From the NCBI GenBank assembly GCA_903849645.1, contig CAINJJ010000037.1, positions 62,001 to 126,000 on the forward strand: a stretch of DNA of 64,000 nucleotides, read 5' to 3'. Below are positions 1-64,000 of this stretch, one piece after another (positions within the stretch are counted from its first letter, which is position 1; every line of letters begins with the position of its first letter). The notes beneath the pieces are model-generated. The model was not told the DNA's origin. It made no database searches and saw nothing but the letters and a program-made list of their open reading frames with translations. Both the position numbers and the translations under genes were made by a program. This DNA is from an uncultured Acidobacteriaceae bacterium. GTDB taxonomy: Bacteria; Acidobacteriota; Terriglobia; Terriglobales; Acidobacteriaceae.

Positions 1-65
1 TTCTTCAACCCCACCGTTCCCGCAACCGCCGAAACACCGCCGATAAAGCCACGTCTGCTGATCAT
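1..65 (-). CDS. N-terminus of a Tat-exported protein (cut by window edge)
   Basis: Only the first 21 or so codons are present; the gene continues past the left edge. The reading starts at an ATG and gives MISRRGFIGGVSAVAGTVGLK. The twin-arginine SRRGFIG followed by a small, hydrophobic Gly/Ala/Val stretch is a typical Tat signal peptide, so the product is probably a folded, exported, often cofactor-bearing protein. An AGGACCTGAATC leader lies just upstream as a possible ribosome site. The mature domain is not visible, so no function can be given. Confidence 0.6.
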   Translation of the reverse strand, partial: MISRRGFIGGVSAVAGTVGLK

Positions 66-425
66 GATTCAGGTCCTTGGATACAACAAGATTGAGCCGG
101 CCCACGCCCGCATCGAACATCCACGAGCGTGGACGGATTTCAGGCACAATACAGAGCGCTCTTCAGGCTCTCGAGCATCATAGACGATGAATGAGGACTT
201 GCTACTTCTCCCGCGCCACTACAAAGTCCGGCACCCACAGCAGGGCGCGCTTGAACTCCGAGTCGGGCAGCGGGGCGAACTCCACGCTGTTGCCGAAGTG
301 AGACCGTCCACGTAGTCTGAGCCGACCAGATGAACAAGAAGCCCCTTCCCGACACCTCCACTGGCGCCCTCAAGTCCATGATAAGTTAGGTAGTTATGTA
401 GTGGATGGGTTTGAGAGGAGGCAAA
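66..425. other. Gene-free stretch with a duplicated gene fragment
   Basis: No convincing full gene is seen here; the two listed minus-strand ORFs (140-379 and 219-542) have no recognisable protein character and the second runs antisense into the next gene. The stretch holds the upstream region of the Tat gene and, at about 202-275, a copy of the 3' end of the polyprenyl synthase gene found intact at 1190-2179. Confidence 0.6.
202..275 (-). pseudogene. Duplicated 3' end of polyprenyl synthase gene
   Basis: Read on the minus strand this fragment encodes PLPDSEFKRALLWVPDFVVAREK followed by a stop, the same peptide as the C-terminus of the intact synthase ending at 1190. Over the first 72 aligned bases (202-273 against 1190-1261) I count four mismatches, and all are synonymous. 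Homology stops at the stop codon on one side and just before the PLPD codons on the other. No start or upstream portion of the gene is present, so it is a remnant. It forms a 988-base-spaced direct repeat with the intact gene, enclosing the hypothetical gene at 426-956. Confidence 0.75.
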
Positions 426-956
426 ATGGAGTGGCCTGCATTTGAATATCAGGGTCAGACATTCGACCTGAGCCATCTTCATCCCTTCGAGCACGTCTTC
501 GAGCGCCCCGCCACAGATAGATCGCCCGCTGAACGATTTCAAGTCAGGGTCAGCTTTTCCTCACACTGCTTTACGAAAAAACTCGACTCTAACGAGGTTC
601 CTGATCTCGAACTGATGTACCCATGCGACTTCGAACGAAGGATCTTCGACCGCGTTCGCTTCCGACTTTCGAGCCAACTTCCCAAGTTGATCCGAAGCCT
701 GGCATCGAAGAGGGTGCGCCAGAACTTAGGGAAACACAAATTCTTCACGGTTGAATTGATCGAAGATAGCGGCCAAGGGATCGAATACGACATCTTCTTC
801 AGGCTGGTAAAGAGCGGGAAAGGATGGCTCGAATTAATTGTCGAGACCGCCTTCGACCGGAGACCTGAGAACAGAAAGAATCGTCCGTCAGGCAAACCCA
901 TCCGGTTTTGGATCGTCCTGCATAATACGATTCACGGTAAGCCAATCCGCCCGTAA
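426..956 (+). CDS. Hypothetical protein, foreign-looking
   Basis: A 176-residue soluble protein with no signal peptide or membrane segment. I chose the ATG at 426 over the upstream ATG at 405 because an AGAGGAGG ribosome site lies just before it. The protein is rich in Phe, Arg and Lys, with phrases such as FRVRVSFSSHCFTK-like (FQVRVSFSSHCFTKKL), YPCDFERRIFD and FFTVELIEDSGQGIEYDIFF. I loosely recall similar proteins annotated as stationary-phase adaptation or hypothetical proteins, but I cannot name a function. Its base composition is visibly less GC-rich than its neighbours, and it sits between two copies of the synthase 3' end, which suggests horizontal acquisition. A hairpin terminator follows at once. 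Confidence 0.7.
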   Translation: MEWPAFEYQGQTFDLSHLHPFEHVFERPATDRSPAERFQVRVSFSSHCFTKKLDSNEVPDLELMYPCDFERRIFDRVRFRLSSQLPKLIRSLASKRVRQNLGKHKFFTVELIEDSGQGIEYDIFFRLVKSGKGWLELIVETAFDRRPENRKNRPSGKPIRFWIVLHNTIHGKPIRP

Positions 957-961
957 AACGC

Positions 962-990
962 GAGAGGCCCCCTTGCGAGGGCCTCTCCGT
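962..990 (+). terminator. Rho-independent-type terminator
   Basis: GAGAGGCCC (962-970) pairs perfectly with GGGCCTCTC (979-987) over nine bases around an 8-base loop, followed by a weak T-containing tail. It begins five bases after the stop of the 426-956 gene, so that gene is probably transcribed alone. Confidence 0.65.
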
Positions 991-1189
991 ATTTCCATGC
1001 AGCTCTTGTATATCCCCACCCTCGTGGAGGCCATTTCTGGCGGCATCGGAACCACGGAGAAGAACCGTTGCACTCACGTTCCGATAGATGCAGTATACGC
1101 CCAACACGGAAGTTTTACCACCAATCTTATCGGGAATTCTCCGAGCTTGAGGAAGAAATCAAACGAATAAATCAGACTCCCCGGGGCCC

Positions 1190-2179
1190 CTACTTCTCCC
1201 GCGCCACCACAAAGTCCGGTACCCAAAGCAGGGCGCGCTTGAACTCCGAGTCCGGCAGCGGCGCCAGAGCCTGGCGGCTCTGCTCCGCATACTTGTCCGC
1301 CACGGCCATGGCGTACTCCACTGAACCGTTCTTGATCAGAATCTTCTGAATCTGGTCCCGGCTGACGTTCTCAAAGCTGCGATCGTCCAGCACCCGCTGA
1401 ATCGCCTGCCGGTCCGCCGCCGTCCCGTGGTCCACCGAGTGAATCACCGACAGCGTTGCCTTGCCTTCTCGCAGGTCGCTCGCCACAGGCTTGCCCAGCA
1501 CCTCTTCGGTGGCCGTAAGGTCCAGCACGTCGTCCACAATCTGGAACGCCAGGCCCACCGTCCGCCCATACGCCGCCAGGCTCGCCTCCTGTGCTTCAGT
1601 CGACTGCGCCAGCACCGCGCCCAGCCGCATCGACACCGAAAAAAGGCACGCCGTCTTGCGGTAGATCAGGTCAAAGTACTCGGCCTCAGAGACCGCCCGG
1701 CCCAGCTTCTGAATCTGCAGCAGCTCGCCCTCGACCATCTGCTGGGTCAGCTCGATCAGCAGGTCCAGCACGCGCAGGTTCTTCTCTTCCAGCGCCACCC
1801 GGAAGGCCTGCATATACAGCCAGTCGCCCGCCAGCACACACTTCTCGTTGCCCCAGGTCGTATTGGCCGATGGCCGCCCGCGGCGCATGTCCGCGCCGTC
1901 GATAATGTCGTCGTGCACCAGCGTCGCCGTGTGCACCATCTCCACCACCGCGCCCAGCCGGATCGCTCCCTGGCCCGAGTAGCCCAGCGTGTGAGCCGCC
2001 AGCAGCAGCAGGGAGGGCCTGATCCGCTTGCCCCCGCCTCCGCGCAGATACTCGGCAATCTCCGTGATCGTGCTTACGCCGGAGGCGGCATCCCTGCCCA
2101 GCTCCTGCTCGATCGCCACGAGGTCTTCCCGCAGCAGCTCGAAGATCTCTTTCGCCGTCGCTATCGCCAGTGTGCTCAA
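1190..2179 (-). CDS. ispB: Polyprenyl (octaprenyl-type) diphosphate synthase
   Basis: Long-chain trans-isoprenyl diphosphate synthase, which adds isopentenyl units to an allylic diphosphate to make the side chain of respiratory quinones. The 329-residue length is typical. GGKRIRP lies near residue 49-55, the first Asp-rich motif is DDIIDGADMRRG (about 90-101), and the second is VDDVLD (about 215-220); these bind the Mg-diphosphates. The start is a TTG preceded by GGAGAGTC. The exact chain length made cannot be read from sequence. The 3' end of this gene is repeated at 202-275, so its downstream border has been a recombination site. Confidence 0.93.
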   Translation of the reverse strand: MSTLAIATAKEIFELLREDLVAIEQELGRDAASGVSTITEIAEYLRGGGGKRIRPSLLLLAAHTLGYSGQGAIRLGAVVEMVHTATLVHDDIIDGADMRRGRPSANTTWGNEKCVLAGDWLYMQAFRVALEEKNLRVLDLLIELTQQMVEGELLQIQKLGRAVSEAEYFDLIYRKTACLFSVSMRLGAVLAQSTEAQEASLAAYGRTVGLAFQIVDDVLDLTATEEVLGKPVASDLREGKATLSVIHSVDHGTAADRQAIQRVLDDRSFENVSRDQIQKILIKNGSVEYAMAVADKYAEQSRQALAPLPDSEFKRALLWVPDFVVAREK

Positions 2180-2269
2180 GACTCTCCGCTTCTCGTGCCT
2201 TATCCTGCAATGCCCATGCTGCTTCCATCTCGTCGCGCCGGGAGAGGGCTGCCCACCGCTGGCTTCCGC

Positions 2270-2773
2270 CTAATTGGTGCGATAGTTGGTGAACTGCAAC
2301 TCCACGCCCAGGTCTTTCCCGCGCAGCAAGGCAATAATCCCCTGCAGCTCGTCCCGGTCCTTGCTCGTAATTCTGACTGTATCGCCCTGGATGCTGGCCT
2401 GCGCTTTCTTTTTCGAGTCCTTCACCAGCCGCACAATCTCCTTGGCCTTTTCCACCGGGATGCCCTGCTGCAAGGATATCTTCTGTCGCACGCTCTGTCC
2501 TGCCGCCGGCTCCAGCTTGCCATACGTCATGTTCTTCAGCGAAACCCCGCGCTTTACCAGCTTCTGACCCAGAATCTCCTTCACCGCCTCCAGCTTGTAC
2601 TCCCCCGCCGAGGCCAGTTGGATCTCCTTGTCGCCCTCCGCCAGCGTGATCTCCGAGTGCGAGTCTTTCAAATCAAAGCGTTGGCGAATCTCCTTCAGCG
2701 CCTGATCAATGGCGTTGCGGACCTCCTGGATCTCCACCTTGCTGACGATATCGAACGAATTCTCCTGTGCCAT
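2270..2773 (-). CDS. yajQ: YajQ-family nucleotide-binding protein
   Basis: A 167-residue cytoplasmic protein of the YajQ (UPF0234) family. It opens with MAQENSFDIVSKVEIQEV and ends with VELQFTNYR, both hallmarks of the family, and has the expected length for two ferredoxin-like domains. Family members bind nucleotides, and some bind cyclic-di-GMP; which applies here is unknown. The track ORF begins at 2908, but that extension overlaps tatD and has no family character. The ATG at 2773, with AGGA upstream, is the real start. It follows tatD on the same strand with a 70-base gap. Confidence 0.92.
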   Translation of the reverse strand: MAQENSFDIVSKVEIQEVRNAIDQALKEIRQRFDLKDSHSEITLAEGDKEIQLASAGEYKLEAVKEILGQKLVKRGVSLKNMTYGKLEPAAGQSVRQKISLQQGIPVEKAKEIVRLVKDSKKKAQASIQGDTVRITSKDRDELQGIIALLRGKDLGVELQFTNYRTN

Positions 2774-2843
2774 GACTTTCCTGTCCTTCTCCAGAAAAAC
2801 TTCCGCCGCCGCCCTGCCCCGCAATGCGGCGAATGCAACTCTA

Positions 2844-3683
2844 TCAGTTTCCCACGTCTGCCCCAACACCAAACAGCCGCGTGAAGTTTTTCGTCGTCGC
2901 CGCGGCAATTTCTTCAGCCGATACCCCGAGCGTCTCCGCCAGCGTCTGCGCCGTCAGGCTTACCCACCCCGGCTCGTTGCGCTTGCCCCGGTTCGGCGCC
3001 GGAGCCAGCCAGGGCGCGTCGGTCTCTACCAGCAGCCCGTCCAGGGGAATCTTCGCCGCCACATCCCGCAGAGGCTGCGCCTTGGGATAGGTCACATTGC
3101 CCGCGAACGACACCAGAAATCCCAGCTCCAGCGACCGCCGCGCCTGCTCCCATCCGCCCCCGAAGCAGTGCATCACCCCGCCCAACCCCGTTGGCCGCCA
3201 GTGCGCCTCCAGCACCTCGAAAAGGTCGTCCCACGCGTCCGAGGCCCCGTCCCTGGGCCGGCAATGGATCAGGATCGGCCGCTTGCGCCCCGCCGCCACC
3301 TCCAGTTGCCGGATCAATCCCGCCCGCTGCACCCCGTGCGCCGCGCCGTCGTGGTAGTAGTCCAGGCCAATCTCCCCGCAGGCAATCACCTCGGGCTCGC
3401 CCAGCAACCCATCAAGTTGGCTCAAAATCGCTTCGTCAATCTCCGCCGCATTGTGCGGATACACCCCCGCGCTCGCAAAGAGCTTCGGAAGCCCCTTTCC
3501 GCTTTCGGCGTGCCCGTTGAACTGCCGGCAGATTTCCAGCGCCCGGCCCATCCCCCGCGCCTCTTCGCCAATCCCGATGGCCAGCACCGCCCCCACCCCT
3601 GCCTCCCAGGCGCGCCGCAGCATCGCCTCGCGGTCGTCGGTGTAGCGCTCGCTGTCCAGGTGTGCGTGCGAATCAATCAGCAA
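2844..3683 (-). CDS. tatD: TatD-family metal-dependent DNase/hydrolase
   Basis: A 279-residue TIM-barrel hydrolase of the TatD family. Metal-binding signatures appear in order: HAHLD at the N-terminus, GEIGLDYY near residue 100, HCR and HCFGG in the middle, and ETDAPWL near the C-terminus. The family acts on DNA or other phosphoesters in the cytoplasm; the specific substrate here is unknown. The start is TTG at 3683, with GAGG eight bases upstream. It lies 18 bases downstream of vapC, so it may be co-transcribed with the toxin-antitoxin pair. Confidence 0.9.
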   Translation of the reverse strand: MLIDSHAHLDSERYTDDREAMLRRAWEAGVGAVLAIGIGEEARGMGRALEICRQFNGHAESGKGLPKLFASAGVYPHNAAEIDEAILSQLDGLLGEPEVIACGEIGLDYYHDGAAHGVQRAGLIRQLEVAAGRKRPILIHCRPRDGASDAWDDLFEVLEAHWRPTGLGGVMHCFGGGWEQARRSLELGFLVSFAGNVTYPKAQPLRDVAAKIPLDGLLVETDAPWLAPAPNRGKRNEPGWVSLTAQTLAETLGVSAEEIAAATTKNFTRLFGVGADVGN

Positions 3684-3701
3684 AGAAGGTACCTCACAAA
3701 A

Positions 3702-4115
3702 TTACTGCACCGGAAGTGCAAGGGTGTCGACCTCGAGCAGGCCGAAGTGCTGAATAAAGGGAGCAAAATCGGCGTCCCGATGCAACAGCCTGTAGCTGTG
3801 CTCGATGCAGAAGGTGGCCAGCAGACAGTCAATCGTGCTGTGAACCGTCACGCCCAGAGCACGCAGGGCGCGATAGTTGAGCGCCGCCTTTTGTGCCAGT
3901 TCAGCCGAAAGCGAGTCGAAAACAGTCAATGTTGCGAGGACTTCGACCGCATGGTGAAATTGCCTGTCACCGCGGATCCCCTGCAGCGATTCCGCCATCA
4001 CAGTGGTCGTGATCCCGAACGGCTGCCAGCCGATGTTTGCATAGAGCCACAGCACCTCCCTGGTCCGCGCGCCTGCCAGAAAATCGATAAGGACCGACGA
4101 GTCGACGACGATCAT
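3702..4115 (-). CDS. vapC: VapC-type PIN-domain toxin
   Basis: A 137-residue PIN-domain ribonuclease. The acidic metal site is visible: Asp in VVDSSVLIDFL at the N-terminus, a Glu in TVMAESLQGI, Asp in HSTIDCLLATFCIEH and Asp in LLHRDADFAPF. VapC proteins cleave tRNA or rRNA when not held by their antitoxin. The track starts at a GTG (4118), but the ATG at 4115 is more natural; the antitoxin stop is at 4119-4121, so the genes abut. The target RNA is unknown. Confidence 0.87.
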   Translation of the reverse strand: MIVVDSSVLIDFLAGARTREVLWLYANIGWQPFGITTTVMAESLQGIRGDRQFHHAVEVLATLTVFDSLSAELAQKAALNYRALRALGVTVHSTIDCLLATFCIEHSYRLLHRDADFAPFIQHFGLLEVDTLALPVQ

Positions 4116-4118
4116 CAC

Positions 4119-4433
4119 TCAGGCTCGCTCCACCGGCGGGAGCTTCGGTTCGGTCGCGTTTTGCTGCTCGGAAAGACCGCTCGCAGGCGCTGCCTCCGAA
4201 CTCGCTTCGGCAGCGGCACGGCGCTTTTTCAAAATCTCCTCGTCGGGCGCAAACCAGTCGTCGTCGTGCCCCCGCCAGGCAACCTTGCCGAAAAGCTCGC
4301 GCAGGCGGGTCTGCCGGTGAAGCTGTACCGCCAGCCTCAGAGACGCCTCAACCGCCGCCTTTTTGGTAGTGGCATTGGTCGCCGCCATGGCCTTGGCCAT
4401 CAACTCGTCGTCGATTTCAATATTGGTCCGCAT
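4119..4433 (-). CDS. vapB: VapB-type antitoxin
   Basis: A 104-residue antitoxin pairing with the downstream PIN toxin. It begins MRTNIEIDDELMAKAM, a typical ribbon-helix-helix-like VapB opening, followed by TKKAAVEASLRLAVQL. The Asp/Trp/Phe-rich segment GHDDDWFAPDEE and the Glu/Ala-rich tail probably wrap the toxin. The ATG at 4433, with GGGAGG upstream, was chosen; the track start at 4535 lacks family sequence. The tail is longer than in many VapB proteins. By analogy the pair should repress its own promoter. Confidence 0.82.
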   Translation of the reverse strand: MRTNIEIDDELMAKAMAATNATTKKAAVEASLRLAVQLHRQTRLRELFGKVAWRGHDDDWFAPDEEILKKRRAAAEASSEAAPASGLSEQQNATEPKLPPVERA

Positions 4434-4573
4434 AGCCCGCGCCTCCCGATGTGTAAGGATAGCACGATTTATGTGTACGAGCAGCAGCCTGCCAAGACTC
4501 AGAGAACCCACGCCCGAGTCCTGGGTCCCATCCATTCCACCCCTGAGAAGGGCCTCCGCCGCACCGGAGGCGC

Positions 4574-6895
4574 CTACTTCAACCTTGCCCCCAGCGGGAC
4601 ATCCTCCAGGAACCCGGTCAGCACCGGCGCTCCGCCCTCGAGCGACGCCGCCAGCAGCATCCCGTTCGACTCCAGCCCCCGCATCATCCGCGGAGCCAGG
4701 TTGGCCACAATCACTATCTTCCGCCCCACCAGCTTCTCCGGCTCGTAGTACTGCGCAATCCCCGCCAGAATCTGCCGCTTCTCGTAGCCCAGGTCCACCT
4801 CCAGCCGCAACAGCTTGTCGGCCTTTGGCACCCGCTCCGCCACCAGAATCTGCGCCACCCGCAGCTCCACCTTGGCAAAGTCGTCAATGGTGATGTGCTG
4901 CACCGCCGGAGCGGCCGGCTCCACTGCCGCTGCCGCCGGGGCTGCCGCTGCCGCCAGGGGCGCAACCACACTGTCCGCATGCCCATGTGTCGGCGGCTTT
5001 ACGGAATGAGGCTGTGGCGCTACCACTCCCGCAACCGCTGGAGCCGTAACACCCGCCAGCCCGCCCCCATGCGTCGGAGGCTTCACCGAAATCACGTTGG
5101 TTGACGCTCCGCTTCCCGACGTCGGCGGCTTCACCGAGTGGAGATCCGCCACCACCCCCGCCACCGCAGGAGCCGTCACGCCCGCCTGACCCCCATGCGT
5201 GGGCGGTTTCACCGAGTTCGGTACCGGCGCTGGATTGGACTGGGCTGCCCTCTCCGCCTGGGCAGCCGCTTCCACGGCGCTGCGATTGTTCTCGTCTTCA
5301 AGATTCTGCATACGGTCGATTGCGTCCTTTTCAGCGCGGGGAAACAGAGGCGCGGGCTCTCCAAACTGCGTCCCCGCCTGCAGCCCGCCCCACGCGAGCT
5401 CTGTCAAAAATGATTTGCCTGCCGATACACCGATCTCGCCCTGCCCAAGCTGCCGCCACACCTTGGCCGCCGAGTCGGGAAGAATGGGATAGACCAGCGC
5501 CGTGATAATCCTGATCGATTCCGCCGCCGTCGCCAGCACCCTGGCCTGATGCGCCACATGCTCGGCCTCTGGCCGGTCCACCGGCCGCTTCCACGGGGCG
5601 TTCGCCGTCAGGTAGCCGTCGGTCTCCGCCACCAGCACCCAGAGCGCCTTCAGCGCGTCGGAGAAGTTCATCTCGTCAAACGCCGCCCCAAAGGCCCCAA
5701 TGGCCGCCACCGCGCTCTCCCGCAGCGCCGCCTCGGCCGCCGTCTCCGCGCCCGCCGCCGGCAGCACCCCGCCAAAGTACTTGTGCACCATGTTGACCAC
5801 GCGGCTCACCAGGTTCCCATAGCCGTTGGCCAGGTCCCCGTTGTACCGCTGCACCAGCGCCTCAAAGCTGAAGCTCCCGTCCTGCCCAAAGGGAATCTCC
5901 CGCAGCAGGAAGTACCGCAAAGCGTCCGCTCCCAGCACCGCGTGCACGGTCTCCGCGCGCACAATGTTGCCCCGCGACTTCGACATCTTGCCCTGGTCAA
6001 ACAGCAGCCACCCATTGGCCCGCACCGACCGCTGCACCGGAATGCCCGCCGCCATCAGAAACGCCGGCCAATAGACACAGTGGAACCGGCTGATCTCCTT
6101 GCCGATCAGGTGCATGTCCGCCGGCCAGAACTTCTTGAACCGCTCCTGGTCCTCCGGCGCGTCTGACCCATACCCCAACGCCGTAATGTAGTTGGCCAGC
6201 GCGTCCAGCCACACATACACCACGTGCTTCTCGTCGCCCGGCACAGGAATCCCCCACGAAAAGCTAGTCCGGCTCACCGAAAGGTCCTTCAGCCCTCCGC
6301 GCACAAACGAGATCACCTCGCGCCGCGTGGACTCCGGCCCCATGAACCCAGGGTTCTCCTCATAAAACTCCAGCAGCCGCCGCTCAAAGGCCGAGAGCTT
6401 GAAGAAGTAGTTCTCCTCGCTCACCGTCTCGGTAATCCGTCCGCAGTCCGGGCACGGAGTCCCCGGAGGCCCGTCCACATACAACTCGTCTGAGACGCAG
6501 TACTGCCCCGTGTAGTAGCCCTTGTAGATGTAGCCGCGGTCTCGCAGCGTGGCAAACAAGTGCTGCACTCCCCGCTTGTGCCGCTCCTCGGTCGTGCGGA
6601 TAAAGTCGTCGTAGCTCAGCCCCAGTTGGTCCCACAGCCCGCGAAACTCGCCCGCAATGGCCGTCGCAAACTCCTGCGGCGTCCGCCCCGCCTTCGCCGC
6701 CGAACGCTCGATCTTCTGCCCGTGCTCGTCCGTGCCCGTCAAAAACCATGTGTCGATCCCCTGCGCCCGCTTCCGCCGAGCAATCGCATCGCACACAATG
6801 GTCGAGTAGGCGTGCCCCAGGTGCGGCCGCGCGTTCACGTAATAGATCGGCGTGGTCAGGTAATAACGGGCTGGACTGGATGCTGGATTGGTCAT
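4574..6895 (-). CDS. metG: Methionyl-tRNA synthetase with C-terminal tRNA-binding domain
   Basis: A class I synthetase that charges tRNA(Met). The HIGH-type motif is RPHLGH near residue 25, a zinc-knuckle CPDCG lies near 148, and GKMSKSRGN near 302. The C-terminal 105 residues, from ITIDDFAKVELRVAQI, form an OB-fold Trbp111-like tRNA-binding domain that dimerises and aids tRNA capture. The 773-residue length exceeds the usual because the linker between catalytic and C-terminal parts (about 560-665) holds four copies of an SVKPPT(H/S)G-type repeat and an Ala-rich run. The ATG at 6895 was chosen since protein similarity starts there; the track start at 6985 is too early. Confidence 0.95.
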   Translation of the reverse strand: MTNPASSPARYYLTTPIYYVNARPHLGHAYSTIVCDAIARRKRAQGIDTWFLTGTDEHGQKIERSAAKAGRTPQEFATAIAGEFRGLWDQLGLSYDDFIRTTEERHKRGVQHLFATLRDRGYIYKGYYTGQYCVSDELYVDGPPGTPCPDCGRITETVSEENYFFKLSAFERRLLEFYEENPGFMGPESTRREVISFVRGGLKDLSVSRTSFSWGIPVPGDEKHVVYVWLDALANYITALGYGSDAPEDQERFKKFWPADMHLIGKEISRFHCVYWPAFLMAAGIPVQRSVRANGWLLFDQGKMSKSRGNIVRAETVHAVLGADALRYFLLREIPFGQDGSFSFEALVQRYNGDLANGYGNLVSRVVNMVHKYFGGVLPAAGAETAAEAALRESAVAAIGAFGAAFDEMNFSDALKALWVLVAETDGYLTANAPWKRPVDRPEAEHVAHQARVLATAAESIRIITALVYPILPDSAAKVWRQLGQGEIGVSAGKSFLTELAWGGLQAGTQFGEPAPLFPRAEKDAIDRMQNLEDENNRSAVEAAAQAERAAQSNPAPVPNSVKPPTHGGQAGVTAPAVAGVVADLHSVKPPTSGSGASTNVISVKPPTHGGGLAGVTAPAVAGVVAPQPHSVKPPTHGHADSVVAPLAAAAAPAAAAVEPAAPAVQHITIDDFAKVELRVAQILVAERVPKADKLLRLEVDLGYEKRQILAGIAQYYEPEKLVGRKIVIVANLAPRMMRGLESNGMLLAASLEGGAPVLTGFLEDVPLGARLK
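4982..5217 (-). repeat. In-frame repeats in the metG linker
   Basis: Four copies of a 23-27 base repeat lie at about 4982-5008, 5065-5091, 5119-5141 and 5191-5217. Each encodes SVKPPTHG or SVKPPTSG on the minus strand. A second unit encoding AGVTAPAVAGVVA occurs twice (about 5019-5058 and 5148-5187), so a unit of about 126 bases appears to have been tandemly duplicated. All copies keep the reading frame open. Confidence 0.8.
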
Positions 6896-7241
6896 AGGCG
6901 GGACATTGCATTGAATTCGCCCTACTCTTGGCAGGCCATAATCCAAAGGCAATCTAACTTCCATCTTACGGCATCTTCCGCCCAACGAATCCGGGGGGGC
7001 TCAGGTCCCTTTCTTTTGTGGACCTGGGAAACCACGAACCTGAATCGGCTCTCCGCGATCCGCAATCCCGCTCCAAGCCCCATCCATTTCGCGTTCCTGG
7101 CGCAATGGGTGGGAAGCCACGAACCCTGCACAACCTCATCCCAAGGCGGCGAAGCCGCCTCTGCCCCACCGCAGGTGGCCGCGGCTGGCTGCACCGCAGG
7201 CGCCAGGCGGCTGGTAGAATTAGCCTTGAAAATCAAGGATT
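6896..7241. other. metG-argS divergent intergenic region
   Basis: No gene is supported here; the short ORFs in the track have no protein character. The region must hold the promoters of the divergent metG and argS genes, but no clear -35/-10 pair was identified. It contains one full dispersed hairpin repeat (7001-7040) and a related tail, GGGAAGCCACGAACC, at about 7113-7127. A short hairpin, CCTTGAAAATCAAGG, covers the argS ribosome-binding area. Confidence 0.6.
7001..7040. repeat. Dispersed GGTCCC-type hairpin repeat
   Basis: CAGGTCC (7002-7008) pairs with GGACCTG (7020-7026), followed by GGAAACCACGAACC. Relatives occur at 35216-35257 and 51644-51688, and a more divergent one at 9421-9455; all are intergenic. 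No coding role is apparent. Confidence 0.6.
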
Positions 7242-9374
7242 TTGAGGCCCAACGACGTGTATCTGGAACTGCAGAAAAGGCTTGCGAGCCACCTTCGCGC
7301 GGTACTGCTGGCAAAGTACGATCTCCCGCTCGAAAACATCCCGCTGGAGATTCCGCCCGACCTCAAATTCGGCGAACTCTCCACCCCTGTCGCCCTCCAG
7401 TTGGCCCGCACCCTCCGCAAAGCGCCCAAGATCATCGCCCAGGAGATTGTCGCCTCCCTCGCCGGCCTCGACGGCTTCGCCGGATTCGAGGTCGCCGGCG
7501 CGGGCTACATCAACGCCCGCATCGACCGCGCCGAGGCCGCGCAGAGCGTCGCCGCGGGAGAGGCATCCGAGCCCGCCGGCAAGGGCCTGCACTCGCTCGT
7601 CGAGCACACCAGCATCAACCCCAACAAGGCCGCACACGTCGGCCACCTGCGCAACGCCATCCTCGGCGACACCTTCGTTCGCCTCCTCCAGGCCGCCGGC
7701 CAAAAGGTCGATGTCCAGAACTACATCGACAACACCGGCGTCCAGGTCGCCGATGTCGTCGTCGGCTTCCTCCACCTCGAAAACAAATCCCTCGCCGACG
7801 CGCACCAGCTCCTCGAAGAACTCCGCCTCAGAGGGGAGCGGATTGACTACTACTGCTGGGACCTCTACGCCCGCACCTCGCAGTGGTATGCCAGCGGCGC
7901 CCCCGAAGAAAACGAAGCCCGCAAGAAGCTGCGCTACGCCACCCTCCACGAGCTCGAGCTCGGCAATAACGAGACCTCCGCCGTGGCCGAGCTCATCTCC
8001 ACCGCCGTCCTTCGCCGCCATCTTGAAACCATGCTCCGCCTCGGCATCGAATACGACTTCCTGCCCCGCGAGAGCGAGATCCTCCACCTCAAGTTCTGGG
8101 ATGCCGCCTTTGAACAGCTCAAACAGACCGGCGTCCTCTACTTCGAGACCGAGGGCAAAAACAAGGGCTGCTGGGTCATGACCCGCCCTGGCGCGGAGAT
8201 CACCGAGGGCGAAACCAACGAAGACGCCAAGGTCATCGTCCGCTCCAACGGCACCGTCACCTACGTGGGCAAGGACATCGCCTATCACCTCTGGAAGTTC
8301 GGCCTCCTGGGCAAGGACTTCGGCTACAAGCCCTTCTTCACTTACCCCGATCACCTGTGCTGGATCTCCACCGAACACGGCGTCGAGCCCCATCCCCACT
8401 TCGGCGGCGCACAGGCCATCTACAACGTCATCGACGCCCGCCAAAGCGACCCCCAGGCCAACGTCATCCAGGCCCTGCGCGGCATGGGCTACACCGCGCA
8501 GGCCGACCGCTACACCCACTTCAGCTATGAGATGGTCGCCCTCACCCCGCGCTGCGCCGTCGACCTCGGCTACGACGTCTCCGCCGAAGACCTCGCCCGC
8601 CCCTACATTGAAGTCAGCGGCCGCAAGGGCTTCGGCGTCAAGGCCGACGACCTCATCGACAAGCTCATCGCCGCCACCCGCGCCGAGACCGACGCCCGCC
8701 AGACAGGCCGCGACGAAGCGGAGCGCCAGCGCATCTCCGAACAGATCGCCATCGGCGCACTGCGCTACTTCATGCTCAAGTTCACCCGCAACTCGGTCAT
8801 CGCCTTCGACTTCAAGGACGCGCTCAGCTTTGAGGGCGAAACCGGCCCTTACATTCAGTACGCCGTCGTGCGCGCCCGCAACATCTTCCGCAAGGCAGCC
8901 ACCACGCCCGAAGCTGTGCTGGCCGAGTTCGCTGCGTTGACACTCCCGCAGGGAGGCGGGGGTTTCGGCCCCAGTCATTCCACCCAAACACCCGTGTCAG
9001 GGCACGACTTCAGTCGTGCCGAACAGCCCCCCAAGGAAGAGGGGGCTTTAGCCCCTGGGGGAACGTCATCTCCTGCCAGAATCGACCGCTATCTGGAAGG
9101 CGACGGCAACGAAGACATCTGGGCCCTCTGGCTCCGCGCCGCCCGCCGCACCATGGTGCTCGAGCAGTGCATTACCACCTCCGAGCCGGCCTATCTCGCC
9201 AAGCACGCCTTCCAGCTAGCCCAGGAGTTCAACAACTTCTACCACCGCCACCACATCCTCACGGAAGAGGACCCGGCGCGCAAAACCTTCCTCCTCGCCA
9301 CCGCCGCCGTTGCCCTGCGCGAGCTGATTACAGCCCTGACCTGGCTAGGCATCGAAAGCCCGGAAGCGATGTAG
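7242..9374 (+). CDS. argS: Arginyl-tRNA synthetase with repeat-derived insert
   Basis: A class I synthetase that charges tRNA(Arg). The HIGH-type motif is NPNKAAHVGHLRN near residue 132; the KMSKS region is the degenerate GRKGFG near 460, which is common in ArgS. The C-terminal DALR helical domain runs from about 625 to the end, and the N-terminal tRNA-binding domain is present. At 710 residues it is longer than usual. About 45 residues between roughly 567 and 612, including SGHDFSRAEQPPKEEGALAPGG, are encoded by an in-frame palindromic repeat. The start is TTG at 7242 with AAGGA very close; a GTG at 7257 is an alternative. Confidence 0.95.
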   Translation: MRPNDVYLELQKRLASHLRAVLLAKYDLPLENIPLEIPPDLKFGELSTPVALQLARTLRKAPKIIAQEIVASLAGLDGFAGFEVAGAGYINARIDRAEAAQSVAAGEASEPAGKGLHSLVEHTSINPNKAAHVGHLRNAILGDTFVRLLQAAGQKVDVQNYIDNTGVQVADVVVGFLHLENKSLADAHQLLEELRLRGERIDYYCWDLYARTSQWYASGAPEENEARKKLRYATLHELELGNNETSAVAELISTAVLRRHLETMLRLGIEYDFLPRESEILHLKFWDAAFEQLKQTGVLYFETEGKNKGCWVMTRPGAEITEGETNEDAKVIVRSNGTVTYVGKDIAYHLWKFGLLGKDFGYKPFFTYPDHLCWISTEHGVEPHPHFGGAQAIYNVIDARQSDPQANVIQALRGMGYTAQADRYTHFSYEMVALTPRCAVDLGYDVSAEDLARPYIEVSGRKGFGVKADDLIDKLIAATRAETDARQTGRDEAERQRISEQIAIGALRYFMLKFTRNSVIAFDFKDALSFEGETGPYIQYAVVRARNIFRKAATTPEAVLAEFAALTLPQGGGGFGPSHSTQTPVSGHDFSRAEQPPKEEGALAPGGTSSPARIDRYLEGDGNEDIWALWLRAARRTMVLEQCITTSEPAYLAKHAFQLAQEFNNFYHRHHILTEEDPARKTFLLATAAVALRELITALTWLGIESPEAM
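8994..9060. repeat. Palindromic repeat inside argS
   Basis: This element starts with GTGTCAG and the perfect palindrome GGCACGACTTCAGTCGTGCC (9001-9020), then a variable middle, then GGGCTTTAGCCCCTGGGG. The outer 28 and 18 bases are identical to those of the intergenic element at 37723-37788; only the middle differs. Here it is read through in frame within argS without a stop codon. Confidence 0.85.
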
Positions 9375-9420
9375 TTGGAGGCTTGGTTTCAGGATGGAAG
9401 GAAGCCGTCCGGAAATTGCT

Positions 9421-9455
9421 GTGCCCCATATCCCGATAGCCGGAACCTGGGGCAC
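9421..9455. repeat. Intergenic inverted repeat between argS and pepA
   Basis: GTGCCCCA (9421-9428) is complementary to TGGGGCAC (9448-9455). It resembles the outer arm of the GGTGCCCCAGGTCCC repeat family and lies between the convergent argS and pepA genes. It has no T-run, so a terminator role is doubtful. The adjacent CTGTCCACTGTCCACTGTCC is a short tandem repeat. Confidence 0.5.
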
Positions 9456-9567
9456 GCATCTTCGTTTTCAATCTCGCCATTCAAGGGCGTGAGCCAGCTC
9501 TGAAAAAACAAGGTGGGTAATCAAGACCACGTCAGCAAACTGGCCCCTGTCCACTGTCCACTGTCCC

Positions 9568-11070
9568 CTAGTAGCTCCTCACCCACTCCAATATCGACCG
9601 CACCGCCACCCCGCTTGGTCCCTTCGCGATATACGGCCGGTTCTCTTCCACCCACGCCAGCCCCGCGATATCCAGATGAATCCACGGCGTCTCTTCCGCA
9701 AACACCTTCAGGAACTCCGCCGCCGTCGAGGCCCCGCCCCAGCGCCCGCCCGTGTTCTTGATGTCGCCAATGTCGCTCTTGATCTGCTCGGCGTACTCCT
9801 CGCCCAGCGGCAGCCGCCAGAACTTCTCGCCCGACGTCGCCAGCGCGCCCTCGAACCTGGCATAGGTCTCATCGTCGTTTGAAAACGCTCCGGCATTCGT
9901 CATGCCGAGCGCCACCACGCACGCCCCTGTCAGAGTCGCCGCGTCAATCAGGTGCGTGCAGCCGAGTTGCTTGGCATAGGTCAGCCCGTCGGCCAGCACC
10001 AGCCGCCCCTCGGCGTCGGTATTGATCACGTCAATGGTCTTGCCCGACATGGCCGTCACCACGTCGCCGGGCTTGTAAGCCTTGCCGTCCGGCATGTTCT
10101 CCGCAGCGCACACAATTCCGATTACCCGCACCCGCGGCTTCAGCAGCGCAATGGCCCGCATGGCGCCGATCATCGCCGCGCCGCCGGCCATGTCGTACTT
10201 CATCTTCTCCATGTTGTCGCCGGGCTTGAGCGAGATGCCGCCCGTATCAAACGTGATGCCCTTGCCCACCAGTCCAAGCAGCGGGCCATCCGTAACGCCC
10301 TCCGGCTCATACCGCAGGACAATCAGCGCCGGCGGCTCCACCGAACCCTGCGACACGCTCCAGAACGCGCCCATCTTCAGCTCGTGGAGCTTGTCGGTCG
10401 AGAAGACCTCCGCCTTCAGCCCCACTTCCGCGGCCATCTCCGCCGCCCGCTGCCCCAGAACCGTCGGCGTCAGCTTGTTGCCCGGCTCATTGACCAGCGT
10501 GCGCGTAAAGTTCTGGCTCTCGCCAATTGCAATGCCCTCGGCAAAACCCGCCTCGGTCGCTGCGCGGTCGGCGCCTGCCGCGGACGCCAGGACAAACGAC
10601 TGCACGCTCAGGTCCTTGCGGTCGCTGCGATAGGTGTCCGGGTCAAAGTCTCCCACAAACGCGCCTTCGACCGCTGCACGCGCCGAAGCGCCGGCTGCCA
10701 GTTCCGCTTCGGGCAGCGCAAACACCAGTTCCCGAATCCCGCGCGGTTTTGTGTAGCGAACCGCGGTTCCCGCGGCGCTGCGCATGGCGTGCACCGCGAC
10801 CTTGGCCTGTTTCCCCAGGCCGACAATCAGCAGCCTCTTGGCAGCGAGTCCCGCCGGCGCGTGCAGCAACACGGTCTCGTTCGCTCCTGCCTTGTACTCC
10901 CCGCTCGCCAGCACGGCAGCCGCCGCGGCCAGCACAGCCGGGTCGCTGGTTAGCAGCACAGGCTGCGGCTTGGCCTCGGGTCCCTTGGCGGTTTGGGTGT
11001 CGGCGGCCACCACGGCCAGCAGTTCGGTTTCGATTCCAGCTAGAGGGGCAAAAGTGAGTTCAGTGCGCAT
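9568..11070 (-). CDS. pepA: Leucyl aminopeptidase (M17 family)
   Basis: A 500-residue cytosolic aminopeptidase that removes N-terminal residues from peptides, usually as a hexamer with two metals per subunit. The family signature NTDAEGRLVLADGL lies near residue 349, and the metal/lysine region GKGITFDTGGISLKPG with MKYDMAGGAA near 260-290. The N-terminal regulatory domain is present. The ATG at 11070 was chosen; the track extension to 11184 has no similarity to the family. It is convergent with argS and divergent from the AbrB/PIN pair. Confidence 0.94.
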   Translation of the reverse strand: MRTELTFAPLAGIETELLAVVAADTQTAKGPEAKPQPVLLTSDPAVLAAAAAVLASGEYKAGANETVLLHAPAGLAAKRLLIVGLGKQAKVAVHAMRSAAGTAVRYTKPRGIRELVFALPEAELAAGASARAAVEGAFVGDFDPDTYRSDRKDLSVQSFVLASAAGADRAATEAGFAEGIAIGESQNFTRTLVNEPGNKLTPTVLGQRAAEMAAEVGLKAEVFSTDKLHELKMGAFWSVSQGSVEPPALIVLRYEPEGVTDGPLLGLVGKGITFDTGGISLKPGDNMEKMKYDMAGGAAMIGAMRAIALLKPRVRVIGIVCAAENMPDGKAYKPGDVVTAMSGKTIDVINTDAEGRLVLADGLTYAKQLGCTHLIDAATLTGACVVALGMTNAGAFSNDDETYARFEGALATSGEKFWRLPLGEEYAEQIKSDIGDIKNTGGRWGGASTAAEFLKVFAEETPWIHLDIAGLAWVEENRPYIAKGPSGVAVRSILEWVRSY

Positions 11071-11177
11071 GGTCCCATTATTCCACCGCCATGAGGATTG
11101 GAAAACTCCGCCGTCCTTCGATCTCCACTTCATTCCGGGAACTGAGGGATCGGGCAGGTCGGGCCTGTGCTCAGGAA

Positions 11178-11201
11178 TTGACATATTCTATCTATGTGTC
11201 A
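11178..11201 (+). promoter_or_regulatory. Candidate promoter/operator of AbrB-PIN operon
   Basis: A perfect -35-like TTGACA (11178-11183) lies inside an imperfect inverted repeat, TGACATA-N7-TATGTGTCA, about 20 bases before the antitoxin ATG. No good -10 hexamer is seen at 17 bases. By analogy with other toxin-antitoxin operons it may be an autoregulatory operator, but this is inference. Confidence 0.35.
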
Positions 11202-11221
11202 CAAAATCAACATGGGTCAAT

Positions 11222-11506
11222 ATGGACACCCCAGCCAACAACCTCTCTCCTTTGCGCTCGCGCATCAATGCCAACGGCCGCGTCGTCATCCCCTCGGAGA
11301 TGCGCCGGCAGATGGGCCTGAGTCCAGGCGACTCCGTTGTCATGTCTGTTCAGGATGGGGTTCTCACCATGGAATCCCTGCAGGCGCGGGTCCGCCGGGT
11401 TCAGCAGAGCCTGCGCCGGCTCATCGACCCGGACCGCCGCCTCTCCGACGAGTTGATCGCCGAAAGACGTGAAGAGGCGCGCAAAGAGGCTGCGGAGAAT
11501 GACTGA
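11222..11506 (+). CDS. AbrB/SpoVT-type antitoxin
   Basis: A 94-residue protein with an N-terminal swapped-hairpin AbrB domain: RINANGRVVIPSEMRRQMGL and GDSVVMSVQDGVLTME. A charged helical C-terminal half (RVRRVQQSLRRLIDPDRRLSDELIAERREEARKEA) is suited to binding a toxin. The ATG at 11222 was taken; the track ORF extends far upstream without AbrB sequence. The stop overlaps the start of the PIN gene by eight bases, which suggests translational coupling. It probably binds its own promoter. Confidence 0.85.
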   Translation: MDTPANNLSPLRSRINANGRVVIPSEMRRQMGLSPGDSVVMSVQDGVLTMESLQARVRRVQQSLRRLIDPDRRLSDELIAERREEARKEAAEND

Positions 11507-11882
11507 CGTCGTTCTGGATGCCTCCGCTCTGATGGCTCTGCTTCGCGCAGAAGAAGGGGCAGACAAGGTGCTCGCTTGCCTGTCGCGGGCCGTGGTCAGC
11601 GCGGTGAATCAGGCCGAGGTGCAGACTAAACTGGTTGCCTCCGGAATCGATGAGAAGCTTGCCTGGTGGCACATCGACGAGATCGGCTGCCCCTCGGTAC
11701 CCTTCGACGAACAGCAGGCCAGGGTGGCCGGCGGGCTCGTCAAAGTCACCCGGGACTTCGGCCTCTCCCTGGGCGACCGCGCCTGCCTGGCCCTCGCCCT
11801 CGAGCGAAAGGCAGTGGTCTATACCACTGACAAAGTCTGGTCCAATCTCGCGCTTGGCATCCAAATCGAAGTCATCCGCTGA
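11499..11882 (+). CDS. PIN-domain toxin
   Basis: A 127-residue PIN ribonuclease partnered with the AbrB-type antitoxin. Acidic residues expected for the metal site are seen in VVLDASALMALL (N-terminus), NQAEVQTKL, LSLGDRACLALAL and TTDKVWSNL. The ATG at 11499 lies within the antitoxin's last codons (8-base overlap). It is unrelated in detail to the other VapC in the window, so the region carries two separate PIN modules. The RNA target cannot be inferred. Confidence 0.86.
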   Translation: MTDVVLDASALMALLRAEEGADKVLACLSRAVVSAVNQAEVQTKLVASGIDEKLAWWHIDEIGCPSVPFDEQQARVAGGLVKVTRDFGLSLGDRACLALALERKAVVYTTDKVWSNLALGIQIEVIR

Positions 11883-11905
11883 CTCCGCCTCTTTGAAGGG
11901 GCCCT

Positions 11906-12457
11906 CTACCGGCCCATGCGATGCTTGCTGGCGTTCACCGCGGCCCTTGCCTCGCGGTCGCCTTCGCGGCGCTTTTCGGTCTCCCGCTTGTCCCAGTCCT
12001 GCTTGCCCTTGGCCACGGCCAGTTCGCACTTGACCCGTCCGTTGCGAAAGTAGAGGCGCGTCGGGATGAGCGTGTGGCCTTTGACCTGCGTCTTCGACAA
12101 TAGCTTGCGAACCTCTTCGCGATGCATTAGCAGCTTGCGCGTCCGGGTTTCGTCATGATTCGCCATATTGCCGTGGGAGTAGGGACCGATATGCAGATTC
12201 AGCAGGAAGGCTTCGCCGTCCTTGATCAGACCGTAGGCATCCCTCAGGTTGGCCTTGCCCTCCCGGATGGACTTGACTTCGGTGCCCCGCAGCGCCACTC
12301 CCGCTTCGTACTTCTCCAGCAAAAAGTAGTTGTGGCTCGCCATGCGATTGTGCGCGGCGTCCCGTTCGCCGCTGGCCACCGGGTCGCGGGGCTTGGACGG
12401 CTTCTGGGGGCCGGAGCTCACCGGCTGCACGATCACGTGGCTGGTTTGGCGCGCCAT
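11906..12457 (-). CDS. smpB: SsrA-binding protein SmpB
   Basis: A 183-residue partner of tmRNA in trans-translation, which rescues stalled ribosomes. Typical sequence is present: NRMASHNYFLLEKYEAGVALRGTEVKSIREGK, then HIGPYSHGN and KLLMHREEVRKL, with a basic tail (KQDWDKRETEKRREGDREARAA). The N-terminal 40 residues before NRMASHNYF are longer than in many homologues. The ATG at 12457 was chosen; an in-frame ATG 24 bases upstream is possible. No tmRNA gene was recognised in this window. It is convergent with the PIN gene and divergent from the secretin gene. Confidence 0.94.
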   Translation of the reverse strand: MARQTSHVIVQPVSSGPQKPSKPRDPVASGERDAAHNRMASHNYFLLEKYEAGVALRGTEVKSIREGKANLRDAYGLIKDGEAFLLNLHIGPYSHGNMANHDETRTRKLLMHREEVRKLLSKTQVKGHTLIPTRLYFRNGRVKCELAVAKGKQDWDKRETEKRREGDREARAAVNASKHRMGR

Positions 12458-12652
12458 CGGGAAGAGTCCTCGAATCTTCATCCTAGCATTGACGCGGGTT
12501 TCAGCCGTGTCCCTGCGGGGCTTTGCTAAAATGGGGCATCGTTGGATGGCAATCACCACCGATAGAAACAGCGACACGATTCGCGTCTGGGGCGGCCAAG
12601 GCAGCCCGCGGGAGTCCGGTATGCTCGGCCGGCCAGGACGCATGGGAGTACG

Positions 12653-15043
12653 ATGATCCGCCGCGCTTTTGGTCCGCTAGTCTCCAGTGCCGTTTCCTGG
12701 ATCACCCTTCTTGCCGTCGTGGCCGTCTTTGGCCTGTCCAGCGATTCACTGCGCGCTGAGTCGGCAAAGTCCTACTACAAGCGCGGCCAGGCCGCCGAGG
12801 CCCGCGAAGACTACGACGCGGCCTTTGACAACTTCCAAAAGGCCAACGCCAAGGACCCCAAGGACCTGCAGTTCCGCACCGCGCTCTACCGCGTGCGCGT
12901 CTCGGCTGGAGCCATGCACATCTCCAAGGGCCGCAAGCTGAGCCAGGCCGGCGACGAGCAGGGCGCCCTGGCCGAGTTTCTCCACGCCGCCGAGGTCGAC
13001 CCCGGCAACGAGGCCGCCCAGCAGGAGATCGCCCGCATCAAGCAGAAGCAGGGCGAAGCCGTACCCCATGGCGAGATTGGCATTCCCGGCGAGGAAAGTG
13101 CAGCCGCGGAGATTGACACCATGTCCTCCCCGGTTGTCCTCAAGCCGCTCTCCAATGAGCCTCTGACCCTGCACATGGTGGAAGACGCCAAGGTTGTCTA
13201 CCAGGCGGTGGGCCGCGCCGCCGGCGTCAACATCATCTTTGACCCCGACTACACCGCCAAGCGCATCCAGGTGGACCTCAACAACGTCTCACTCCTCGAT
13301 GCCCTCCGCATCGTCGGGACAATCTCCAACACCTTCTGGCGTCCGGTCACCGACAACACCGTCTTTGTGGCCCAGAACAGCCGCGCAAAGCGCACCGACT
13401 ACGACGAGCAGGCGGTCCAGACCTTCTACCTCACCAACGCCTGGCAGCAGAACGACCTGACCGACGTTCAGACCGCCATCCGCAACGTGCTGCCCAACGC
13501 CAAGGTCTACGGCGTGGCCAGCCAGAACGCCATCGTGATGCGCGCCACCCCCGACGAACTGCTCCTGGCGCAAAAGCTCATCAACGATCTCGACAAGGCC
13601 CGGCCTGAGGTCGTGGTCGATATCGCGGTCCTCGAGGTCAGCAAGAACTGGCAGCGCACCCTCGGCATCTCCTGGCCCAGCAGCGTCGGCGTGGCCCTCA
13701 CGAACAACACCGCCAGCACCTCCACATCCACCACGACCACAACCACCTCAAGCTCCTCCTCCACACCCAGCATCTACGACCTGGCTCACCTCAAGGCGAG
13801 CAACTTCGCGGTCAGCGTGGGCGGGGCAACGCTCAACCTGCTCCTTACCGACTCCAACACCAAGGTGCTCCAGAACCCTCGCATCCGCGCCACCGACCAG
13901 CAAAAAGCCACCATGAAGATCGGCTCGCGCATCCCCATCGCCACCGGCTCCTATCAGTCCGGCGCGGGTGTCTCCGCCGTCAGTTCGCTGGTCAATACCC
14001 AGTTCCAGTACCAGGACGTGGGCGTCAACATCGAGATGACCCCCACCGTCCACTTTGACCACGATGTGACCCTCAAGATCAAGATCGAGGTCACCTCCCA
14101 GAGCGGCTCCGTCACCATCAGCGGCGTCACCGAGCCCATCCTCTCGCAGCGCGTGGTGGACCAGGTCATCCGCCTCCGCGAGGGTGAGGCCAACATCCTG
14201 GGCGGCATCCAGGACCGGCAAAACCAGGTCAGTTGGACCGGCATCCCCGGCCTCAGCACCATCCCCATCCTCAAATACATCTTCGGCTCCAACGACCGCT
14301 CCGTGCAGGACGACGAGATCGTCTTTGTCCTCGTGCCCCACGTAGTTCGTTCCCAGTCGCTGGACGCCGCCAACCTCCGCACCATCGACACCGGCGCCGG
14401 ACAGACCATCGAGCTGCGCCGCACGGCTCCCGATGCCCAGCCCGCACAGCCCGTCCCAACTCCGGCGGTCCGCACGCCCATCTCCCGGAACTCGACCGTA
14501 GGCACGGTCCCCGGCCAGACCGCCCTTGCGGCAGCCCCTGCGGCCATGGATCAACTGCGCCAGGCTGCAGACGCCAGCCCCACCGCCGCGTTGCCACCGC
14601 CGCCGCTGCTCTCAGGCCCGGCCTCCGCGCAGGTGGTCACCTTCGGCCTTCCGCCGCAGCCCGGCCCCGTCGCCAACGGCTCCATCTTCACGGTTCCCGT
14701 CCTGCTCAGCGGCGGGGCCGACATCGCCTCGGTGCCGCTGCAGGTCCAGTACGACCCTTCCAAGCTCTCGCTCATCAACGTCGATAACGGCGACTTCCTT
14801 GGCCGGGACGGCCAGGCGGTCGCGGTCGTTCACCGCGACGACGGACCCGGCAATATCCTCATCAACGCATCGCGTCCCCCCGGAGCCGCCGGCGTGAGCG
14901 GTGACGGCATCGTCTGCGTCCTTAGTTTCCAGGCCAAAACTGCCGGGGAGAGCGTTGTCGAGATCACTCGCCCCGCAGCGGTCAACAGCAAGCAGATCCA
15001 GTTGCAGACCAGGGGCGCCCAGGTCAAAGTGGTTGTTAAGTAA
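12653..15043 (+). CDS. Secretin with TPR and C-terminal cohesin-like domain
   Basis: A 796-residue outer-membrane secretin (GspD/PilQ superfamily). Order: signal peptide; TPR-like helices (SYYKRGQAAEAREDYDAAFDNF, about 38-140); a secretin N-domain with VNIIFDPDY and SLLDALRIV (about 185-250); a second N-domain (about 255-330); a Ser/Thr-rich tract near 350-370; and the secretin barrel with VGVNIEMTPTVH and GLSTIPILKYIFG (to about 570). A Pro-rich linker leads to a cohesin-like domain (about 660-796: VPLQVQYDPSKLSLINV). The pilin genes follow directly. Which machine it serves is uncertain, so no symbol is given. Confidence 0.9.
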   Translation: MIRRAFGPLVSSAVSWITLLAVVAVFGLSSDSLRAESAKSYYKRGQAAEAREDYDAAFDNFQKANAKDPKDLQFRTALYRVRVSAGAMHISKGRKLSQAGDEQGALAEFLHAAEVDPGNEAAQQEIARIKQKQGEAVPHGEIGIPGEESAAAEIDTMSSPVVLKPLSNEPLTLHMVEDAKVVYQAVGRAAGVNIIFDPDYTAKRIQVDLNNVSLLDALRIVGTISNTFWRPVTDNTVFVAQNSRAKRTDYDEQAVQTFYLTNAWQQNDLTDVQTAIRNVLPNAKVYGVASQNAIVMRATPDELLLAQKLINDLDKARPEVVVDIAVLEVSKNWQRTLGISWPSSVGVALTNNTASTSTSTTTTTTSSSSSTPSIYDLAHLKASNFAVSVGGATLNLLLTDSNTKVLQNPRIRATDQQKATMKIGSRIPIATGSYQSGAGVSAVSSLVNTQFQYQDVGVNIEMTPTVHFDHDVTLKIKIEVTSQSGSVTISGVTEPILSQRVVDQVIRLREGEANILGGIQDRQNQVSWTGIPGLSTIPILKYIFGSNDRSVQDDEIVFVLVPHVVRSQSLDAANLRTIDTGAGQTIELRRTAPDAQPAQPVPTPAVRTPISRNSTVGTVPGQTALAAAPAAMDQLRQAADASPTAALPPPPLLSGPASAQVVTFGLPPQPGPVANGSIFTVPVLLSGGADIASVPLQVQYDPSKLSLINVDNGDFLGRDGQAVAVVHRDDGPGNILINASRPPGAAGVSGDGIVCVLSFQAKTAGESVVEITRPAAVNSKQIQLQTRGAQVKVVVK

Positions 15044-15076
15044 CCCCGGCGCACTGCGCCACGAGGCATTTTGAAG

Positions 15077-15568
15077 ATGAGGTCGGCTTTCGTCTCCACA
15101 TCCCGGCCAATTCGCTCGGATCGCGGCCGGGAACGGGGACTCACCCTCGTCGAACTCATCGTGACCGTCGCCATTCTTGCCATCCTCGCCTCGGCGGCAT
15201 TGCCTCTGGCGCGCTTCAAGGTCAAGCGGGAGCGCGAGCGGGAACTGCGGCGGGATCTGTGGGAGATGCGCGACGCCATCGACCACTACAAGGACGCGGC
15301 GGACAAGGGCGCCTTTCAGACAAAGCTGGATAGCCAGAACTATCCGCCCGACCTGGAGACGCTCGTCAAAGGAGAAGATGTGGCCGGCAAGAAGCTCAAG
15401 TTTCTGCGCCGCATCCCCGTCGACCCCATGACCGGCCAGGCCGAGTGGGGGCTTCGCTCCATGCAGGATGACCCGACTGGCGACTCCTATGGCGGGCAAA
15501 GCGTATTTGATGTGTACTCAAAGTCGCAGGGCACGGCCCTCGACGGAACCAGGTATTCGACATGGTAG
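15077..15568 (+). CDS. GspG-like pseudopilin
   Basis: A 163-residue type II pseudopilin-like protein. The prepilin peptidase site and transmembrane helix are clear: RERGLTLVELIVTVAILAILASAALPLARF, cleaved before the Leu/Thr that follows Gly. The C-terminal globular part has the GspG-type YPPDLETLVKG and RRIPVDPMTGQAEWGLRS. I prefer the ATG at 15077, with GAGG ten bases upstream; the track uses TTG at 15071. It overlaps the next pilin gene by seven bases and follows the secretin gene. Confidence 0.88.
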   Translation: MRSAFVSTSRPIRSDRGRERGLTLVELIVTVAILAILASAALPLARFKVKRERERELRRDLWEMRDAIDHYKDAADKGAFQTKLDSQNYPPDLETLVKGEDVAGKKLKFLRRIPVDPMTGQAEWGLRSMQDDPTGDSYGGQSVFDVYSKSQGTALDGTRYSTW

Positions 15569-15999
15569 CCGGCGGGGCAGGACGGAGAGGGGGGGCAGTG
15601 CGCGGAACTAAAAAACAAGACGCGGGCTTCACGCTGGTTGAGCTCATGATCGTCATGGCCATCATCGGCGTGCTGGCCGTCGTGGCCATTCCCAACTTCA
15701 TCAGTTCCATCAAGCAGGCCCGTGAAGCCGTGCTCAAGGAAGACCTCCACGTGCTCCGGGCGGCCATCGACTCCTACACCATGGACAAGCAGAAAGCCCC
15801 CCAGTCGCTCGACGACCTCATCCAGGACGGCTACCTCAAGTCCATTCCCGAGGACCCCATGACCCGCGCCAAAGACACCTGGGTCACTGACACCAGCGAC
15901 TCCATGCACTCGCTCGACCAGACTGACCCCGGCATCGACAACATCCACTCCGGCTCCCAGGAGATCGGCTCCGACGGGCAAGCTTACTCGCTCTGGTAA
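15562..15999 (+). CDS. Second GspG-like pseudopilin
   Basis: A 145-residue prepilin-like protein. DAGFTLVELMIVMAIIGVLAVVAIPNF is a textbook prepilin cleavage site and N-terminal helix, with Glu five residues after cleavage. Downstream sequence APQSLDDLIQDGYLKSIPEDPMT matches the GspG pattern. The basic leader (about 22 residues) is rather long. Its start codon overlaps the stop of the previous pilin gene (ATGGTAG), so the two are probably translationally coupled. It may be a major or minor subunit of the same pseudopilus. Confidence 0.88.
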   Translation: MVAGGAGRRGGAVRGTKKQDAGFTLVELMIVMAIIGVLAVVAIPNFISSIKQAREAVLKEDLHVLRAAIDSYTMDKQKAPQSLDDLIQDGYLKSIPEDPMTRAKDTWVTDTSDSMHSLDQTDPGIDNIHSGSQEIGSDGQAYSLW

Positions 16000-16051
16000 C
16001 CTTCTTGCTCCTTTCCATCGTACGGACGCCCCGGAACTGCTCCCTCTCCTC

Positions 16052-16909
16052 ATGACCCTCGAGCCAAGTGATCCCTCATCCCTCGCCGCCATTCTCCAGG
16101 TCGAGCGCCTCTACGCCGGCTTGATCCGGAATGCAGGCCAGCAGTCAGACGGTGAACCCACCCTCGGCGGCCAACTCCTCTACGCCGGGGAACTCGACGC
16201 GGAAGCCCGCGCCCTGACCATTGCCGCCAACATCGCCGGAGCCGCCACTCTGGCCGCCACAGCCGACGCGGGTCTTCAAAAGCAGGCCATTCGCGACGGC
16301 GTCGTGGATTTTCTCGTCACCTCGCTCGACGAGGCCATCCGCATCCTCAAGAACGAGATCCGCAAGCGCGAAACAGTCGCTGTCTGCGTGGGCGCCTCCC
16401 CCGAGGCCGTCGAGCAGGAGATGGCTGAGCGCGGCCTGCTCCCCGACCTCGTCTTCCCCACGCCCCGCGGCGGATCCCACGACACCAAGAGCCAGCCGCG
16501 GCCGGTTCGACCCGCGCCCCTGGACGAACACCTGGCTCTGCTCACATGGCGCGTCGACCGCTCGCCTGCCCTCTGGCTCCCCCGCCTCGATGCCCTTGCC
16601 CTCGAACACATCGGCCCCGGCAACGGAGCCGCGCGACGCTGGCTCCGCCTCGCCCCCCGCTTTTTAGGCAGGCTCTCGCGCAATGTGAGGGTTCTCTCCT
16701 GCGATCCGAAAGCGGCTCAGGAACTGGTCGAGCGCTTCCAGACGAGCGTCCTGCGCGGCGAGATCGGCGCTGAAGTCGAAATCAGCCTGACCATCGGCCA
16801 CCAGACCGCGCAGCAGGCTCTCTCCCTGCCCCGCAACCCCGCCTGCTCAAAGCTAAGCTTCAGCCCTGCGGACTGCCAATGGCCTCAATCCGGCCCCAGA
16901 GTTCCTTAA
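16052..16909 (+). CDS. Urocanase-like domain protein of unknown function
   Basis: A 285-residue soluble protein. The segment from LLYAGELDAEARAL through IAGAATL, VVDFLVTSLDEAIRILKNE, SPEAVEQEMAERGLLPDLV aligns by eye with the central Rossmann-like domain of urocanate hydratase (GGAQPLA...AGA...DLDDAL...EVLPELVRRGV.PDMV). The flanking urocanase domains are absent, so enzyme activity is doubtful. The C-terminal half (WLPRLDALALEHIGPGNGAARRWL) is unrecognised. It lies 52 bases after the second pilin gene on the same strand, and its 3' end overlaps engB by 50 bases on the opposite strand. Confidence 0.5.
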   Translation: MTLEPSDPSSLAAILQVERLYAGLIRNAGQQSDGEPTLGGQLLYAGELDAEARALTIAANIAGAATLAATADAGLQKQAIRDGVVDFLVTSLDEAIRILKNEIRKRETVAVCVGASPEAVEQEMAERGLLPDLVFPTPRGGSHDTKSQPRPVRPAPLDEHLALLTWRVDRSPALWLPRLDALALEHIGPGNGAARRWLRLAPRFLGRLSRNVRVLSCDPKAAQELVERFQTSVLRGEIGAEVEISLTIGHQTAQQALSLPRNPACSKLSFSPADCQWPQSGPRVP

Positions 16910-17453
16910 CGCCGTAGTCGGTCTTGGCGGAGATGGCGAGAACGTCGTCTACTCCCAGGCCCTTCTTCAGCGCAGCCAGGTTCCGCGTACGCTCGTTGCC
17001 GCTCAGCCGGTCCACCTTGGTGGCCACCACCGCAAACTCGCGTCCGGCGGCCCTCAGCCAGTCCAGCAACTGCCCGTCGCTCTGCTGCGGCGGCACATTG
17101 GAATCCACCAGGCAGATGCACAGCTTCAGCGAAGAACGGATCGCGAGATACGGCTCGATAAACGCCGGCCAGCCCGCCGAGATCGACTTTGAAATCTTGG
17201 CGTACCCGTAGCCCGGCAGGTCGGCAAGCACCAGCTTCCGCCGCTGGCTCGGGTCAAGCAGGGCAAAGAAGTTGATGGCGCGCGTCCGCCCCGGCGTCTG
17301 CGAGACCTTGGCTGCCTTTTCGCCCACCAGCGCGTTCAGCAGGCTCGATTTGCCCACGTTGGAGCGCCCCAGAAAGGCAATCTCCGGCACGTCGGGCGCG
17401 GGAAACTGGTCGGCCGCCATGGCGGAGAGAAGGAACTGTGTCGTATAGCGCAT
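16860..17453 (-). CDS. engB: Ribosome-biogenesis GTPase EngB/YsxC
   Basis: A 197-residue GTPase needed for late large-subunit ribosome assembly. All G motifs are visible: GRSNVGKSSLLNAL (G1, about 29-42), the TPGRTRAINFF region (G2), DLPGYGYA (G3), TKVD (G4) and SAK (G5). Length matches the family. The ATG at 17453 gives the usual spacing before PEIAFLGRSN; the internal Met at 17420 is an alternative. It is convergent with the urocanase-like gene. Confidence 0.95.
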   Translation of the reverse strand: MRYTTQFLLSAMAADQFPAPDVPEIAFLGRSNVGKSSLLNALVGEKAAKVSQTPGRTRAINFFALLDPSQRRKLVLADLPGYGYAKISKSISAGWPAFIEPYLAIRSSLKLCICLVDSNVPPQQSDGQLLDWLRAAGREFAVVATKVDRLSGNERTRNLAALKKGLGVDDVLAISAKTDYGVKELWGRIEAIGSPQG

Positions 17454-17574
17454 AGTTTTTAGGGATAGCGAATCAGCAGGTCGGCGAGTCAGCAGTTCAG
17501 CGGGCGCACGGGCGGGCGGAGGCCATCAGCCTCAAGGATACAGGAGTGAAGCCTTGCCGCCGCACCGCAGGCGC

Positions 17575-19980
17575 TTACTGCCGGGCCGCCTGCCCGCCCA
17601 ACCCATCGCCCGGCGGCACCGCGGGCAGCGCCTCTGCCTCCACCAGACCCTGCAGCGGGCTCTCCAGCGCCAGCGCCAGCACCTCATCCATCTGATCCAC
17701 AAAGTGCAGCTTCATCGCCTTCTTGATGTTGTCCGGCAGCTCGGCGATGTCTTTCTCGTTGGCGCGTGGCAAAATGATCTCAAAGACGCCGGCTCTCAGC
17801 GCCGCCAGCAGCTTCTCCTTCAGCCCGCCAATCGCCAGCACCTTGCCGCGCAGCGTGATCTCCCCGGTCATGGCGATGTCCCGCCGCACCGGAATCTTGG
17901 TCAGGGCGCTCGCCAGCGCTGTCGCCATCGTGATGCCCGCCGATGGGCCGTCCTTGGGAATCGCCCCCTCCGGCACATGCAGGTGCAGGTCCACGTTGCG
18001 ATAGAACTCGCGGGTCAACCCCAGCGCCTGCGCCCGGCCGCGGATATAGCTGAGCGCCGCCTGCGCCGACTCCTGCATCACGTCGCCCAGTTGCCCCGTG
18101 ATGGTGAGCTTGCCCTTGCCGTCCAGCACTTGCACCTCGGTGGTCAGAATGCTGCCTCCCACCTCGGTCCAGGCCAGCCCGGTCACCAGGCCCACTTCAC
18201 TCTTCTCGTGCACCTCGGAGTCGCGATACCGCGCCACGCCCAGGAACTCGTGAATGTTCTGCGCGTTCAGCTCTTCCTTGTGCTTGGCCCCGGATTTGAC
18301 CACCCGTCGCGCCACCTTGCGGCACACGTTGCCCAGTTCGCGCTCCAGGTTCCGCACCCCGGCCTCGCGCGTATAGTTGCGGATGATCTCAAGAATCGCA
18401 TCGTCCTTGAACACGATGTTCTTCTCGCTCAAGCCTGTCTGCTCCCGCTGCTTCTTCACCAGGTACTGCCGCGCAATCTCCAGCTTCTCCTGCTCGGTGT
18501 AGCCCTGCAGCCGCAGCACTTCCATGCGATCCTGAAGCGCCGCCGGAATGGTGTGCATCACGTTGGCCGTGGCCACAAACAGAACCTGCGACAGGTCGTA
18601 GTCCACGTCCAGGTAGTGGTCCTGGAAGGCCGTATTCTGCTCCGGGTCCAGCACCTCCAGCAGCGCTGACGCGGGATCGCCGCGGAAGTCCGACGCCATC
18701 TTGTCCACTTCGTCCAGCAGGAAGACCGGGTTCTTGGTCCCCGCCCGCTTCATGTGCTGGATGATCTGCCCCGGCAGCGCGCCGATATAGGTGCGCCGAT
18801 GCCCGCGAATCTCCGCCTCGTCGCGCACTCCGCCCAGGGAGAGCCGCACAAACTTGCGCCCTGTCGCCTTGGCAATCGACATGCCCAGCGACGTCTTGCC
18901 CACCCCCGGCGGCCCGGCGAAACAGAGAATCGATCCCTTCGGATTTTTCACCAACTGGCGCACCGCCAGAAACTCCAGGATGCGGTCCTTGATCTTTTCC
19001 AGCCCGTAGTGGTCCGCGTTCAGCACCTTCTCGGCGTATTCGATCGACCGCGTCTCCTTCGACCGCTTCTTCCACGGCACAGCCAGCAGCCAGTCAATGT
19101 AGTTGCGGCTGACGGTCGACTCGGCCGACATTGGCGGCATGGCTTCCAGCTTCTTGAGCTCCTGAATCGCCTTGTCCAGCACTTCCTTGGGCATCCCGGC
19201 GGCTTCTATCTTCTTGCGCAGCTCGTCATACTCGCTCTTTTCGCCCCGGCCCAGTTCCTTCTGGATAGCCTTGATCTTCTCGTTGAGGTAGTACTCCTTC
19301 TGCGCCCGCTCCATCTGCCGCTTCACACGCGACTGAATGTTGCGGTCCAGGTCCAGCTTTTCAATCTCCACATCCAGAACGTCCGCAATGCGAGCCAGCC
19401 GCGCCGCGGGATCGAAGATGGCCAGCAGTTCCTGCTTTTCGTCAATCCCCAGTTGCAGGTTGGCCGCAATGGTGTCCGACAGCTTGGCCGGCTCGTCCAT
19501 CCTCACCGTGGCGATGATGGTCTCGTAGTTCAGCGACTGCTGCAGCTTCACGTATTGCTCAAAGAGCGAGGTCACGCGCTGCATCAACTGCTCCACAGCC
19601 GGCGTCATCTCAAACTGGCTCTTGCCCAGCCGCACCGTGGCCACAAAAAAGCCGTCGCGGTCGTGCACGTCGGTCGACTTGGCGCGCTCCACGCCCTCCA
19701 CCAGCACCTTGATGTTGCCATCCGGCATCTTCACGCTCTGCACGATATTGCAGATCGAACCCACCTGAAAAATGTCCTTGGGCTTTGGCTCGTCGATGGA
19801 GGCGTCATGCTGCGTGGCGAGAAATATCTTGCGGTCCCCGTTTAGCGCCTCTTCCAGCGCGCGCACGCTCGACTCGCGGCCCACCACAAAGGGCGTCATC
19901 ATATAAGGAAAAATCACCATGTCCCGAATGGGCATCATGGGCAGCTTGCGTGTTTCTGTCTTTTCACGAGGTGCGGTCAT
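17575..19980 (-). CDS. lon: ATP-dependent protease Lon
   Basis: An 801-residue LonA protease that degrades misfolded and regulatory proteins in the cytoplasm. The N-terminal substrate domain opens with [19 protein letters not shown]. The AAA+ module has Walker [10 protein letters not shown] near residue 353 and Walker [11 protein letters not shown]. The C-terminal serine protease domain has the catalytic Ser in KDGPSAG (about 675) and Lys in [10 protein letters not shown] (about 718). It lies only four bases after a small ORF that follows vgrG, so it may be read through from the T6SS operon as well as from its own promoter. Confidence 0.97.
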
Positions 19981-19984
19981 CGGG

Positions 19985-20227
19985 TCACCATGGGGTTTGG
20001 ACGGGCGAAAAGCTGTCCGGTTTATAAGCTGCCGCGGAACTGCTGTTGGGATTGTACACCAGATCGTCTGTAACCCATTGATTAGGCTTTAGATACGCCG
20101 TAAACAACTCATTCCAGATTAGATCAGCCCAATCCTGGGGCCTCCCAGGAGGCGCCCGGCAGATGAGTTCAGGGCAATCCATTTCAGCCCAGTCGGAAGG
20201 TTCGATTCCGTCCTGGGTTGAAAGCAT
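19985..20227 (-). CDS. Small hypothetical ORF between vgrG and lon
   Basis: An 80-codon ORF starting at ATG 20227, with AAGG about nine bases upstream, 32 bases after vgrG and ending four bases before lon. The peptide is Trp- and Asp-rich ([37 protein letters not shown]) with no known domain. Its base composition is less GC-rich than both neighbours. The position directly behind vgrG is where T6SS effectors, adaptors or immunity genes often sit, but there is no sequence evidence for any of these roles. It could also be chance; part of it runs antisense to a tRNA-like T-loop motif. Confidence 0.4.
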
Positions 20228-20259
20228 CAACGTACCTTGGGAGAATGCGGCGATCCCGC

Positions 20260-22329
20260 CTACATCTTGCCGCCCTTGGTGCCGTCATCCGCCTCATCCG
20301 GTGCGGCTGGATCACCTGGGTCTTTCAGTTGGCCGGGCTGGCCCGGAATCGCGGCGCCGCCCGAGTTGATCAGAACCATGGTGCCGGAGATGGCGATGCC
20401 TGCCGGCGTGATGGCGATGAAGCCACCCGAACCCTTGAGGCACAGGTTCATGCCGGCCTCCAGGATCACGTTCATCCCGCCCTTGAGGTAGACGTCCATC
20501 CCCGCGTCGAGGGTATAGTTCATGCCCACCTTCTCCGCATGATTCATCCCGATCTTCAGAGAGAAGTCCTGTCCCACCTTCTCGCTCAGGTCCATACCAA
20601 CGTTGATGTCCGACTTGCCGCCAATCTTCGCGACTGAATCGCCCTTGATCTCGCGATCGTGCTTTCCCTTTACCAGTTCCGCCTGATCGCCCTTCACAAT
20701 CAGCGAGTCCTTGGCCCCGATGACCCGCCGGTGATCGTTCTCAACGCGCAGATCCATGTCCTTTTCCGCATTGATGAAGATCTGCTCGTTGCCCGCCTTG
20801 TCCTCGAAGCGCAGCTCATTCGCATTATCCGCCCCGCCGCCCTTGCTGCTGCGGGTCAGTATGCCGGAACGTGTGCTCGCGTCCGGCAGCGCATACTTGG
20901 GAACATTCACGCCGTTGTACACCGAGCCGGTCACAATCGGGCAATCGGGGTCCCCATCGAGGAACTGGACGATCACCTCATCCTTCAAGCGCGGCCAGAA
21001 GTAGGTGCCCCAGCCGTTGCCTGCCCAGCTTTGCGCCACGCGCACCCAGGTATTGTCCATCGTCGAGTAAGAGGTGTCCCGCACCTTGTCCCAGAAGAAC
21101 TGAACGCAGACCCGCCCCAGCTTGTCGATGAACATCTCCTCGCCGCTTGGCGAGACCACAACCGCCGTCTGGGGTCCGGGAATCCTGGGCTTCGCCGCGG
21201 TGCGCAGGGGCTTGAAGACGATATCCGCCGAAATCGCCGCGAATCGATTCTCATAAGGGTTGGCCACGCTCTCCGCGCTCGACCGGTACGAAGGCACCTG
21301 GCTCACCTGGCACGAGACCGACGTCAGCAGATACTTCTTGTTCCAGTCATCCTTGAGATGCTTGCTGAGCGTAAACGTATAGCCCGCACACAGCGAACGC
21401 GCCGTCGAGGTTCCGTGAAACACCTCCGCAACCGCGTCCGACGCCTTCAGCCGGGAATCGCGAAACAGCGTTGCAAAATCCGGCTTGGTCAGTTGCGAGT
21501 CCGTGAGTTTGACATAGCCCTCTTCCCCAGCCGGGTAAACATAACTCTCATAGGCATTGATGCCAAAGTCGCTGGCGCTCGCGCTGGCTTCCACGGGATG
21601 CGCGGCATACGTGCGATGGTCGTAATCCTTGGTCGAGTGCTTTCCAGTCACCATGGTCGCGGTCGAGTTCAACTCGGTCACCTTCGATCCATACGTGCCC
21701 TCCTGCCCCGCCATGCTCAACTCAAATTCGACCGCGGACGAAACCGGGCAGTCCGTGTAGGCGGTCCGGTCGTCGGCAAGGTGGATCGTGTTGTCCTGGT
21801 CAGTGTGCTCAAACCAGTAGAAAATCCCGCTTTCCTCCAGGAGGCGCGTCACAAAGTGAAAATCCGACTCGGCGTATTGGGTGCAATACTCCAGCGCCTT
21901 ATAGGAGAAGGTGGTGTCGTCGGTCACGGAAAGCGCATATTCGCCAAGCACCTCCTTCACCACGTCCACCACTGTCTTCCCCTGGAAGACCCGGCAGGTC
22001 GAATTCAGCGTCAACTGCCACATGCCGGGAACAATCCTAGCCCGGTAAGTATCGAATTCGATGTCGCCCCCGGTTTGCTCGAACGACGCGATAATGCCGT
22101 TGATATAGCGCGAGCCCGCCACTTCGCTGAGCGCAATGGAGACGCACACCCGCGCGGCGATCAAGGACTTGACATCGATTGTGGTTCCAGCAACCGCGAA
22201 CAGCTCCGCATGATACTCGAAGAGACGCGAGATTCCCTCGCTCCCGTCCAGCGATTCAATGAGCAGCGTGTCCCTGCCCGCCGGGCTTGAGAACACCATC
22301 AAACGATCTGTTTGTGTCGGGTCTGGCAT
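20260..22329 (-). CDS. vgrG: T6SS spike protein VgrG (TssI)
   Basis: A 689-residue trimeric spike protein at the tip of the Hcp tube. The gp27-like part holds the VgrG-typical FEQTGGD, Y-x-ARIVPGMWQLTLN and LEESGIFYWFEH segments. The OB-fold has GRVCVQFFWD, WVRVAQSWAGNGWGTYFWPR and VIVQFLDGDPD. The C-terminal beta-helix is built from short repeats of the type VGMNYTLDAGMDVYLKGGMN, ending in GGFIAITPAGIAISGTMVLINSGG. Only a short acidic tail follows, so there is no fused effector. ATG 22329, with GGCAGG upstream, is preferred to the TTG at 22335. Confidence 0.95.
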   Translation of the reverse strand: MPDPTQTDRLMVFSSPAGRDTLLIESLDGSEGISRLFEYHAELFAVAGTTIDVKSLIAARVCVSIALSEVAGSRYINGIIASFEQTGGDIEFDTYRARIVPGMWQLTLNSTCRVFQGKTVVDVVKEVLGEYALSVTDDTTFSYKALEYCTQYAESDFHFVTRLLEESGIFYWFEHTDQDNTIHLADDRTAYTDCPVSSAVEFELSMAGQEGTYGSKVTELNSTATMVTGKHSTKDYDHRTYAAHPVEASASASDFGINAYESYVYPAGEEGYVKLTDSQLTKPDFATLFRDSRLKASDAVAEVFHGTSTARSLCAGYTFTLSKHLKDDWNKKYLLTSVSCQVSQVPSYRSSAESVANPYENRFAAISADIVFKPLRTAAKPRIPGPQTAVVVSPSGEEMFIDKLGRVCVQFFWDKVRDTSYSTMDNTWVRVAQSWAGNGWGTYFWPRLKDEVIVQFLDGDPDCPIVTGSVYNGVNVPKYALPDASTRSGILTRSSKGGGADNANELRFEDKAGNEQIFINAEKDMDLRVENDHRRVIGAKDSLIVKGDQAELVKGKHDREIKGDSVAKIGGKSDINVGMDLSEKVGQDFSLKIGMNHAEKVGMNYTLDAGMDVYLKGGMNVILEAGMNLCLKGSGGFIAITPAGIAISGTMVLINSGGAAIPGQPGQLKDPGDPAAPDEADDGTKGGKM

Positions 22330-22399
22330 GGCCAACCTGCCTATTCTACAAACGGTGAAGAGGGCGGCCCGCCGCTTCCGCGCCGGGCCGCCATGCTAT

Positions 22400-25093
22400 C
22401 TAGGATACTGCGTCCCATTCATAAGTGAGCGAGCCATCCTTGACTGAAACACTCACCCGCTCCGATGTCGCTCCCTCCGCAATCCGGCCCAGAATCTGCC
22501 GGGAGAGATCAGGAAGCATCGTGTTCGAGAGAATGTTGTCCACGTTTCTGGCGCCGCTCTCCACCTCGGTGCAGCGCGCCGCCACTTCGTTCACAAATGC
22601 ATCATCGTATGCGAAGGCGATCTTGTGCGACTCTGCCAGCCGCTTCTCGATCTTGCCCAGCTTCAGGCGAATGATCTTCTTGAGCGACTCATCCCGCACA
22701 GGATAATAGGGAATGATCAGCAGTCTCCCCAGGAAGGCCGGCTTGAAAATCTTGTTCAGTTCCGGCTTCAGCGCAGTCACCAGTCCCTTGCTGTCCGGCA
22801 TGGTCTCCGGGTCCGCGCACAGCTTCATGAACGTGTCCGTCGCCGCGTTGCTCGTCAGCAGGATGATGGTGTTGCGGAAGTCGATCTCGCGCCCTTCCCC
22901 GTCTTCCATCCGGCCCTTGTCAAAGACCTGGTAGAAGAGCTCCAGCACGTCTGGATGCGCCTTCTCGACCTCGTCCAGCAGCACCACCGAATAGGGCCGC
23001 CGCCGCACAGCTTCCGTCAGTACGCCGCCCTCGCCGTAGCCCACATACCCCGGAGGCGAACCCTTCAGGGTCGACACCGTATGGCTTTCCTGGAACTCCG
23101 ACATGTTGATGGTGATCATGTTGCGCTCGCCGCCGTAGAGCACGTCCGACAGGGCAATCGCCGTCTCCGTCTTGCCCACGCCGCTCGGCCCCACCAGCAG
23201 GAAAACGCCCACCGGCTTGACCGGGTCGTCGAGATTGGCCCGCGAGGTCAGAATCCGCTCGGCAATCGCCGCCAGCCCGTGATCCTGCCCGATCACCCGC
23301 TTCTTCAGGTGCTCGTCCAGCTTGAGCACCGTGTCAATCTCGTTGCGCACCATCTTGCCCAGCGGAATCCCTGTCCAGGCCGAGATGACCTCGCCCACAA
23401 TCTGCGCGTCCACTGACACGCGAATCAGCCCAAGCTCGCCCTGCAGCGTGCTCAGTTCCGCCTCCAGGCTGGCCAGCTCCGCCTGCGCCTCGGCCGTGTT
23501 GATCGGCGCCTCGGCAACTTCCTTGCCGTCGGCGCCCACAGCCTTCTTGCCCTTTCCTTCCAGGCTTGCCTGCAGGTCGCGAATCTTCGTGACCAGGTCC
23601 TTTTCCTTGGTCCATTGCTCTTCCAGGACCGCCAGCTCCGCCTTGGCCTTGACCGTGTGCTCTTCCAGTTCGGCCAGGCGCTCTGCGTGGTTGGCTCCAA
23701 TCACCGTCTCCCGGTCCAGAACACGCTTCTGCACCGCCAGTGCGTCGAGACGACGCTGCAGGTCTTCCATCCGCGGCGGAATCGAGTTCTGCCCCAGCGC
23801 CAGCCGCGCGCAGGCCGTATCCAGCACGCTGACCGCCTTGTCGGGAAGCTGACGGCCGGCAATATAACGATGCGAAAGCTTCACCGTCGCCGTGATCGCC
23901 TCGTCCAGAATCCGCAGGTTGTGGTGCTTCTCCAGCGACCCCGCAATGCCCCGCAGCATCGTGCAGGCAACCTCTTCTGTCGGCTCCTCCACCTTCACCA
24001 CCTGGAACCGCCGGGCCAGCGCCGGGTCTTTCTCAAAGTACTTCTTGTACTCCGACCACGTGGTTGCCGCGATGGTGCGCAGCTCGCCGCGCGCCAGCGC
24101 CGGCTTCAGCAGGTTGGCCGCGTCGTTCTGCCCCGCCTGCCCGCCCGCGCCGATCATGGTGTGCGCCTCGTCAATGAACAGAATGATCCGTTCCGTCGAG
24201 GACTTCACCTCGTTGATCAGTCCCTTGAGCCGGTTTTCAAACTCGCCCTTCACGCCAGCTCCAGCCTGCAGCAGCGCCAGGTCCAGGCTGTGGACGCGCA
24301 CGCCCTGCAGCGCGGGAGGCACATCCCCCTGCGCCACGCGGTTGGCAAAGCCCTCCACCACGGCCGTCTTGCCCACGCCCGCCTCACCCGTCAGGATGGG
24401 GTTGTTCTGGCGGCGGCGCATCAGAATGTCGATCATCTGCCGCACTTCGTGGTCGCGTCCCAGCACCGGGTCAATCTTGCCCGCCTTGGCGTTCGCCGTC
24501 AGGTCCACCGTGTACTGGTCCAGATGCGGCGTCTTGCCGCGCCCCGGCGCAGCCCCGCCATCCGCCCCGCCCGCATCTGCCGCGCTCGCGGGTTCTGAGC
24601 TGCCCAGGTTGGTCTGCAGCTCTTTTGATTGGGCCACAATCTGATAGAAGTTGGCGCGCAGGCCCTCCACCTGGATCAGGTTCAGTTCCTTGCTGATGCT
24701 CTTGGCCATCCGCGAGAGATCGTCATTGCCCAGCAGCGCCAGCAGCGTAAAGCCCGTGCGGATGCTGCCCGCGTTGTAGTCGATGCTCGCCACCGTCCAC
24801 GCCTCGGAGAGCATCTTCACCACCGCCGGGCTGAACGCAGGCGACCGCGCATTGCCGCTCTTCAGCGAGTCCAGGCTGCGCTCCACATCCTTGGTCAGCC
24901 GCGAACGGTCGATGCCAAAGTTCTTCAGAATGGCCGCAACGTCGTTGTCGCTGCCATCGAGCACTCGCAACAGGTAGTGCTCAATCTCGATGTCGTAGTG
25001 CGTTCGGGCAACGCAAAGGCCGGCCGCCGACTCGAGTGCCCGGCGAGTAGTGTCGTTCAGCTTGTCGATCAATGCCTTCAGGTTTGTGCTCAT
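22400..25093 (-). CDS. clpV: T6SS sheath-recycling ATPase ClpV (TssH)
   Basis: An 897-residue AAA+ unfoldase of the ClpB/ClpV type that disassembles contracted TssB-TssC sheaths. It has a Clp N-domain (RRALESAAGLCVARTHYDIEIEHYLLRVL), a first AAA module with GEAGVGKTAVVEGFA near 231, a coiled middle domain (about 400-530), and a second AAA module with GPSGVGKTETAIALS near 633. The short N-terminus and T6SS context distinguish it from ClpB. I chose the second of two adjacent ATGs (25093) because it has better spacing from GAGGG; the track start at 25237 lies inside tssG. Confidence 0.96.
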   Translation of the reverse strand: MSTNLKALIDKLNDTTRRALESAAGLCVARTHYDIEIEHYLLRVLDGSDNDVAAILKNFGIDRSRLTKDVERSLDSLKSGNARSPAFSPAVVKMLSEAWTVASIDYNAGSIRTGFTLLALLGNDDLSRMAKSISKELNLIQVEGLRANFYQIVAQSKELQTNLGSSEPASAADAGGADGGAAPGRGKTPHLDQYTVDLTANAKAGKIDPVLGRDHEVRQMIDILMRRRQNNPILTGEAGVGKTAVVEGFANRVAQGDVPPALQGVRVHSLDLALLQAGAGVKGEFENRLKGLINEVKSSTERIILFIDEAHTMIGAGGQAGQNDAANLLKPALARGELRTIAATTWSEYKKYFEKDPALARRFQVVKVEEPTEEVACTMLRGIAGSLEKHHNLRILDEAITATVKLSHRYIAGRQLPDKAVSVLDTACARLALGQNSIPPRMEDLQRRLDALAVQKRVLDRETVIGANHAERLAELEEHTVKAKAELAVLEEQWTKEKDLVTKIRDLQASLEGKGKKAVGADGKEVAEAPINTAEAQAELASLEAELSTLQGELGLIRVSVDAQIVGEVISAWTGIPLGKMVRNEIDTVLKLDEHLKKRVIGQDHGLAAIAERILTSRANLDDPVKPVGVFLLVGPSGVGKTETAIALSDVLYGGERNMITINMSEFQESHTVSTLKGSPPGYVGYGEGGVLTEAVRRRPYSVVLLDEVEKAHPDVLELFYQVFDKGRMEDGEGREIDFRNTIILLTSNAATDTFMKLCADPETMPDSKGLVTALKPELNKIFKPAFLGRLLIIPYYPVRDESLKKIIRLKLGKIEKRLAESHKIAFAYDDAFVNEVAARCTEVESGARNVDNILSNTMLPDLSRQILGRIAEGATSERVSVSVKDGSLTYEWDAVS

Positions 25094-25125
25094 CATGTCC
25101 CTCGTGGATTGAATTCCGTTCTCAA

Positions 25126-26157
25126 CTACTGCACCAGATAGGTCGCGTCTGCCGGGTCGCGCGTCAGCGGCCTGGTCTTGAGCCAGCTCACCAGGCCAAG
25201 CTGCGGCCCCGCCTTGCCTTCCGAACCCAACTCGCATGCCGGCGCATCCGCGCGCGCCAGCACCAGTTGCACCTCGGTCTCATAACTGCCGTTGGAGTAG
25301 AGCCGCAGCCACGCCGCAAGCTCCTTGTACGCCTCCTGCCCCGGCAAAAACATCAGGTACTGCTGCAGCGGCATCGGCCCAAGCGAAACGCGGATTCTGC
25401 CATGCATATCCAGCACTTCGTCTCCGGCAACCACGCCCACGCCCAGCCGCTCGTTGGCCCCGCCCAGCCCGTTGAAGCAGGTTTGGTTCTCCGGCTCCAG
25501 CTTCCGCCACGTCCCCGCGAACTGCTGAATCTTCACCGGCACGTCAAAGTAATCCTGCAAAAGCTGCTGCAGCGCCGCGGCGGACCGCGAGTGCCGCGCC
25601 AGCAGCCCCGCATAGTTCAGGTAGGCCTCATCCTCAAAGCCTCCCCGCACGTGCAAATCACCCGTGCCGAGCCCCAGAACGTCCAGCATCCGCAGCGTGA
25701 TCGGGTCCTCGCGCGTCCGTTCATATTCGATGTAGAAGCGGTACTTGCCCCACCCGCGATAGAAGAACGAAATCATGCGATGGTTGAACATGTCCAGAAA
25801 CTCTTCCATCGCGTGATCTTTTTGCCGCGCCCGCGCAATCAGGTGCTCTGTATACGCCGCCGGCATCACCGAGATGGCCGCGCACAGTCCCATGAACTGC
25901 ACGGTCATCTTCAGCTTCCCGTCTTCCCTGCGCTTCAGGTCCTGAATCTCGCTCGGAGGAAACGAAAGCGTGGTCAGGGCCGAGAACCGGATCGTCTCGT
26001 CCTGCGGCGAAATGAAGTACCCCACCGGCTTCGCATCCGGCTCCATGCGCTGCAACAGGCGCACCGCCTGAAAGAAGTGCACCCGGAAAGGCTCTTCGTC
26101 CAGCATCTTGTTCAGATTCGTCAAAGCAACGCTTGATCTCCCGCTCTCGGTGGCCAT
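25126..26157 (-). CDS. tssG: T6SS baseplate protein TssG
   Basis: A 343-residue baseplate wedge component (ImpH/VasB family). Typical segments are FRVHFFQAVRLLQRM at the N-terminus, RFSALTTLSFPPSEIQDL, a MGLCAAISVMPAAYTEHLI stretch, and FNHRMISFFYRGWGKYRF. It starts inside the end of tssF (37-base overlap), with AGGAGG ten bases upstream, which suggests coupled translation of the two wedge proteins. clpV follows after 32 bases. Confidence 0.94.
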   Translation of the reverse strand: MATESGRSSVALTNLNKMLDEEPFRVHFFQAVRLLQRMEPDAKPVGYFISPQDETIRFSALTTLSFPPSEIQDLKRREDGKLKMTVQFMGLCAAISVMPAAYTEHLIARARQKDHAMEEFLDMFNHRMISFFYRGWGKYRFYIEYERTREDPITLRMLDVLGLGTGDLHVRGGFEDEAYLNYAGLLARHSRSAAALQQLLQDYFDVPVKIQQFAGTWRKLEPENQTCFNGLGGANERLGVGVVAGDEVLDMHGRIRVSLGPMPLQQYLMFLPGQEAYKELAAWLRLYSNGSYETEVQLVLARADAPACELGSEGKAGPQLGLVSWLKTRPLTRDPADATYLVQ

Positions 26158-27968
26158 TTTCCCAGTACCTCCTTTCTCAGAGTGCTGCGCGCCGTCAACT
26201 GCGCAAAGCTGTTCATGGTGGCGTACCCGGCCAGGAACCGGTCCAGAACCGCGCCGAAAAGGTACAACCCGCCGCCGGCAAACTGCTGCTCGTCAAACTC
26301 CATCTCCACCTGGGTCCCGCGCGCGGGCACCAGCCCATAGGGCGAGTCCACCAGCGCAAAGTTCGGAGACGACTTCATCTTCAAGATCGAGCCCACCTGG
26401 TTCTCGCTCGACTGCAGGTCCGTCATGTTGTGCAGCCGCAAGATCTCCTGCATCGCCGGACGCCCCTCTTCGTTCAGCGAGAGGTAGTTCAACGACAGCA
26501 GCGAGATCAGCCGCCACATCGTGTCCTTGCCCGTCGGCACGCTGACGCTCGGGGTGGGACGGCGCAATGCCGTTACCGTCTTCGCCACCGCAAATCCCGG
26601 CACGTCAAAGTCCCCCGCCTCCGCGCCAAAGTTGAACCGCGTCGGCAGATCGAAGTTCGAGCACAGCGTCTTCACCATCAGCACATCGGCGTCCGGCTCG
26701 GTAAAACTCCCCGTCAGGTCCACCACCGAGATGGTCATCGTCGACGGCTGCCGCTCTCCAATCTCGTTGGAGTGCCGGTTGGCCACCCAGAAGGCCAGAT
26801 CCTTGCGCTTCCGTGTCTGGTGCCGATAGGCATGAAGAGGTTCCACCACCTGCGAAAGCCGCAGCCGCGGGTTCGACGCCACCACCTCCTCAATGCTGAA
26901 GATCTCCATGATCGTCGAGTGACGGCTGTCGGGAATGATGGTGTACTCGTGGCGCGTGTGGCTCAGCAGGATAGGCTTGGCCGTCTGCGGAAAGATGTTG
27001 ACAGCCGGGGTGCAGCTCAGTCGGAACGTCCGCTCGTTCACGCCCAGCTCCAGCACCTGCTGCCGCTCCGCCCGCTCGAAGCGCGAAAACAGAAAGACCA
27101 GCTCCGCTTCTTCCCCAAAGCCCGACTGCCCCAGCGCCTCCAGCCCTTCCAGTTCAAAAAACAGGAACTTCTCCGGAAACGCAAAATATTCCTGCAGCAG
27201 CCGGTGCCCGTCCATCGAGCGGCGCACAAAGGGCAAAAGGCTCTCCTCGGGAGAAAAGCCCACCATCTTCAGGTTGCCCGGTTCCAGGCTGATCAGCCGC
27301 TGGTCGTTCTTGGGGTCGCGCAGTTGAATCTCGATGCAGTTCTGCGAGAACAGCTCATAGAGCGGATAGGTGACGCTCGCATCGCCCGACAGGTGGAAGC
27401 GCAGCCGCGAAATGGGCAGCCCTTCAAAGATCACATCCTTGTTGCAGCGCAGTCTCAGCCGCGCCGCGGACACCGCCTGCGAGGCCACGGTCGCGCGCGG
27501 CGGCCGCTGCATCCTCTCCGGCTGGCGCCACTCCGCCGAGGCCACTGAAAAAGGCCAGAGATCCACGTCATACGACGTGCTGAAGCGGCAGGGCAGTTCC
27601 TCCACCGCCGCCTTGGTCACCAGTTGCGTGCCCCGCGGAACGCGCGCCCCGGCCGTCTTCTTGCCCTGCGCCGGGTCCGCCTGGCACTCCACAATCGTCA
27701 CCGACGGAATGGGCCGCAGATAACCTGGATGAATCATCTTGATCAGCGCTTCGCTGATCTCCGGAAAGTCGTCGTCGATGCGCCGGTGAACGCGCGCCGC
27801 CAGAAACGCAAAGCCCTCGAGAAGCCGGTTGACGTGCGGGTCTTCGCAGTGGTCCGGGTCCAGCAGCAGCCTGCCTGCCACCTGCGGATACTTGCGCGCA
27901 AACTCCCCGCCCATCTGGCGCAAATAGGTCAACTCGCGCTCATAATATTCCAGCAATTCTTCGCGCAT
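26121..27968 (-). CDS. tssF: T6SS baseplate protein TssF
   Basis: A 615-residue baseplate wedge protein (ImpG/VasA family). It opens with the family hallmark LLEYYERELTYLRQMGGEFARKYPQVAGRL, followed by DPHVNRLLEGFAFLAARVHRRIDDDFPEISEAL. The C-terminal part has DSPYGLVPARGTQVEMEFDEQQFAGGGLYLFG, typical of TssF. It lies three bases after tssE and overlaps tssG. Confidence 0.95.
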   Translation of the reverse strand: MREELLEYYERELTYLRQMGGEFARKYPQVAGRLLLDPDHCEDPHVNRLLEGFAFLAARVHRRIDDDFPEISEALIKMIHPGYLRPIPSVTIVECQADPAQGKKTAGARVPRGTQLVTKAAVEELPCRFSTSYDVDLWPFSVASAEWRQPERMQRPPRATVASQAVSAARLRLRCNKDVIFEGLPISRLRFHLSGDASVTYPLYELFSQNCIEIQLRDPKNDQRLISLEPGNLKMVGFSPEESLLPFVRRSMDGHRLLQEYFAFPEKFLFFELEGLEALGQSGFGEEAELVFLFSRFERAERQQVLELGVNERTFRLSCTPAVNIFPQTAKPILLSHTRHEYTIIPDSRHSTIMEIFSIEEVVASNPRLRLSQVVEPLHAYRHQTRKRKDLAFWVANRHSNEIGERQPSTMTISVVDLTGSFTEPDADVLMVKTLCSNFDLPTRFNFGAEAGDFDVPGFAVAKTVTALRRPTPSVSVPTGKDTMWRLISLLSLNYLSLNEEGRPAMQEILRLHNMTDLQSSENQVGSILKMKSSPNFALVDSPYGLVPARGTQVEMEFDEQQFAGGGLYLFGAVLDRFLAGYATMNSFAQLTARSTLRKEVLGKWPPRAGDQALL

Positions 27969-27971
27969 TGC

Positions 27972-28436
27972 CTATTTCACCTCGTACTCGCCGCTGATCA
28001 ACTCCAGCACTGTATCAAATTTAATCTCCTCTTCCGTGTTTTCGTATCGAAGCAGCCCCTCGATATGAAACTTGATGCTCCGGTTCAGAGTATCCGTACG
28101 CGACAAAAATACCTTTGGATTGCGAATCCTCGGTTCATGTGTCCGAATGCACTTTTCAATGGCCGCAGTCAGGGCGCCCGTGTCCTTGCCCGCCGATCCG
28201 TCATAGCTGTGAATGTCGGGCAAGCCGTAGTTCACGATCGAAGCGCTCACGCCCGGATACCCATCGATCCCCGGAATGATGGCCTGCCGCGTATTCAGCA
28301 GCCACTCCACATCCCGCTTGAGCGCATCGCGATACATCGCCAGCGAAGTGGCGCGCGTGTCCGGCCACTGGTCCACATCCATCAGGCGGTCCACCAGCGA
28401 CTGGGTAATCAGGAGTTCTGACTTTAGCCTGGCCAT
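27972..28436 (-). CDS. tssE: T6SS baseplate protein TssE (gp25-like)
   Basis: A 154-residue gp25-like protein that initiates sheath polymerisation on the baseplate. Family features are LNTRQAIIPGIDGYPGVSASIVNYGLPDIHSY and an EPRIRNPKVFLSRTD segment near the C-terminal third. I chose the ATG at 28436, preceded by a G-rich ribosome site (GGGGGGGAGC), over the track start at 28529; an ATG at 28469 is also possible. It follows tssA after about 180 bases, the largest gap within this transcription unit. Confidence 0.9.
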   Translation of the reverse strand: MARLKSELLITQSLVDRLMDVDQWPDTRATSLAMYRDALKRDVEWLLNTRQAIIPGIDGYPGVSASIVNYGLPDIHSYDGSAGKDTGALTAAIEKCIRTHEPRIRNPKVFLSRTDTLNRSIKFHIEGLLRYENTEEEIKFDTVLELISGEYEVK

Positions 28437-28615
28437 GCTCCCCCCCCCGCCCTCCGTTGACCTGCCCATAAGATTGAAGAGTTGCCGAACCGCGATCCGA
28501 GGATGCGGGCGCCCCCCGGCCACCCTCATCCAATTGGCCGCGGGCTGGATTCAGCCACCCGGCTTCTTCGCGCCCAATACGCCGCGTCCGTTCCTCAAAA
28601 ATGCCTCACCGCGGA

Positions 28616-29986
28616 TCAGCGCAAAACGTACGAGTCGAGCCACTGCTGCGTTTCGTGATTCGCGGCGCCTGTGTCATCTTCCAGCGTCCAGTACCTCACT
28701 TCGGGACGAACCGCCAGAAGGCTGCGAAGCGTTCCCTCCACTGCCGCTGAGATCGCCTCCGCCCCCGTCTCCTGCCCCGCGCGCCAGATATAGCGGTGCA
28801 GGTCGAGCCACGCGCGCGCGCAGGGACTCGCCAGAATCGGAATGGACGAACGCAGCAACTCGGCCCAGGCGCCCTTTTGCGCCAGAGCCCGCATGGTTTG
28901 CCTCATCTCGGGAGTCGGTCCCACCGCAAACCCCAGCGCCGGCTCCTCGCCCTGCATCCGCGTCTCGCCCAGCCGCAGCCCCGCGCAAACGAGGTAAGCC
29001 ACCGGCGACGTTGGACTCGCGGAAAACAAAAGCTCGGCGCTCCTGACCACAAGTTGATAGGCCTCGCCCAGCGAAGAAACCTGCACCGACCCGCCGGAGT
29101 AGTTTCCCCCCCCGGCCGTCTCTCCCCCCGAAGCGAAGCCTGAACCGGCCTCCGCCGCCGCCTCTCCCCCTGCCTCGGCAGCGGGCTGCTCCACCACCGG
29201 CACGGGATCGGGATCGGTCTTCCGGCGCTCATGCAGAAGAGAGGACGCCAGGCCGTGAACCTCGTCCAGCGCGCTCTTCAGCCGGGCCAGGTTCGGGCCG
29301 TCGTTCCCGTATTTCTCATCGTGGAACTGGTCCAGTTCCCTGGCTGCTTCCTGAGCCTCTTCGAGCGCGGCGACCGTGTCAACATAGAAAGCCTTCGGCG
29401 TTGCCGCAAAAGCCTGGTCGAAGTCCTCCGCCGTCAGCTTGCCGTGTTCGATTGCGTCCTTGCGCACTTCGATCTTGGAACTGGTCGTGGCGTCCTTCTC
29501 ATAGCCCACCGCGCGCGACTCGATGTAGCTCACCAGGCCGTACCCGGTCTTGGTCAAGGGCATCGAACGAAGAGCCGTCCCCAGCTTGTTGGCCACGCCC
29601 TCCACGGCGATCGCCCGCCGCTCCATGTCCGTTTCGTCTTCGATCTGCGGGTGAATCGTCGGCCAGAACGTCTCTTCCAGAGATTGAATCAACCGGATCC
29701 CTGGAACCAGAATCGGCAGCCCTTCAATCTTGAACTGCGACTCGATCAGCCAGTCCGCAAGGCGCAGGTCCTTGCTGCGCTTGGCCAGCGCATCTCCCGC
29801 CAGCTTGATGATCTGGCGGTAGTCCGCCTTCTTCTGCTGCGCGGGCGTCCAATCTCCCGCGGGAATATCGTCTGCGTCTTCCCGCCGGGCTTCCTTGAGT
29901 TGGTCAAAAACCTTGTCGTAATAAAGATCGGGACCCGATGGATCTTCCCCCGCGATGGGCTCCAGCAAATCCTCACGAAGCGGCAT
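28616..29986 (-). CDS. tssA: T6SS protein TssA
   Basis: A 456-residue ImpA-family protein that helps assemble the tail sheath and tube. The ImpA N-terminal domain is clear: LLEPIAGEDPSGPDLYYDKVFDQLKEARRED, then KSKDLRLADWL-like sequence (RSKDLRLADWLIESQFKIEGLPIL) and FWPTIHP. A Gly/Ala/Glu-rich linker around 270-305 separates it from the C-terminal helical domain. It overlaps tagJ by 14 bases. Which TssA subclass it belongs to cannot be decided by eye. Confidence 0.92.
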   Translation of the reverse strand: MPLREDLLEPIAGEDPSGPDLYYDKVFDQLKEARREDADDIPAGDWTPAQQKKADYRQIIKLAGDALAKRSKDLRLADWLIESQFKIEGLPILVPGIRLIQSLEETFWPTIHPQIEDETDMERRAIAVEGVANKLGTALRSMPLTKTGYGLVSYIESRAVGYEKDATTSSKIEVRKDAIEHGKLTAEDFDQAFAATPKAFYVDTVAALEEAQEAARELDQFHDEKYGNDGPNLARLKSALDEVHGLASSLLHERRKTDPDPVPVVEQPAAEAGGEAAAEAGSGFASGGETAGGGNYSGGSVQVSSLGEAYQLVVRSAELLFSASPTSPVAYLVCAGLRLGETRMQGEEPALGFAVGPTPEMRQTMRALAQKGAWAELLRSSIPILASPCARAWLDLHRYIWRAGQETGAEAISAAVEGTLRSLLAVRPEVRYWTLEDDTGAANHETQQWLDSYVLR

Positions 29987-30701
29987 CGTCGCTCTCCTTG
30001 GGGCCAGCCGACCACACTACGCTCCTTATATCCAGAAGCGGGACATCGACTCCATCGATGACAATCGTCTTGGTTCCATAGGGCAGTTCGCCATACTTCT
30101 CATCGGCCTCCCACACTGACTCGCGGCCCAGTTGCACTGACTCGTCCTCATGCTTCCACGACAAGGGGCAAAGCACCGGGATCAGGACCTCGCCCAGTTC
30201 CTGCAACCGGAACTCGGGTGTGGTCTCCACCCGCGCCTGCGCCCACATCAGGTCGCGAAGGTTCGCCGGCGGGTCAATCTCCACCCGCGTCAGATAGTGC
30301 ATCGGAATCCACGTATAACTGCCCGCGATGAACACCTCCAGATTGTCGCCAATCCGTGGGTCCGCGTCGGCCAGGTCTGTGAATTCCTTCCCGTTCCAGG
30401 TTCCCCCGGGCGCGGACTTATCGCCGGCAGGAGGTGTCTCCAGCCGGGCAAACATATTTTGCCTTGTACGCTCGGCGTGCAAGGCGCTGCGGTAGAGCAG
30501 CGTTCCCGCGGCCGCCTCAGGATTGGCGTCCGAAAGGATATCCAACTGCTTCTCCGCCCGGTCATATTCCCCAGCGAATATCAGAAGCTCGAACAGGAAA
30601 GTACGGCGCTTGACGTCGAGTGGGTTGGACCGCAACTCTTCGCCAAGCGCCTTGATTGCCTCCCGCAGCTTTCCTTCGCGGTAAAGCGCTAGTGGTGTCA
30701 T
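29973..30701 (-). CDS. tagJ: T6SS accessory protein TagJ (ImpE)
   Basis: A 242-residue ImpE-family protein. It begins with TPR-like helices (ALYREGKLREAIKALGEELRSNPLDVKRRTFLFELLIFAGEYDRAEKQLD) and continues with the ImpE-type YTWIPMHYLTRVEIDPP and PVLCPLSWKHEDESVQLGRES. In systems that have it, TagJ binds the TssB sheath protein and aids ClpV function. It sits six bases downstream of hcp and overlaps tssA. Confidence 0.9.
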   Translation of the reverse strand: MTPLALYREGKLREAIKALGEELRSNPLDVKRRTFLFELLIFAGEYDRAEKQLDILSDANPEAAAGTLLYRSALHAERTRQNMFARLETPPAGDKSAPGGTWNGKEFTDLADADPRIGDNLEVFIAGSYTWIPMHYLTRVEIDPPANLRDLMWAQARVETTPEFRLQELGEVLIPVLCPLSWKHEDESVQLGRESVWEADEKYGELPYGTKTIVIDGVDVPLLDIRSVVWSAGPKESDDAAS

Positions 30702-30707
30702 TGTCCC

Positions 30708-31184
30708 TTAGGAGACCTTGTTCGCCTTCAGCTCGTAGGTTACCGCGCCGGTCGAGGTCAAAATGCCCTTCTCGTCCTGCGTGCTGTAATCCCACTTGAT
30801 CTTGTTGTAGCTGAACGAGACGCTTTCCGTCGGGATTTCGCTCGAAGCCGAGTGCTGCAGAGAGGTGATGAACAGCTCCTCAAAGTTGATCTTCAGGAAC
30901 GGCTTGCCGTCCGCGCCGGACTTCACCGCTTCCAGCACGCCCGTCGGCAGGTGAGTGCCCGAGACCAGCGCCTTGAACAGCTTGGGGGTCGACTTGTCCA
31001 GGTACTTCATGATGCTCAGATCGGAGAGATCGGCCTTGCCTGCGCCGGACCCGCCCGTCCCTGCAACTGAACTCACCTGCGAGCCGCCCAGGCTCCAGGA
31101 CATAATCTGGATGTAGTCCTTGTGCTTGTCATCCGCGGACTCGCCCGGAATCGTGTCAATCTTCAGAAAAAAGTCAACTGCCAT
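30708..31184 (-). CDS. hcp: T6SS tube protein Hcp (TssD)
   Basis: A 158-residue Hcp-family protein that stacks as hexameric rings to form the inner tube and is secreted. Family features: AVDFFLKIDTIPGESADDKHKDYIQIMSWSLG at the N-terminus, a Gly/Ser-rich loop, and LFITSLQHSASSEIPTESVSFSYNKIKWDY near the C-terminus. The ATG has AGGA upstream. It is followed closely by tagJ and preceded by tssC after 81 bases. Confidence 0.95.
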   Translation of the reverse strand: MAVDFFLKIDTIPGESADDKHKDYIQIMSWSLGGSQVSSVAGTGGSGAGKADLSDLSIMKYLDKSTPKLFKALVSGTHLPTGVLEAVKSGADGKPFLKINFEELFITSLQHSASSEIPTESVSFSYNKIKWDYSTQDEKGILTSTGAVTYELKANKVS

Positions 31185-31265
31185 GTCGGAATCCTTTCGA
31201 TTTGAGCCTTCTTGCGAAGGCCGGTTGGGGATTTCTGGTTAACGAGACTGGAAACGTCCGCCTGC

Positions 31266-32756
31266 CTACTTGCCCGCAGGCTGGGGAAGATCCGCTACAA
31301 GCCTCAGAGACACGGTGAGCTCGTCCAGTTGGAAGTGAGGACGCAGGAAGCAGACGGCGCGCAATACGCCGGGCTTGCCTGCCACTTCCACGACTTCGAT
31401 GCGGGCATCGCGGAGAGGCCTCTCGGACTTGGCCGCGGGCGACGCATCGTCGTCGGCGATCACATAGTTCGCAATCCATTGGTTCAGGAAACGATCCGCT
31501 TGCGACCGGCTCATCGTGCTGCCGATCTTGTCGCGCATCATCGCCTTCAGATAATGAGCAAAGCGGGAGATGGCCAGCATATACGGCAACTGCGCCGACA
31601 AACGGGCATTGGCGTTCGCTTCCGGCTTGTCATACACCTTGGGCTTGTTGGCCGTCTGCACGCTGAAGAAGGCCGCGTAATCGGTCCCCTTGCAGTGAAC
31701 CAGCGGAACAAATCCCTGATCGGCCAGTTCCTTTTCGCGCCGGTCGGTGATGGCCACTTCCGTCGGGCACTTCAGAGCCACATCGCCGTCGTCGGTGCGG
31801 AAGTTGTGCGTCGCCAGCCCATCCACCAGGCCGCCGTTTTCCACGCCGCGAATCGAGGCGCACCAGCCGAACTTGGCAAACGACTGCGTCAGCCGCGCCG
31901 CCAGAGCATAGGCGGCATTGCCCCACAGATACTTGGAGTGATCCCTGCCGTCAACGCCCTCTTCAAACGCGAACTCTTCAATCTGCCGCGTGTCCTTGCC
32001 GTAGGGCTCCCGCATCAGCACATGAGGCATGGTCAGCGCCACGTAGCGCGAGTCGTCGGAAGCGCGGAAGCTCTTCCACTTGGCGTACTCAGTGCTGTCG
32101 AAGACCTTCGACATGTCCCGGATTCCGGCGATCTGACCGAACTCGGTCAGGTTCATCATCTCCGGCCCCGCCGCCGTAAGGAACGGCGCATGAGCCGCCG
32201 ACGCCACCTGCGACACCTTCTCCAGCAACTCAACGTCTTCGCCGGAACGGCCAAACTCATAGTCGCCCAGCAGTGCGCCGAAGGGCGCGCCGCCAAATAC
32301 GCCGAACTCCTCTTCGTACACCTTCTTGAAGAACGCGCTCTGATCAAACTCCGGCGCGCGCTGCAGGTCGCGCAGCAGGTCCTTCTTCGAAACATTCAAC
32401 AGCTTGATCTTGAGCTGGTCGTTGGTCTCGCTCTGGTCCAGCAGGTACTTGATGCCCCGCCACGTCGCTTCCAGCTTCTGGAACGACGGATGGTGCAGCA
32501 CCTCGTTCAGTTGCAGCGAGATGAGACGGTCAATGTCCGCAATGCGCGCGCCGATCGTGGCCTCCGCATCGCGGTTCAGAGTCATGTGTCCCTCAAGAAC
32601 CTGGCTCACAAACTCCTTGACCATGTCCTTGCCGCGTTCCAGCGCCACGGAGTCCTGGCCGAAACGCCCCTGGGAGACGATCTGATCCAGCAGCGAGACC
32701 TCGGTGGACTGGGCTGCAGCAGCCTGCGCTTCAAGTGGATTGGCTGAGCTACTCAT
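31266..32756 (-). CDS. tssC: T6SS sheath protein TssC (VipB)
   Basis: The 496-residue large subunit of the contractile sheath. Family motifs are strong: HPSFQKLEATWRGIKYLLDQSETNDQLKIKLLNVSKKDLLRDL, EFGVFGGAPFGALLGDYEF, FLTAAGPEMMNL, LPHVL-like TMPHVLMREPYG, and LPYMLAISRFAHYLKAMMRDKIGS. Its ATG overlaps the tssB stop by eight bases, as usual for this pair, ensuring balanced synthesis. Confidence 0.97.
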   Translation of the reverse strand: MSSSANPLEAQAAAAQSTEVSLLDQIVSQGRFGQDSVALERGKDMVKEFVSQVLEGHMTLNRDAEATIGARIADIDRLISLQLNEVLHHPSFQKLEATWRGIKYLLDQSETNDQLKIKLLNVSKKDLLRDLQRAPEFDQSAFFKKVYEEEFGVFGGAPFGALLGDYEFGRSGEDVELLEKVSQVASAAHAPFLTAAGPEMMNLTEFGQIAGIRDMSKVFDSTEYAKWKSFRASDDSRYVALTMPHVLMREPYGKDTRQIEEFAFEEGVDGRDHSKYLWGNAAYALAARLTQSFAKFGWCASIRGVENGGLVDGLATHNFRTDDGDVALKCPTEVAITDRREKELADQGFVPLVHCKGTDYAAFFSVQTANKPKVYDKPEANANARLSAQLPYMLAISRFAHYLKAMMRDKIGSTMSRSQADRFLNQWIANYVIADDDASPAAKSERPLRDARIEVVEVAGKPGVLRAVCFLRPHFQLDELTVSLRLVADLPQPAGK

Positions 32757-33276
32757 TCTTGTCCCCCTCCGGCTTTCCGCCGACTTCCGCGCGAAGCTTG
32801 TTCAACTCTTCGGTCTGCGACACCGCGTCAAACAGCGCCTGGTCAAACTGGTCGTTGCCCTGCAGGCTGCCGCGCAGGTTCCCCAGGCGGGTCCGCAGGT
32901 CAAGAAGTTCCTTGATCGGTCCCACCTGCTCGGCCACTCTGGCAGGCGAGAAATCATCAAAGCTCTCAAAGTGAAGATCGACCGCCACCTTGCCTGCCTT
33001 CGGGTCGTCGCTCAGCTTGTTCTCGACCGCAAATTTCAGATGCGGCTGCATGCCCTTCAGCACGTTGTCAAAGTTGTCGGGGTTGATCTCGACAAACTTG
33101 CGATCCTTCAAAGCCGCCAACGGCTGCTCGGGCTGGCCGGTTAGATCGCCCAAGACTCCCATGACGAAGGGAAGTTCCTTCATCTCGATGGCGTTGCCGA
33201 CTTCAACGTCGTAGGTAATCTGCACTCGGGGGGCCCGAACGCGACTGAGTTTTTGCTGGGTACTCTCTCTGGCCAT
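32749..33276 (-). CDS. tssB: T6SS sheath protein TssB (VipA)
   Basis: The 175-residue small sheath subunit. It opens with the family pattern TQQKLSRVRAPRVQITYDVEVGNAIEMKELPFVMGVLGDLTG and contains KFVEINPDNFDNVLKGMQPHLKF and LHFESFDDFSPARVAEQ. The ATG has GGAGAA upstream. It is the first gene of the leftward T6SS unit, and the promoter must lie in the AT-richer 33277-33787 region shared with tssK. Confidence 0.97.
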   Translation of the reverse strand: MARESTQQKLSRVRAPRVQITYDVEVGNAIEMKELPFVMGVLGDLTGQPEQPLAALKDRKFVEINPDNFDNVLKGMQPHLKFAVENKLSDDPKAGKVAVDLHFESFDDFSPARVAEQVGPIKELLDLRTRLGNLRGSLQGNDQFDQALFDAVSQTEELNKLRAEVGGKPEGDKNE

Positions 33277-33787
33277 AATTCTCCGGGGACTACAGGTGGG
33301 ATAACAGAAACAAAGTAATCACAGTCCAGCCAGTATGTCCAGTGAAAATGTCAAAGACGCTCGCAGATTGTGCAAACAAGTTTCGCAGCCGGGCCTCGCC
33401 AAAAAAATCTCCGCCATGCGATGCAAGTTGTGCGACTATGTTCATGTAAAGTCGGGGGTTGCCGGACCTTCACCTGATTGCGACAATCCAGAAAATATCA
33501 GCACATGCCAATCGAGTCTCCAACGATTCGCGGGTCTTCAGCCCCTGCCTCCGCGAAATTTCTGGTGCCTGCCCATGCTTAACGCAATTCACCCGTTCGC
33601 CCCTTTCGCGATTTGTCACACCATGCCTGAATTGCGGCATTTGAGTCTCTAATTCAATGCCCATAGCTCCATTCACCCCCATTTGCGCGCCGCATTCACC
33701 CTCTGGTTTGCCACTAGGGGCTCAGGCTCAGGACGCTGCTACGTCGAAACTGATAACATTCCTTTCTTAGCCGAGGTTGCTCAGCAA
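33277..33787. other. tssB-tssK divergent regulatory region
   Basis: About 510 bases without a supported gene; the ORFs listed at 33335-33652 and 33459-33644 look random. It is noticeably richer in A and T than the flanking genes and must hold promoters for both T6SS arms. A TTGACA sequence occurs on the minus strand near 33350, but no -10 at proper spacing was found, and no convincing sigma-54 site was found on either strand. Confidence 0.55.
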
Positions 33788-35146
33788 ATGCGACAGCTTC
33801 AACCCGTCATCTGGTCCAAGGGAACTTTCCTCTCGCCCCAGCACCTGCAGGCGCAGGAGCGATTCGTCGAAGACTCGGCGCGCTTCTACCTCGACTCCCT
33901 CAACGCCCGCTCCTGGGGCTTTCGCGAGTTTCAGATCGACGCCAAGGCCCTCTCGGAGGGCCGCCTGGCCATCACCCACGCCACCGGCCTCTTCCCCGAC
34001 GCCCTTCCCCTCGACATCCCCGCCTCCGACCCCCCTCCCCCGGCCCGCAACCTTGCCGAGTGCTTCCCCGAGGGCCGCACCAGTTGCCTCTTCTATCTCG
34101 CCGTCCCTGAATACCTTGCCGGCGGCATGAACATCTCCCGCGACCGCGGCAGCGTCAGCACCCGCTTCATGGCCCACCTCCAGATGGTGCGCGACGAAAA
34201 CACCGGCACCGGGGAAAAGCCCGTCCAGGTCGCCCGCAAGAACCTCCAGATCCTCGCCGAGGGCGAAAACCTCGAGGGCTCCGTCCTGCTCGGCTGCGCC
34301 CGCATCCTGCGTTCCGAGGTCGGCATCTTCCAGGTGGACCTCACTTATATCCCACCCCTGATTGACGTCCACGCCTACCCAACGCTCAAGCGCATCCTCA
34401 GTAATATGGTGGAGCTTCTGGTCGCCCGCAGCAGCCAGCTCTCCGGAACCCGCCGCCAGAAGAATCAATCCCTGGCCGATTTCACCGCCTCCGACGTCGC
34501 CAACTTCTGGCTGCTCTACACCATCAACAGCCATCTGCCCGTCCTGCGCCACTTCCTCGAATCCACCAACATCCAGCCCGAGACACTCTTCAGCGAGCTC
34601 TCCGACCTGGCCGGCGCCCTAACCGCCTTCTCCAACAAGATCACCCCCCGCGAGCTACCTTCCTATAACCATGAGCAGCTCGGCGCCTGCTTCGGCGAGC
34701 TCGACCGCCTCATCCGCATCATGCTTGAGACCGTCGTCCCCAGCAACTTCATCGCCCTGCCCCTCAAGCTCGTCCGCGACACCATCTACGCCGCGTCCAT
34801 CGACAAGGATGCCTACTTCGAGGGCTCGCGCTTCTATCTCGCGATCTCCGCCGACATCCGCGACGCCGACCTCATCGACCGCACCCCCAAGCTCCTCAAG
34901 GCCTGCTCCGCCACCCAGCTTGAGACCCTCATCCGCAACGCCCTCGCCGGACTGCGCCTGCAGCACGTCCCTACTCCGCCGCGCTCCATCCCCGTCAAGC
35001 TGCGGCAGCAGTACTTCTCCATCGAGACCTCCGGCCCCATATGGGAGTCCGTCCAGCGCGCCCGCAACTTCGCCGTCTACGTCCCGTCCGAGATCCTCAA
35101 CCCCCAGATGGAACTCATCATCCTGCTGCCCCAGGCAGCCCAGTGA
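33788..35146 (+). CDS. tssK: T6SS baseplate-membrane connector TssK
   Basis: A 452-residue TssK (ImpJ/VasE) protein that links the baseplate to the membrane complex. Features include PVIWSKGTFLSPQHLQAQERF at the N-terminus, VGIFQVDLTYIPPLIDV in the middle, and a C-terminal domain with SIPVKLRQQYFSIETSGPIWESVQRARNFAVYVP. The ATG at 33788, with GAGG 11 bases upstream, marks the family start; the track start at 33683 is too early. TssK normally contacts TssL/TssM, yet neither gene follows it here. Confidence 0.95.
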   Translation: MRQLQPVIWSKGTFLSPQHLQAQERFVEDSARFYLDSLNARSWGFREFQIDAKALSEGRLAITHATGLFPDALPLDIPASDPPPPARNLAECFPEGRTSCLFYLAVPEYLAGGMNISRDRGSVSTRFMAHLQMVRDENTGTGEKPVQVARKNLQILAEGENLEGSVLLGCARILRSEVGIFQVDLTYIPPLIDVHAYPTLKRILSNMVELLVARSSQLSGTRRQKNQSLADFTASDVANFWLLYTINSHLPVLRHFLESTNIQPETLFSELSDLAGALTAFSNKITPRELPSYNHEQLGACFGELDRLIRIMLETVVPSNFIALPLKLVRDTIYAASIDKDAYFEGSRFYLAISADIRDADLIDRTPKLLKACSATQLETLIRNALAGLRLQHVPTPPRSIPVKLRQQYFSIETSGPIWESVQRARNFAVYVPSEILNPQMELIILLPQAAQ

Positions 35147-35215
35147 CCGTGGCGTTGTAGTCGCGCCAACAGACCCGGCTGCCCCAGCTCCCTCCCACTC
35201 TCCCCAACGCAAATG

Positions 35216-35257
35216 CGGGGCGCCCCAGGTCCCGCGCTTGGGACCTGAGAGAGCACT
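35216..35257. repeat. Dispersed GGTCCC-type hairpin repeat
   Basis: CAGGTCCC (35226-35233) pairs with GGGACCTG (35240-35247), within GGGGCGCCCCAGGTCCCG... and a GAGAGCAC tail. It lies between tssK and the next gene and could end tssK transcription, although no T-run follows. It is a close relative of the copy at 51644-51688. Confidence 0.65.
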
Positions 35258-35335
35258 AACCCCGAGAACCGCGATGCCCTCTGCGCTATCCTGAATGCAA
35301 CTGATTTCGAGGAGCCTTCTTCACTTCGAGATAGA

Positions 35336-35785
35336 ATGCCTGCGATGAAGATCTCTCGGACATCGATTCTGTTTCTCTTGTTTTCGGTCTGCTTGTTCTC
35401 CGAAGCGCAATATCAGACCAAGGACCGGACAATTCCTTGCAAGACAGAAACAGTCGCACCAGCCTGCCATTGGACGCACGGGCGCTTGGGATTCGGGAAC
35501 GGTACTCCGGCACTTCGTCTTTGGAAGATCGGCTCGAAGCGCATTCTTGGCATTTATAGCGGCCCTTTGACCTTTGACCCGCAGGCAGTTGACCCAGACC
35601 ACGGCGACAACGAAGGCCCGCAACTGCCGCTCAACGTGGTTCGCGCAATGTGGCGTTCCAGGACGCAGGAGTTGCCTCGCCGCATCTTTGCCGACTTCGA
35701 AGTCTGTCCCCTTGAATTAGAACGGCCGGGCGCGATGCAGGCTGCAGGTGTGCAGTCAGCAAGGAACATCATGATCGAGAAGTGA
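35336..35785 (+). CDS. Secreted hypothetical protein
   Basis: A 149-residue protein with an N-terminal signal peptide (MKISRTSILFLLFSVCLFSEAQ), probably cleaved after SEA; there is no clear lipobox. The mature part has three cysteines that could form disulfides and a motif-like stretch, CHWTHGRLGFGNGTPALRLWKIG, followed by ILGIYSGP and DNEGPQLPLNV. I do not recognise a named family. It follows tssK by about 190 bases and a hairpin repeat, so a link to the T6SS is possible but not shown. The internal ATG at 35345 is an alternative start. Confidence 0.72.
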   Translation: MPAMKISRTSILFLLFSVCLFSEAQYQTKDRTIPCKTETVAPACHWTHGRLGFGNGTPALRLWKIGSKRILGIYSGPLTFDPQAVDPDHGDNEGPQLPLNVVRAMWRSRTQELPRRIFADFEVCPLELERPGAMQAAGVQSARNIMIEK

Positions 35786-35882
35786 ATGGACCCATCTTGT
35801 AGGCATCCTGTTGTGACGGACTGCACCCCTTCCTCCTCATTGATCATTTATCCTATACGGGAACACTGCGATCCATACCGAG

Positions 35883-37508
35883 GTGCATTTCTACGTGTCC
35901 ATTTACAAGCGTCCTCTTGTTCTAACCATCCTCGACGGATGGGGCTATCGCGCCGAAACCGCCAACAACGCCATCGCCCTGGCCAAAAAGCCCACCTACG
36001 ACAAGCTCCTGCGCGAGTTTCCCAATACGCTGATCCAGGCCTCTGACCACTTTGTGGGCCTGCCTGACGGGCAGATGGGCAACAGCGAGGTCGGCCACCT
36101 CAACATCGGCGCCGGCCGCATTGTGCAGATGGACATCACCCGCATCGACGCCGCTATCGCCTCCGGCGAATTCGTGAAGATCCCCGCCATCGTGCAGGCC
36201 ATGAAGCGCGCCCGCGAAGCCGGACGCCAGTTGCATCTCTTTGGCCTCGTCTCCGATGGCGGCGTTCACTCCCAGCTCGAACACCTCTACGCCCTCCTGC
36301 GCACGGCGCGCGAATATGGCCTGGAGCGGGTCTTCGTCCATGCCTTCATGGACGGCCGCGACACGGCGCCAACCGGCGGCGCGGGATACATCGCCCAGCT
36401 CGAAAAGAAGATGCGCGAATATGGCGTGGGCAAAGTGGCCACCGTCAGCGGGCGCTACTACGCCATGGACCGCGACAAGCGCTGGGAGCGCGAGCGCAAG
36501 GCATTTGACGCCATGGTCACCGGCAAGGCTGAGGGCGGCGCCTACACCAGCGCCACCGCCCGCCTCACCGAGAACTACAACAACGGCATCACCGACGAGT
36601 TCATCATTCCCTTCGTCATTGTGGATGGCGCGGGCAAGCCCATCGCGCAGATTCGCGATGAAGACGTCTGCATCAATTTCAACTTCCGCTCCGACCGCGC
36701 CCGTGAAATCACCCGCGTGCTGACCCGTGAGAGCGGCATCAACAAGCAGGGCGGCCGCAACCTCGACGGCTGGGAGTCTCTCGACGAGACCATTCCCCGC
36801 TCGGAGATTCCGAAAAACCTCTACTACCTGTGCATGACGCAGTACGACAAGCTCTACGAACTGCCCCTCATCATGCCCCCCGAGTCGCTCGATAACATTC
36901 TGGCCAATGTGCTTGCCCAGCATCAGTTGCGCAATCTGCGTGTGGCCGAGACTGAAAAATTTGCCCACGTCACCTACTTCTTCAACGGCGGCATCGAAAC
37001 GCCCTTCGCCGGCGAAGACCGCGTCCTGATTCCCTCGCTCAAGGTGGCCACCTATGACCTGGCCCCGGAGATGAAGGCCGAGGCCATTGGCGACGCCATC
37101 GTCAAAGCCATCAACGACACCACATTTGACCTGGTGGTCGCCAACTTTGCCAATGCGGACATGGTGGGCCACTCCGGCAAGCTCGAGCCCACCATCAAGG
37201 CCATCGAAGCCATTGACGCCCAATTGGACCGCGTCTACAAATCCATTCGCGAAAAGAACGGCAGTTGGCTCATCACCGCCGATCACGGCAACGCCGAACA
37301 GATGGTGGATCTGATCACGGGCGCTCCTCACACCGCGCACACCACCAACCCGGTCCCCATGATCTATGTGGCCGAGGAAGCTCCCAGATTCCGCCTCCGC
37401 CCCGACGGCTCCCTCCGCGACATCTCCCCCACCCTGCTCAACATCCTCAGCCTCGGGCTCCCCAATCAGATGACCGGCGGCGACCTCCGCGCTCCCATCC
37501 TCGCGTAG
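35883..37508 (+). CDS. gpmI: 2,3-bisphosphoglycerate-independent phosphoglycerate mutase
   Basis: A 541-residue manganese-dependent glycolytic enzyme that interconverts 3- and 2-phosphoglycerate. Signatures: [10 protein letters not shown] at the N-terminus, the nucleophilic Ser in [17 protein letters not shown] (about 60-76), [44 protein letters not shown] and the C-terminal ADHGNAEQM metal site. The start is GTG at 35883; a second GTG at 35895 is possible, and no strong ribosome site is visible. A long hairpin terminator follows. Confidence 0.95.
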
Positions 37509-37526
37509 ATCAACCAGGCCCTACTC

Positions 37527-37566
37527 AGCAGAAGGCGAGGCCAACACGGCTTCGCCTTCTGCTTTC
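37527..37566 (+). terminator. gpmI terminator
   Basis: AGCAGAAGGCGA (37527-37538) pairs perfectly over 12 bases with TCGCCTTCTGCT (37552-37563), followed by TTC. It begins 18 bases after the gpmI stop. Confidence 0.8.
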
Positions 37567-37638
37567 GGTGAGCTCTCCTCCTGCTGGAGCGTCCGTTGGT
37601 GGCATCCGCCACACATATCGCCTTTTTTGTTTTGAAAG

Positions 37639-37788
37639 GGCACGGCTTCAGCCGTGCCGAAGAATTCCAAAAAGAAGCGCGGGCTTTACAGGCTGCGGAA
37701 AAACTCGATTGAAAGGCACGAAGTGTCAGGGCACGACTTCAGTCGTGCCGTAAGTGCCATATAATCAACAGGGCTTTAGCCCCTGGGG
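37639..37788. repeat. Two palindromic repeat elements
   Basis: The first unit has the palindrome GGCACGGCTTCAGCCGTGCC (37639-37658) followed by a GCGGGCTTTACAGG-type second arm. The second unit (37723-37788) begins GTGTCAG, has GGCACGACTTCAGTCGTGCC, and ends GGGCTTTAGCCCCTGGGG. The second unit has the same ends as the element inside argS at 8994-9060. Confidence 0.8.
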
Positions 37789-37921
37789 TGTACTTTCCAG
37801 GCTTCCCGCTCAAAGAAAGGCATTTTTTCGCGGCCTGTTTAGCCCCAGCGGGAATTCGTCTCTGCGAACCCGTCCCAACCGCGGTCAGCTTTGACTGGCT
37901 CCATTTGCGGCCAACACCCCG

Positions 37922-38218
37922 CTACCCTCCCGCGATCGCCCCGATAATCAGCAGCGGTTCCCTGCCCTCCACAACCGCCGACGGCAGCGACTCATCCGGC
38001 GACTGGTGGGACAAGTCCTCCGCGCAGGCGAAGAAGCGCAGAAACGGCCGCCTCTCCAGCGTTCCCTGGTCGCGAATCGTCCCCCGCAGCACCGGGTATC
38101 TGGCCTCCAGCTCGTCCAAGACCGTCCGCACCGTCACCGGCTCCCCAACGTCCAGCGTCAATTCAGCGTCCACACGCGCAAGGGTTCGCAGGTGATAGGG
38201 CAGCGCCACGCGAATCAT
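37922..38218 (-). CDS. MoaD/ThiS-family ubiquitin-like protein
   Basis: A 98-residue beta-grasp protein ending in the diagnostic Gly-Gly (IIGAIAGG) needed for adenylation and sulfur or protein transfer. The N-terminal strand [12 protein letters not shown] and [17 protein letters not shown] fit the MoaD/ThiS fold. No moaE, thiF or moeB partner lies nearby, so molybdopterin synthesis is not implied. Its start overlaps the stop of the BNR-repeat gene by four bases (ATGA), suggesting a functional pair. Confidence 0.8.
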
Positions 38219-39330
38219 GCCAGCGTCTGCACCTCAACTGACAGCACCGCCGGCAGATCGCGCACAATCGGCGCCCAGTTGTCGCCACCGTCGCAGGAGG
38301 CGTACACCTGGCCGCCGGTGGTGCCAAAATAGACGCCGCACTCGTCCAGCGTGTCCACCGCCATGGCGTCGCGCAGCACGTTGACGTAGCAGTCGCGCTC
38401 CGGCAGTCCCCTGGCCAGTTCCTCCCACTCATTGCCGCCGGTGCGGCTGCGATAGACCCGCAGCTTCCCATCCGGCGGAAAATGCTCCGAATCGCTCTTG
38501 ATGGGCACCACGTACAGGGTCTCCGGCTCGTGGGCGTGCACATCGATCACGAAGCCAAAGTCCGTGGGCAGGTTGCCGCTCACCTCTTGCCAGCTTTCGC
38601 CCGCATCGTCCGAACGCATTACGTCCCAGTGCTTTTGCATGAACAGCACCCCGGGCCGCGCCGGGTGCATGGCGATGTGGTGAACGCAATGGCCCACCTC
38701 CGCCGTGGGGTCGGGCATGAAGTTCGACACAAGCCCCTTGTTGATCGGCTTCCAGGTCTGGCCGCCGTCGTCGGTGCGGAAGGCTCCCGCGGCCGAGATG
38801 GCAATGTAGATGCGGCCGGGGTCCGCAGGGTCCAGGATGACCGTATGCAGGCACATGCCGCCCGCTCCCGGCTGCCAGTGCGGCCCGGTCCCGTGACCGC
38901 GCAGCCCGGCAAGCTCCTCCCAGGTCGCTCCCCCGTCGCCGGAGCGGAACAGCGCCGCGTCCTCCACCCCCGCGAAGACCACATCGGGATCGCTCAGGGA
39001 AGGCTCGATATGCCACACCCGCTTGAACTCCCAGGGGTGCGGAGTGCCGTCGTACCACTGGTGCGTTCCCGGTACGCCGTCATAGGCGAACTTGTTGCCC
39101 GCGGCGTTCCAGGTCTTGCCGCCGTCGTCGGACCGCTGCATCACCTGCCCAAACCACCCGCTCGACTGCGAGGCATAAAGCCGGTTCGGGTCCACCGGCG
39201 AACCCTTCACGTGGTAGATCTCCCACCCGGCGAAGAACGGCCCGTCGACCGTCCAGTCCTTGCGCGTCCCATCCGAACTCAGGACAAACGCTCCCTTTTT
39301 CGTGCCCACAAGCACGCGTACCTGGCTCAT
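38215..39330 (-). CDS. BNR/sialidase-like beta-propeller protein
   Basis: A 371-residue protein made of Asp-box (BNR) repeats: [45 protein letters not shown] and [10 protein letters not shown]. These mark a sialidase-type beta-propeller. No signal peptide is seen, so it is probably cytoplasmic, and sialidase catalytic residues were not identified. The ATG at 39330 has a perfect AGGAGG upstream; the track start at 39357 is too early. It is coupled by a four-base overlap to the MoaD-like gene. The function is unknown. Confidence 0.82.
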
Positions 39331-39587
39331 TTCTACCTCCTCGGCAGCTTCCCTCATCCGCGCCCAGGCAAGGGGATTGCACCAGCGCGGTGCTGCGATT
39401 CTTCCCTATCGATTCGACGATTGCAAGATTTTTTCGCTGCGTCGGGCGACCATTGCCATACCCGGGCTATGCAGTTCCCCAGGCCCAGGACTCGCCCCTG
39501 AGTCCTGGTCCTGCTCCCCCTCCATTCCATGGATGCCCGCCCTGCCGCCTTCCCCTGCATTAAACTCAAGGCTGGACCTCCTACACG

Positions 39588-40547
39588 ATGAAGTTTTTCG
39601 GCGGCAAGAAAGAAACACCAGACGAAACTCCGAAGCCCGGCTTCTTCGACCGCATGAAGCAGGCCGTCTCGCGTACCCGCGAGTCGCTCTCTTCCAAGAT
39701 CGAAGGCATCGTCGCGCTTACGCGCACCGTGGACGAATCCACGCTGGATGAGCTTGAAACCGTTCTGCTGAGCAGCGACCTGGGCGTCGAAACCACCACC
39801 GCCATTCTGGAAGCGCTGCGGGAGCGCGCCCGCCGTCAGGACATCGCCGGCGGCGAGGAGTTGCGTGACCTGCTCAAGGCCCAGATTCGCGCCATTCTTG
39901 AGGCTCCGCAGCGGCCGGTAGCCTCTCCCGAGACGCCCCCTGCCGTCACCTTCCTCGTGGGCGTCAACGGCACTGGCAAGACAACCTCGGCCGGGAAGCT
40001 GGCCGCCTGGTATCGCGCCAAAGACCAGACCGTGCTGCTCTGCGCCGCCGACACCTTCCGTGCCGCGGCCATCGAGCAGCTTGAGGTGTGGGCCTCGCGT
40101 TCGGGGGTCGAGATGATCCGCACCCGCCAGGGCGGAGACCCCGCCGCCGTTCTTTACGACTCCGCCGCCGCCGCCAGGGCGCGCGGCATCCAGCACCTCA
40201 TTGTGGACACCGCCGGCCGCCTGCATACCAAGACCGGCCTCATGGACGAGCTGGACAAGATGCGCCGCACCGCCGCCAAGCTCATTCCCGGCGCGCCCCA
40301 CGAGGTGCTGCTGGTCATGGACGCAACCACCGGCCAGAACGGCCTGCAGCAGGCACGGCTATTCACCCAGGCAGCCGGAGTCACTGGCATCCTCCTCACC
40401 AAGCTCGACGGCACGGCCAAGGGCGGCATCGCCGTGGCCATTGCCCGCGAACTCAACCTGCCCGTCCGCTTTGCCGGCGTGGGCGAACAGATGACCGACC
40501 TCTTAGAGTTCTCCCCCGAAGCCTTCGTCGATTCGCTGCTGGGATAA
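39588..40547 (+). CDS. ftsY: Signal recognition particle receptor FtsY
   Basis: A 319-residue SRP receptor GTPase that docks ribosome-SRP complexes at the inner membrane. The NG domain is complete: helical N domain ([18 protein letters not shown]), G1 [15 protein letters not shown] near 124, [30 protein letters not shown] and the C-terminal [16 protein letters not shown]. The acidic A domain is very short, which is common outside the enterobacteria. The restriction island begins about 80 bases downstream. Confidence 0.96.
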
Positions 40548-40630
40548 GACGAACGAACCCAACAGAAACCGACCATCCGGCACCAAAGCCTCCTTGCAGA
40601 TTTGCACCGCTGTGATGTAAGGTGATGCAC

Positions 40631-40834
40631 ATGACGGGTGACTCCAATTCGGCAAGTATGCCCAAAACTGAACGTTCACCTCGTCTCTCCGTGACGATCC
40701 CCTTCGACACCTACGATTCTCTTGAAAGAATCGCAAAGAAGAAGAAGGTGTCCCTTGCCTGGGTCGTGCGCGATGCAACCGAGAGGTATGTTTCAGATGA
40801 GCTTCCCCTTTTCCGGGAGACTCGAAATGTCTGA
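40631..40834 (+). CDS. Ribbon-helix-helix (CopG-type) regulator of the RM island
   Basis: A 67-residue DNA-binding protein. [37 protein letters not shown] is a typical ribbon-helix-helix fold. The ATG at 40631, with AAGGTG upstream, is preferred; GTG/ATG codons at 40622/40625 are alternatives. Its last codons overlap the methyltransferase start by eight bases. By position it may control expression of the restriction-modification genes, in place of the more usual helix-turn-helix C protein; this is inference. Confidence 0.82.
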
Positions 40835-41984
40835 GGTCAGCGCCAACTCGCGCACCTTCTACGAATTCTTCGCTGGAAGCGGCATGGTCCGCGCCGGCCT
40901 AGGAACCTCTTGGAAGTGCCTCTTCGCCAATGACCTCGACGAGAAGAAAGCGGCAGCGTATCAGGAGAATTGGGGTGCCGGGGAGCTCCTAGTCGGCGAT
41001 GTCGGGAGGCTCACGTCTCGCGACCTGCCGGGCCAACCCAACTTAACCTGGGCATCCTTTCCATGCCAGGATCTCTCCTTGGCTGGGATGGGTGCGGGCC
41101 TGAAAGGCAGACGGTCTGGAACGTTCTGGCCGTTCTGGAACCTCGTACGAGAATTGCAAAGGGAGGAACGACAGCCGGATGTCGTCGTTTTAGAGAACGT
41201 CTGCGGAGCCTTGACCTCGCACAACGGCGGGGACTTCAGATCTCTGATTAATGCCCTCAGTTCGGAAGGTTATCGCATCGGGGCCTTGGTAATTGACGCC
41301 GCTCTTTTCGTTCCCCAGTCACGTCCGCGCCTTTTTATCGTCGGTGTAAGGGACGACATTGTGATCGACCCTAGCCTAGTTTCGGACCGACCGCAGGCTC
41401 CGTTCCATACCAGCGGAATCGTTGCCGCTTACAATCGGCTGCCAAGAGCCGACAGAGCCAAATGGATGTGGTGGAATGTACCCGCTCCCCCTCTTAGAGC
41501 TTCGACATTTTCAAGCATCATCGAGAGCAACATTCCGTGGCACACTAACAAGCAAACGGAGGCGCTATTGGCCCTGATGCTGCCCCGCCACCGTGCCAAG
41601 GTTGCGACTGCCAAAAGAGCAGGGCAGAGGGTGACAGGCACCATCTACAAGCGCACCCGTCCTGACGAAAACGGAAAGAGAGCCCAGCGAGCCGAGGTGC
41701 GCTTCGATGAAATAGCAGGGTGTCTAAGGACCCCCGGCGGCGGCTCCAGCCGACAGACGATTATCGTCGTGGACGGGAAAAAGGTTCGGTCAAGGCTACT
41801 TTCCCCAAGGGAAGCCGCACGGCTTATGGGCCTCCCAGAAGAGTACATCCTGCCAAAGAACTATAACGAAGCGTATCGACTCATGGGAGACGGGGTCGTC
41901 GTTCCCGTCGTGAGCCATTTATCCCGTTATCTTCTTGAGCCACTGGTTCAGATAAGCCAAGCTAGGACAGAGCGTGCGGCGTAA
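40827..41984 (+). CDS. dcm: C5-cytosine DNA methyltransferase
   Basis: A 385-residue modification enzyme. Conserved motifs in order: FEFFAGSGMVRAGL-type motif I (YEFFAGSGMVRAGLG), the catalytic Cys in SFPCQDLSLAG (about 79), VVVLENV (motif VI, about 122), VPQSRPRLFIVGV (motif VIII), a target-recognition region (about 200-310), and RLMGDGVVVPVVSHLSRYLL (motif X). The recognition site cannot be read by eye. GGGAGA precedes the ATG. The gene and its neighbours are less GC-rich than ftsY and ribD, consistent with horizontal acquisition. Confidence 0.95.
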   Translation: MSEVSANSRTFYEFFAGSGMVRAGLGTSWKCLFANDLDEKKAAAYQENWGAGELLVGDVGRLTSRDLPGQPNLTWASFPCQDLSLAGMGAGLKGRRSGTFWPFWNLVRELQREERQPDVVVLENVCGALTSHNGGDFRSLINALSSEGYRIGALVIDAALFVPQSRPRLFIVGVRDDIVIDPSLVSDRPQAPFHTSGIVAAYNRLPRADRAKWMWWNVPAPPLRASTFSSIIESNIPWHTNKQTEALLALMLPRHRAKVATAKRAGQRVTGTIYKRTRPDENGKRAQRAEVRFDEIAGCLRTPGGGSSRQTIIVVDGKKVRSRLLSPREAARLMGLPEEYILPKNYNEAYRLMGDGVVVPVVSHLSRYLLEPLVQISQARTERAA

Positions 41985-42019
41985 ACTCCTCTCAGACAAG
42001 AAGCAGACTGAGAGGTCGC

Positions 42020-42604
42020 TTGGCTACAGATTTCAGGTATCGGCAAAATGCAGTCAAGTCGCTGACAAATGAGATTGGCGTCTATGCCCTCTGCGATCTG
42101 GACGGCGTTCCCGTGTACGTCGGGCAGTCAAAAGATGGAATACGCAGCCGAGTTGCGCGTCACTTGACCTCGGCCCGCTCTGACATCATAGCGAATCGCC
42201 AAATCGACGTTTGGGAGATCGGTTGGGTCTGGGCCTACCCAGTGGCCACGAAAGAAGATCTCGATCCGCTTGAGGCCCTCCTTTACCACTCCTTCAACAC
42301 TAAGTCGCAGCTAATGAACGGCACCGTCCCGCCTGTGCCGACCTCCCTCTCAGAGCTTCCTCAACCGTCCCAGATAGTCCAAGTCATGACCGACATAGAG
42401 ATTCTCGCGAAGCGGGACCCTGTGCAACGCCTGCCTAGACAGGCAGCCCATTATGCTCAGATCGTTGGTCATTTCCTTGAAGTAAAGAAGTCGAAACAGA
42501 TTGCGAGAGCAATCGCAGCCCATTTTCAACGGCTCGCTCGATACCATCAGACGCTCCTCGGAATTGCAAACTCAGCCGCAGCAGACGATGACGAAGAAGA
42601 CTGA
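42020..42604 (+). CDS. GIY-YIG nuclease, probable restriction enzyme
   Basis: A 194-residue protein with a GIY-YIG nuclease domain: GVYALCDLDGVPVYVGQS gives the GIY and YIG strands. RSRVARH supplies the Arg/His pair, and PLEALLYHSFNTKSQLMNG the Glu and Asn expected of the active site. GIY-YIG restriction enzymes of the Eco29kI type have a similar R-x3-H arrangement. Position between a C5-methyltransferase and vsr makes it the likely cognate restriction endonuclease. The start is TTG at 42020 with AGAGG upstream. Its stop overlaps vsr by 17 bases. Confidence 0.8.
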   Translation: MATDFRYRQNAVKSLTNEIGVYALCDLDGVPVYVGQSKDGIRSRVARHLTSARSDIIANRQIDVWEIGWVWAYPVATKEDLDPLEALLYHSFNTKSQLMNGTVPPVPTSLSELPQPSQIVQVMTDIEILAKRDPVQRLPRQAAHYAQIVGHFLEVKKSKQIARAIAAHFQRLARYHQTLLGIANSAAADDDEED

Positions 42605-43019
42605 TCTTGACCGAAGTGCGATCATGCGCTCCGTGAAATCAGCGAACACCAAGCCAGAGATGGCGGTCCGGAGCTTGGTGCATCGCATGGGGTATAGATT
42701 CCGCCTCCACCGAAAGTCCCTGCCGGGAAAGCCCGACCTGGTACTCCCGCGATTGAAGAAGGTCGTATTTGTCCACGGTTGCTTCTGGCATGGGCACACC
42801 TGCGCAAGAGGAAATCGGGCGCCAAAGAGCAACCGTGAGTATTGGGTCGCCAAGATCGGCCGGAACCGGCAACGCGATCTACTGAATCAAGCCATGCTAT
42901 GCGCTCAAGCCTGGGGATTCTACATCGCTTGGGAATGCCAGATAAAGAACCCCGAGTTTGAAGGTGACCTTAGGGCTTTCTTGGGGTCGGGTGGCAGTGC
43001 CCGTGAACGGCCGGAATAA
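42588..43019 (+). CDS. vsr: Very-short-patch repair endonuclease Vsr
   Basis: A 143-residue endonuclease that nicks next to T:G mismatches left by deamination of 5-methylcytosine. Signatures: RSAIMRSVKSANTKPEM at the N-terminus, GKPDLVLPRLKKVVFVHGCFWHGHTC carrying the catalytic Asp and His residues and part of the zinc site, and WVAKIGRNRQRD. The ATG at 42588 marks the family start and lies inside the GIY-YIG gene. It probably protects the genome from mutation at sites methylated by the neighbouring enzyme. Confidence 0.94.
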   Translation: MTKKTDLDRSAIMRSVKSANTKPEMAVRSLVHRMGYRFRLHRKSLPGKPDLVLPRLKKVVFVHGCFWHGHTCARGNRAPKSNREYWVAKIGRNRQRDLLNQAMLCAQAWGFYIAWECQIKNPEFEGDLRAFLGSGGSARERPE

Positions 43020-43111
43020 ATACACTCAAGCTCGCCTGACACCAAGCGGTCAACTCAAGCATTGAGCAAGGACCTGCGGTAGTAAACTTGACCTTTCACC
43101 CATCCACCCGC

Positions 43112-44245
43112 ATGCCCACCCCCGACCAAGACCGCACCTGGATGCAGCGCGCCCTCGAACTGGCGCGCCGCGGCATCGCCGTCGCCTCGCCCAACCCCGT
43201 CGTCGGCTGCGTGATTCTGGACCGCGCCGGGCAGGTGGCCGGGGAGGGCTGGCACGAGTACGACCTGCTCGACCACGCCGAGGTGGCCGCCCTCAAGGTG
43301 GCTGCCCAGCACGCGGGCGAGCGGCTCAAGGGCGGCACGGCCTACGTGACCCTCGAACCCTGCAACCACACCGGCCGCACCGGACCCTGCACCGAGGCCT
43401 TGCTTGGGGCCGGACTCAGCCGCGTGGTGGCGGCCACAGCCGACCCTAATCCCTCCGTCGCCGGGCACGGCATGGACCGCCTGCGCGCCGCCGGCCTCAA
43501 AACCACCCTGGGCGTCTGCCAGCCGGAGGCCCGCCGCCTCAACGAGGGCTTTGCCCGCTGGAGCCTGCACCGCCAGCCATTTGTCCTCATGAAGGTGGCC
43601 ATGACCCTGGACGGGCGCATCGCGCCTCCCGCCGGCCAGCACCTGCTCCGCGAGCCCTACTGGATTACCAGCGAGGCCGCCCGCGCCGCGGTTCAACCCC
43701 TGCGCTGGCAGGCCGACGCCGCCCTCACCGGCGTGGACACCGTCCTGGCCGACGACCCCATGCTTACCGACCGCAGCGGCCTTCGCCGGCGCCGGCCTCT
43801 CTTGCGTGTCGTCCTCGACTCCGCCCTGCGCATGCCGCTGAACTCCAAGATGGTGGCCTCGGCACAGAACGACCTGGTCGTCTTCACCGTCTCTGCCGAC
43901 GAAGCCCGCATCAAGGAGTTGCAGAACCGCGGCGTCCGCGTCGAAGTGCTGCCCGCGGAGGCTGGTCGGGTGCCGCTGGCCAAAGTGCTCGACAAGCTGG
44001 GCCAGGAAGGCATTCTCACCCTGCTCACCGAGACCGGAACGCGCCTCAATACGGCATTGCTGGCCGGAGGCATGGTCGACCGCGTCCACCTTTTCGTCTC
44101 GCCGCAACTGATGGGCTCTGACGCCGTGCCCGCCTTCCGCGGAATGCCCCGCGCCCTGCGGCTGGCCGAGGTCGAGGTCGAACGCTACGGAAACGACCTG
44201 GGCCTCTGCTCCCTCCTGCGCGACCCCTGGCCGGAATCCGCCTGA
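43112..44245 (+). CDS. ribD: Bifunctional riboflavin deaminase/reductase RibD
   Basis: A 377-residue enzyme for two steps of riboflavin synthesis. The N-terminal zinc deaminase has HAEVAAL and PCNHTGRTGPCTEALL, preceded by SPNPVVGCVI. The C-terminal reductase begins around PFVLMKVAMTLDGRIA and has LLTETGTRLNTALL. I prefer the ATG at 43112; the track begins at a TTG (43088) with no similarity upstream of MPTPDQDRTWM. A CBS-domain gene separates it from ribE on the same strand. Confidence 0.94.
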   Translation: MPTPDQDRTWMQRALELARRGIAVASPNPVVGCVILDRAGQVAGEGWHEYDLLDHAEVAALKVAAQHAGERLKGGTAYVTLEPCNHTGRTGPCTEALLGAGLSRVVAATADPNPSVAGHGMDRLRAAGLKTTLGVCQPEARRLNEGFARWSLHRQPFVLMKVAMTLDGRIAPPAGQHLLREPYWITSEAARAAVQPLRWQADAALTGVDTVLADDPMLTDRSGLRRRRPLLRVVLDSALRMPLNSKMVASAQNDLVVFTVSADEARIKELQNRGVRVEVLPAEAGRVPLAKVLDKLGQEGILTLLTETGTRLNTALLAGGMVDRVHLFVSPQLMGSDAVPAFRGMPRALRLAEVEVERYGNDLGLCSLLRDPWPESA

Positions 44246-44367
44246 CGAACCCGCGGCCGCGAAAACCCATGTTACAGTCCTGCATCAACTGAGATACACT
44301 GCTGTTCCCGGATGGCAACGACCGCCCGGAGCAAGCTCAATCCCCATCTGACTGCCAGGAGCGACTG

Positions 44368-44820
44368 ATGAATATTTCCGATAGTGTCGGTTTGGTGCTG
44401 AAAAGCAAGCCCGTTACCAGCATTCTCTCCATAACACCCGAGCAGTCGGTCTATGAGGCTATTGAGCTGATGGCCAGGTACAACATCGGGGCCCTGCTGG
44501 TCATCGCCAATGACCGCCTGGTGGGCATCCTCTCCGAGCGCGACTACGCCCGCAAGGGCGTACTGATGGGCCATCCCTCCAAAGAAACAAAGGTCCACGA
44601 GATCATGACCAGCCCGGTGGTGTTCGTCAGCCCGGAGCGGACCGTGGATGACTGCATGGCCATGATGACCGAGCACCACTTCCGCCACCTCCCCGTCCTG
44701 CAGGACGACAAAGTGCTGGGCGTGGTTTCCATTGGCGACCTGGTCAAGTGGGTTATCACCGGGCAGGCGCACACCATCCAGGAACTCCAGGGCTACCTCA
44801 CCGGCACTTACCCCGGCTAG
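44368..44820 (+). CDS. CBS-pair domain protein
   Basis: A 150-residue protein made of two CBS repeats: VYEAIELMARYNIGALLVIANDRLVGILSERDYARK and VDDCMAMMTEHHFRHLPVLQDDKVLGVVSIGDLVKW. Such stand-alone pairs bind adenine nucleotides and act as energy-state sensors. AGGAG lies upstream of the ATG. It sits between ribD and ribE with short gaps, so it may be co-transcribed with the riboflavin genes, though no functional link is known to me. Confidence 0.9.
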   Translation: MNISDSVGLVLKSKPVTSILSITPEQSVYEAIELMARYNIGALLVIANDRLVGILSERDYARKGVLMGHPSKETKVHEIMTSPVVFVSPERTVDDCMAMMTEHHFRHLPVLQDDKVLGVVSIGDLVKWVITGQAHTIQELQGYLTGTYPG

Positions 44821-44845
44821 AGCCTGTTTCCCTTACACTGGAACC

Positions 44846-45520
44846 ATGTTTACCGGAATCATCGAACAGACGGGGACGCTCATCAGCCTGGAGAGCCGCG
44901 GCGGCGTTCGCCGCATCACGGTGGAGGCCCCGGGTCTTGCCGGCCGGCTGCGCGAGGGCGACTCGCTCGGCGTCTCAGGCGTCTGCCTCACCGCCCTCGA
45001 CGTTCACCCGACCCTGTTTCACGCTGACCTGGCCCAGGAGACCCTGGACAAGACCTCGCTCGGCGCTCTCGCCCCCGGCGCCAAGGTCAATCTGGAACTC
45101 CCCACCGCAGCCGGCAGCCCCCTCGGCGGGCACATCGTGCAGGGCCACGTGGACGGCTGCGGCGTCATGACCGCCCTTGAGCCGGTCATCCCCAGCGCCG
45201 ACCCCTCGTTTGACCGCGAGACCACCGATTGGACCTTGAAGGTCCGTGTGCCCGACAACGTACGCCCCTGGATGGTGCCCAAAGGTTCGGTCGCCATTGA
45301 AGGCATCAGCCTCACCATCGCGGACTTCGACGGCGAAACCCTCTCCATCGCCATCCTCCCGCTCACCTACTGGCGGACCAATCTGCACACCCTGGCCCCC
45401 GGCGCCCCTGTCAACGTCGAGGCCGACGTGCTCGTCAAACTGGCCCATGCCCAGATCATTGCCGCCAAAAAGCCGGAGATGGACCTGACCGAAGCCTGGC
45501 TGGTGGCCAGCGGGTACTGA
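44846..45520 (+). CDS. ribE: Riboflavin synthase alpha subunit
   Basis: A 224-residue enzyme that dismutates two lumazine molecules to riboflavin. It starts with the family hallmark MFTGIIEQTGTL and has two lumazine-binding repeats, the first with VSGVCLTAL and GGHIVQGHVDG, the second with VAIEGISLTI and LPLTYWRTNL. The ATG at 44846 was chosen because the hallmark begins there; the track start at 44732 lies inside the CBS gene. Confidence 0.95.
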   Translation: MFTGIIEQTGTLISLESRGGVRRITVEAPGLAGRLREGDSLGVSGVCLTALDVHPTLFHADLAQETLDKTSLGALAPGAKVNLELPTAAGSPLGGHIVQGHVDGCGVMTALEPVIPSADPSFDRETTDWTLKVRVPDNVRPWMVPKGSVAIEGISLTIADFDGETLSIAILPLTYWRTNLHTLAPGAPVNVEADVLVKLAHAQIIAAKKPEMDLTEAWLVASGY

Positions 45521-45735
45521 CATCGGGGCTGCCCCTCGGCGGCCCGTTCCAGACGCACCGCCAGCCGTCCTGAAACATCAGCGCAATCAGCCGGATGGCC
45601 GCGCAACAGCCTCCCATTTCCAGCCGCGGCGCGACTCTCACGCCGCCGGAATTCCCCCTCGAACGATTGGGGCCCATCCCTCGTCTATTGTGCGGGGAAG
45701 ACTGTTAACCTTGAGCTAGAAACCGAACGGGGGGA

Positions 45736-46980
45736 ATGGCTGGCGCCGCATCGGGCGCTGGACCGCCAACTGAGCCTATGGCAGAGTTCGTCATCAAACT
45801 GGCCGATGAACGTGGCCGCGTGCAGGAGCAGGTGCAGACCGCCGCCACCGCCGAGGAGTTGCGCGCCCGCTTTGTCCATGCCGGTTACCATGTCTTTTCC
45901 ATCCGCTCCCGCGCCGGCTTTGCCGGCCTGCAGCGCCGCAAGGTCAAGCTCGAGCCCTTCCTGATCTTCAACCAGCAGTTCCTCACCCTGGTACGCGCCG
46001 GCCTGCCCATCCTCGGCTCGCTCAAGATGCTGGCCAAGAACCAGAAGAACGCCCACTTCTCCGCGCAGTTGGATGACGTGGCGGCACGGGTCAAAACCGG
46101 CGAGTCGCTCTCTTCCGCCTTCGAGGCGCAGAGCGGCTTTCCCATCATGTACACGACCACCCTGCTGGCCGGCGAGCGCTCGGGCAACCTGCAGGAAGTG
46201 CTGGAGCGCTATGTAAGCTTTCAGCGCATCTCGCTCACCTTTCGCAAAAAACTCGTGGCCTCCCTCATCTACCCCGGAGTGCTGCTGACGCTCGTCTTTG
46301 GCCTCATGTTTTTCATGTTCGCCGTGGTGGTGCCGCAGTTTGCCGTCCTCTATGACCAGATGGGCTCCAAGCTGCCGGCCATGACCACCTATCTGCTCGA
46401 TTTCGGCAAGTGGCTCAATCACAACCTGCTCTGGATCTTTCTCATCCTGGGCGGAATCGGCGCCGGCGGCTACCGCTTCTCCAGCACTGAACGCGGCCGC
46501 GACTTCATCGACGGCTTCCGCATCCGCCTGCCCATCTTTGGCAAGATCTGGCTCAAGTACCAGGTGGCGCTGTTCTCCCGGACGCTCTCCACGCTGCTGA
46601 CCGGCGGCCTGCCCCTGGTGCCCTCGCTGGAAACGGCGGCGCGCTCCATCTCCTCGCGCCGTGTCTCGCGGGCTGTCATTGCTTCCATCACCACCGTCCG
46701 CGAGGGCCAGAGCCTGGCCGACGCGCTCATTGAGACCAAGGTCTTTCCCGACCTCGCCGCGGAGATGATCTCCGTGGGCGAGCAGACGGGCGCCTTGCCC
46801 CAGATGCTCAACTCCGTCTCGGAGTTCTTCGAGGAAGACGTGGCCACGGCGCTCACCGCGGCGCTCGCCCTCATCGAGCCCCTGATTCTCATCATCATGG
46901 GCGTGGTGGTGGTCTTCATTCTCATCTCGCTCTATATGCCCATCTTCTCCTTGGGCCAGGCAACCGGAGGACAGGGATAA
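45736..46980 (+). CDS. pilC: Type IV pilus/T2SS inner-membrane platform protein
   Basis: A 414-residue GspF/PilC-family protein. The two cytoplasmic repeats are seen as FNQQFLTLVRAGLPILGSLKML and LFSRTLSTLLTGGLPLVPSLE, each followed by a membrane region (LIYPGVLLTLVFGLMFFMFAVVVPQF and LILIIMGVVVVFILISLYMPIF). It couples the ATPase to the pilin subunits. The start is uncertain: ATG 45736 has a G-rich leader, while ATG 45778 (MAEFVIKL) fits homologues better. The ATPase gene starts four bases after its stop. Confidence 0.93.
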   Translation: MAGAASGAGPPTEPMAEFVIKLADERGRVQEQVQTAATAEELRARFVHAGYHVFSIRSRAGFAGLQRRKVKLEPFLIFNQQFLTLVRAGLPILGSLKMLAKNQKNAHFSAQLDDVAARVKTGESLSSAFEAQSGFPIMYTTTLLAGERSGNLQEVLERYVSFQRISLTFRKKLVASLIYPGVLLTLVFGLMFFMFAVVVPQFAVLYDQMGSKLPAMTTYLLDFGKWLNHNLLWIFLILGGIGAGGYRFSSTERGRDFIDGFRIRLPIFGKIWLKYQVALFSRTLSTLLTGGLPLVPSLETAARSISSRRVSRAVIASITTVREGQSLADALIETKVFPDLAAEMISVGEQTGALPQMLNSVSEFFEEDVATALTAALALIEPLILIIMGVVVVFILISLYMPIFSLGQATGGQG

Positions 46981-46983
46981 TCC

Positions 46984-48612
46984 ATGGCTGACGCGACCGT
47001 ACTCACGCTGCCCACCGAGCAGGACGAACGCACCCAGGCAGAACTGCTTGCGCGCCGCTATCGCGCCGAGTTCGTCGACCTCAAGAACTTCAAGATCCAG
47101 CACGACCTGTTGCGCACGGTCCCGGTGGAACTGATGTTCCGCTATAACTTCGTGCCCATCGAGCAGCATGAGGATGCCTTGGTGATCGCCGTCAGCGACC
47201 CCTCGCGCCTCATGATTCTCGACGAGATCGCCGGCCTGCTCGGCCACCGCATCGTGGCCCGCGTGGCCACGCTCACGCAGATCACCGACCTGCTCAAAAA
47301 GACCGAGCAGTCGCAGCGCGTCCTCGACGAAGCCAGTGAAGGCCTCACCTTCGACGTGCTCACCGGCGACGACTCCAGCGACGAAAACATCTCCATCGAG
47401 AAGCTCACCAGTGAAGAGGACATCAGCCCCATCATCCGGCTGGTGGATACGACCATCTTCACCGCGCTCGAGCGCCGCGCCTCCGACATCCACATCGAAA
47501 CCAACGATGACTCGGTCGTGGTCAAGTACCGCATCGACGGCGTGTTGCAGCCGGCCATGGCTCCCATCGCCCGCGAGCACCACACCACCATCCTGAGCCG
47601 CATCAAGATCATGAGCGAACTCGACATCGCCGAGCGCCGCGTGCCCCAGGACGGCCGTTTCCGCGTCCGCTACAAGGGCCGCCTCATCGACTTCCGCGTC
47701 TCCATCATGCCCACCGTCCATGGCGAAAACGCCGTCCTCCGCGTACTCGACAAGGAGTCGATGAGCGAGAAGTTTCGCAACCTGACCCTCGATGTCGTCG
47801 GGTTTGCCGAAGAAGACCTGCGCCGCTTCCGCCGCTACATTCGCGAGCCCTATGGCATGGTGCTTGTCACCGGTCCCACCGGCTCCGGCAAGACCACCAC
47901 CCTCTATGCGGCGCTCAACGAGATCAAGAGCGACGAAGACAAGATCATCACCATCGAAGATCCGGTCGAGTACCAGATTCGCGGCATCACGCAGATTCCC
48001 GTCAACGAGAAGAAAGGGCTGACCTTTGCCCGCGGCCTGCGCTCCATCCTTCGCCACGACCCCGACAAGATCCTGGTCGGCGAAATCCGCGACCAGGAGA
48101 CGGCGCAGATCGCCATCAACTCCGCGCTCACCGGCCACCTGGTCTTCACCACTGTTCACGCCAACAACGTGGTCGATGTGCTGGGCCGCTTTCTCAACAT
48201 GGGCGTCGAGGCCTACAACTTTGTCTCCGCGCTCAACTGCATCCTGGCCCAGCGGCTGGTGCGCACCAATTGCGACTACTGCTCGCGCACCGTCTACTAC
48301 GACGACGATGTTCTGCGCTCATGCGGCATGAATCTCGCCGACTGGCATGGCTTTGGCTTCCGCGAGGGCTCCGGCTGCATCGAGTGCGGCGGCACCGGCT
48401 ATCGCGGGCGAACCGCCATTCACGAACTGCTCGACCTGACCGATCCCATCCGCGAGATCATTCTGGAAAAGAAGCCCACCTCCGAGATTCGCAAGCTGGC
48501 CCAGAAAGAAGGCATGAGCTTCCTGCGCGAGTCGGCGCTGGAGCGCGTCCGCCGCGGCCTCACCACGCTCAAGGAAATCAACAAAGTCACCTTCATCGAG
48601 GCATCGAGATAA
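46984..48612 (+). CDS. pilB: Type IV pilus/T2SS assembly ATPase
   Basis: A 542-residue hexameric ATPase of the GspE/PilB family. It has an N-terminal MshEN-like domain (to about 150), SDIHIETNDDSVVVKYRIDGVL, Walker A GPTGSGKTTTLYAAL near 296, the Asp box IITIEDPVEYQ, Walker B ILVGEIRDQETA and the HANN His box. The zinc-binding tetracysteine CDYC...CIECGGTGYRGR is present. No pilT retraction ATPase lies in this window, so pilus retraction cannot be inferred. The start of pilM overlaps its stop by one base. Confidence 0.95.
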   Translation: MADATVLTLPTEQDERTQAELLARRYRAEFVDLKNFKIQHDLLRTVPVELMFRYNFVPIEQHEDALVIAVSDPSRLMILDEIAGLLGHRIVARVATLTQITDLLKKTEQSQRVLDEASEGLTFDVLTGDDSSDENISIEKLTSEEDISPIIRLVDTTIFTALERRASDIHIETNDDSVVVKYRIDGVLQPAMAPIAREHHTTILSRIKIMSELDIAERRVPQDGRFRVRYKGRLIDFRVSIMPTVHGENAVLRVLDKESMSEKFRNLTLDVVGFAEEDLRRFRRYIREPYGMVLVTGPTGSGKTTTLYAALNEIKSDEDKIITIEDPVEYQIRGITQIPVNEKKGLTFARGLRSILRHDPDKILVGEIRDQETAQIAINSALTGHLVFTTVHANNVVDVLGRFLNMGVEAYNFVSALNCILAQRLVRTNCDYCSRTVYYDDDVLRSCGMNLADWHGFGFREGSGCIECGGTGYRGRTAIHELLDLTDPIREIILEKKPTSEIRKLAQKEGMSFLRESALERVRRGLTTLKEINKVTFIEASR

Positions 48613-49544
48613 TGAGATCGATTCTCAGCAAAGGCAAACTCGGTTCCCCGCCCGGCGGCAGGCCTCCCGCGGCGGTGGAACTGGCGCCCCATGGGGTGCT
48701 GGCCGCGGCCTCGCCGGGCCAGGGCCAGCCCCATGTCTACGCATTTGAACCGCTGCCTGCCGGCGCGTTCCTGCCCGGAATCGGCGAGCACAACCTGCTC
48801 AAGCCCGAGGCCGTGGCCAACGCCATTCGTACCGCGCTCGGCCAGGTGGCTCCCCGCACCCGCGCCATCACGCTGGTGGTGCCGGACACCGCCGTGCGCG
48901 TCTTCCTTCTTGACTTCGATTCCCTGCCCAGCCACGCCGCCGAGGCGGTGCCGGTGCTGCGCTTCCGCCTGCGCAAGATGGTTCCTTTCGATGTGGAGCA
49001 CGCCGGCCTCAGCTACCAGGTGCTGGTCGAAAACAAGACCGAGTGCCGGGTCCTGGCTGCCGTCGTTCCCGGTCCCATCCTGGCTGAATACGAGGCTGCG
49101 GTGCGGGCCGCGGGCTACGAGCCGGGCGCCGTGCTTCCCTCCAGCCTGGCGGCCCTGGCGGCCGTGGACTCGGCCGACCCCATGCTGGCCGTCAACCTCG
49201 GCGAACTCGCTCTCACCACTTCCATCACCCACGGGCAGGACCTGCTGCTCTATCGCACCCTCGATCTGCCGGAAGACCCCGCCCAGCGCCTCGAAGAGGT
49301 GCAGCGCGGCATCGCCGTCGCCTCCGCCTACTATGAAGACAAGCTCGGCGCGCGGCCCCGCCAGTTGCACTATGCCGGCATCGGCGGCAGCAGCCAGAGC
49401 GCGGCCCAGGACTTTGCCCGCTGGATCGACAACCCTGAACTGACGGTGACCGACCTCGCGCCCCGTCCAGAAACCGGGGCAGCTACCGCCCTCGGCAACC
49501 TGAGTCTCGCCGGCCTTGCCGGCGCGCTGGCGGGAGCAGCCTGA
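48612..49544 (+). CDS. pilM: PilM-like actin-fold protein
   Basis: A 310-residue cytoplasmic protein in the PilM position. The actin-like fold is suggested by the segments ITLVVPDTAVRVFLLDFDSLP, VPVLRFRLRKMVPFDVEHAGLSYQVL and DPMLAVNLGELALTTSI. Sequence is diverged from classical PilM, and the usual N-terminal GIDIGSSSVKAV-type signature is weak (PPAAVELAPHGVLAA). It is translationally joined to pilB (TAATG) and precedes pilN, which supports the call. Confidence 0.8.
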   Translation: MRSILSKGKLGSPPGGRPPAAVELAPHGVLAAASPGQGQPHVYAFEPLPAGAFLPGIGEHNLLKPEAVANAIRTALGQVAPRTRAITLVVPDTAVRVFLLDFDSLPSHAAEAVPVLRFRLRKMVPFDVEHAGLSYQVLVENKTECRVLAAVVPGPILAEYEAAVRAAGYEPGAVLPSSLAALAAVDSADPMLAVNLGELALTTSITHGQDLLLYRTLDLPEDPAQRLEEVQRGIAVASAYYEDKLGARPRQLHYAGIGGSSQSAAQDFARWIDNPELTVTDLAPRPETGAATALGNLSLAGLAGALAGAA

Positions 49545-49548
49545 CGCC

Positions 49549-50340
49549 ATGAGAATCTCGCTCAACCTCGCTACCCGCCCCTATGCCGATATCCGGCCGG
49601 CCATCAAGGGCCTGCGCATCGCCATGGGAGCGCTTGCAGTGATCGCCATCGGTCTTGGCCTCGGCCTGCGCGCCTTCCACCAGAAGGCAGAAGAAGCCCG
49701 CGCCCGGGAGCACTCCCTGGACGCGAAGATCGCCGCCGTGACCCAGGAACGCCTCAACTCGGAAGAGTTGATGCGCCAGCCGGCCAATGCGCAGCTCCTG
49801 CTTCAGGCAGGCGCGCTCAATCAGCTCTTTGACGAGAAAGCCTTCTCCTGGACCCTGGCCATGGAGGACCTTGAAACGGTCCTGCCCGGCGGGGTGCAGG
49901 TCACAACGCTCGAGCCGCTGCGCGCCAAGGACGGCCACATCACCCTCCGCCTGCGCGTCGTGGGTCCCCGTGACCGCGCCGTGGAGCTGGTCAAGAACCT
50001 CGAACACTCCCGCCACTTCCTGCTGCCCAGCATCGTGGGCGAGAGTTCGGAGTCCACCGGCGGACCCACGGAAAAGCTGGAACCCATCTCGGCATCCAAC
50101 CGCTTCAACCTTGACCTGCTCGCCGATTACAACGCCGCCACCCTTGCCGACCCGCGGCCGGCCAAGAAGCATGTAGCGGAACCTGCGACGCCCAAGTCCA
50201 TGGCGGGCCGCTCGACGCCGCCACCCATGATTCAGCCCCGGCCATCCGTCCAGCCCATTCCGGCGCAGCGGCCAAATCGCCCTGTCTACATGCCCCCGCC
50301 CCACGGCAATCCGATTCCCAATCCAGGAGGCCCGCGATGA
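49549..50340 (+). CDS. pilN: PilN-like inner-membrane protein
   Basis: A 263-residue protein opening with the PilN hallmark ISLNLATRP, which binds PilM, followed by one membrane helix (GLRIAMGALAVIAIGLGLGL). A coiled segment and a periplasmic ferredoxin-like domain follow (FSWTLAMEDLETVLPGGVQVTTLEP). The C-terminal 60 residues are Pro-rich and longer than usual. The end overlaps pilO by four bases (ATGA). Confidence 0.87.
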   Translation: MRISLNLATRPYADIRPAIKGLRIAMGALAVIAIGLGLGLRAFHQKAEEARAREHSLDAKIAAVTQERLNSEELMRQPANAQLLLQAGALNQLFDEKAFSWTLAMEDLETVLPGGVQVTTLEPLRAKDGHITLRLRVVGPRDRAVELVKNLEHSRHFLLPSIVGESSESTGGPTEKLEPISASNRFNLDLLADYNAATLADPRPAKKHVAEPATPKSMAGRSTPPPMIQPRPSVQPIPAQRPNRPVYMPPPHGNPIPNPGGPR

Positions 50341-50984
50341 GCAGCCCCGCACCCAATCCGTGGCGCGAACGCCTGGCCTCCCCGCTCACCTGGCACTACG
50401 CAGGCTTTGCGGTGATTCTCACTCTGGTCATCGTTCTCTCCGTACGCTTCGCCCTCGACTGGGCCGCCACCAGCGGCAGCTCCAATGACGCCCTGGCCGC
50501 CAAGCAGGTGCAGTTGAAGGCCCTTGACCTGGAAACCGCTCCACTGCGCGGGCTCGACAAGAGAGTCATCGAGTCGCGTGAGCAGATGAAGGACTTCTTC
50601 TCCAAGCGCATTCCCGCCAGCTATTCCGTCATCGCTACCCGCGTCGGCGAACTGGCCGTCAAGAGTCCCGTCCGCCTGACCCGTGTCCAATATACGCAGG
50701 GCAAGCCGGGCCTCGATCTGACCGAGATCTCCATGGACGCCGGCATCACCGGCGACTATCCGCACATCATGAACTTTGTGAGCGGCCTTGAACGGGACCA
50801 GACCTTCTTTGTTATCCGGGCAATGTCGTTGACCGGCCAGCAGGGCGGAATGGTCAACCTCCGGCTGCGCGTCTCCACCTGGCTCCGGCCCGCGGACGCG
50901 GCCGCCAGCGGCCTGCCCCCCACCCCCCCCCCAGGCGAAACCCCCTCCCCCGCTCCCGCAACCAGCGCAAAGGAGGGCGAATAA
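50337..50984 (+). CDS. pilO: PilO-like inner-membrane protein
   Basis: A 215-residue protein with a short cytoplasmic N-terminus, one membrane helix ([20 protein letters not shown]), a coiled coil and a periplasmic domain containing [28 protein letters not shown], typical of PilO. The tail is Pro/Ala-rich. It partners with PilN to align the pilus machine across the periplasm. Overlap with pilN and a one-base gap to the next gene point to one operon. Confidence 0.85.
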
Positions 50985-50985
50985 C

Positions 50986-51612
50986 ATGGCCATGCAGCTT
51001 GGAACCGAGAACAAGCGCCAGGTCTACATCGTCTTCGGCCTGTTTGCGCTCATCGTCATCGCCGGCGGCTGGGAGATTCGCAACTACTTCTTCGCCCCTT
51101 CCACGCCCGTGCCGGTCAAGGCAGCGCGTCCCCTGCCCAATCTCTCCGTCCCGCCGGCATCAGGCGCGCGGGCCGCGGGCCCCGATGCGCAGAAGCTCAC
51201 CAACACCGGCATCGATCCGGCTCTCCATCTGGACAAGCTCGCGCTCGTCGAGCAGGTGGAGTACGCCGGCACGGGCAGGAACATCTTCTCCGCCGAGTCG
51301 GCCCCGGTAGAGATTGAAGCGCCGCTCAAGAGCGCGCGCGAGGAAGCAGCCGCCGCCGCGGCCGTCGCGCCCCCCAGGCCCGAGGCGCCCAAGCCTCCGG
51401 CCATCGACCTCAAGTACTTCGGCTATACCCAGAACAAGGACAAGAGCATCAAGGGATTCTTTGTCCATGGGGACGACATCTTCATGGCCCGGACCGGTGA
51501 CATCGTGGACCACCGCTACAAGGTGGAGTCGATCCTCCCGGCCAGCGCCAGAGTCACGGATCTGGGCTACAACAACACCCAGACCCTGACCATGACCCCA
51601 ACGCCGAACTAG
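50986..51612 (+). CDS. PilP-like periplasmic alignment protein
   Basis: A 208-residue protein with one N-terminal membrane anchor ([19 protein letters not shown]), a Pro/Ala-rich linker and a C-terminal beta domain: [44 protein letters not shown]. The C-terminal domain resembles PilP or GspC homology regions that contact the secretin. It lacks a lipobox, so it is not a classical PilP lipoprotein. The gene order pilM-N-O supports the role. Confidence 0.72.
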
Positions 51613-51643
51613 GCATCTAACCGCTTGTATTAGTACCCGTGAT

Positions 51644-51688
51644 GGGTGCCCCAGGTCCCGATTCTGGGACCTGGGAAAGCACGAACTC
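51644..51688. repeat. Dispersed GGTCCC-type hairpin repeat
   Basis: CCAGGTCCC (51651-51659) pairs with GGGACCTGG (51666-51674) within GGGTGCCCCAGGTCCCG...GGGAAAGCACGAACTC. It separates the PilP-like gene from the next pseudopilin-like gene. The sequence closely matches the copy at 35216-35257. Confidence 0.7.
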
Positions 51689-51749
51689 AAAGCACGCAAT
51701 CAAGTGGTCAGAGATCTGGCAATTGGAAGGCGATCTACCCACATTCACA

Positions 51750-52598
51750 ATGACCATTGGCACACCAATCCGACAGGCAAAGCGGAAGCCCTCCGAGGAG
51801 GGATACATCCTGGTTGCGGTCATCTTCATGGTGGCGCTGCTCACCATATCGCTCTCCGTCGCGCTGCCCCAGATCTCCAAGGAGATCCAGCGCGACCGCG
51901 AGCTCGAAACCGTGCAGCGCGGCAAGCAATACGCCCGCGGTGTGCGCATGTACTTCAAGAAATTCGGCGCCTATCCGCCCAACGTCGACGCCATGATCAA
52001 CACCAACCAGGTCCGTTTTCTGCGCAAGAAGTACAAGGACCCCACCACCGGCAAGGAAGAGTGGAAGCCCATCCAGTTTGGACAGGCCAAGACCCAGACC
52101 CTGGGCTTCTTCGGGCAGCCCCTGGCTGTCATGGGTATGGCCGGCGGCACCCAGATTGGCGGAATCGTCCAGAACGGCGGAATCGGCGGCGGCTCGATGG
52201 GCGGCCAAAACCCAATTCTCGACTCCACCCCCACACCGGACCCCAACAACCCCACGGCCCCCGGCGCCAGTAACCCCAGCAACCCCAGCAGCCCCGGATC
52301 CGGCACGGACTCATCGAGCCCCACCACCTTTGGTACGCAGGCCTTTGGCGGCATGGGAATTATTGGCTTCTCCCCCACCAGCCCCAAGGGCTCCATCCTG
52401 ACTTGGAGAAAGAAGAACCACTACAACGAGTGGGAGTTTATCTACGATCCGATGACCGAGCGCGGAATGATTCCCGGCAACAACGGACCGCAGGGCGGAC
52501 TCCAGGGCGGCGCTCCCGGCATGCCTGGCGGCGTCAATCTGGGCGCACAACCTCCTGTCGCCGCCCCCGGCCCCTCCCCAATCGCTCCACAACCCTGA
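51750..52598 (+). CDS. Pseudopilin-like protein with Gly/Pro-rich insert
   Basis: A 282-residue prepilin-like protein. EEGYILVAVIFMVALLTISLSVALPQISKEIQRDRELE resembles a pseudopilin helix, and FGAYPPNVDAMI with FLRKKYKDPTTGKEEWKPI matches the GspG-like globular region. The central part is a low-complexity Gly/Asn/Pro/Ser tract (GGIGGGSMGGQNP, NPSNPSSPGSG), and the C-terminus is Gly/Pro-rich. The ATG at 51750 begins the likely leader; no strong ribosome site is seen. The track start at 51639 runs through the hairpin repeat. It closes the pilus gene cluster. Confidence 0.75.
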   Translation: MTIGTPIRQAKRKPSEEGYILVAVIFMVALLTISLSVALPQISKEIQRDRELETVQRGKQYARGVRMYFKKFGAYPPNVDAMINTNQVRFLRKKYKDPTTGKEEWKPIQFGQAKTQTLGFFGQPLAVMGMAGGTQIGGIVQNGGIGGGSMGGQNPILDSTPTPDPNNPTAPGASNPSNPSSPGSGTDSSSPTTFGTQAFGGMGIIGFSPTSPKGSILTWRKKNHYNEWEFIYDPMTERGMIPGNNGPQGGLQGGAPGMPGGVNLGAQPPVAAPGPSPIAPQP

Positions 52599-52667
52599 GA
52601 AGGCTGCCGGGATTCAAGCGCCGCAGCCGGTTCCTGCGGTGTGTTCACGAAATGCCACTCAAGACAC

Positions 52668-52701
52668 AAAGGCCCGCTCCCCAGTTGGGAAGCGGGCCTT
52701 T
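52668..52701. terminator. Bidirectional terminator
   Basis: AAAGGCCCGCT (52668-52678) pairs perfectly with AGCGGGCCTTT (52691-52701), flanked by A- and T-ends. It lies between the convergent pseudopilin-like gene and erpA and can serve both. Confidence 0.8.
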
Positions 52702-52729
52702 CGACTTATCGGATCTCGATGTTTTGAAC

Positions 52730-53101
<372 letters not shown>

Positions 53102-53478
53102 TGAGATCTCCAGTTGGGAAATGAAATGCTTCGTTAACGTAACTCTACTTCTCCAGGAGCATCGTTTCAAGCTCCATCGGAGGATTCATACCGTTAGATG
53201 CGACCAAAACAAAAAGGTCGCACTCAGCCCTGGAATCGAGTCCCCACCGCTGTGAACCTCCCGTGCAATCGGCGGGTTCTGGCGGATGGGCCTGGCGGCG
53301 CCCAAATGCGCTCCAAAAGCAGCCCATCTTGCACAAAACGATACCTGTGATTTTTGTCACCACAGGACCATGCATTCGGGGCTATGATGGTCCCCCGTAA
53401 GGCTCTTGTGTCTGCGGAAACCGACTTACCAGAGAATCCGCGGCGCCCGAGACCAGAATTTCTTTCAGGAGGTAGAGC
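53102..53478. other. erpA divergent intergenic region
   Basis: No gene is seen in these 377 bases. The right half contains a CRP-like site and -10 box facing the small membrane protein gene (see the next entry). The left half must hold the erpA promoter, which I could not identify. Confidence 0.6.
53346..53388 (+). promoter_or_regulatory. CRP/FNR-like site with -10 box
   Basis: TGTGATTTTTGTCACC (53346-53361) matches the CRP-type consensus TGTGA-N6-TCACA at nine of ten fixed positions. A TATGAT -10 box lies at 53383-53388, which puts a start site near 53395 and the site centre at about -41.5, the class II activator position. No good -35 hexamer is present, as expected for an activated promoter. 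The downstream gene starts at 53479. Confidence 0.6.
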
Positions 53479-53754
53479 ATGACAATGCCTGTAATGGCGA
53501 TGTTGGTAGTTTGGGGAACACTGCTGCTGATCACGGTCGTCCTGTATCTGTATCGCGGCCAGTTGACCAAGGACGAAGATGACCAGATCTATTTGGACGA
53601 TGCCTTCTCGCACGAAAAGGCCGCCCAGGAAGCCATCGCCGCCAAGGTCGCCAAGGTTGAGCCTGTGCTCCGCATCTTCAAGTATCTGGTTTTGGCCATG
53701 ACGCTGATCCTGGTCGTTTACTTCATCTACGACGCCATCACGCAGTTCAAATAG
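53479..53754 (+). CDS. Small two-helix membrane protein
   Basis: A 91-residue protein with two predicted membrane helices (MAMLVVWGTLLLITVVLYLY and IFKYLVLAMTLILVVYFIYDAI) joined by a charged loop (LTKDEDDQIYLDDAFSHEKAAQEAIAAKVAKVEPV). AGGAGG lies just before the ATG, so it should be well translated. I recognise no family. The CRP/FNR-like promoter upstream hints at a link to energy or oxygen state. A hairpin terminator follows. Confidence 0.82.
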   Translation: MTMPVMAMLVVWGTLLLITVVLYLYRGQLTKDEDDQIYLDDAFSHEKAAQEAIAAKVAKVEPVLRIFKYLVLAMTLILVVYFIYDAITQFK

Positions 53755-53782
53755 GCAGAACCGCACCACCGAATGCGCTCAG

Positions 53783-53823
53783 ACGGCAGCCGCCAGGCCT
53801 TCAGGCCTCAGGCTGCCGTTTGC
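53783..53823. terminator. Terminator after small membrane protein gene
   Basis: ACGGCAGCC (53783-53791) pairs with GGCTGCCGT (53811-53819), with an inner AGGCCT...AGGCCT pairing, followed by TTTG. It lies between this gene and the convergent VWFA gene and may serve both. Confidence 0.7.
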
Positions 53824-53834
53824 GCTTCAGTTGC

Positions 53835-55034
53835 CTACTCCACCTGCTGCCGCGCTCGATACCCGTCGCGGGCGATGATGTCATATTTGAGCGGCTTGTG
53901 CTTCTCGTCCTGGATGCGCAGAGGCTGCCCTTCCTCATCCACCAGCTCGACCCGCAGCTTCCGGTACGTGCCGTCCTGCTTCAGATTCAGGGGGTGGTAG
54001 ACCAACTGGTACTTGGACCGGATGTTCTGGTTGATCTCCTGGAAGATGTCTGGCATCTCCCCGGCAAATCGCGGGGAAAACCACATGCCTCCCGTGATGG
54101 AGGCGAAGGTCTTCATCTCGTTGTCAGCCTGCAGGTAGTCCATCTCCTGCATCTGGGCGCCCCAGCCGCCGCCCCTGCCTTCCACAATGGCCCGCAGCGC
54201 TCCGCCCGTCGAAACCGCAAAGATGGTCACATCGGGCGTCGACTTCACCTTCTGCATGATCTTGTCCAGGGTGATCTTTGAGAAGGTGTCGCGTCCGGAG
54301 GCGATCAGAATGATGTACTTGCGCCCCTCGATGCGGCTCAGCCTGTCTTCTGCCTCGTAGAGAGCGTCAAAGAGATTGCGCTCGCTGAAGCCCGGAATGC
54401 GCATCGAGTTGATGGCCTGGTAGAGCTGCCGCTTGTCCTGGGTAAAGTCCGAGACGATCTGCGTCTTCATGTCATAGGTCATCATGGCCACGTAATCCTG
54501 CGGCCGCAACTGCTGCGCAAACGCGAAGGCCGCATTGCGCATGTCATAGATGAAGTTGTAGTTGGTGGAGGCAAACTCGCACAGCAGCAGGGCCGTGATG
54601 GGAGCTTCCACCCGCTTGAAGCCGATCACCTTTTGCGCAACCCCATCCTCATAGACGCGGAAGTTCCCCGGCTTCAGGCCAGGCACAAACTGGTGTGTCT
54701 TCTCCAGCAGTACGCCCACATCCACGGTGACCTCCGGAACCTCCACGCGCAGCGAGAAGCTGGGCATCCCCTCGGGGTTCTTGATCTTGGGTGCAACGGG
54801 CGCCGGCGGGGGGGTGTCCTCCGCTCTTTCCTTCTTCCTGGGAAGCGCAATCGCTCCAGGGTCTGCGCCGGGACCGCCCGAATCGGGGGTGGCCTGGTCA
54901 GGCTGCTGCCCAGGCGCGGGGGCGGGCGCCTGAGCCTGCGAGATCGGGCCTGCCGCCCAAACCAGCAGAAGCGCAGAAAGTCCGGCAAGGGGAAGACGGC
55001 GGAGCGCGGGAACGTTGCGAAGCAATGGGGACAT
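53835..55034 (-). CDS. Secreted VWFA-related acidobacterial protein
   Basis: A 399-residue exported protein. A signal peptide (LPLAGLSALLLVWAAGPISQAQA) precedes a Pro/Gln-rich stretch, then a strand-rich region with VTVDVGVLLEKTHQFVPGLKPGNFRVYEDGVAQKV, and a von Willebrand A-type domain (KYIILIASGRDTFSKITLDKIM). The classical MIDAS DxSxS is not evident (LLLCEFASTNYN). This layout matches the VWFA-related family seen in many copies in Acidobacteria. The ligand is unknown. The start was placed at ATG 55034; ATG 55058 is also possible. Confidence 0.87.
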   Translation of the reverse strand: MSPLLRNVPALRRLPLAGLSALLLVWAAGPISQAQAPAPAPGQQPDQATPDSGGPGADPGAIALPRKKERAEDTPPPAPVAPKIKNPEGMPSFSLRVEVPEVTVDVGVLLEKTHQFVPGLKPGNFRVYEDGVAQKVIGFKRVEAPITALLLCEFASTNYNFIYDMRNAAFAFAQQLRPQDYVAMMTYDMKTQIVSDFTQDKRQLYQAINSMRIPGFSERNLFDALYEAEDRLSRIEGRKYIILIASGRDTFSKITLDKIMQKVKSTPDVTIFAVSTGGALRAIVEGRGGGWGAQMQEMDYLQADNEMKTFASITGGMWFSPRFAGEMPDIFQEINQNIRSKYQLVYHPLNLKQDGTYRKLRVELVDEEGQPLRIQDEKHKPLKYDIIARDGYRARQQVE

Positions 55035-55198
55035 GACGACCTCTGTGTTCAACAGCATACGGGATGACCCGAAACCCTAGACAGTGCGTTCGCGCCTGCT
55101 GTCTCGCCGGGCGCCGGCGCCGCAAGAAACCAGCGTAACCAGGACCGGCCCGGTCAGCCACCCAGCGCGGCACAACCGGCTGTACTCTTATAGACGTG

Positions 55199-57034
55199 AT
55201 GACTCGCTTGAAGGAAATCCCGGCCCGGCCGATTCTGCCCAGCGCCCTGGCCGCCGTGGCAGCGGTCGCGCTGCTCTTCCCAGCCCTCCCCTGGGCGCAA
55301 GATACAGCCGCGGCAGGCCCGCCGAAGGGAGGGGGGTTCTTCCCGCTCAGCGAAGTGCACCGGGGCCTCAGAGCAACCGCCTGGACCGTCTTCACCGGAA
55401 CCCGGCCCGAGCCCATGGACGTGGAGATCCTTGGAGTGCTGCCCGGCGCGCGCGGACCGGGCCACGACATGATTCTCGCCCAACTGCATGGGACCAAGCC
55501 TGAGTACACCGGCGTTGTGGCGGGCATGAGCGGCAGCCCGGTCTATGTCGGCGACCGGCTTCTGGGTTCGCTCAGCTTCCGCATCGGCCAGTTCAGCAGG
55601 GACCCCATCGCGGGCATCACCCCCATCGCCCAGATGCTCGAGGTGCGCGACCTGCCTGCGAAATCCATACAGGCTGAAATCCCTTCCGCCTTGCCTCCCC
55701 AGATGCCGGGCTTACAGGGCTCGCTTCAGGCCATGGAGACGCCCCTGGTCATGGCCGGCTTCAGGCCGGAGGCCATTCGCCTTTGGCAGCAGAAGATGGC
55801 CGGAACCGGTCTCGACACCGTGGCGGCCGGTGGCATGGGCGGCTCCTCGACCGGCGACGCGGAGCCCTCGGCGCGGGCCGCCGCGGAGGTTGTGCCCGGC
55901 TCCGCAGTCAGCATGCTCCTGGTGCGCGGCGACCTGGAGATTGCGGCCACCTGCACCGTAACCTATGTGGACCCCAAGCAGATTCTGGCGTGCGGGCACC
56001 CCGTCCTGCAGGCGGGGCCGGTCTCCGTGCCCATGACCACCGCTGAAGTAGTGGCAACCCTCGCCTCGCCCCTCAACGCCTTCAAAATTGTCAATACCGG
56101 AGCCACCATCGGCGCCTTTACTGAAGACCGCGACGCGGCCATTCGCGGAGTCCTGGGGGCCAGGGCGCAGATGATTCCCATGCAGATCCGCGTCCACGGC
56201 ATGGCAAAAGAGCGGACCCTCCACATCGAGGTCCTGGACCTGGCCGCGCTCACCCCGCAGGCCATGTTGGTAGCGCTTTACAACACACTCCTGTCGAGCA
56301 ACGACAATACCGCCGAGACCAGCTACCACGTCACCGGAACCATCGATGTGGCCGGCTATGCACCGTCTCCGGTCGAACTTTGGGCCTCAGCCGGCGACTC
56401 CATGGGCGCGCCGCTCATGGCCGCGCTGATGGCCGGCGACAAGTTCACCCGGCTCTACGCCAACGGAACCCGCCTGGGAACGGTACGATCGGTCACTTTG
56501 GATGTGGAGGCGATTCCACGTCGCATGCAGGTGGAGTTGGCTGGAGCCAGAATCGTCTCGGGAGACATCGTTCATGCCGGCGACTCGCTGGTCGTGGAAG
56601 CAACGCTCCGTCCCTGGCGTCAGCCTGCGCGGAATGTACGAATCGGCTTCAAACTCCCGGCGCGGCTCGGCCCCGGCAATCTGCGCCTTCTGGTCTCGGA
56701 TGGCGGGACCCTGGACCGGACGCTGGACCAGCCGCGCATGACCAGCCACTCGCCCGATCTCGATTCCGTCCTGGCGCAGGCCAGCCGCCAGCATCCCGCG
56801 GACCGGGTTTATGTCAGCCTCCTGGTGCCCGAAACACAGGGCGGGACCGCTGGCCAGGCGCTCACAAGTCTTCCGCTTTCAATGGCCAATCAGATGGAGC
56901 CGGCGCGGGCCTCCCAGGAGGCAAGCCTCAACGGCGAGTCGGCGGAGCTTGCCGGCCAGGCCCCTGCCGGTGGCGTTCTCTCCGGTTTCCAGGTATTGAA
57001 CCTCCACATAGAAGCCGGAGGCGGTTTAGACTAG
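55199..57034 (+). CDS. SpoIVB-type (S55) peptidase-domain protein
   Basis: A 611-residue exported protein. A signal peptide (to about 34) is followed by an S55 peptidase domain: GMSGSPVYVGDRLLGSLSF carries the likely nucleophilic Ser near 111-113, and VDPKQILACGHPVL resembles the SpoIVB histidine region. In spore-formers SpoIVB signals across the forespore membrane, but nothing here suggests sporulation. The C-terminal 300 residues are beta-rich and of unknown function. ATG 55199 is preferred over GTG 55196. It is divergent from the VWFA gene. Confidence 0.83.
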   Translation: MTRLKEIPARPILPSALAAVAAVALLFPALPWAQDTAAAGPPKGGGFFPLSEVHRGLRATAWTVFTGTRPEPMDVEILGVLPGARGPGHDMILAQLHGTKPEYTGVVAGMSGSPVYVGDRLLGSLSFRIGQFSRDPIAGITPIAQMLEVRDLPAKSIQAEIPSALPPQMPGLQGSLQAMETPLVMAGFRPEAIRLWQQKMAGTGLDTVAAGGMGGSSTGDAEPSARAAAEVVPGSAVSMLLVRGDLEIAATCTVTYVDPKQILACGHPVLQAGPVSVPMTTAEVVATLASPLNAFKIVNTGATIGAFTEDRDAAIRGVLGARAQMIPMQIRVHGMAKERTLHIEVLDLAALTPQAMLVALYNTLLSSNDNTAETSYHVTGTIDVAGYAPSPVELWASAGDSMGAPLMAALMAGDKFTRLYANGTRLGTVRSVTLDVEAIPRRMQVELAGARIVSGDIVHAGDSLVVEATLRPWRQPARNVRIGFKLPARLGPGNLRLLVSDGGTLDRTLDQPRMTSHSPDLDSVLAQASRQHPADRVYVSLLVPETQGGTAGQALTSLPLSMANQMEPARASQEASLNGESAELAGQAPAGGVLSGFQVLNLHIEAGGGLD

Positions 57035-57125
57035 GGGTGGGGGAGATTGGTCATCATCCATTTTTGGCCGGCGTCTCAGGATTGCCGTCAGCCCACTTAT
57101 CCCCAGCGAGGACTCAGAACTGACT

Positions 57126-58133
57126 ATGAACCAGATTCAAGGACTTGCAGCACATGCGGCCGGTGCGGAATTGTTGCCTTTTCGGTATGACCCAGGAGCC
57201 TTGGGACCGCAAGAGGTTGAGATCACCATCACCCACTGCGGCATCTGCCACAGTGATATTCACCTGATCTCGAACGATTGGGGCATCAGCCAGTATCCCT
57301 TCATTCCCGGCCACGAGATTGTGGGCAAGGTCAAGGCGATTGGGTCAGAGGTGAAGGCACTGGAGATTGGCCAGCGCGTGGGACTTGGATGGCAATCAAA
57401 CTCCTGCGGCGTCTGCGAGTGGTGCAGCCGCGGCATGGAGAACCTCTGCCCTGCCTCCGAGGGCACGTGCGTTCACCGCAACGGCGGCTATGCCGACCGT
57501 GTGCGCGCCAATGCGCGCTTTGTCATTCCCATCCCCGAGGCGCTCAGCAGCGAGCATACCGCCCCGCTGCTCTGCGGCGGCATTACCGTCTATAACCCGC
57601 TGCGGACCCACGGCATCAACCCCTCGTCGCGCGTGGGCATCGTCGGCATCGGCGGCCTCGGACACCTCGCCATCCAGTTTGCGCGCGTCTTCGGCGCGGA
57701 AGTCACCGCCTTCTCCACATCGGCCGGCAAAGAAGAAGAGGCGCGGGCGCTCGGCGCGCACAACTTTGTCAACACCCGCGAGTCCAAGGCCATGAAGGAA
57801 GTGGCCGGAACCCTCGACTTCCTGCTCAGCACCATCAATGCCGACCAGGATTGGGGCGTCTACGTCCAGACCCTACGCCCCACCGGAACGCTCTGTTTTG
57901 TCGGGGTTCCGCCGTCGCCGGTCAGCATCCACGCCTTTCCGCTCATCTCCGGGTTGCGGTCGATCACCGGCAGCCCGACCGGCAGCCCCTATCAACTCAA
58001 GGAGATGCTCGACGTGGCTGCGCGCCACGGAGTCCGGGCCACCACCGAACTGTTCCCCATGGCCCAGGCCAATGCGGCGATTGAAAAGGTAAAGAAGAAC
58101 AAGGTGCGGTACCGGGCCGTTCTCTCAAACTAA
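57126..58133 (+). CDS. Zinc-dependent alcohol dehydrogenase (YahK/CAD-like)
   Basis: A 335-residue medium-chain dehydrogenase. Catalytic zinc ligands lie in THCGICHSD and PGHEIVGKV, the structural zinc is held by CGVCEWCSRGMENLC, and the cofactor loop is GIGGLGHLAIQFAR. FSTSAGKEEEARALGAHNFV follows the second strand, with Ser-Thr-Ser at its end, which favours NADP. It is closest in pattern to YahK and cinnamyl-alcohol-type aldehyde reductases. The substrate is unknown. Confidence 0.92.
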   Translation: MNQIQGLAAHAAGAELLPFRYDPGALGPQEVEITITHCGICHSDIHLISNDWGISQYPFIPGHEIVGKVKAIGSEVKALEIGQRVGLGWQSNSCGVCEWCSRGMENLCPASEGTCVHRNGGYADRVRANARFVIPIPEALSSEHTAPLLCGGITVYNPLRTHGINPSSRVGIVGIGGLGHLAIQFARVFGAEVTAFSTSAGKEEEARALGAHNFVNTRESKAMKEVAGTLDFLLSTINADQDWGVYVQTLRPTGTLCFVGVPPSPVSIHAFPLISGLRSITGSPTGSPYQLKEMLDVAARHGVRATTELFPMAQANAAIEKVKKNKVRYRAVLSN

Positions 58134-58153
58134 GCCCCTTCCCATTGCAAACC

Positions 58154-58195
58154 AGCGCCTGCTCTGCCCCAAACGGCCCAGCAGGCGCTTTTCTT
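58154..58195 (+). terminator. Alcohol dehydrogenase terminator
   Basis: AGCGCCTGCT (58154-58163) pairs with AGCAGGCGCT (58180-58189), followed by TTTCTTT. It starts about 20 bases after the dehydrogenase stop. Confidence 0.82.
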
Positions 58196-58372
58196 TGGCC
58201 CCCGGCCGATTCTTTCGCGGCAAAGACCGCAACTAAAGCGCAGAATTGTTGTTTGAAGGAGCAGGAGCCGGTTGGGAACAAAAGCCCAGTCTCCGGCGCG
58301 TGCAGATCGCGGAGTTGGACTCCGGGGTCTCCGGCCTTCCGTTTCAAGACCGGGCAGCACGAGGAGGAAGCA

Positions 58373-59068
58373 ATGCGGAATCTACGCTGGGTTTTATTGG
58401 CAGTGCTGGTGGCGGCGCCATTTGCGGCTACGGCCAAGGCACAGGTAGCAGTCGGCATCGGAATCGGCCCGGAATATGTGCAGGCGCCCATGGTCTATGA
58501 GCAGCCGGTCTGCGAGTGGGGCTACTACCCCTACTACCCCTATGGCTGCACTCCCTATGGCTACTATGGGCCCGAGTGGTTTATGGGCGGCATCTTCATC
58601 GGCGCCGGTCCCTGGTATCACCGCGGCTGGTATGGCCGTGGCGGCTACGGCTACGGAGGCGGGTACGGCTATGGCGGACGCGGCGGATATGGTTACGGCG
58701 GACGCGAAGGCTATGCTGGTCGCGGCGGTTACGGCGGACGCGAAGGTTATGGCGGCCGGGCGCCTTACTCCGGCGGCGGATACGGCGGAGTCCATGTTGG
58801 CCCCCCCCGCGGCTTTGGCGGCGGCGGTGCAGGCCCCATGAATCCAGCCCCAGGCAGCGGATACAGAGCGGCACCCCGCGGATATGGCGGCGGCTACAGC
58901 GGCGGTAGTCACTCCGGAGGCTACGGCGGCTCCCGGCCCAGTGGCGGCGGCGGCTTTAGCGGCGGTCACAGCGGTGGCGGCGGCTTTGGCGGCGGACATA
59001 GCGGCGGTGGCGGTGGCGGCGGCCATATGGGCGGTGGCGGCGGTCACGGCGGCGGCGGACACAGATAG
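58373..59068 (+). CDS. Gly/Tyr-rich secreted protein
   Basis: A 231-residue exported protein. The signal peptide (MRNLRWVLLAVLVAAPFAATAKA) is followed by a Tyr/Pro-rich segment with a Cys pair (CEWGYYPYYPYGC), then about 150 residues of repeats such as RGGYGYGG and REGYGGR, ending in Gly/His runs (GGGHMGGGGGHGGGGHR). It is likely disordered, surface-exposed or matrix-associated; the His-rich tail could bind metal. AGGAGG precedes the ATG at 58373; the earlier track start crosses the terminator. The function is not known. Confidence 0.8.
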   Translation: MRNLRWVLLAVLVAAPFAATAKAQVAVGIGIGPEYVQAPMVYEQPVCEWGYYPYYPYGCTPYGYYGPEWFMGGIFIGAGPWYHRGWYGRGGYGYGGGYGYGGRGGYGYGGREGYAGRGGYGGREGYGGRAPYSGGGYGGVHVGPPRGFGGGGAGPMNPAPGSGYRAAPRGYGGGYSGGSHSGGYGGSRPSGGGGFSGGHSGGGGFGGGHSGGGGGGGHMGGGGGHGGGGHR

Positions 59069-59087
59069 CTTCAGGCGGCTTCCCAGC

Positions 59088-59126
59088 AAAAGGCCCGACT
59101 GCTTCGGCAGCCGGGCCTTTCCATTT
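59088..59126. terminator. Bidirectional terminator
   Basis: AAAGGCCCG pairs with CGGGCCTTT around an inner GC-TTCG-GC hairpin, with a T-rich tail (CCATTTT). It lies between the convergent Gly-rich gene and murG. Confidence 0.78.
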
Positions 59127-59164
59127 TCACCTCGCCATTCGTGGAAATGCGCGCACAAGCCCCT

Positions 59165-60253
59165 TTACGAGCCTGCGACCGCCAGAGCGGCCAGCCGGTC
59201 CGCAATGCGCGCTGCGGCGTCGGGATGAGCCTGTGTGCGGGCAGCATGCCCCATCGCAGCAAGGCGCTCAGGAGACTCAAGCAGCCCGGTCAGGGCAGTG
59301 AGCAGCGGGCCGGGAGTCCCCAGGTCCCGCTCATGCAGCAGCACAGCCGCCCCGGCATCCACCATCTCCTTCGCGTTGCACTCCTGATGGTTGTCCGTTG
59401 CCGCCGCAAAGGGCACCAGCAGGGCAGGCTTGCCCGCCGCCGCCAGTTCAGCCACGGTCGAGGCGCCGCTGCGGGCCATCACCAGATGCGCGTGGGCAAA
59501 CCGCGCGGGCATATCGTCAAGAAACGGGCGAACTTCCCAGCGGCGTGGGTCTGCTCCGCTTGCCTGGTAGGCAGCCAGCGTCGATTCAATGTGCCGGACC
59601 CCGCTCTGGTGCAGAACGGTCAAGCCCGGAACCGCATCCAGCAGCGCCGCAATGACCTGGGGCAGGGTCTGATTGAAGAGCCGCGCTCCCTGCGAGCCGC
59701 CAAACACCAGCAGATGAGGCTCTCCGGACGATGGCGGCTCCAGCGAAAAGAACTCCGGGCGCACCGGGATGCCGGTCACCTCCGCGTTGTGAAACCAGGC
59801 CATGGCGGCAGGAAAGTTGACCGCGGCGGCCTGCACCCGTTTGCCCACCAGCCGGTTTGCCAGCCCAGGGAAGGCATTGGGTTCAAAAGCCATGGCGGGA
59901 ATGCCGAGCCGCAAGGCAGCCGCCACGGCGGGGCCTGAGGCATAGCCGCCCACGCCAAACACGACGCCGGGATGGAACGCGCGAATGAGCCGCCGGCAGG
60001 CGAAGATGCTGCGCGGCAGATCGAGCAGGGTCCGGATGCGGGTGAGCATCGAAACATTGTTGAGCGGACCCACGTCAATGAGGCGAAGCTCGAAGCCCGC
60101 CTCCGGCACCAGGCGCGTCTCCATGCCGCGTGCCGTACCGACAAAGAGGACCTCCGCCGCGTGGCGCGCCACCAACTCACGGGCCACGGCCAGAGCTGGA
60201 ATGATGTGGCCGCCCGTGCCGCCTCCGGCGATCAGTACGCGCAAATTCGCCAA
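59165..60253 (-). CDS. murG: UDP-GlcNAc transferase MurG
   Basis: A 362-residue peripheral membrane enzyme that adds GlcNAc to lipid I to form lipid II. Signatures: VLIAGGGTGGHIIPALA at the N-terminus, GVGGYASGP, LVFGGSQGARLFNQ, ARSGASTVAELAAAGKPALLVPFAAATDNHQECNA. I chose the TTG at 60253, with AAGG seven bases upstream; the track uses a TTG five codons earlier. It is the last gene of the leftward dcw segment here. Confidence 0.95.
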   Translation of the reverse strand: MANLRVLIAGGGTGGHIIPALAVARELVARHAAEVLFVGTARGMETRLVPEAGFELRLIDVGPLNNVSMLTRIRTLLDLPRSIFACRRLIRAFHPGVVFGVGGYASGPAVAAALRLGIPAMAFEPNAFPGLANRLVGKRVQAAAVNFPAAMAWFHNAEVTGIPVRPEFFSLEPPSSGEPHLLVFGGSQGARLFNQTLPQVIAALLDAVPGLTVLHQSGVRHIESTLAAYQASGADPRRWEVRPFLDDMPARFAHAHLVMARSGASTVAELAAAGKPALLVPFAAATDNHQECNAKEMVDAGAAVLLHERDLGTPGPLLTALTGLLESPERLAAMGHAARTQAHPDAAARIADRLAALAVAGS

Positions 60254-60342
60254 TTCACTGCCTTTCAATAGAAATCGTCCTTGCCGGGCAGATCATGCCC
60301 TGAGCCACATTAGGGTGTCCGCCGGAGCAGCCTCCCCAGCGC

Positions 60343-61437
60343 CTAATCCACCTTCTTGGTGATATTCAGCAGAACGCCGATGGAAGCAAGGGTGCAAAAA
60401 AGCGATGTTCCGCCCGACGAGATCAGCGGCAGCGGAATTCCCTTTGTGGGCAGCAGCGCCAGCACCACGCTGATATTGAAGAACGCCTGAAGTACGATGG
60501 TGGTCGTAATGCCAAAGGCCACCAGTCGCGCAAACGGCTCCTTGGAGCGGTAAGCCGCGCGCAGTCCAAAAGCCCCGAAGAGCGCAAACAGCAGGAGCAG
60601 GCTCACGGCGCCAATCAGACCCCATTCTTCGGCTATATTGGCAAAGATGAAGTCCGTGTGCGCCTCGGGCAGGAAGAAGAGCTTCTGCACGCCCTCCATG
60701 TAACCCGTTCCGCCAATGCCTCCCGTGGCCACGGCAATCAGGGACTGGTTGATGTGGAAGCCGGCCCCTTGAAGGTCAGAGTCGGGATTGAAGAACACCA
60801 TCATCCGCTTGGCACGCCAGGACACCCAGAACAGCTTCATCGCGAGCACCGGCAGAGCCACGGCAAAGCCTCCCGCCAGGTACTTCAACTCGATGCCCGC
60901 CAAAAATAGCACCATGACGGTCACGCCACCCAGCACCAACGCCGTTCCCAGGTCGGGCTCGCGCTCCACCAGCCCGATGAAGACCACCGGAACAACAGCG
61001 GCACGCCAAAGCACGTGCTTCCAGTCCCGCAACCGGTCGAGGCGGGTGTGCAGATACCAGGCCAGAAACAGCACCAGCGCCGGCTTGGCCAGCTCCGAGG
61101 GTTGCAGGGTGAAGAAATCCCCGAACCGGATCCAGCGATGGGTATTGTGGGAGCCGGGGAAAAAGAACACCAGCACCAGCAGAAACGTGGTGATCGCAAG
61201 CACGGTATAGATAAACCGCGTGGACTTGTAGAAATTGACATCGATATGCATCAGGGCCAGCAGCGCCAGGATGCCGGCGAACGCCCAGGCTGCCTGCTTG
61301 CCCACAAACGTGTAGGGCGAGTGGTAGCGCTCCTGCGCCATGATGGCGGAGGCGGAGAAGACCATCGCCAGCCCCACCACCACAAGCACCATGGTGATAA
61401 AAAACAGCCACTTATCGACGCCGACCAGCTTCGCCAT
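60343..61437 (-). CDS. ftsW: Division peptidoglycan polymerase FtsW
   Basis: A 364-residue SEDS-family membrane protein that polymerises lipid II at the septum. About ten hydrophobic helices are visible, with the SEDS motifs HRWIRFGDFFTLQPSELAKPALVLFLAWYL, FLPEAHTDFIFANIAEEWGLIG and KGIPLPLISSGGTSL. Position between murD and murG identifies it as FtsW, not RodA. It starts six bases after the murD stop. Confidence 0.95.
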   Translation of the reverse strand: MAKLVGVDKWLFFITMVLVVVGLAMVFSASAIMAQERYHSPYTFVGKQAAWAFAGILALLALMHIDVNFYKSTRFIYTVLAITTFLLVLVFFFPGSHNTHRWIRFGDFFTLQPSELAKPALVLFLAWYLHTRLDRLRDWKHVLWRAAVVPVVFIGLVEREPDLGTALVLGGVTVMVLFLAGIELKYLAGGFAVALPVLAMKLFWVSWRAKRMMVFFNPDSDLQGAGFHINQSLIAVATGGIGGTGYMEGVQKLFFLPEAHTDFIFANIAEEWGLIGAVSLLLLFALFGAFGLRAAYRSKEPFARLVAFGITTTIVLQAFFNISVVLALLPTKGIPLPLISSGGTSLFCTLASIGVLLNITKKVD

Positions 61438-61442
61438 ACATC

Positions 61443-62804
61443 TCAACCCCGCCGTTCATTGACGAGTTCCTTGAAGACGCGCCCACGGTGCTCGTAGCTG
61501 TCGAACTGGTCAAAGCTGCTGCAAGCCGGGGCCAGCAGCACCACCTCTCCGGGCCGCGCCGCGGCGGCCGCCACATTCACTGCCTTCTCCAGCGTCTCGC
61601 AGGAGTGGATGGAAACCACGCCGCGCAGGTGCGACTCGATCTTCGCCGCTGCCGAACCGATGGTATAAACGGCGCGCACTCTCTGGCGCAAAAGCTCGGA
61701 AAGCTGCGTGTAATCGGAGTTCTTGTCCTTGCCGCCGAGAATCAGGTGAATGCCTGTCGAGAACGAAGCCACGGCCTTGGCCGTCGCATCCACGTTGGTG
61801 GCCTTCGAGTCGTTGTAGAACTCCACGCCGTTCTGCGTGGCCACATACTCCAGCCGATGCTCCACGGCGCGGAAGTTCTCGATTGCGTGGCGAATCGCCC
61901 CTACCTCGACGCCTGCCTGCCGGGCCGCGACCACCGCCGCCAGCACGTTTTCCACGTTGTGTTCGCCCTTCAGCGGAATACCGCCCAGCGGCATCACCTT
62001 CTCGACTGCCGCTCCCTTTTCCCCGCGGTAGACAACCCATCCGCCATCGACCCAGGCGCCCTGCTCCACCGGGTGCTCAATTGAAAACAGGTAGACCCTC
62101 GACACAGCCCTGGCCGCGGCTGCCGCCGAGCGGACATTGTCCGCGTTCAGAATCACGCAGTCCGACGCGGTCTGCGCGGCAAAGATCCGTTCCTTGGCGC
62201 GAGCGTAGTTCTCAAAGCTCCCGTGGCGGTCAAGATGGTCCGGCGTGATGTTGAGGATCACCGCGATGGCAGGGTGGAACTGCTCGGTGCTTTCCAACTG
62301 AAAGCTCGAAACCTCAAGCGCCGACCAGGTCGCGTCCGTGCTCTCTTCAATCAACGCCACCACGGGCACGCCGATGTTGCCGCCCACCAGGGTCGGGAAC
62401 CCGCCTTCTTTCAGAATCTCCCCCAGCAGAGCGGTGGTGGTGGTCTTTCCATTGGAACCGGTAATGGCCAGCGTACGGCCCTTCAGAAAGCGGGCGGCGA
62501 GTTCCAGTTCGCCAATCACCGGCAGTCCGAAGCTCTTTACCTGCGCCAGTTCCGGCGTATCGAGCGGCACCCCTGGACTGACGACGATCAGGTCCTGGCG
62601 GCGAAAGGTCAGCAGTCCGTGCCCGCCGGCCTCCACCATGATCCCTTCTTCCAGCAGCGCTGGAATATCCTTGGCCAGAGCCTCGGCCGAGCGCACGTCT
62701 GAAACCGTCACCTGGGCGCCGCGGCGGCGCAGAAAAAGGGCCGCCGCCAGGCCAGATTTGCCCAGTCCGACAACCAGAACTTTTTTGCCTTTGAGTTCCA
62801 TCAT
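61443..62804 (-). CDS. murD: UDP-MurNAc-L-alanine--D-glutamate ligase MurD
   Basis: A 453-residue cytoplasmic Mur ligase. It has an N-terminal Rossmann domain (VLVVGLGKSGLAAALFL), the ATP loop AITGSNGKTTTTALLGEI near 115, the LNITPDHLDRHGSFENYA region, and a C-terminal domain with FYNDSKATNVDATAKA and LLAPACSSFDQFDSYEHRG. Two adjacent ATGs (62804, 62801) could start it; GAGG lies upstream. Confidence 0.96.
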   Translation of the reverse strand: MMELKGKKVLVVGLGKSGLAAALFLRRRGAQVTVSDVRSAEALAKDIPALLEEGIMVEAGGHGLLTFRRQDLIVVSPGVPLDTPELAQVKSFGLPVIGELELAARFLKGRTLAITGSNGKTTTTALLGEILKEGGFPTLVGGNIGVPVVALIEESTDATWSALEVSSFQLESTEQFHPAIAVILNITPDHLDRHGSFENYARAKERIFAAQTASDCVILNADNVRSAAAAARAVSRVYLFSIEHPVEQGAWVDGGWVVYRGEKGAAVEKVMPLGGIPLKGEHNVENVLAAVVAARQAGVEVGAIRHAIENFRAVEHRLEYVATQNGVEFYNDSKATNVDATAKAVASFSTGIHLILGGKDKNSDYTQLSELLRQRVRAVYTIGSAAAKIESHLRGVVSIHSCETLEKAVNVAAAAARPGEVVLLAPACSSFDQFDSYEHRGRVFKELVNERRG

Positions 62805-62880
62805 GGGGGTCTAACCTCAGGCTCATTGCTTCCGCGCCCATTCCAATTGTGCACCCGAACCGGGCGCGCGCGGAGCTTGT

Positions 62881-64000
62881 CTAACGCAGTTTCAGGGTAG
62901 TGAGTGCAAACAATGCAAACACCAGGGCGCCTATCCAGAAGCGAACAATGACCTTGGACTCATGCCAGCCAAGCTGTTCAAAATGGTGATGCAGCGGCGC
63001 CATCTTGAAGATACGCTTCTTGCGCAGCTTGTAGCTGCCCACCTGGAGCATCACTGACACCGCCTCGATAATGAAGATGCCGCCAATAAAAGGCAGCAGC
63101 AGCTCCTGCCGGATGATGACCGCGACCGTGCCGATTGCCCCGCCCAGTGCCAGCGAGCCGACGTCGCCCATGAACACCTCGGCCGGGTGCGCGTTGTACC
63201 AGAGAAACCCGATCGAGGCGCCCACCATCGACCCGCAGAAGACGGTCAACTCGCCGACCAGGGGCATGCGCTGCAGTTCCAGATAGTCGGCAAACACCAC
63301 ATGGCCGCTCACATACGTGAGCACGGCCAGCGCGCCGGCGGCGATGATGGTGCAGCCAATCGCCAGCCCGTCCAGACCGTCGGTCAGGTTGACCGCGTTC
63401 GATGAGAAGACCAGCACCAGCGTCACAAAAACCACGAACGGGACAAAAGCCAGCAGCCCGAGGTGGGGAATCGTGCTGGGCCAGAGTTGCCATTGCAGGT
63501 CGGGACGAAGATGCTTGATGAACGGCACCGTCAACTGCGTTGAAAACACCTTGAACTGTTGCAGGACCACCAGCGCCACAGCCACTGAAGCCCCGGCAGC
63601 CCCCTGCCACGCCAGCTTGGCGCGCGCCGTCAACCCCAGGCTGCGGCGCTGCACCACCTTGATGTAGTCGTCGGCAAAGCCGATGGCGCCGAAGGCCAGC
63701 GTGGAAAACACAATGACCCAGACAAACGGATTGGAAGGGTCAGACCACAGCACCGTCGGCAACAGGATCGCGATCACAATCAGCACACCACCCATGGTGG
63801 GCGTGCCCGATTTCTTGAGGTGCGATTGAGGCCCGTCCTCCCGGACATACTGGCCGATCTGGAAATCGCGCAGCTTTTGAATCACCCACGGACCGATGAA
63901 GAGGGCGATCAGCAGCGCGGTTCCCGAGGCGAATGCGGTGCGGAAGGTGAGATAGCGAAAGATCCGGAAAGGATGGAAGAACGGGAACAGCTTTTCGTAG
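62881..64000 (-). CDS. mraY: Phospho-MurNAc-pentapeptide translocase MraY (cut by window edge)
   Basis: The membrane enzyme that makes lipid I. The reading frame stays open past the track start (63885) to the right edge, giving YEKLFPFFHPFRIFRYLTFRTAFAS and GPWVIQKL, which is true MraY N-terminal sequence; only about ten residues are missing. Motifs include GTPTMGG, GFADDYIKV, NAVNLTDGLDGLA, FMGDVGSLALGG and PLHHHFEQLGW. It is the upstream gene of the dcw segment. Confidence 0.95.
   Translation of the reverse strand, partial: YEKLFPFFHPFRIFRYLTFRTAFASGTALLIALFIGPWVIQKLRDFQIGQYVREDGPQSHLKKSGTPTMGGVLIVIAILLPTVLWSDPSNPFVWVIVFSTLAFGAIGFADDYIKVVQRRSLGLTARAKLAWQGAAGASVAVALVVLQQFKVFSTQLTVPFIKHLRPDLQWQLWPSTIPHLGLLAFVPFVVFVTLVLVFSSNAVNLTDGLDGLAIGCTIIAAGALAVLTYVSGHVVFADYLELQRMPLVGELTVFCGSMVGASIGFLWYNAHPAEVFMGDVGSLALGGAIGTVAVIIRQELLLPFIGGIFIIEAVSVMLQVGSYKLRKKRIFKMAPLHHHFEQLGWHESKVIVRFWIGALVFALFALTTLKLR

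Follow-up and report, generated by a model that had tools for sequence, protein, structure and literature searches.

The occurrence of four adjoining genes between ftsY and ribD, encoding a ribbon-helix-helix (RHH) protein, a C5-cytosine methyltransferase (MTase), a GIY-YIG nuclease and Vsr, raises the question of whether they form a single restriction-modification system and, if so, which of their products cuts DNA, at what site and under whose control. The answer that we regard as probable is a compact mobile Type II restriction-modification module, in which the MTase and the GIY-YIG protein act at GGCGCC, Vsr repairs and the RHH protein controls.

A four-gene island between ftsY and ribD

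The four genes occupy positions 40631-43019 of the window (the whole 64,000-nucleotide stretch under analysis), all on the + strand. A check of the open reading frames found them in the two overlapping pairs that the initial annotation had described: the MTase start overlaps the RHH end by 8 bases (ATGTCTGA) and the Vsr start overlaps the GIY-YIG end by 17 bases. The features are the following.

40548..43111, no strand: inserted segment (ftsY and ribD near-abutting in same-genus relatives; GC drop)
40603..40629, + strand: predicted RHH operator, TGCACC-N4-TGRTGTAA-N-GTGRTGCA, 27 bp, directly upstream of the RHH start
40631..40834, + strand: ribbon-helix-helix (CopG-type) regulator (Pfam RHH_1, E 3.9e-5, above cut-off)
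40827..41984, + strand: C5-cytosine DNA methyltransferase (DNA_methylase PF00145, E 1.4e-47)
42020..42604, + strand: GIY-YIG nuclease, predicted restriction endonuclease (conserved catalytic residues, AlphaFold model, MTase pairing)
42588..43019, + strand: Vsr very-short-patch T:G mismatch endonuclease (PF03852, E 4.3e-29; TIGR00632, E 3e-40)

The preferred RHH start is the ATG at 40631, since the GTG at 40622 falls within the predicted operator. Ribosome-binding-like sequences precede the MTase and GIY-YIG starts, the latter being a TTG that coincides with the start in its homologs.

The end of ftsY is at 40547 and the ATG of ribD at about 43112. Since these two genes nearly abut in same-genus relatives, ribD following ftsY by about 20 bp at most (L092, L094, L096, L097, L098, L180, L184), the island can be regarded as an insertion of about 2.5 kb. 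Its GC content is 0.55-0.59, against about 0.60-0.73 outside, so that the earlier description of a lower-GC island between ftsY and ribD holds both for the GC drop and for the neighbours; the broader proposal, that the genes were acquired as one restriction-modification island and have an RHH regulator, is likewise well supported. The GIY-YIG family of the window is rare in the phylum (4 of 396 genomes, the window genome counted), and within the genus sample the island was found in one genome, while another has only a 28%-identical GIY-YIG and Vsr pair. A decayed relative of the island lies at positions 4307-6928 of an Acidobacteriaceae MAG locus (L035), where the RHH gene, 54 residues of the MTase, the GIY-YIG protein from residue 43 and Vsr persist, the MTase middle and the GIY-YIG start having been replaced by a DUF3883-like ORF (judged by eye) and a small ORF. 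As this remnant has the same gene order, the order seen in the window is older than the window genome. No Rfam match for an RNA element was found, nor any tRNA within the window that could have been the integration site.

It is worth noting what other relatives carry at the ftsY-ribD junction: a Septu PtuA-PtuB pair adjoining ftsY (L185), a HigB-like toxin/HTH pair (L177) and a 251-aa gene whose function is unassigned (L169). In this genus the junction looks like a small hotspot, with defence and toxin-antitoxin genes as its cargo.

The methyltransferase and its predicted target

The MTase scores above the cut-offs of PF00145 and TIGR00675 and has intact motifs and a conserved target-recognition domain (TRD), as expected for the MTase of a Type II system. 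Its predicted target is GGCGCC. The window MTase is 60% identical to gp35 of phage AH2, for which an identity of 63-66% to M.KasI and to two further MTases is reported (PMC3483164), and AH2 gp35 is the single intermediate through which we place the window MTase in the M.KasI family; AH2 gp34 is reported to be 64% identical to KasI (PMC3483164), and KasI is listed with the site GGCGCC (PMC3724700). The TRD core, YKRTR..QRAEVRFDDIAGCLRTP.GGSSRQ, is near-invariant and common to MTases that have KasI-family, DUF4928 or GIY-YIG partners, and the window TRD is 49-61% identical to the TRDs of its close family. The MTase also matches the PADLOC model DruM2 (PDLC00028) at 1.8e-158, yet DruE or any other Druantia partner is absent, its neighbours being GIY-YIG, Vsr, RHH, ftsY and ribD, and a Druantia assignment was rejected; the DruM2 model picks up the MTase family as a whole, and its label would mislead automatic defence annotation of the family.

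Counts of the site in genomes bear on the same prediction. In the genus of G630, the observed/expected ratio of GGCGCC is 0.15 in the 7 genomes that carry the MTase (the GIY-YIG protein being verified in 4 of them) versus 0.55 in the 5 that do not, and other GC palindromes are not lowered in the carriers. GGTGCC, the deamination product of GGmCGCC, is higher in the same carriers (1.57 versus 1.23), and because of this rise mutation, selection or the two together may underlie the depletion; whichever its cause, it points to GGCGCC as the target. The A. vitis-like genome G474 has 4 GGCGCC in 100 kb versus 58 expected, with other GC palindromes depleted too, and in the window genome no avoidance of GGCGCC was seen (0.73 versus 0.70 in same-genus genomes without the system).

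The GIY-YIG protein and the partners of the methyltransferase family

With 22.5 bits, the GIY-YIG protein falls 0.1 below the Pfam cut-off of 22.6, which its close homologs pass (8e-8, 8e-9). The motifs GVY20-22 and YVG33-35 are present and followed by R44, H48, E85 and N100; across 45 aligned homologs there is no variation at Y33, G35, R44, H48, E85 or N100, while Y22 is conserved in at least 90%. This set corresponds to the catalytic residues Y49, Y76, R104, H108, E142 and N154 of Eco29kI (PMC1952068), and the spacing from E to N is that of I-TevI (E75, N90). Motifs and catalytic residues assign the predicted protein to the GIY-YIG superfamily; detectable homology does not assign it to the Eco29kI-type REase family, a profile search of PDB chains having found no similarity to Eco29kI or Hpy188I and Foldseek having returned UvrC, with Eco29kI absent among the PDB hits listed. 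In the AlphaFold model (mean pLDDT 90), the top PDB match is the UvrC GIY-YIG domain, and residues from about 118 to 191, the C-terminal half, are predicted to be helical and have no PDB match. Taken from its sequence, the family looks like one previously unrecognised as a cutter, with a novel C-terminal half.

An MTase homolog or remnant adjoins the GIY-YIG gene in 46 of 48 species-genome loci (homologs 50-78% identical), the remaining 2 stopping at contig edges. The arrangement is found in every order and orientation, tandem either way or convergent, and the pairing of the GIY-YIG family with this MTase family is obligate. The initial annotation had called a GIY-YIG cutter uncommon, which is right for the literature, where few GIY-YIG REases have been characterised, but not for the pairing itself, which turns up repeatedly, in Alpha-, Beta- and Gammaproteobacteria and Acidobacteria as well as on plasmids and in phages.

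About 40 loci hold an intact MTase and GIY-YIG without a KasI-like gene, and about 14 hold both together with a 285-aa KasI-like gene, these counts including a few duplicates of one genome or virus. No third gene recurs near the GIY-YIG-only loci beyond local host or incidental genes. The GIY-YIG protein, already proposed as the cutter, is therefore the likeliest one, as the roughly 40 loci offer no other candidate, but the proposal is weakened by the roughly 14 loci in which it sits beside a KasI-family enzyme, because of which an accessory role keeps some standing. The 285-aa gene matches PADLOC REase_II PDLC03501, belongs to the family of phage AH2 gp34 and is also found as partner of the MTase family without GIY-YIG; DUF4928, which pairs with the MTase family elsewhere, matches REase_II PDLC03543. 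When loci were anchored on the MTase (20 loci), the partner was GIY-YIG in 7 (4 close, 3 divergent), DUF4928 in 3 and KasI-like in 2; two nucleases together were seen in 0 of 20, and the 8 loci without a nuclease partner imply that an MTase of the family can be maintained on its own. Co-occurrence with the KasI-like gene is scattered over the GIY-YIG tree (7 changes), so this gene must have been gained or lost repeatedly. In two MAG loci (L156, L027) the GIY-YIG gene is intact and the MTase next to it is broken, a combination that should be toxic if the GIY-YIG protein cuts, assembly error being possible. We also considered whether pseudogenes are asymmetric, the nuclease being lost first, and found the counts uninformative (GIY-YIG broken and MTase intact in 3 loci, the reverse in 2).

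In the temperate Burkholderia phage AH2 (L064, 1995-4962), the MTase, a KasI-like REase, a GIY-YIG protein annotated as excinuclease and Vsr make up one operon, and close GIY-YIG relatives occur on more viral contigs. The mobilizable P. aeruginosa plasmid pNECK1 (L060) has MTase, DUF4928 and Vsr close to a blaIMP-63 resistance cassette.

The RHH protein and its predicted operator

The RHH protein is likely the autoregulator of the operon, with predicted binding to the 27-bp element, which likely overlaps the RHH promoter. The same pattern has 4 occurrences, the window included, the others being in the Acidobacteriaceae MAG (L035), a Xanthomonas plasmid (L062) and a phage (L165), each time upstream of an RHH-MTase operon. 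The RHH protein of L035, in the same position, is 68% identical to that of the window, and the one of L062 48%. Upstream similarity between the window and L035 starts exactly at the 27-bp element, which is the sole conserved upstream element for this RHH subclass and is single-copy in the window genome even when 3 mismatches are allowed. A protein scan of viral contigs found no RHH homologs; a scan for the exact operator in 2.9 million viral contigs instead gave one match, which lies at the promoter of a further operon of the composition RHH-MTase-KasI-like-Vsr. In about 15 of 92 loci, with all partner types, the MTase start is overlapped or adjoined by an RHH gene, so that an RHH protein in place of a helix-turn-helix controller, which had been considered uncommon, in fact recurs within this MTase family.

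In a second RHH subclass, GGCGCC-N5-GGCGCC stands directly upstream of or over the RHH start at 10 loci of 6 lineages (L002-L006, L039, L054, L060, L065, L107). A spacing of 5 between GGCGCC pairs was seen 14 times in 1.36 Mb versus about 1.6 for nearby spacings, and none of the other palindromes tested for a 5-bp paired spacing shows it. The window operator has GGTGCA-type boxes, not GGCGCC. Besides their operators, the two subclasses appear by eye to differ in the residues of the DNA-contacting strand (S-x-T/S versus N-x-R). One may speculate, as a possibility that we entertain only tentatively, that a single MTase lineage acts as the socket into which three unrelated same-site cutters (KasI-like, DUF4928, GIY-YIG) fit, and that an RHH protein reads the system's own target: the sister operator would be two GGCGCC 11 bp apart, at which methylation could set the switch, and the operator of the window subclass would have drifted to GGTGCA-type boxes with different RHH strand residues.

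Proposed mechanism and alternatives

In the restriction-modification module that we favour, the MTase would make m5C within GGCGCC, and the GIY-YIG protein would cut unmethylated GGCGCC, most likely as an Eco29kI-like dimer. Vsr, whose profile score of 137 bits stands against a curated cut-off of 97.9, would by its family be the m5C repair partner, nicking T:G mismatches that arise from deamination of methylated C. The RHH protein, encoded first in the operon, would bind at its own promoter, through the 27-bp operator, and thereby limit transcription, while overlapping stop and start codons would couple translation of the MTase to RHH and of Vsr to GIY-YIG; it is plausible that the overlaps give tight control of the order and amount of the products. 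That the MTase and the GIY-YIG protein are cognate at one site is predicted from the obligate pairing, the catalytic residues and the GGCGCC depletion. Speaking against the module are the lack of GGCGCC avoidance in the window genome, the family MTases that occur unpaired, and the failure to find sequence similarity of the GIY-YIG protein to Eco29kI or Hpy188I. A simple model with one cutter does not account for operons with both KasI-like and GIY-YIG genes; these may have a pair of cutters for one site, or a GIY-YIG protein in an accessory role.

If the GIY-YIG protein served the MTase in an accessory role or in repair, as a UvrC-like or Vsr-like nuclease, the island would be a solitary dcm-vsr-like methylation and repair cassette, or a system that lost its real REase. 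Several observations suit this idea: the place of GIY-YIG between a preceding KasI-like REase and a following Vsr in many operons of phages and plasmids (L034, L039, L064, L103-L107), the seeming redundancy of a second cutter in the roughly 14 KasI-like loci, unpaired family MTases with Vsr (L144, L146), the UvrC nuclease domain as nearest fold, and the GIY-YIG gene retained next to a broken MTase in L156; deamination could, besides, account for the GGCGCC depletion. We nevertheless hold it to be rather unlikely, as deep GIY-YIG-only clades retain every catalytic residue, mismatch nicking is already provided by Vsr and 28 intact loci have GIY-YIG but no Vsr, KasI-like and DUF4928 partners are found where GIY-YIG is absent and so do not need it, and the three nucleases are mutually exclusive in the MTase-anchored sample.

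It seems improbable that the module restricts at some different site from GGCGCC, or that the GIY-YIG site is related to or looser than that of the MTase, given the core TRD motif near-invariant across all partners, the selective depletion of GGCGCC in GIY-YIG genomes of one genus and the GGCGCC pairs in sister operons, even if the window TRD is only 49-61% identical to its close family, the operator boxes are GGTGCA-type and the window genome has no GGCGCC imprint. This last observation would also fit an island that, though its sequence is intact, is silent or arrived too recently to matter in its host, as would its presence in a single genome among those sampled from the genus, with the 28%-identical pair in another; all four frames, however, are intact, ribosome-binding-like sequences stand upstream of the MTase and GIY-YIG starts, and the operator is shared with the decayed relative, whose RHH protein is 68% identical, which makes such a state improbable in our view.

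Comparison with known systems

The KasI system (GGCGCC) and phage AH2 gp32-gp35 have the same C5-MTase family with its conserved TRD and a Vsr in the operon, and AH2 likewise carries a GIY-YIG protein, 59% identical and annotated as excinuclease; the window differs in having no KasI-like (PDLC03501) REase, GIY-YIG being its sole candidate cutter, and in the RHH gene that heads its operon. In E. coli, Dcm-Vsr couples a C5-MTase to Vsr through overlapping genes, as in the window, but lacks a nuclease partner and a regulator and has a different target. Eco29kI and Cfr42I (CCGCGG) share the Y/Y/R/H/E/N residue set of GIY-YIG and have a cytosine MTase partner, but PDB searches detected no sequence similarity to them, the predicted target differs, and the window has a helical C-terminal half without PDB match as well as Vsr and RHH genes. 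Hpy188I (TCNGA) likewise uses a GIY-YIG nuclease for restriction, with an active site called unusual in the title of PMC2630997, whereas the window family has the I-TevI-type residue set, and no similarity was found.

As in the window, C-protein Type II systems have a small regulator gene in first position and an operator over its own promoter, their regulator being a helix-turn-helix protein and that of the window an RHH protein. Among known restriction-modification controllers, helix-turn-helix C proteins dominate. The review PMC3874152 mentions RHH proteins only as toxin-antitoxin repressors (Omega, PaaR) and describes no RHH controller of restriction-modification. If the module that we favour is real, RHH proteins with a defined operator would join these controllers, a widespread family annotated as 'GIY-YIG nuclease' or 'excinuclease' would consist of GGCGCC restriction enzymes, and different folds could substitute for each other as cutter for one methyltransferase.

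Other sites are scarce in the sample of the window genome (L070-L089 and the window): CAGCTG was counted 26 times versus 135 expected, CCCGGG 47 versus 162, and CTAG has an observed/expected ratio of 0.31, a scarcity that could reflect other restriction systems or a general bias.
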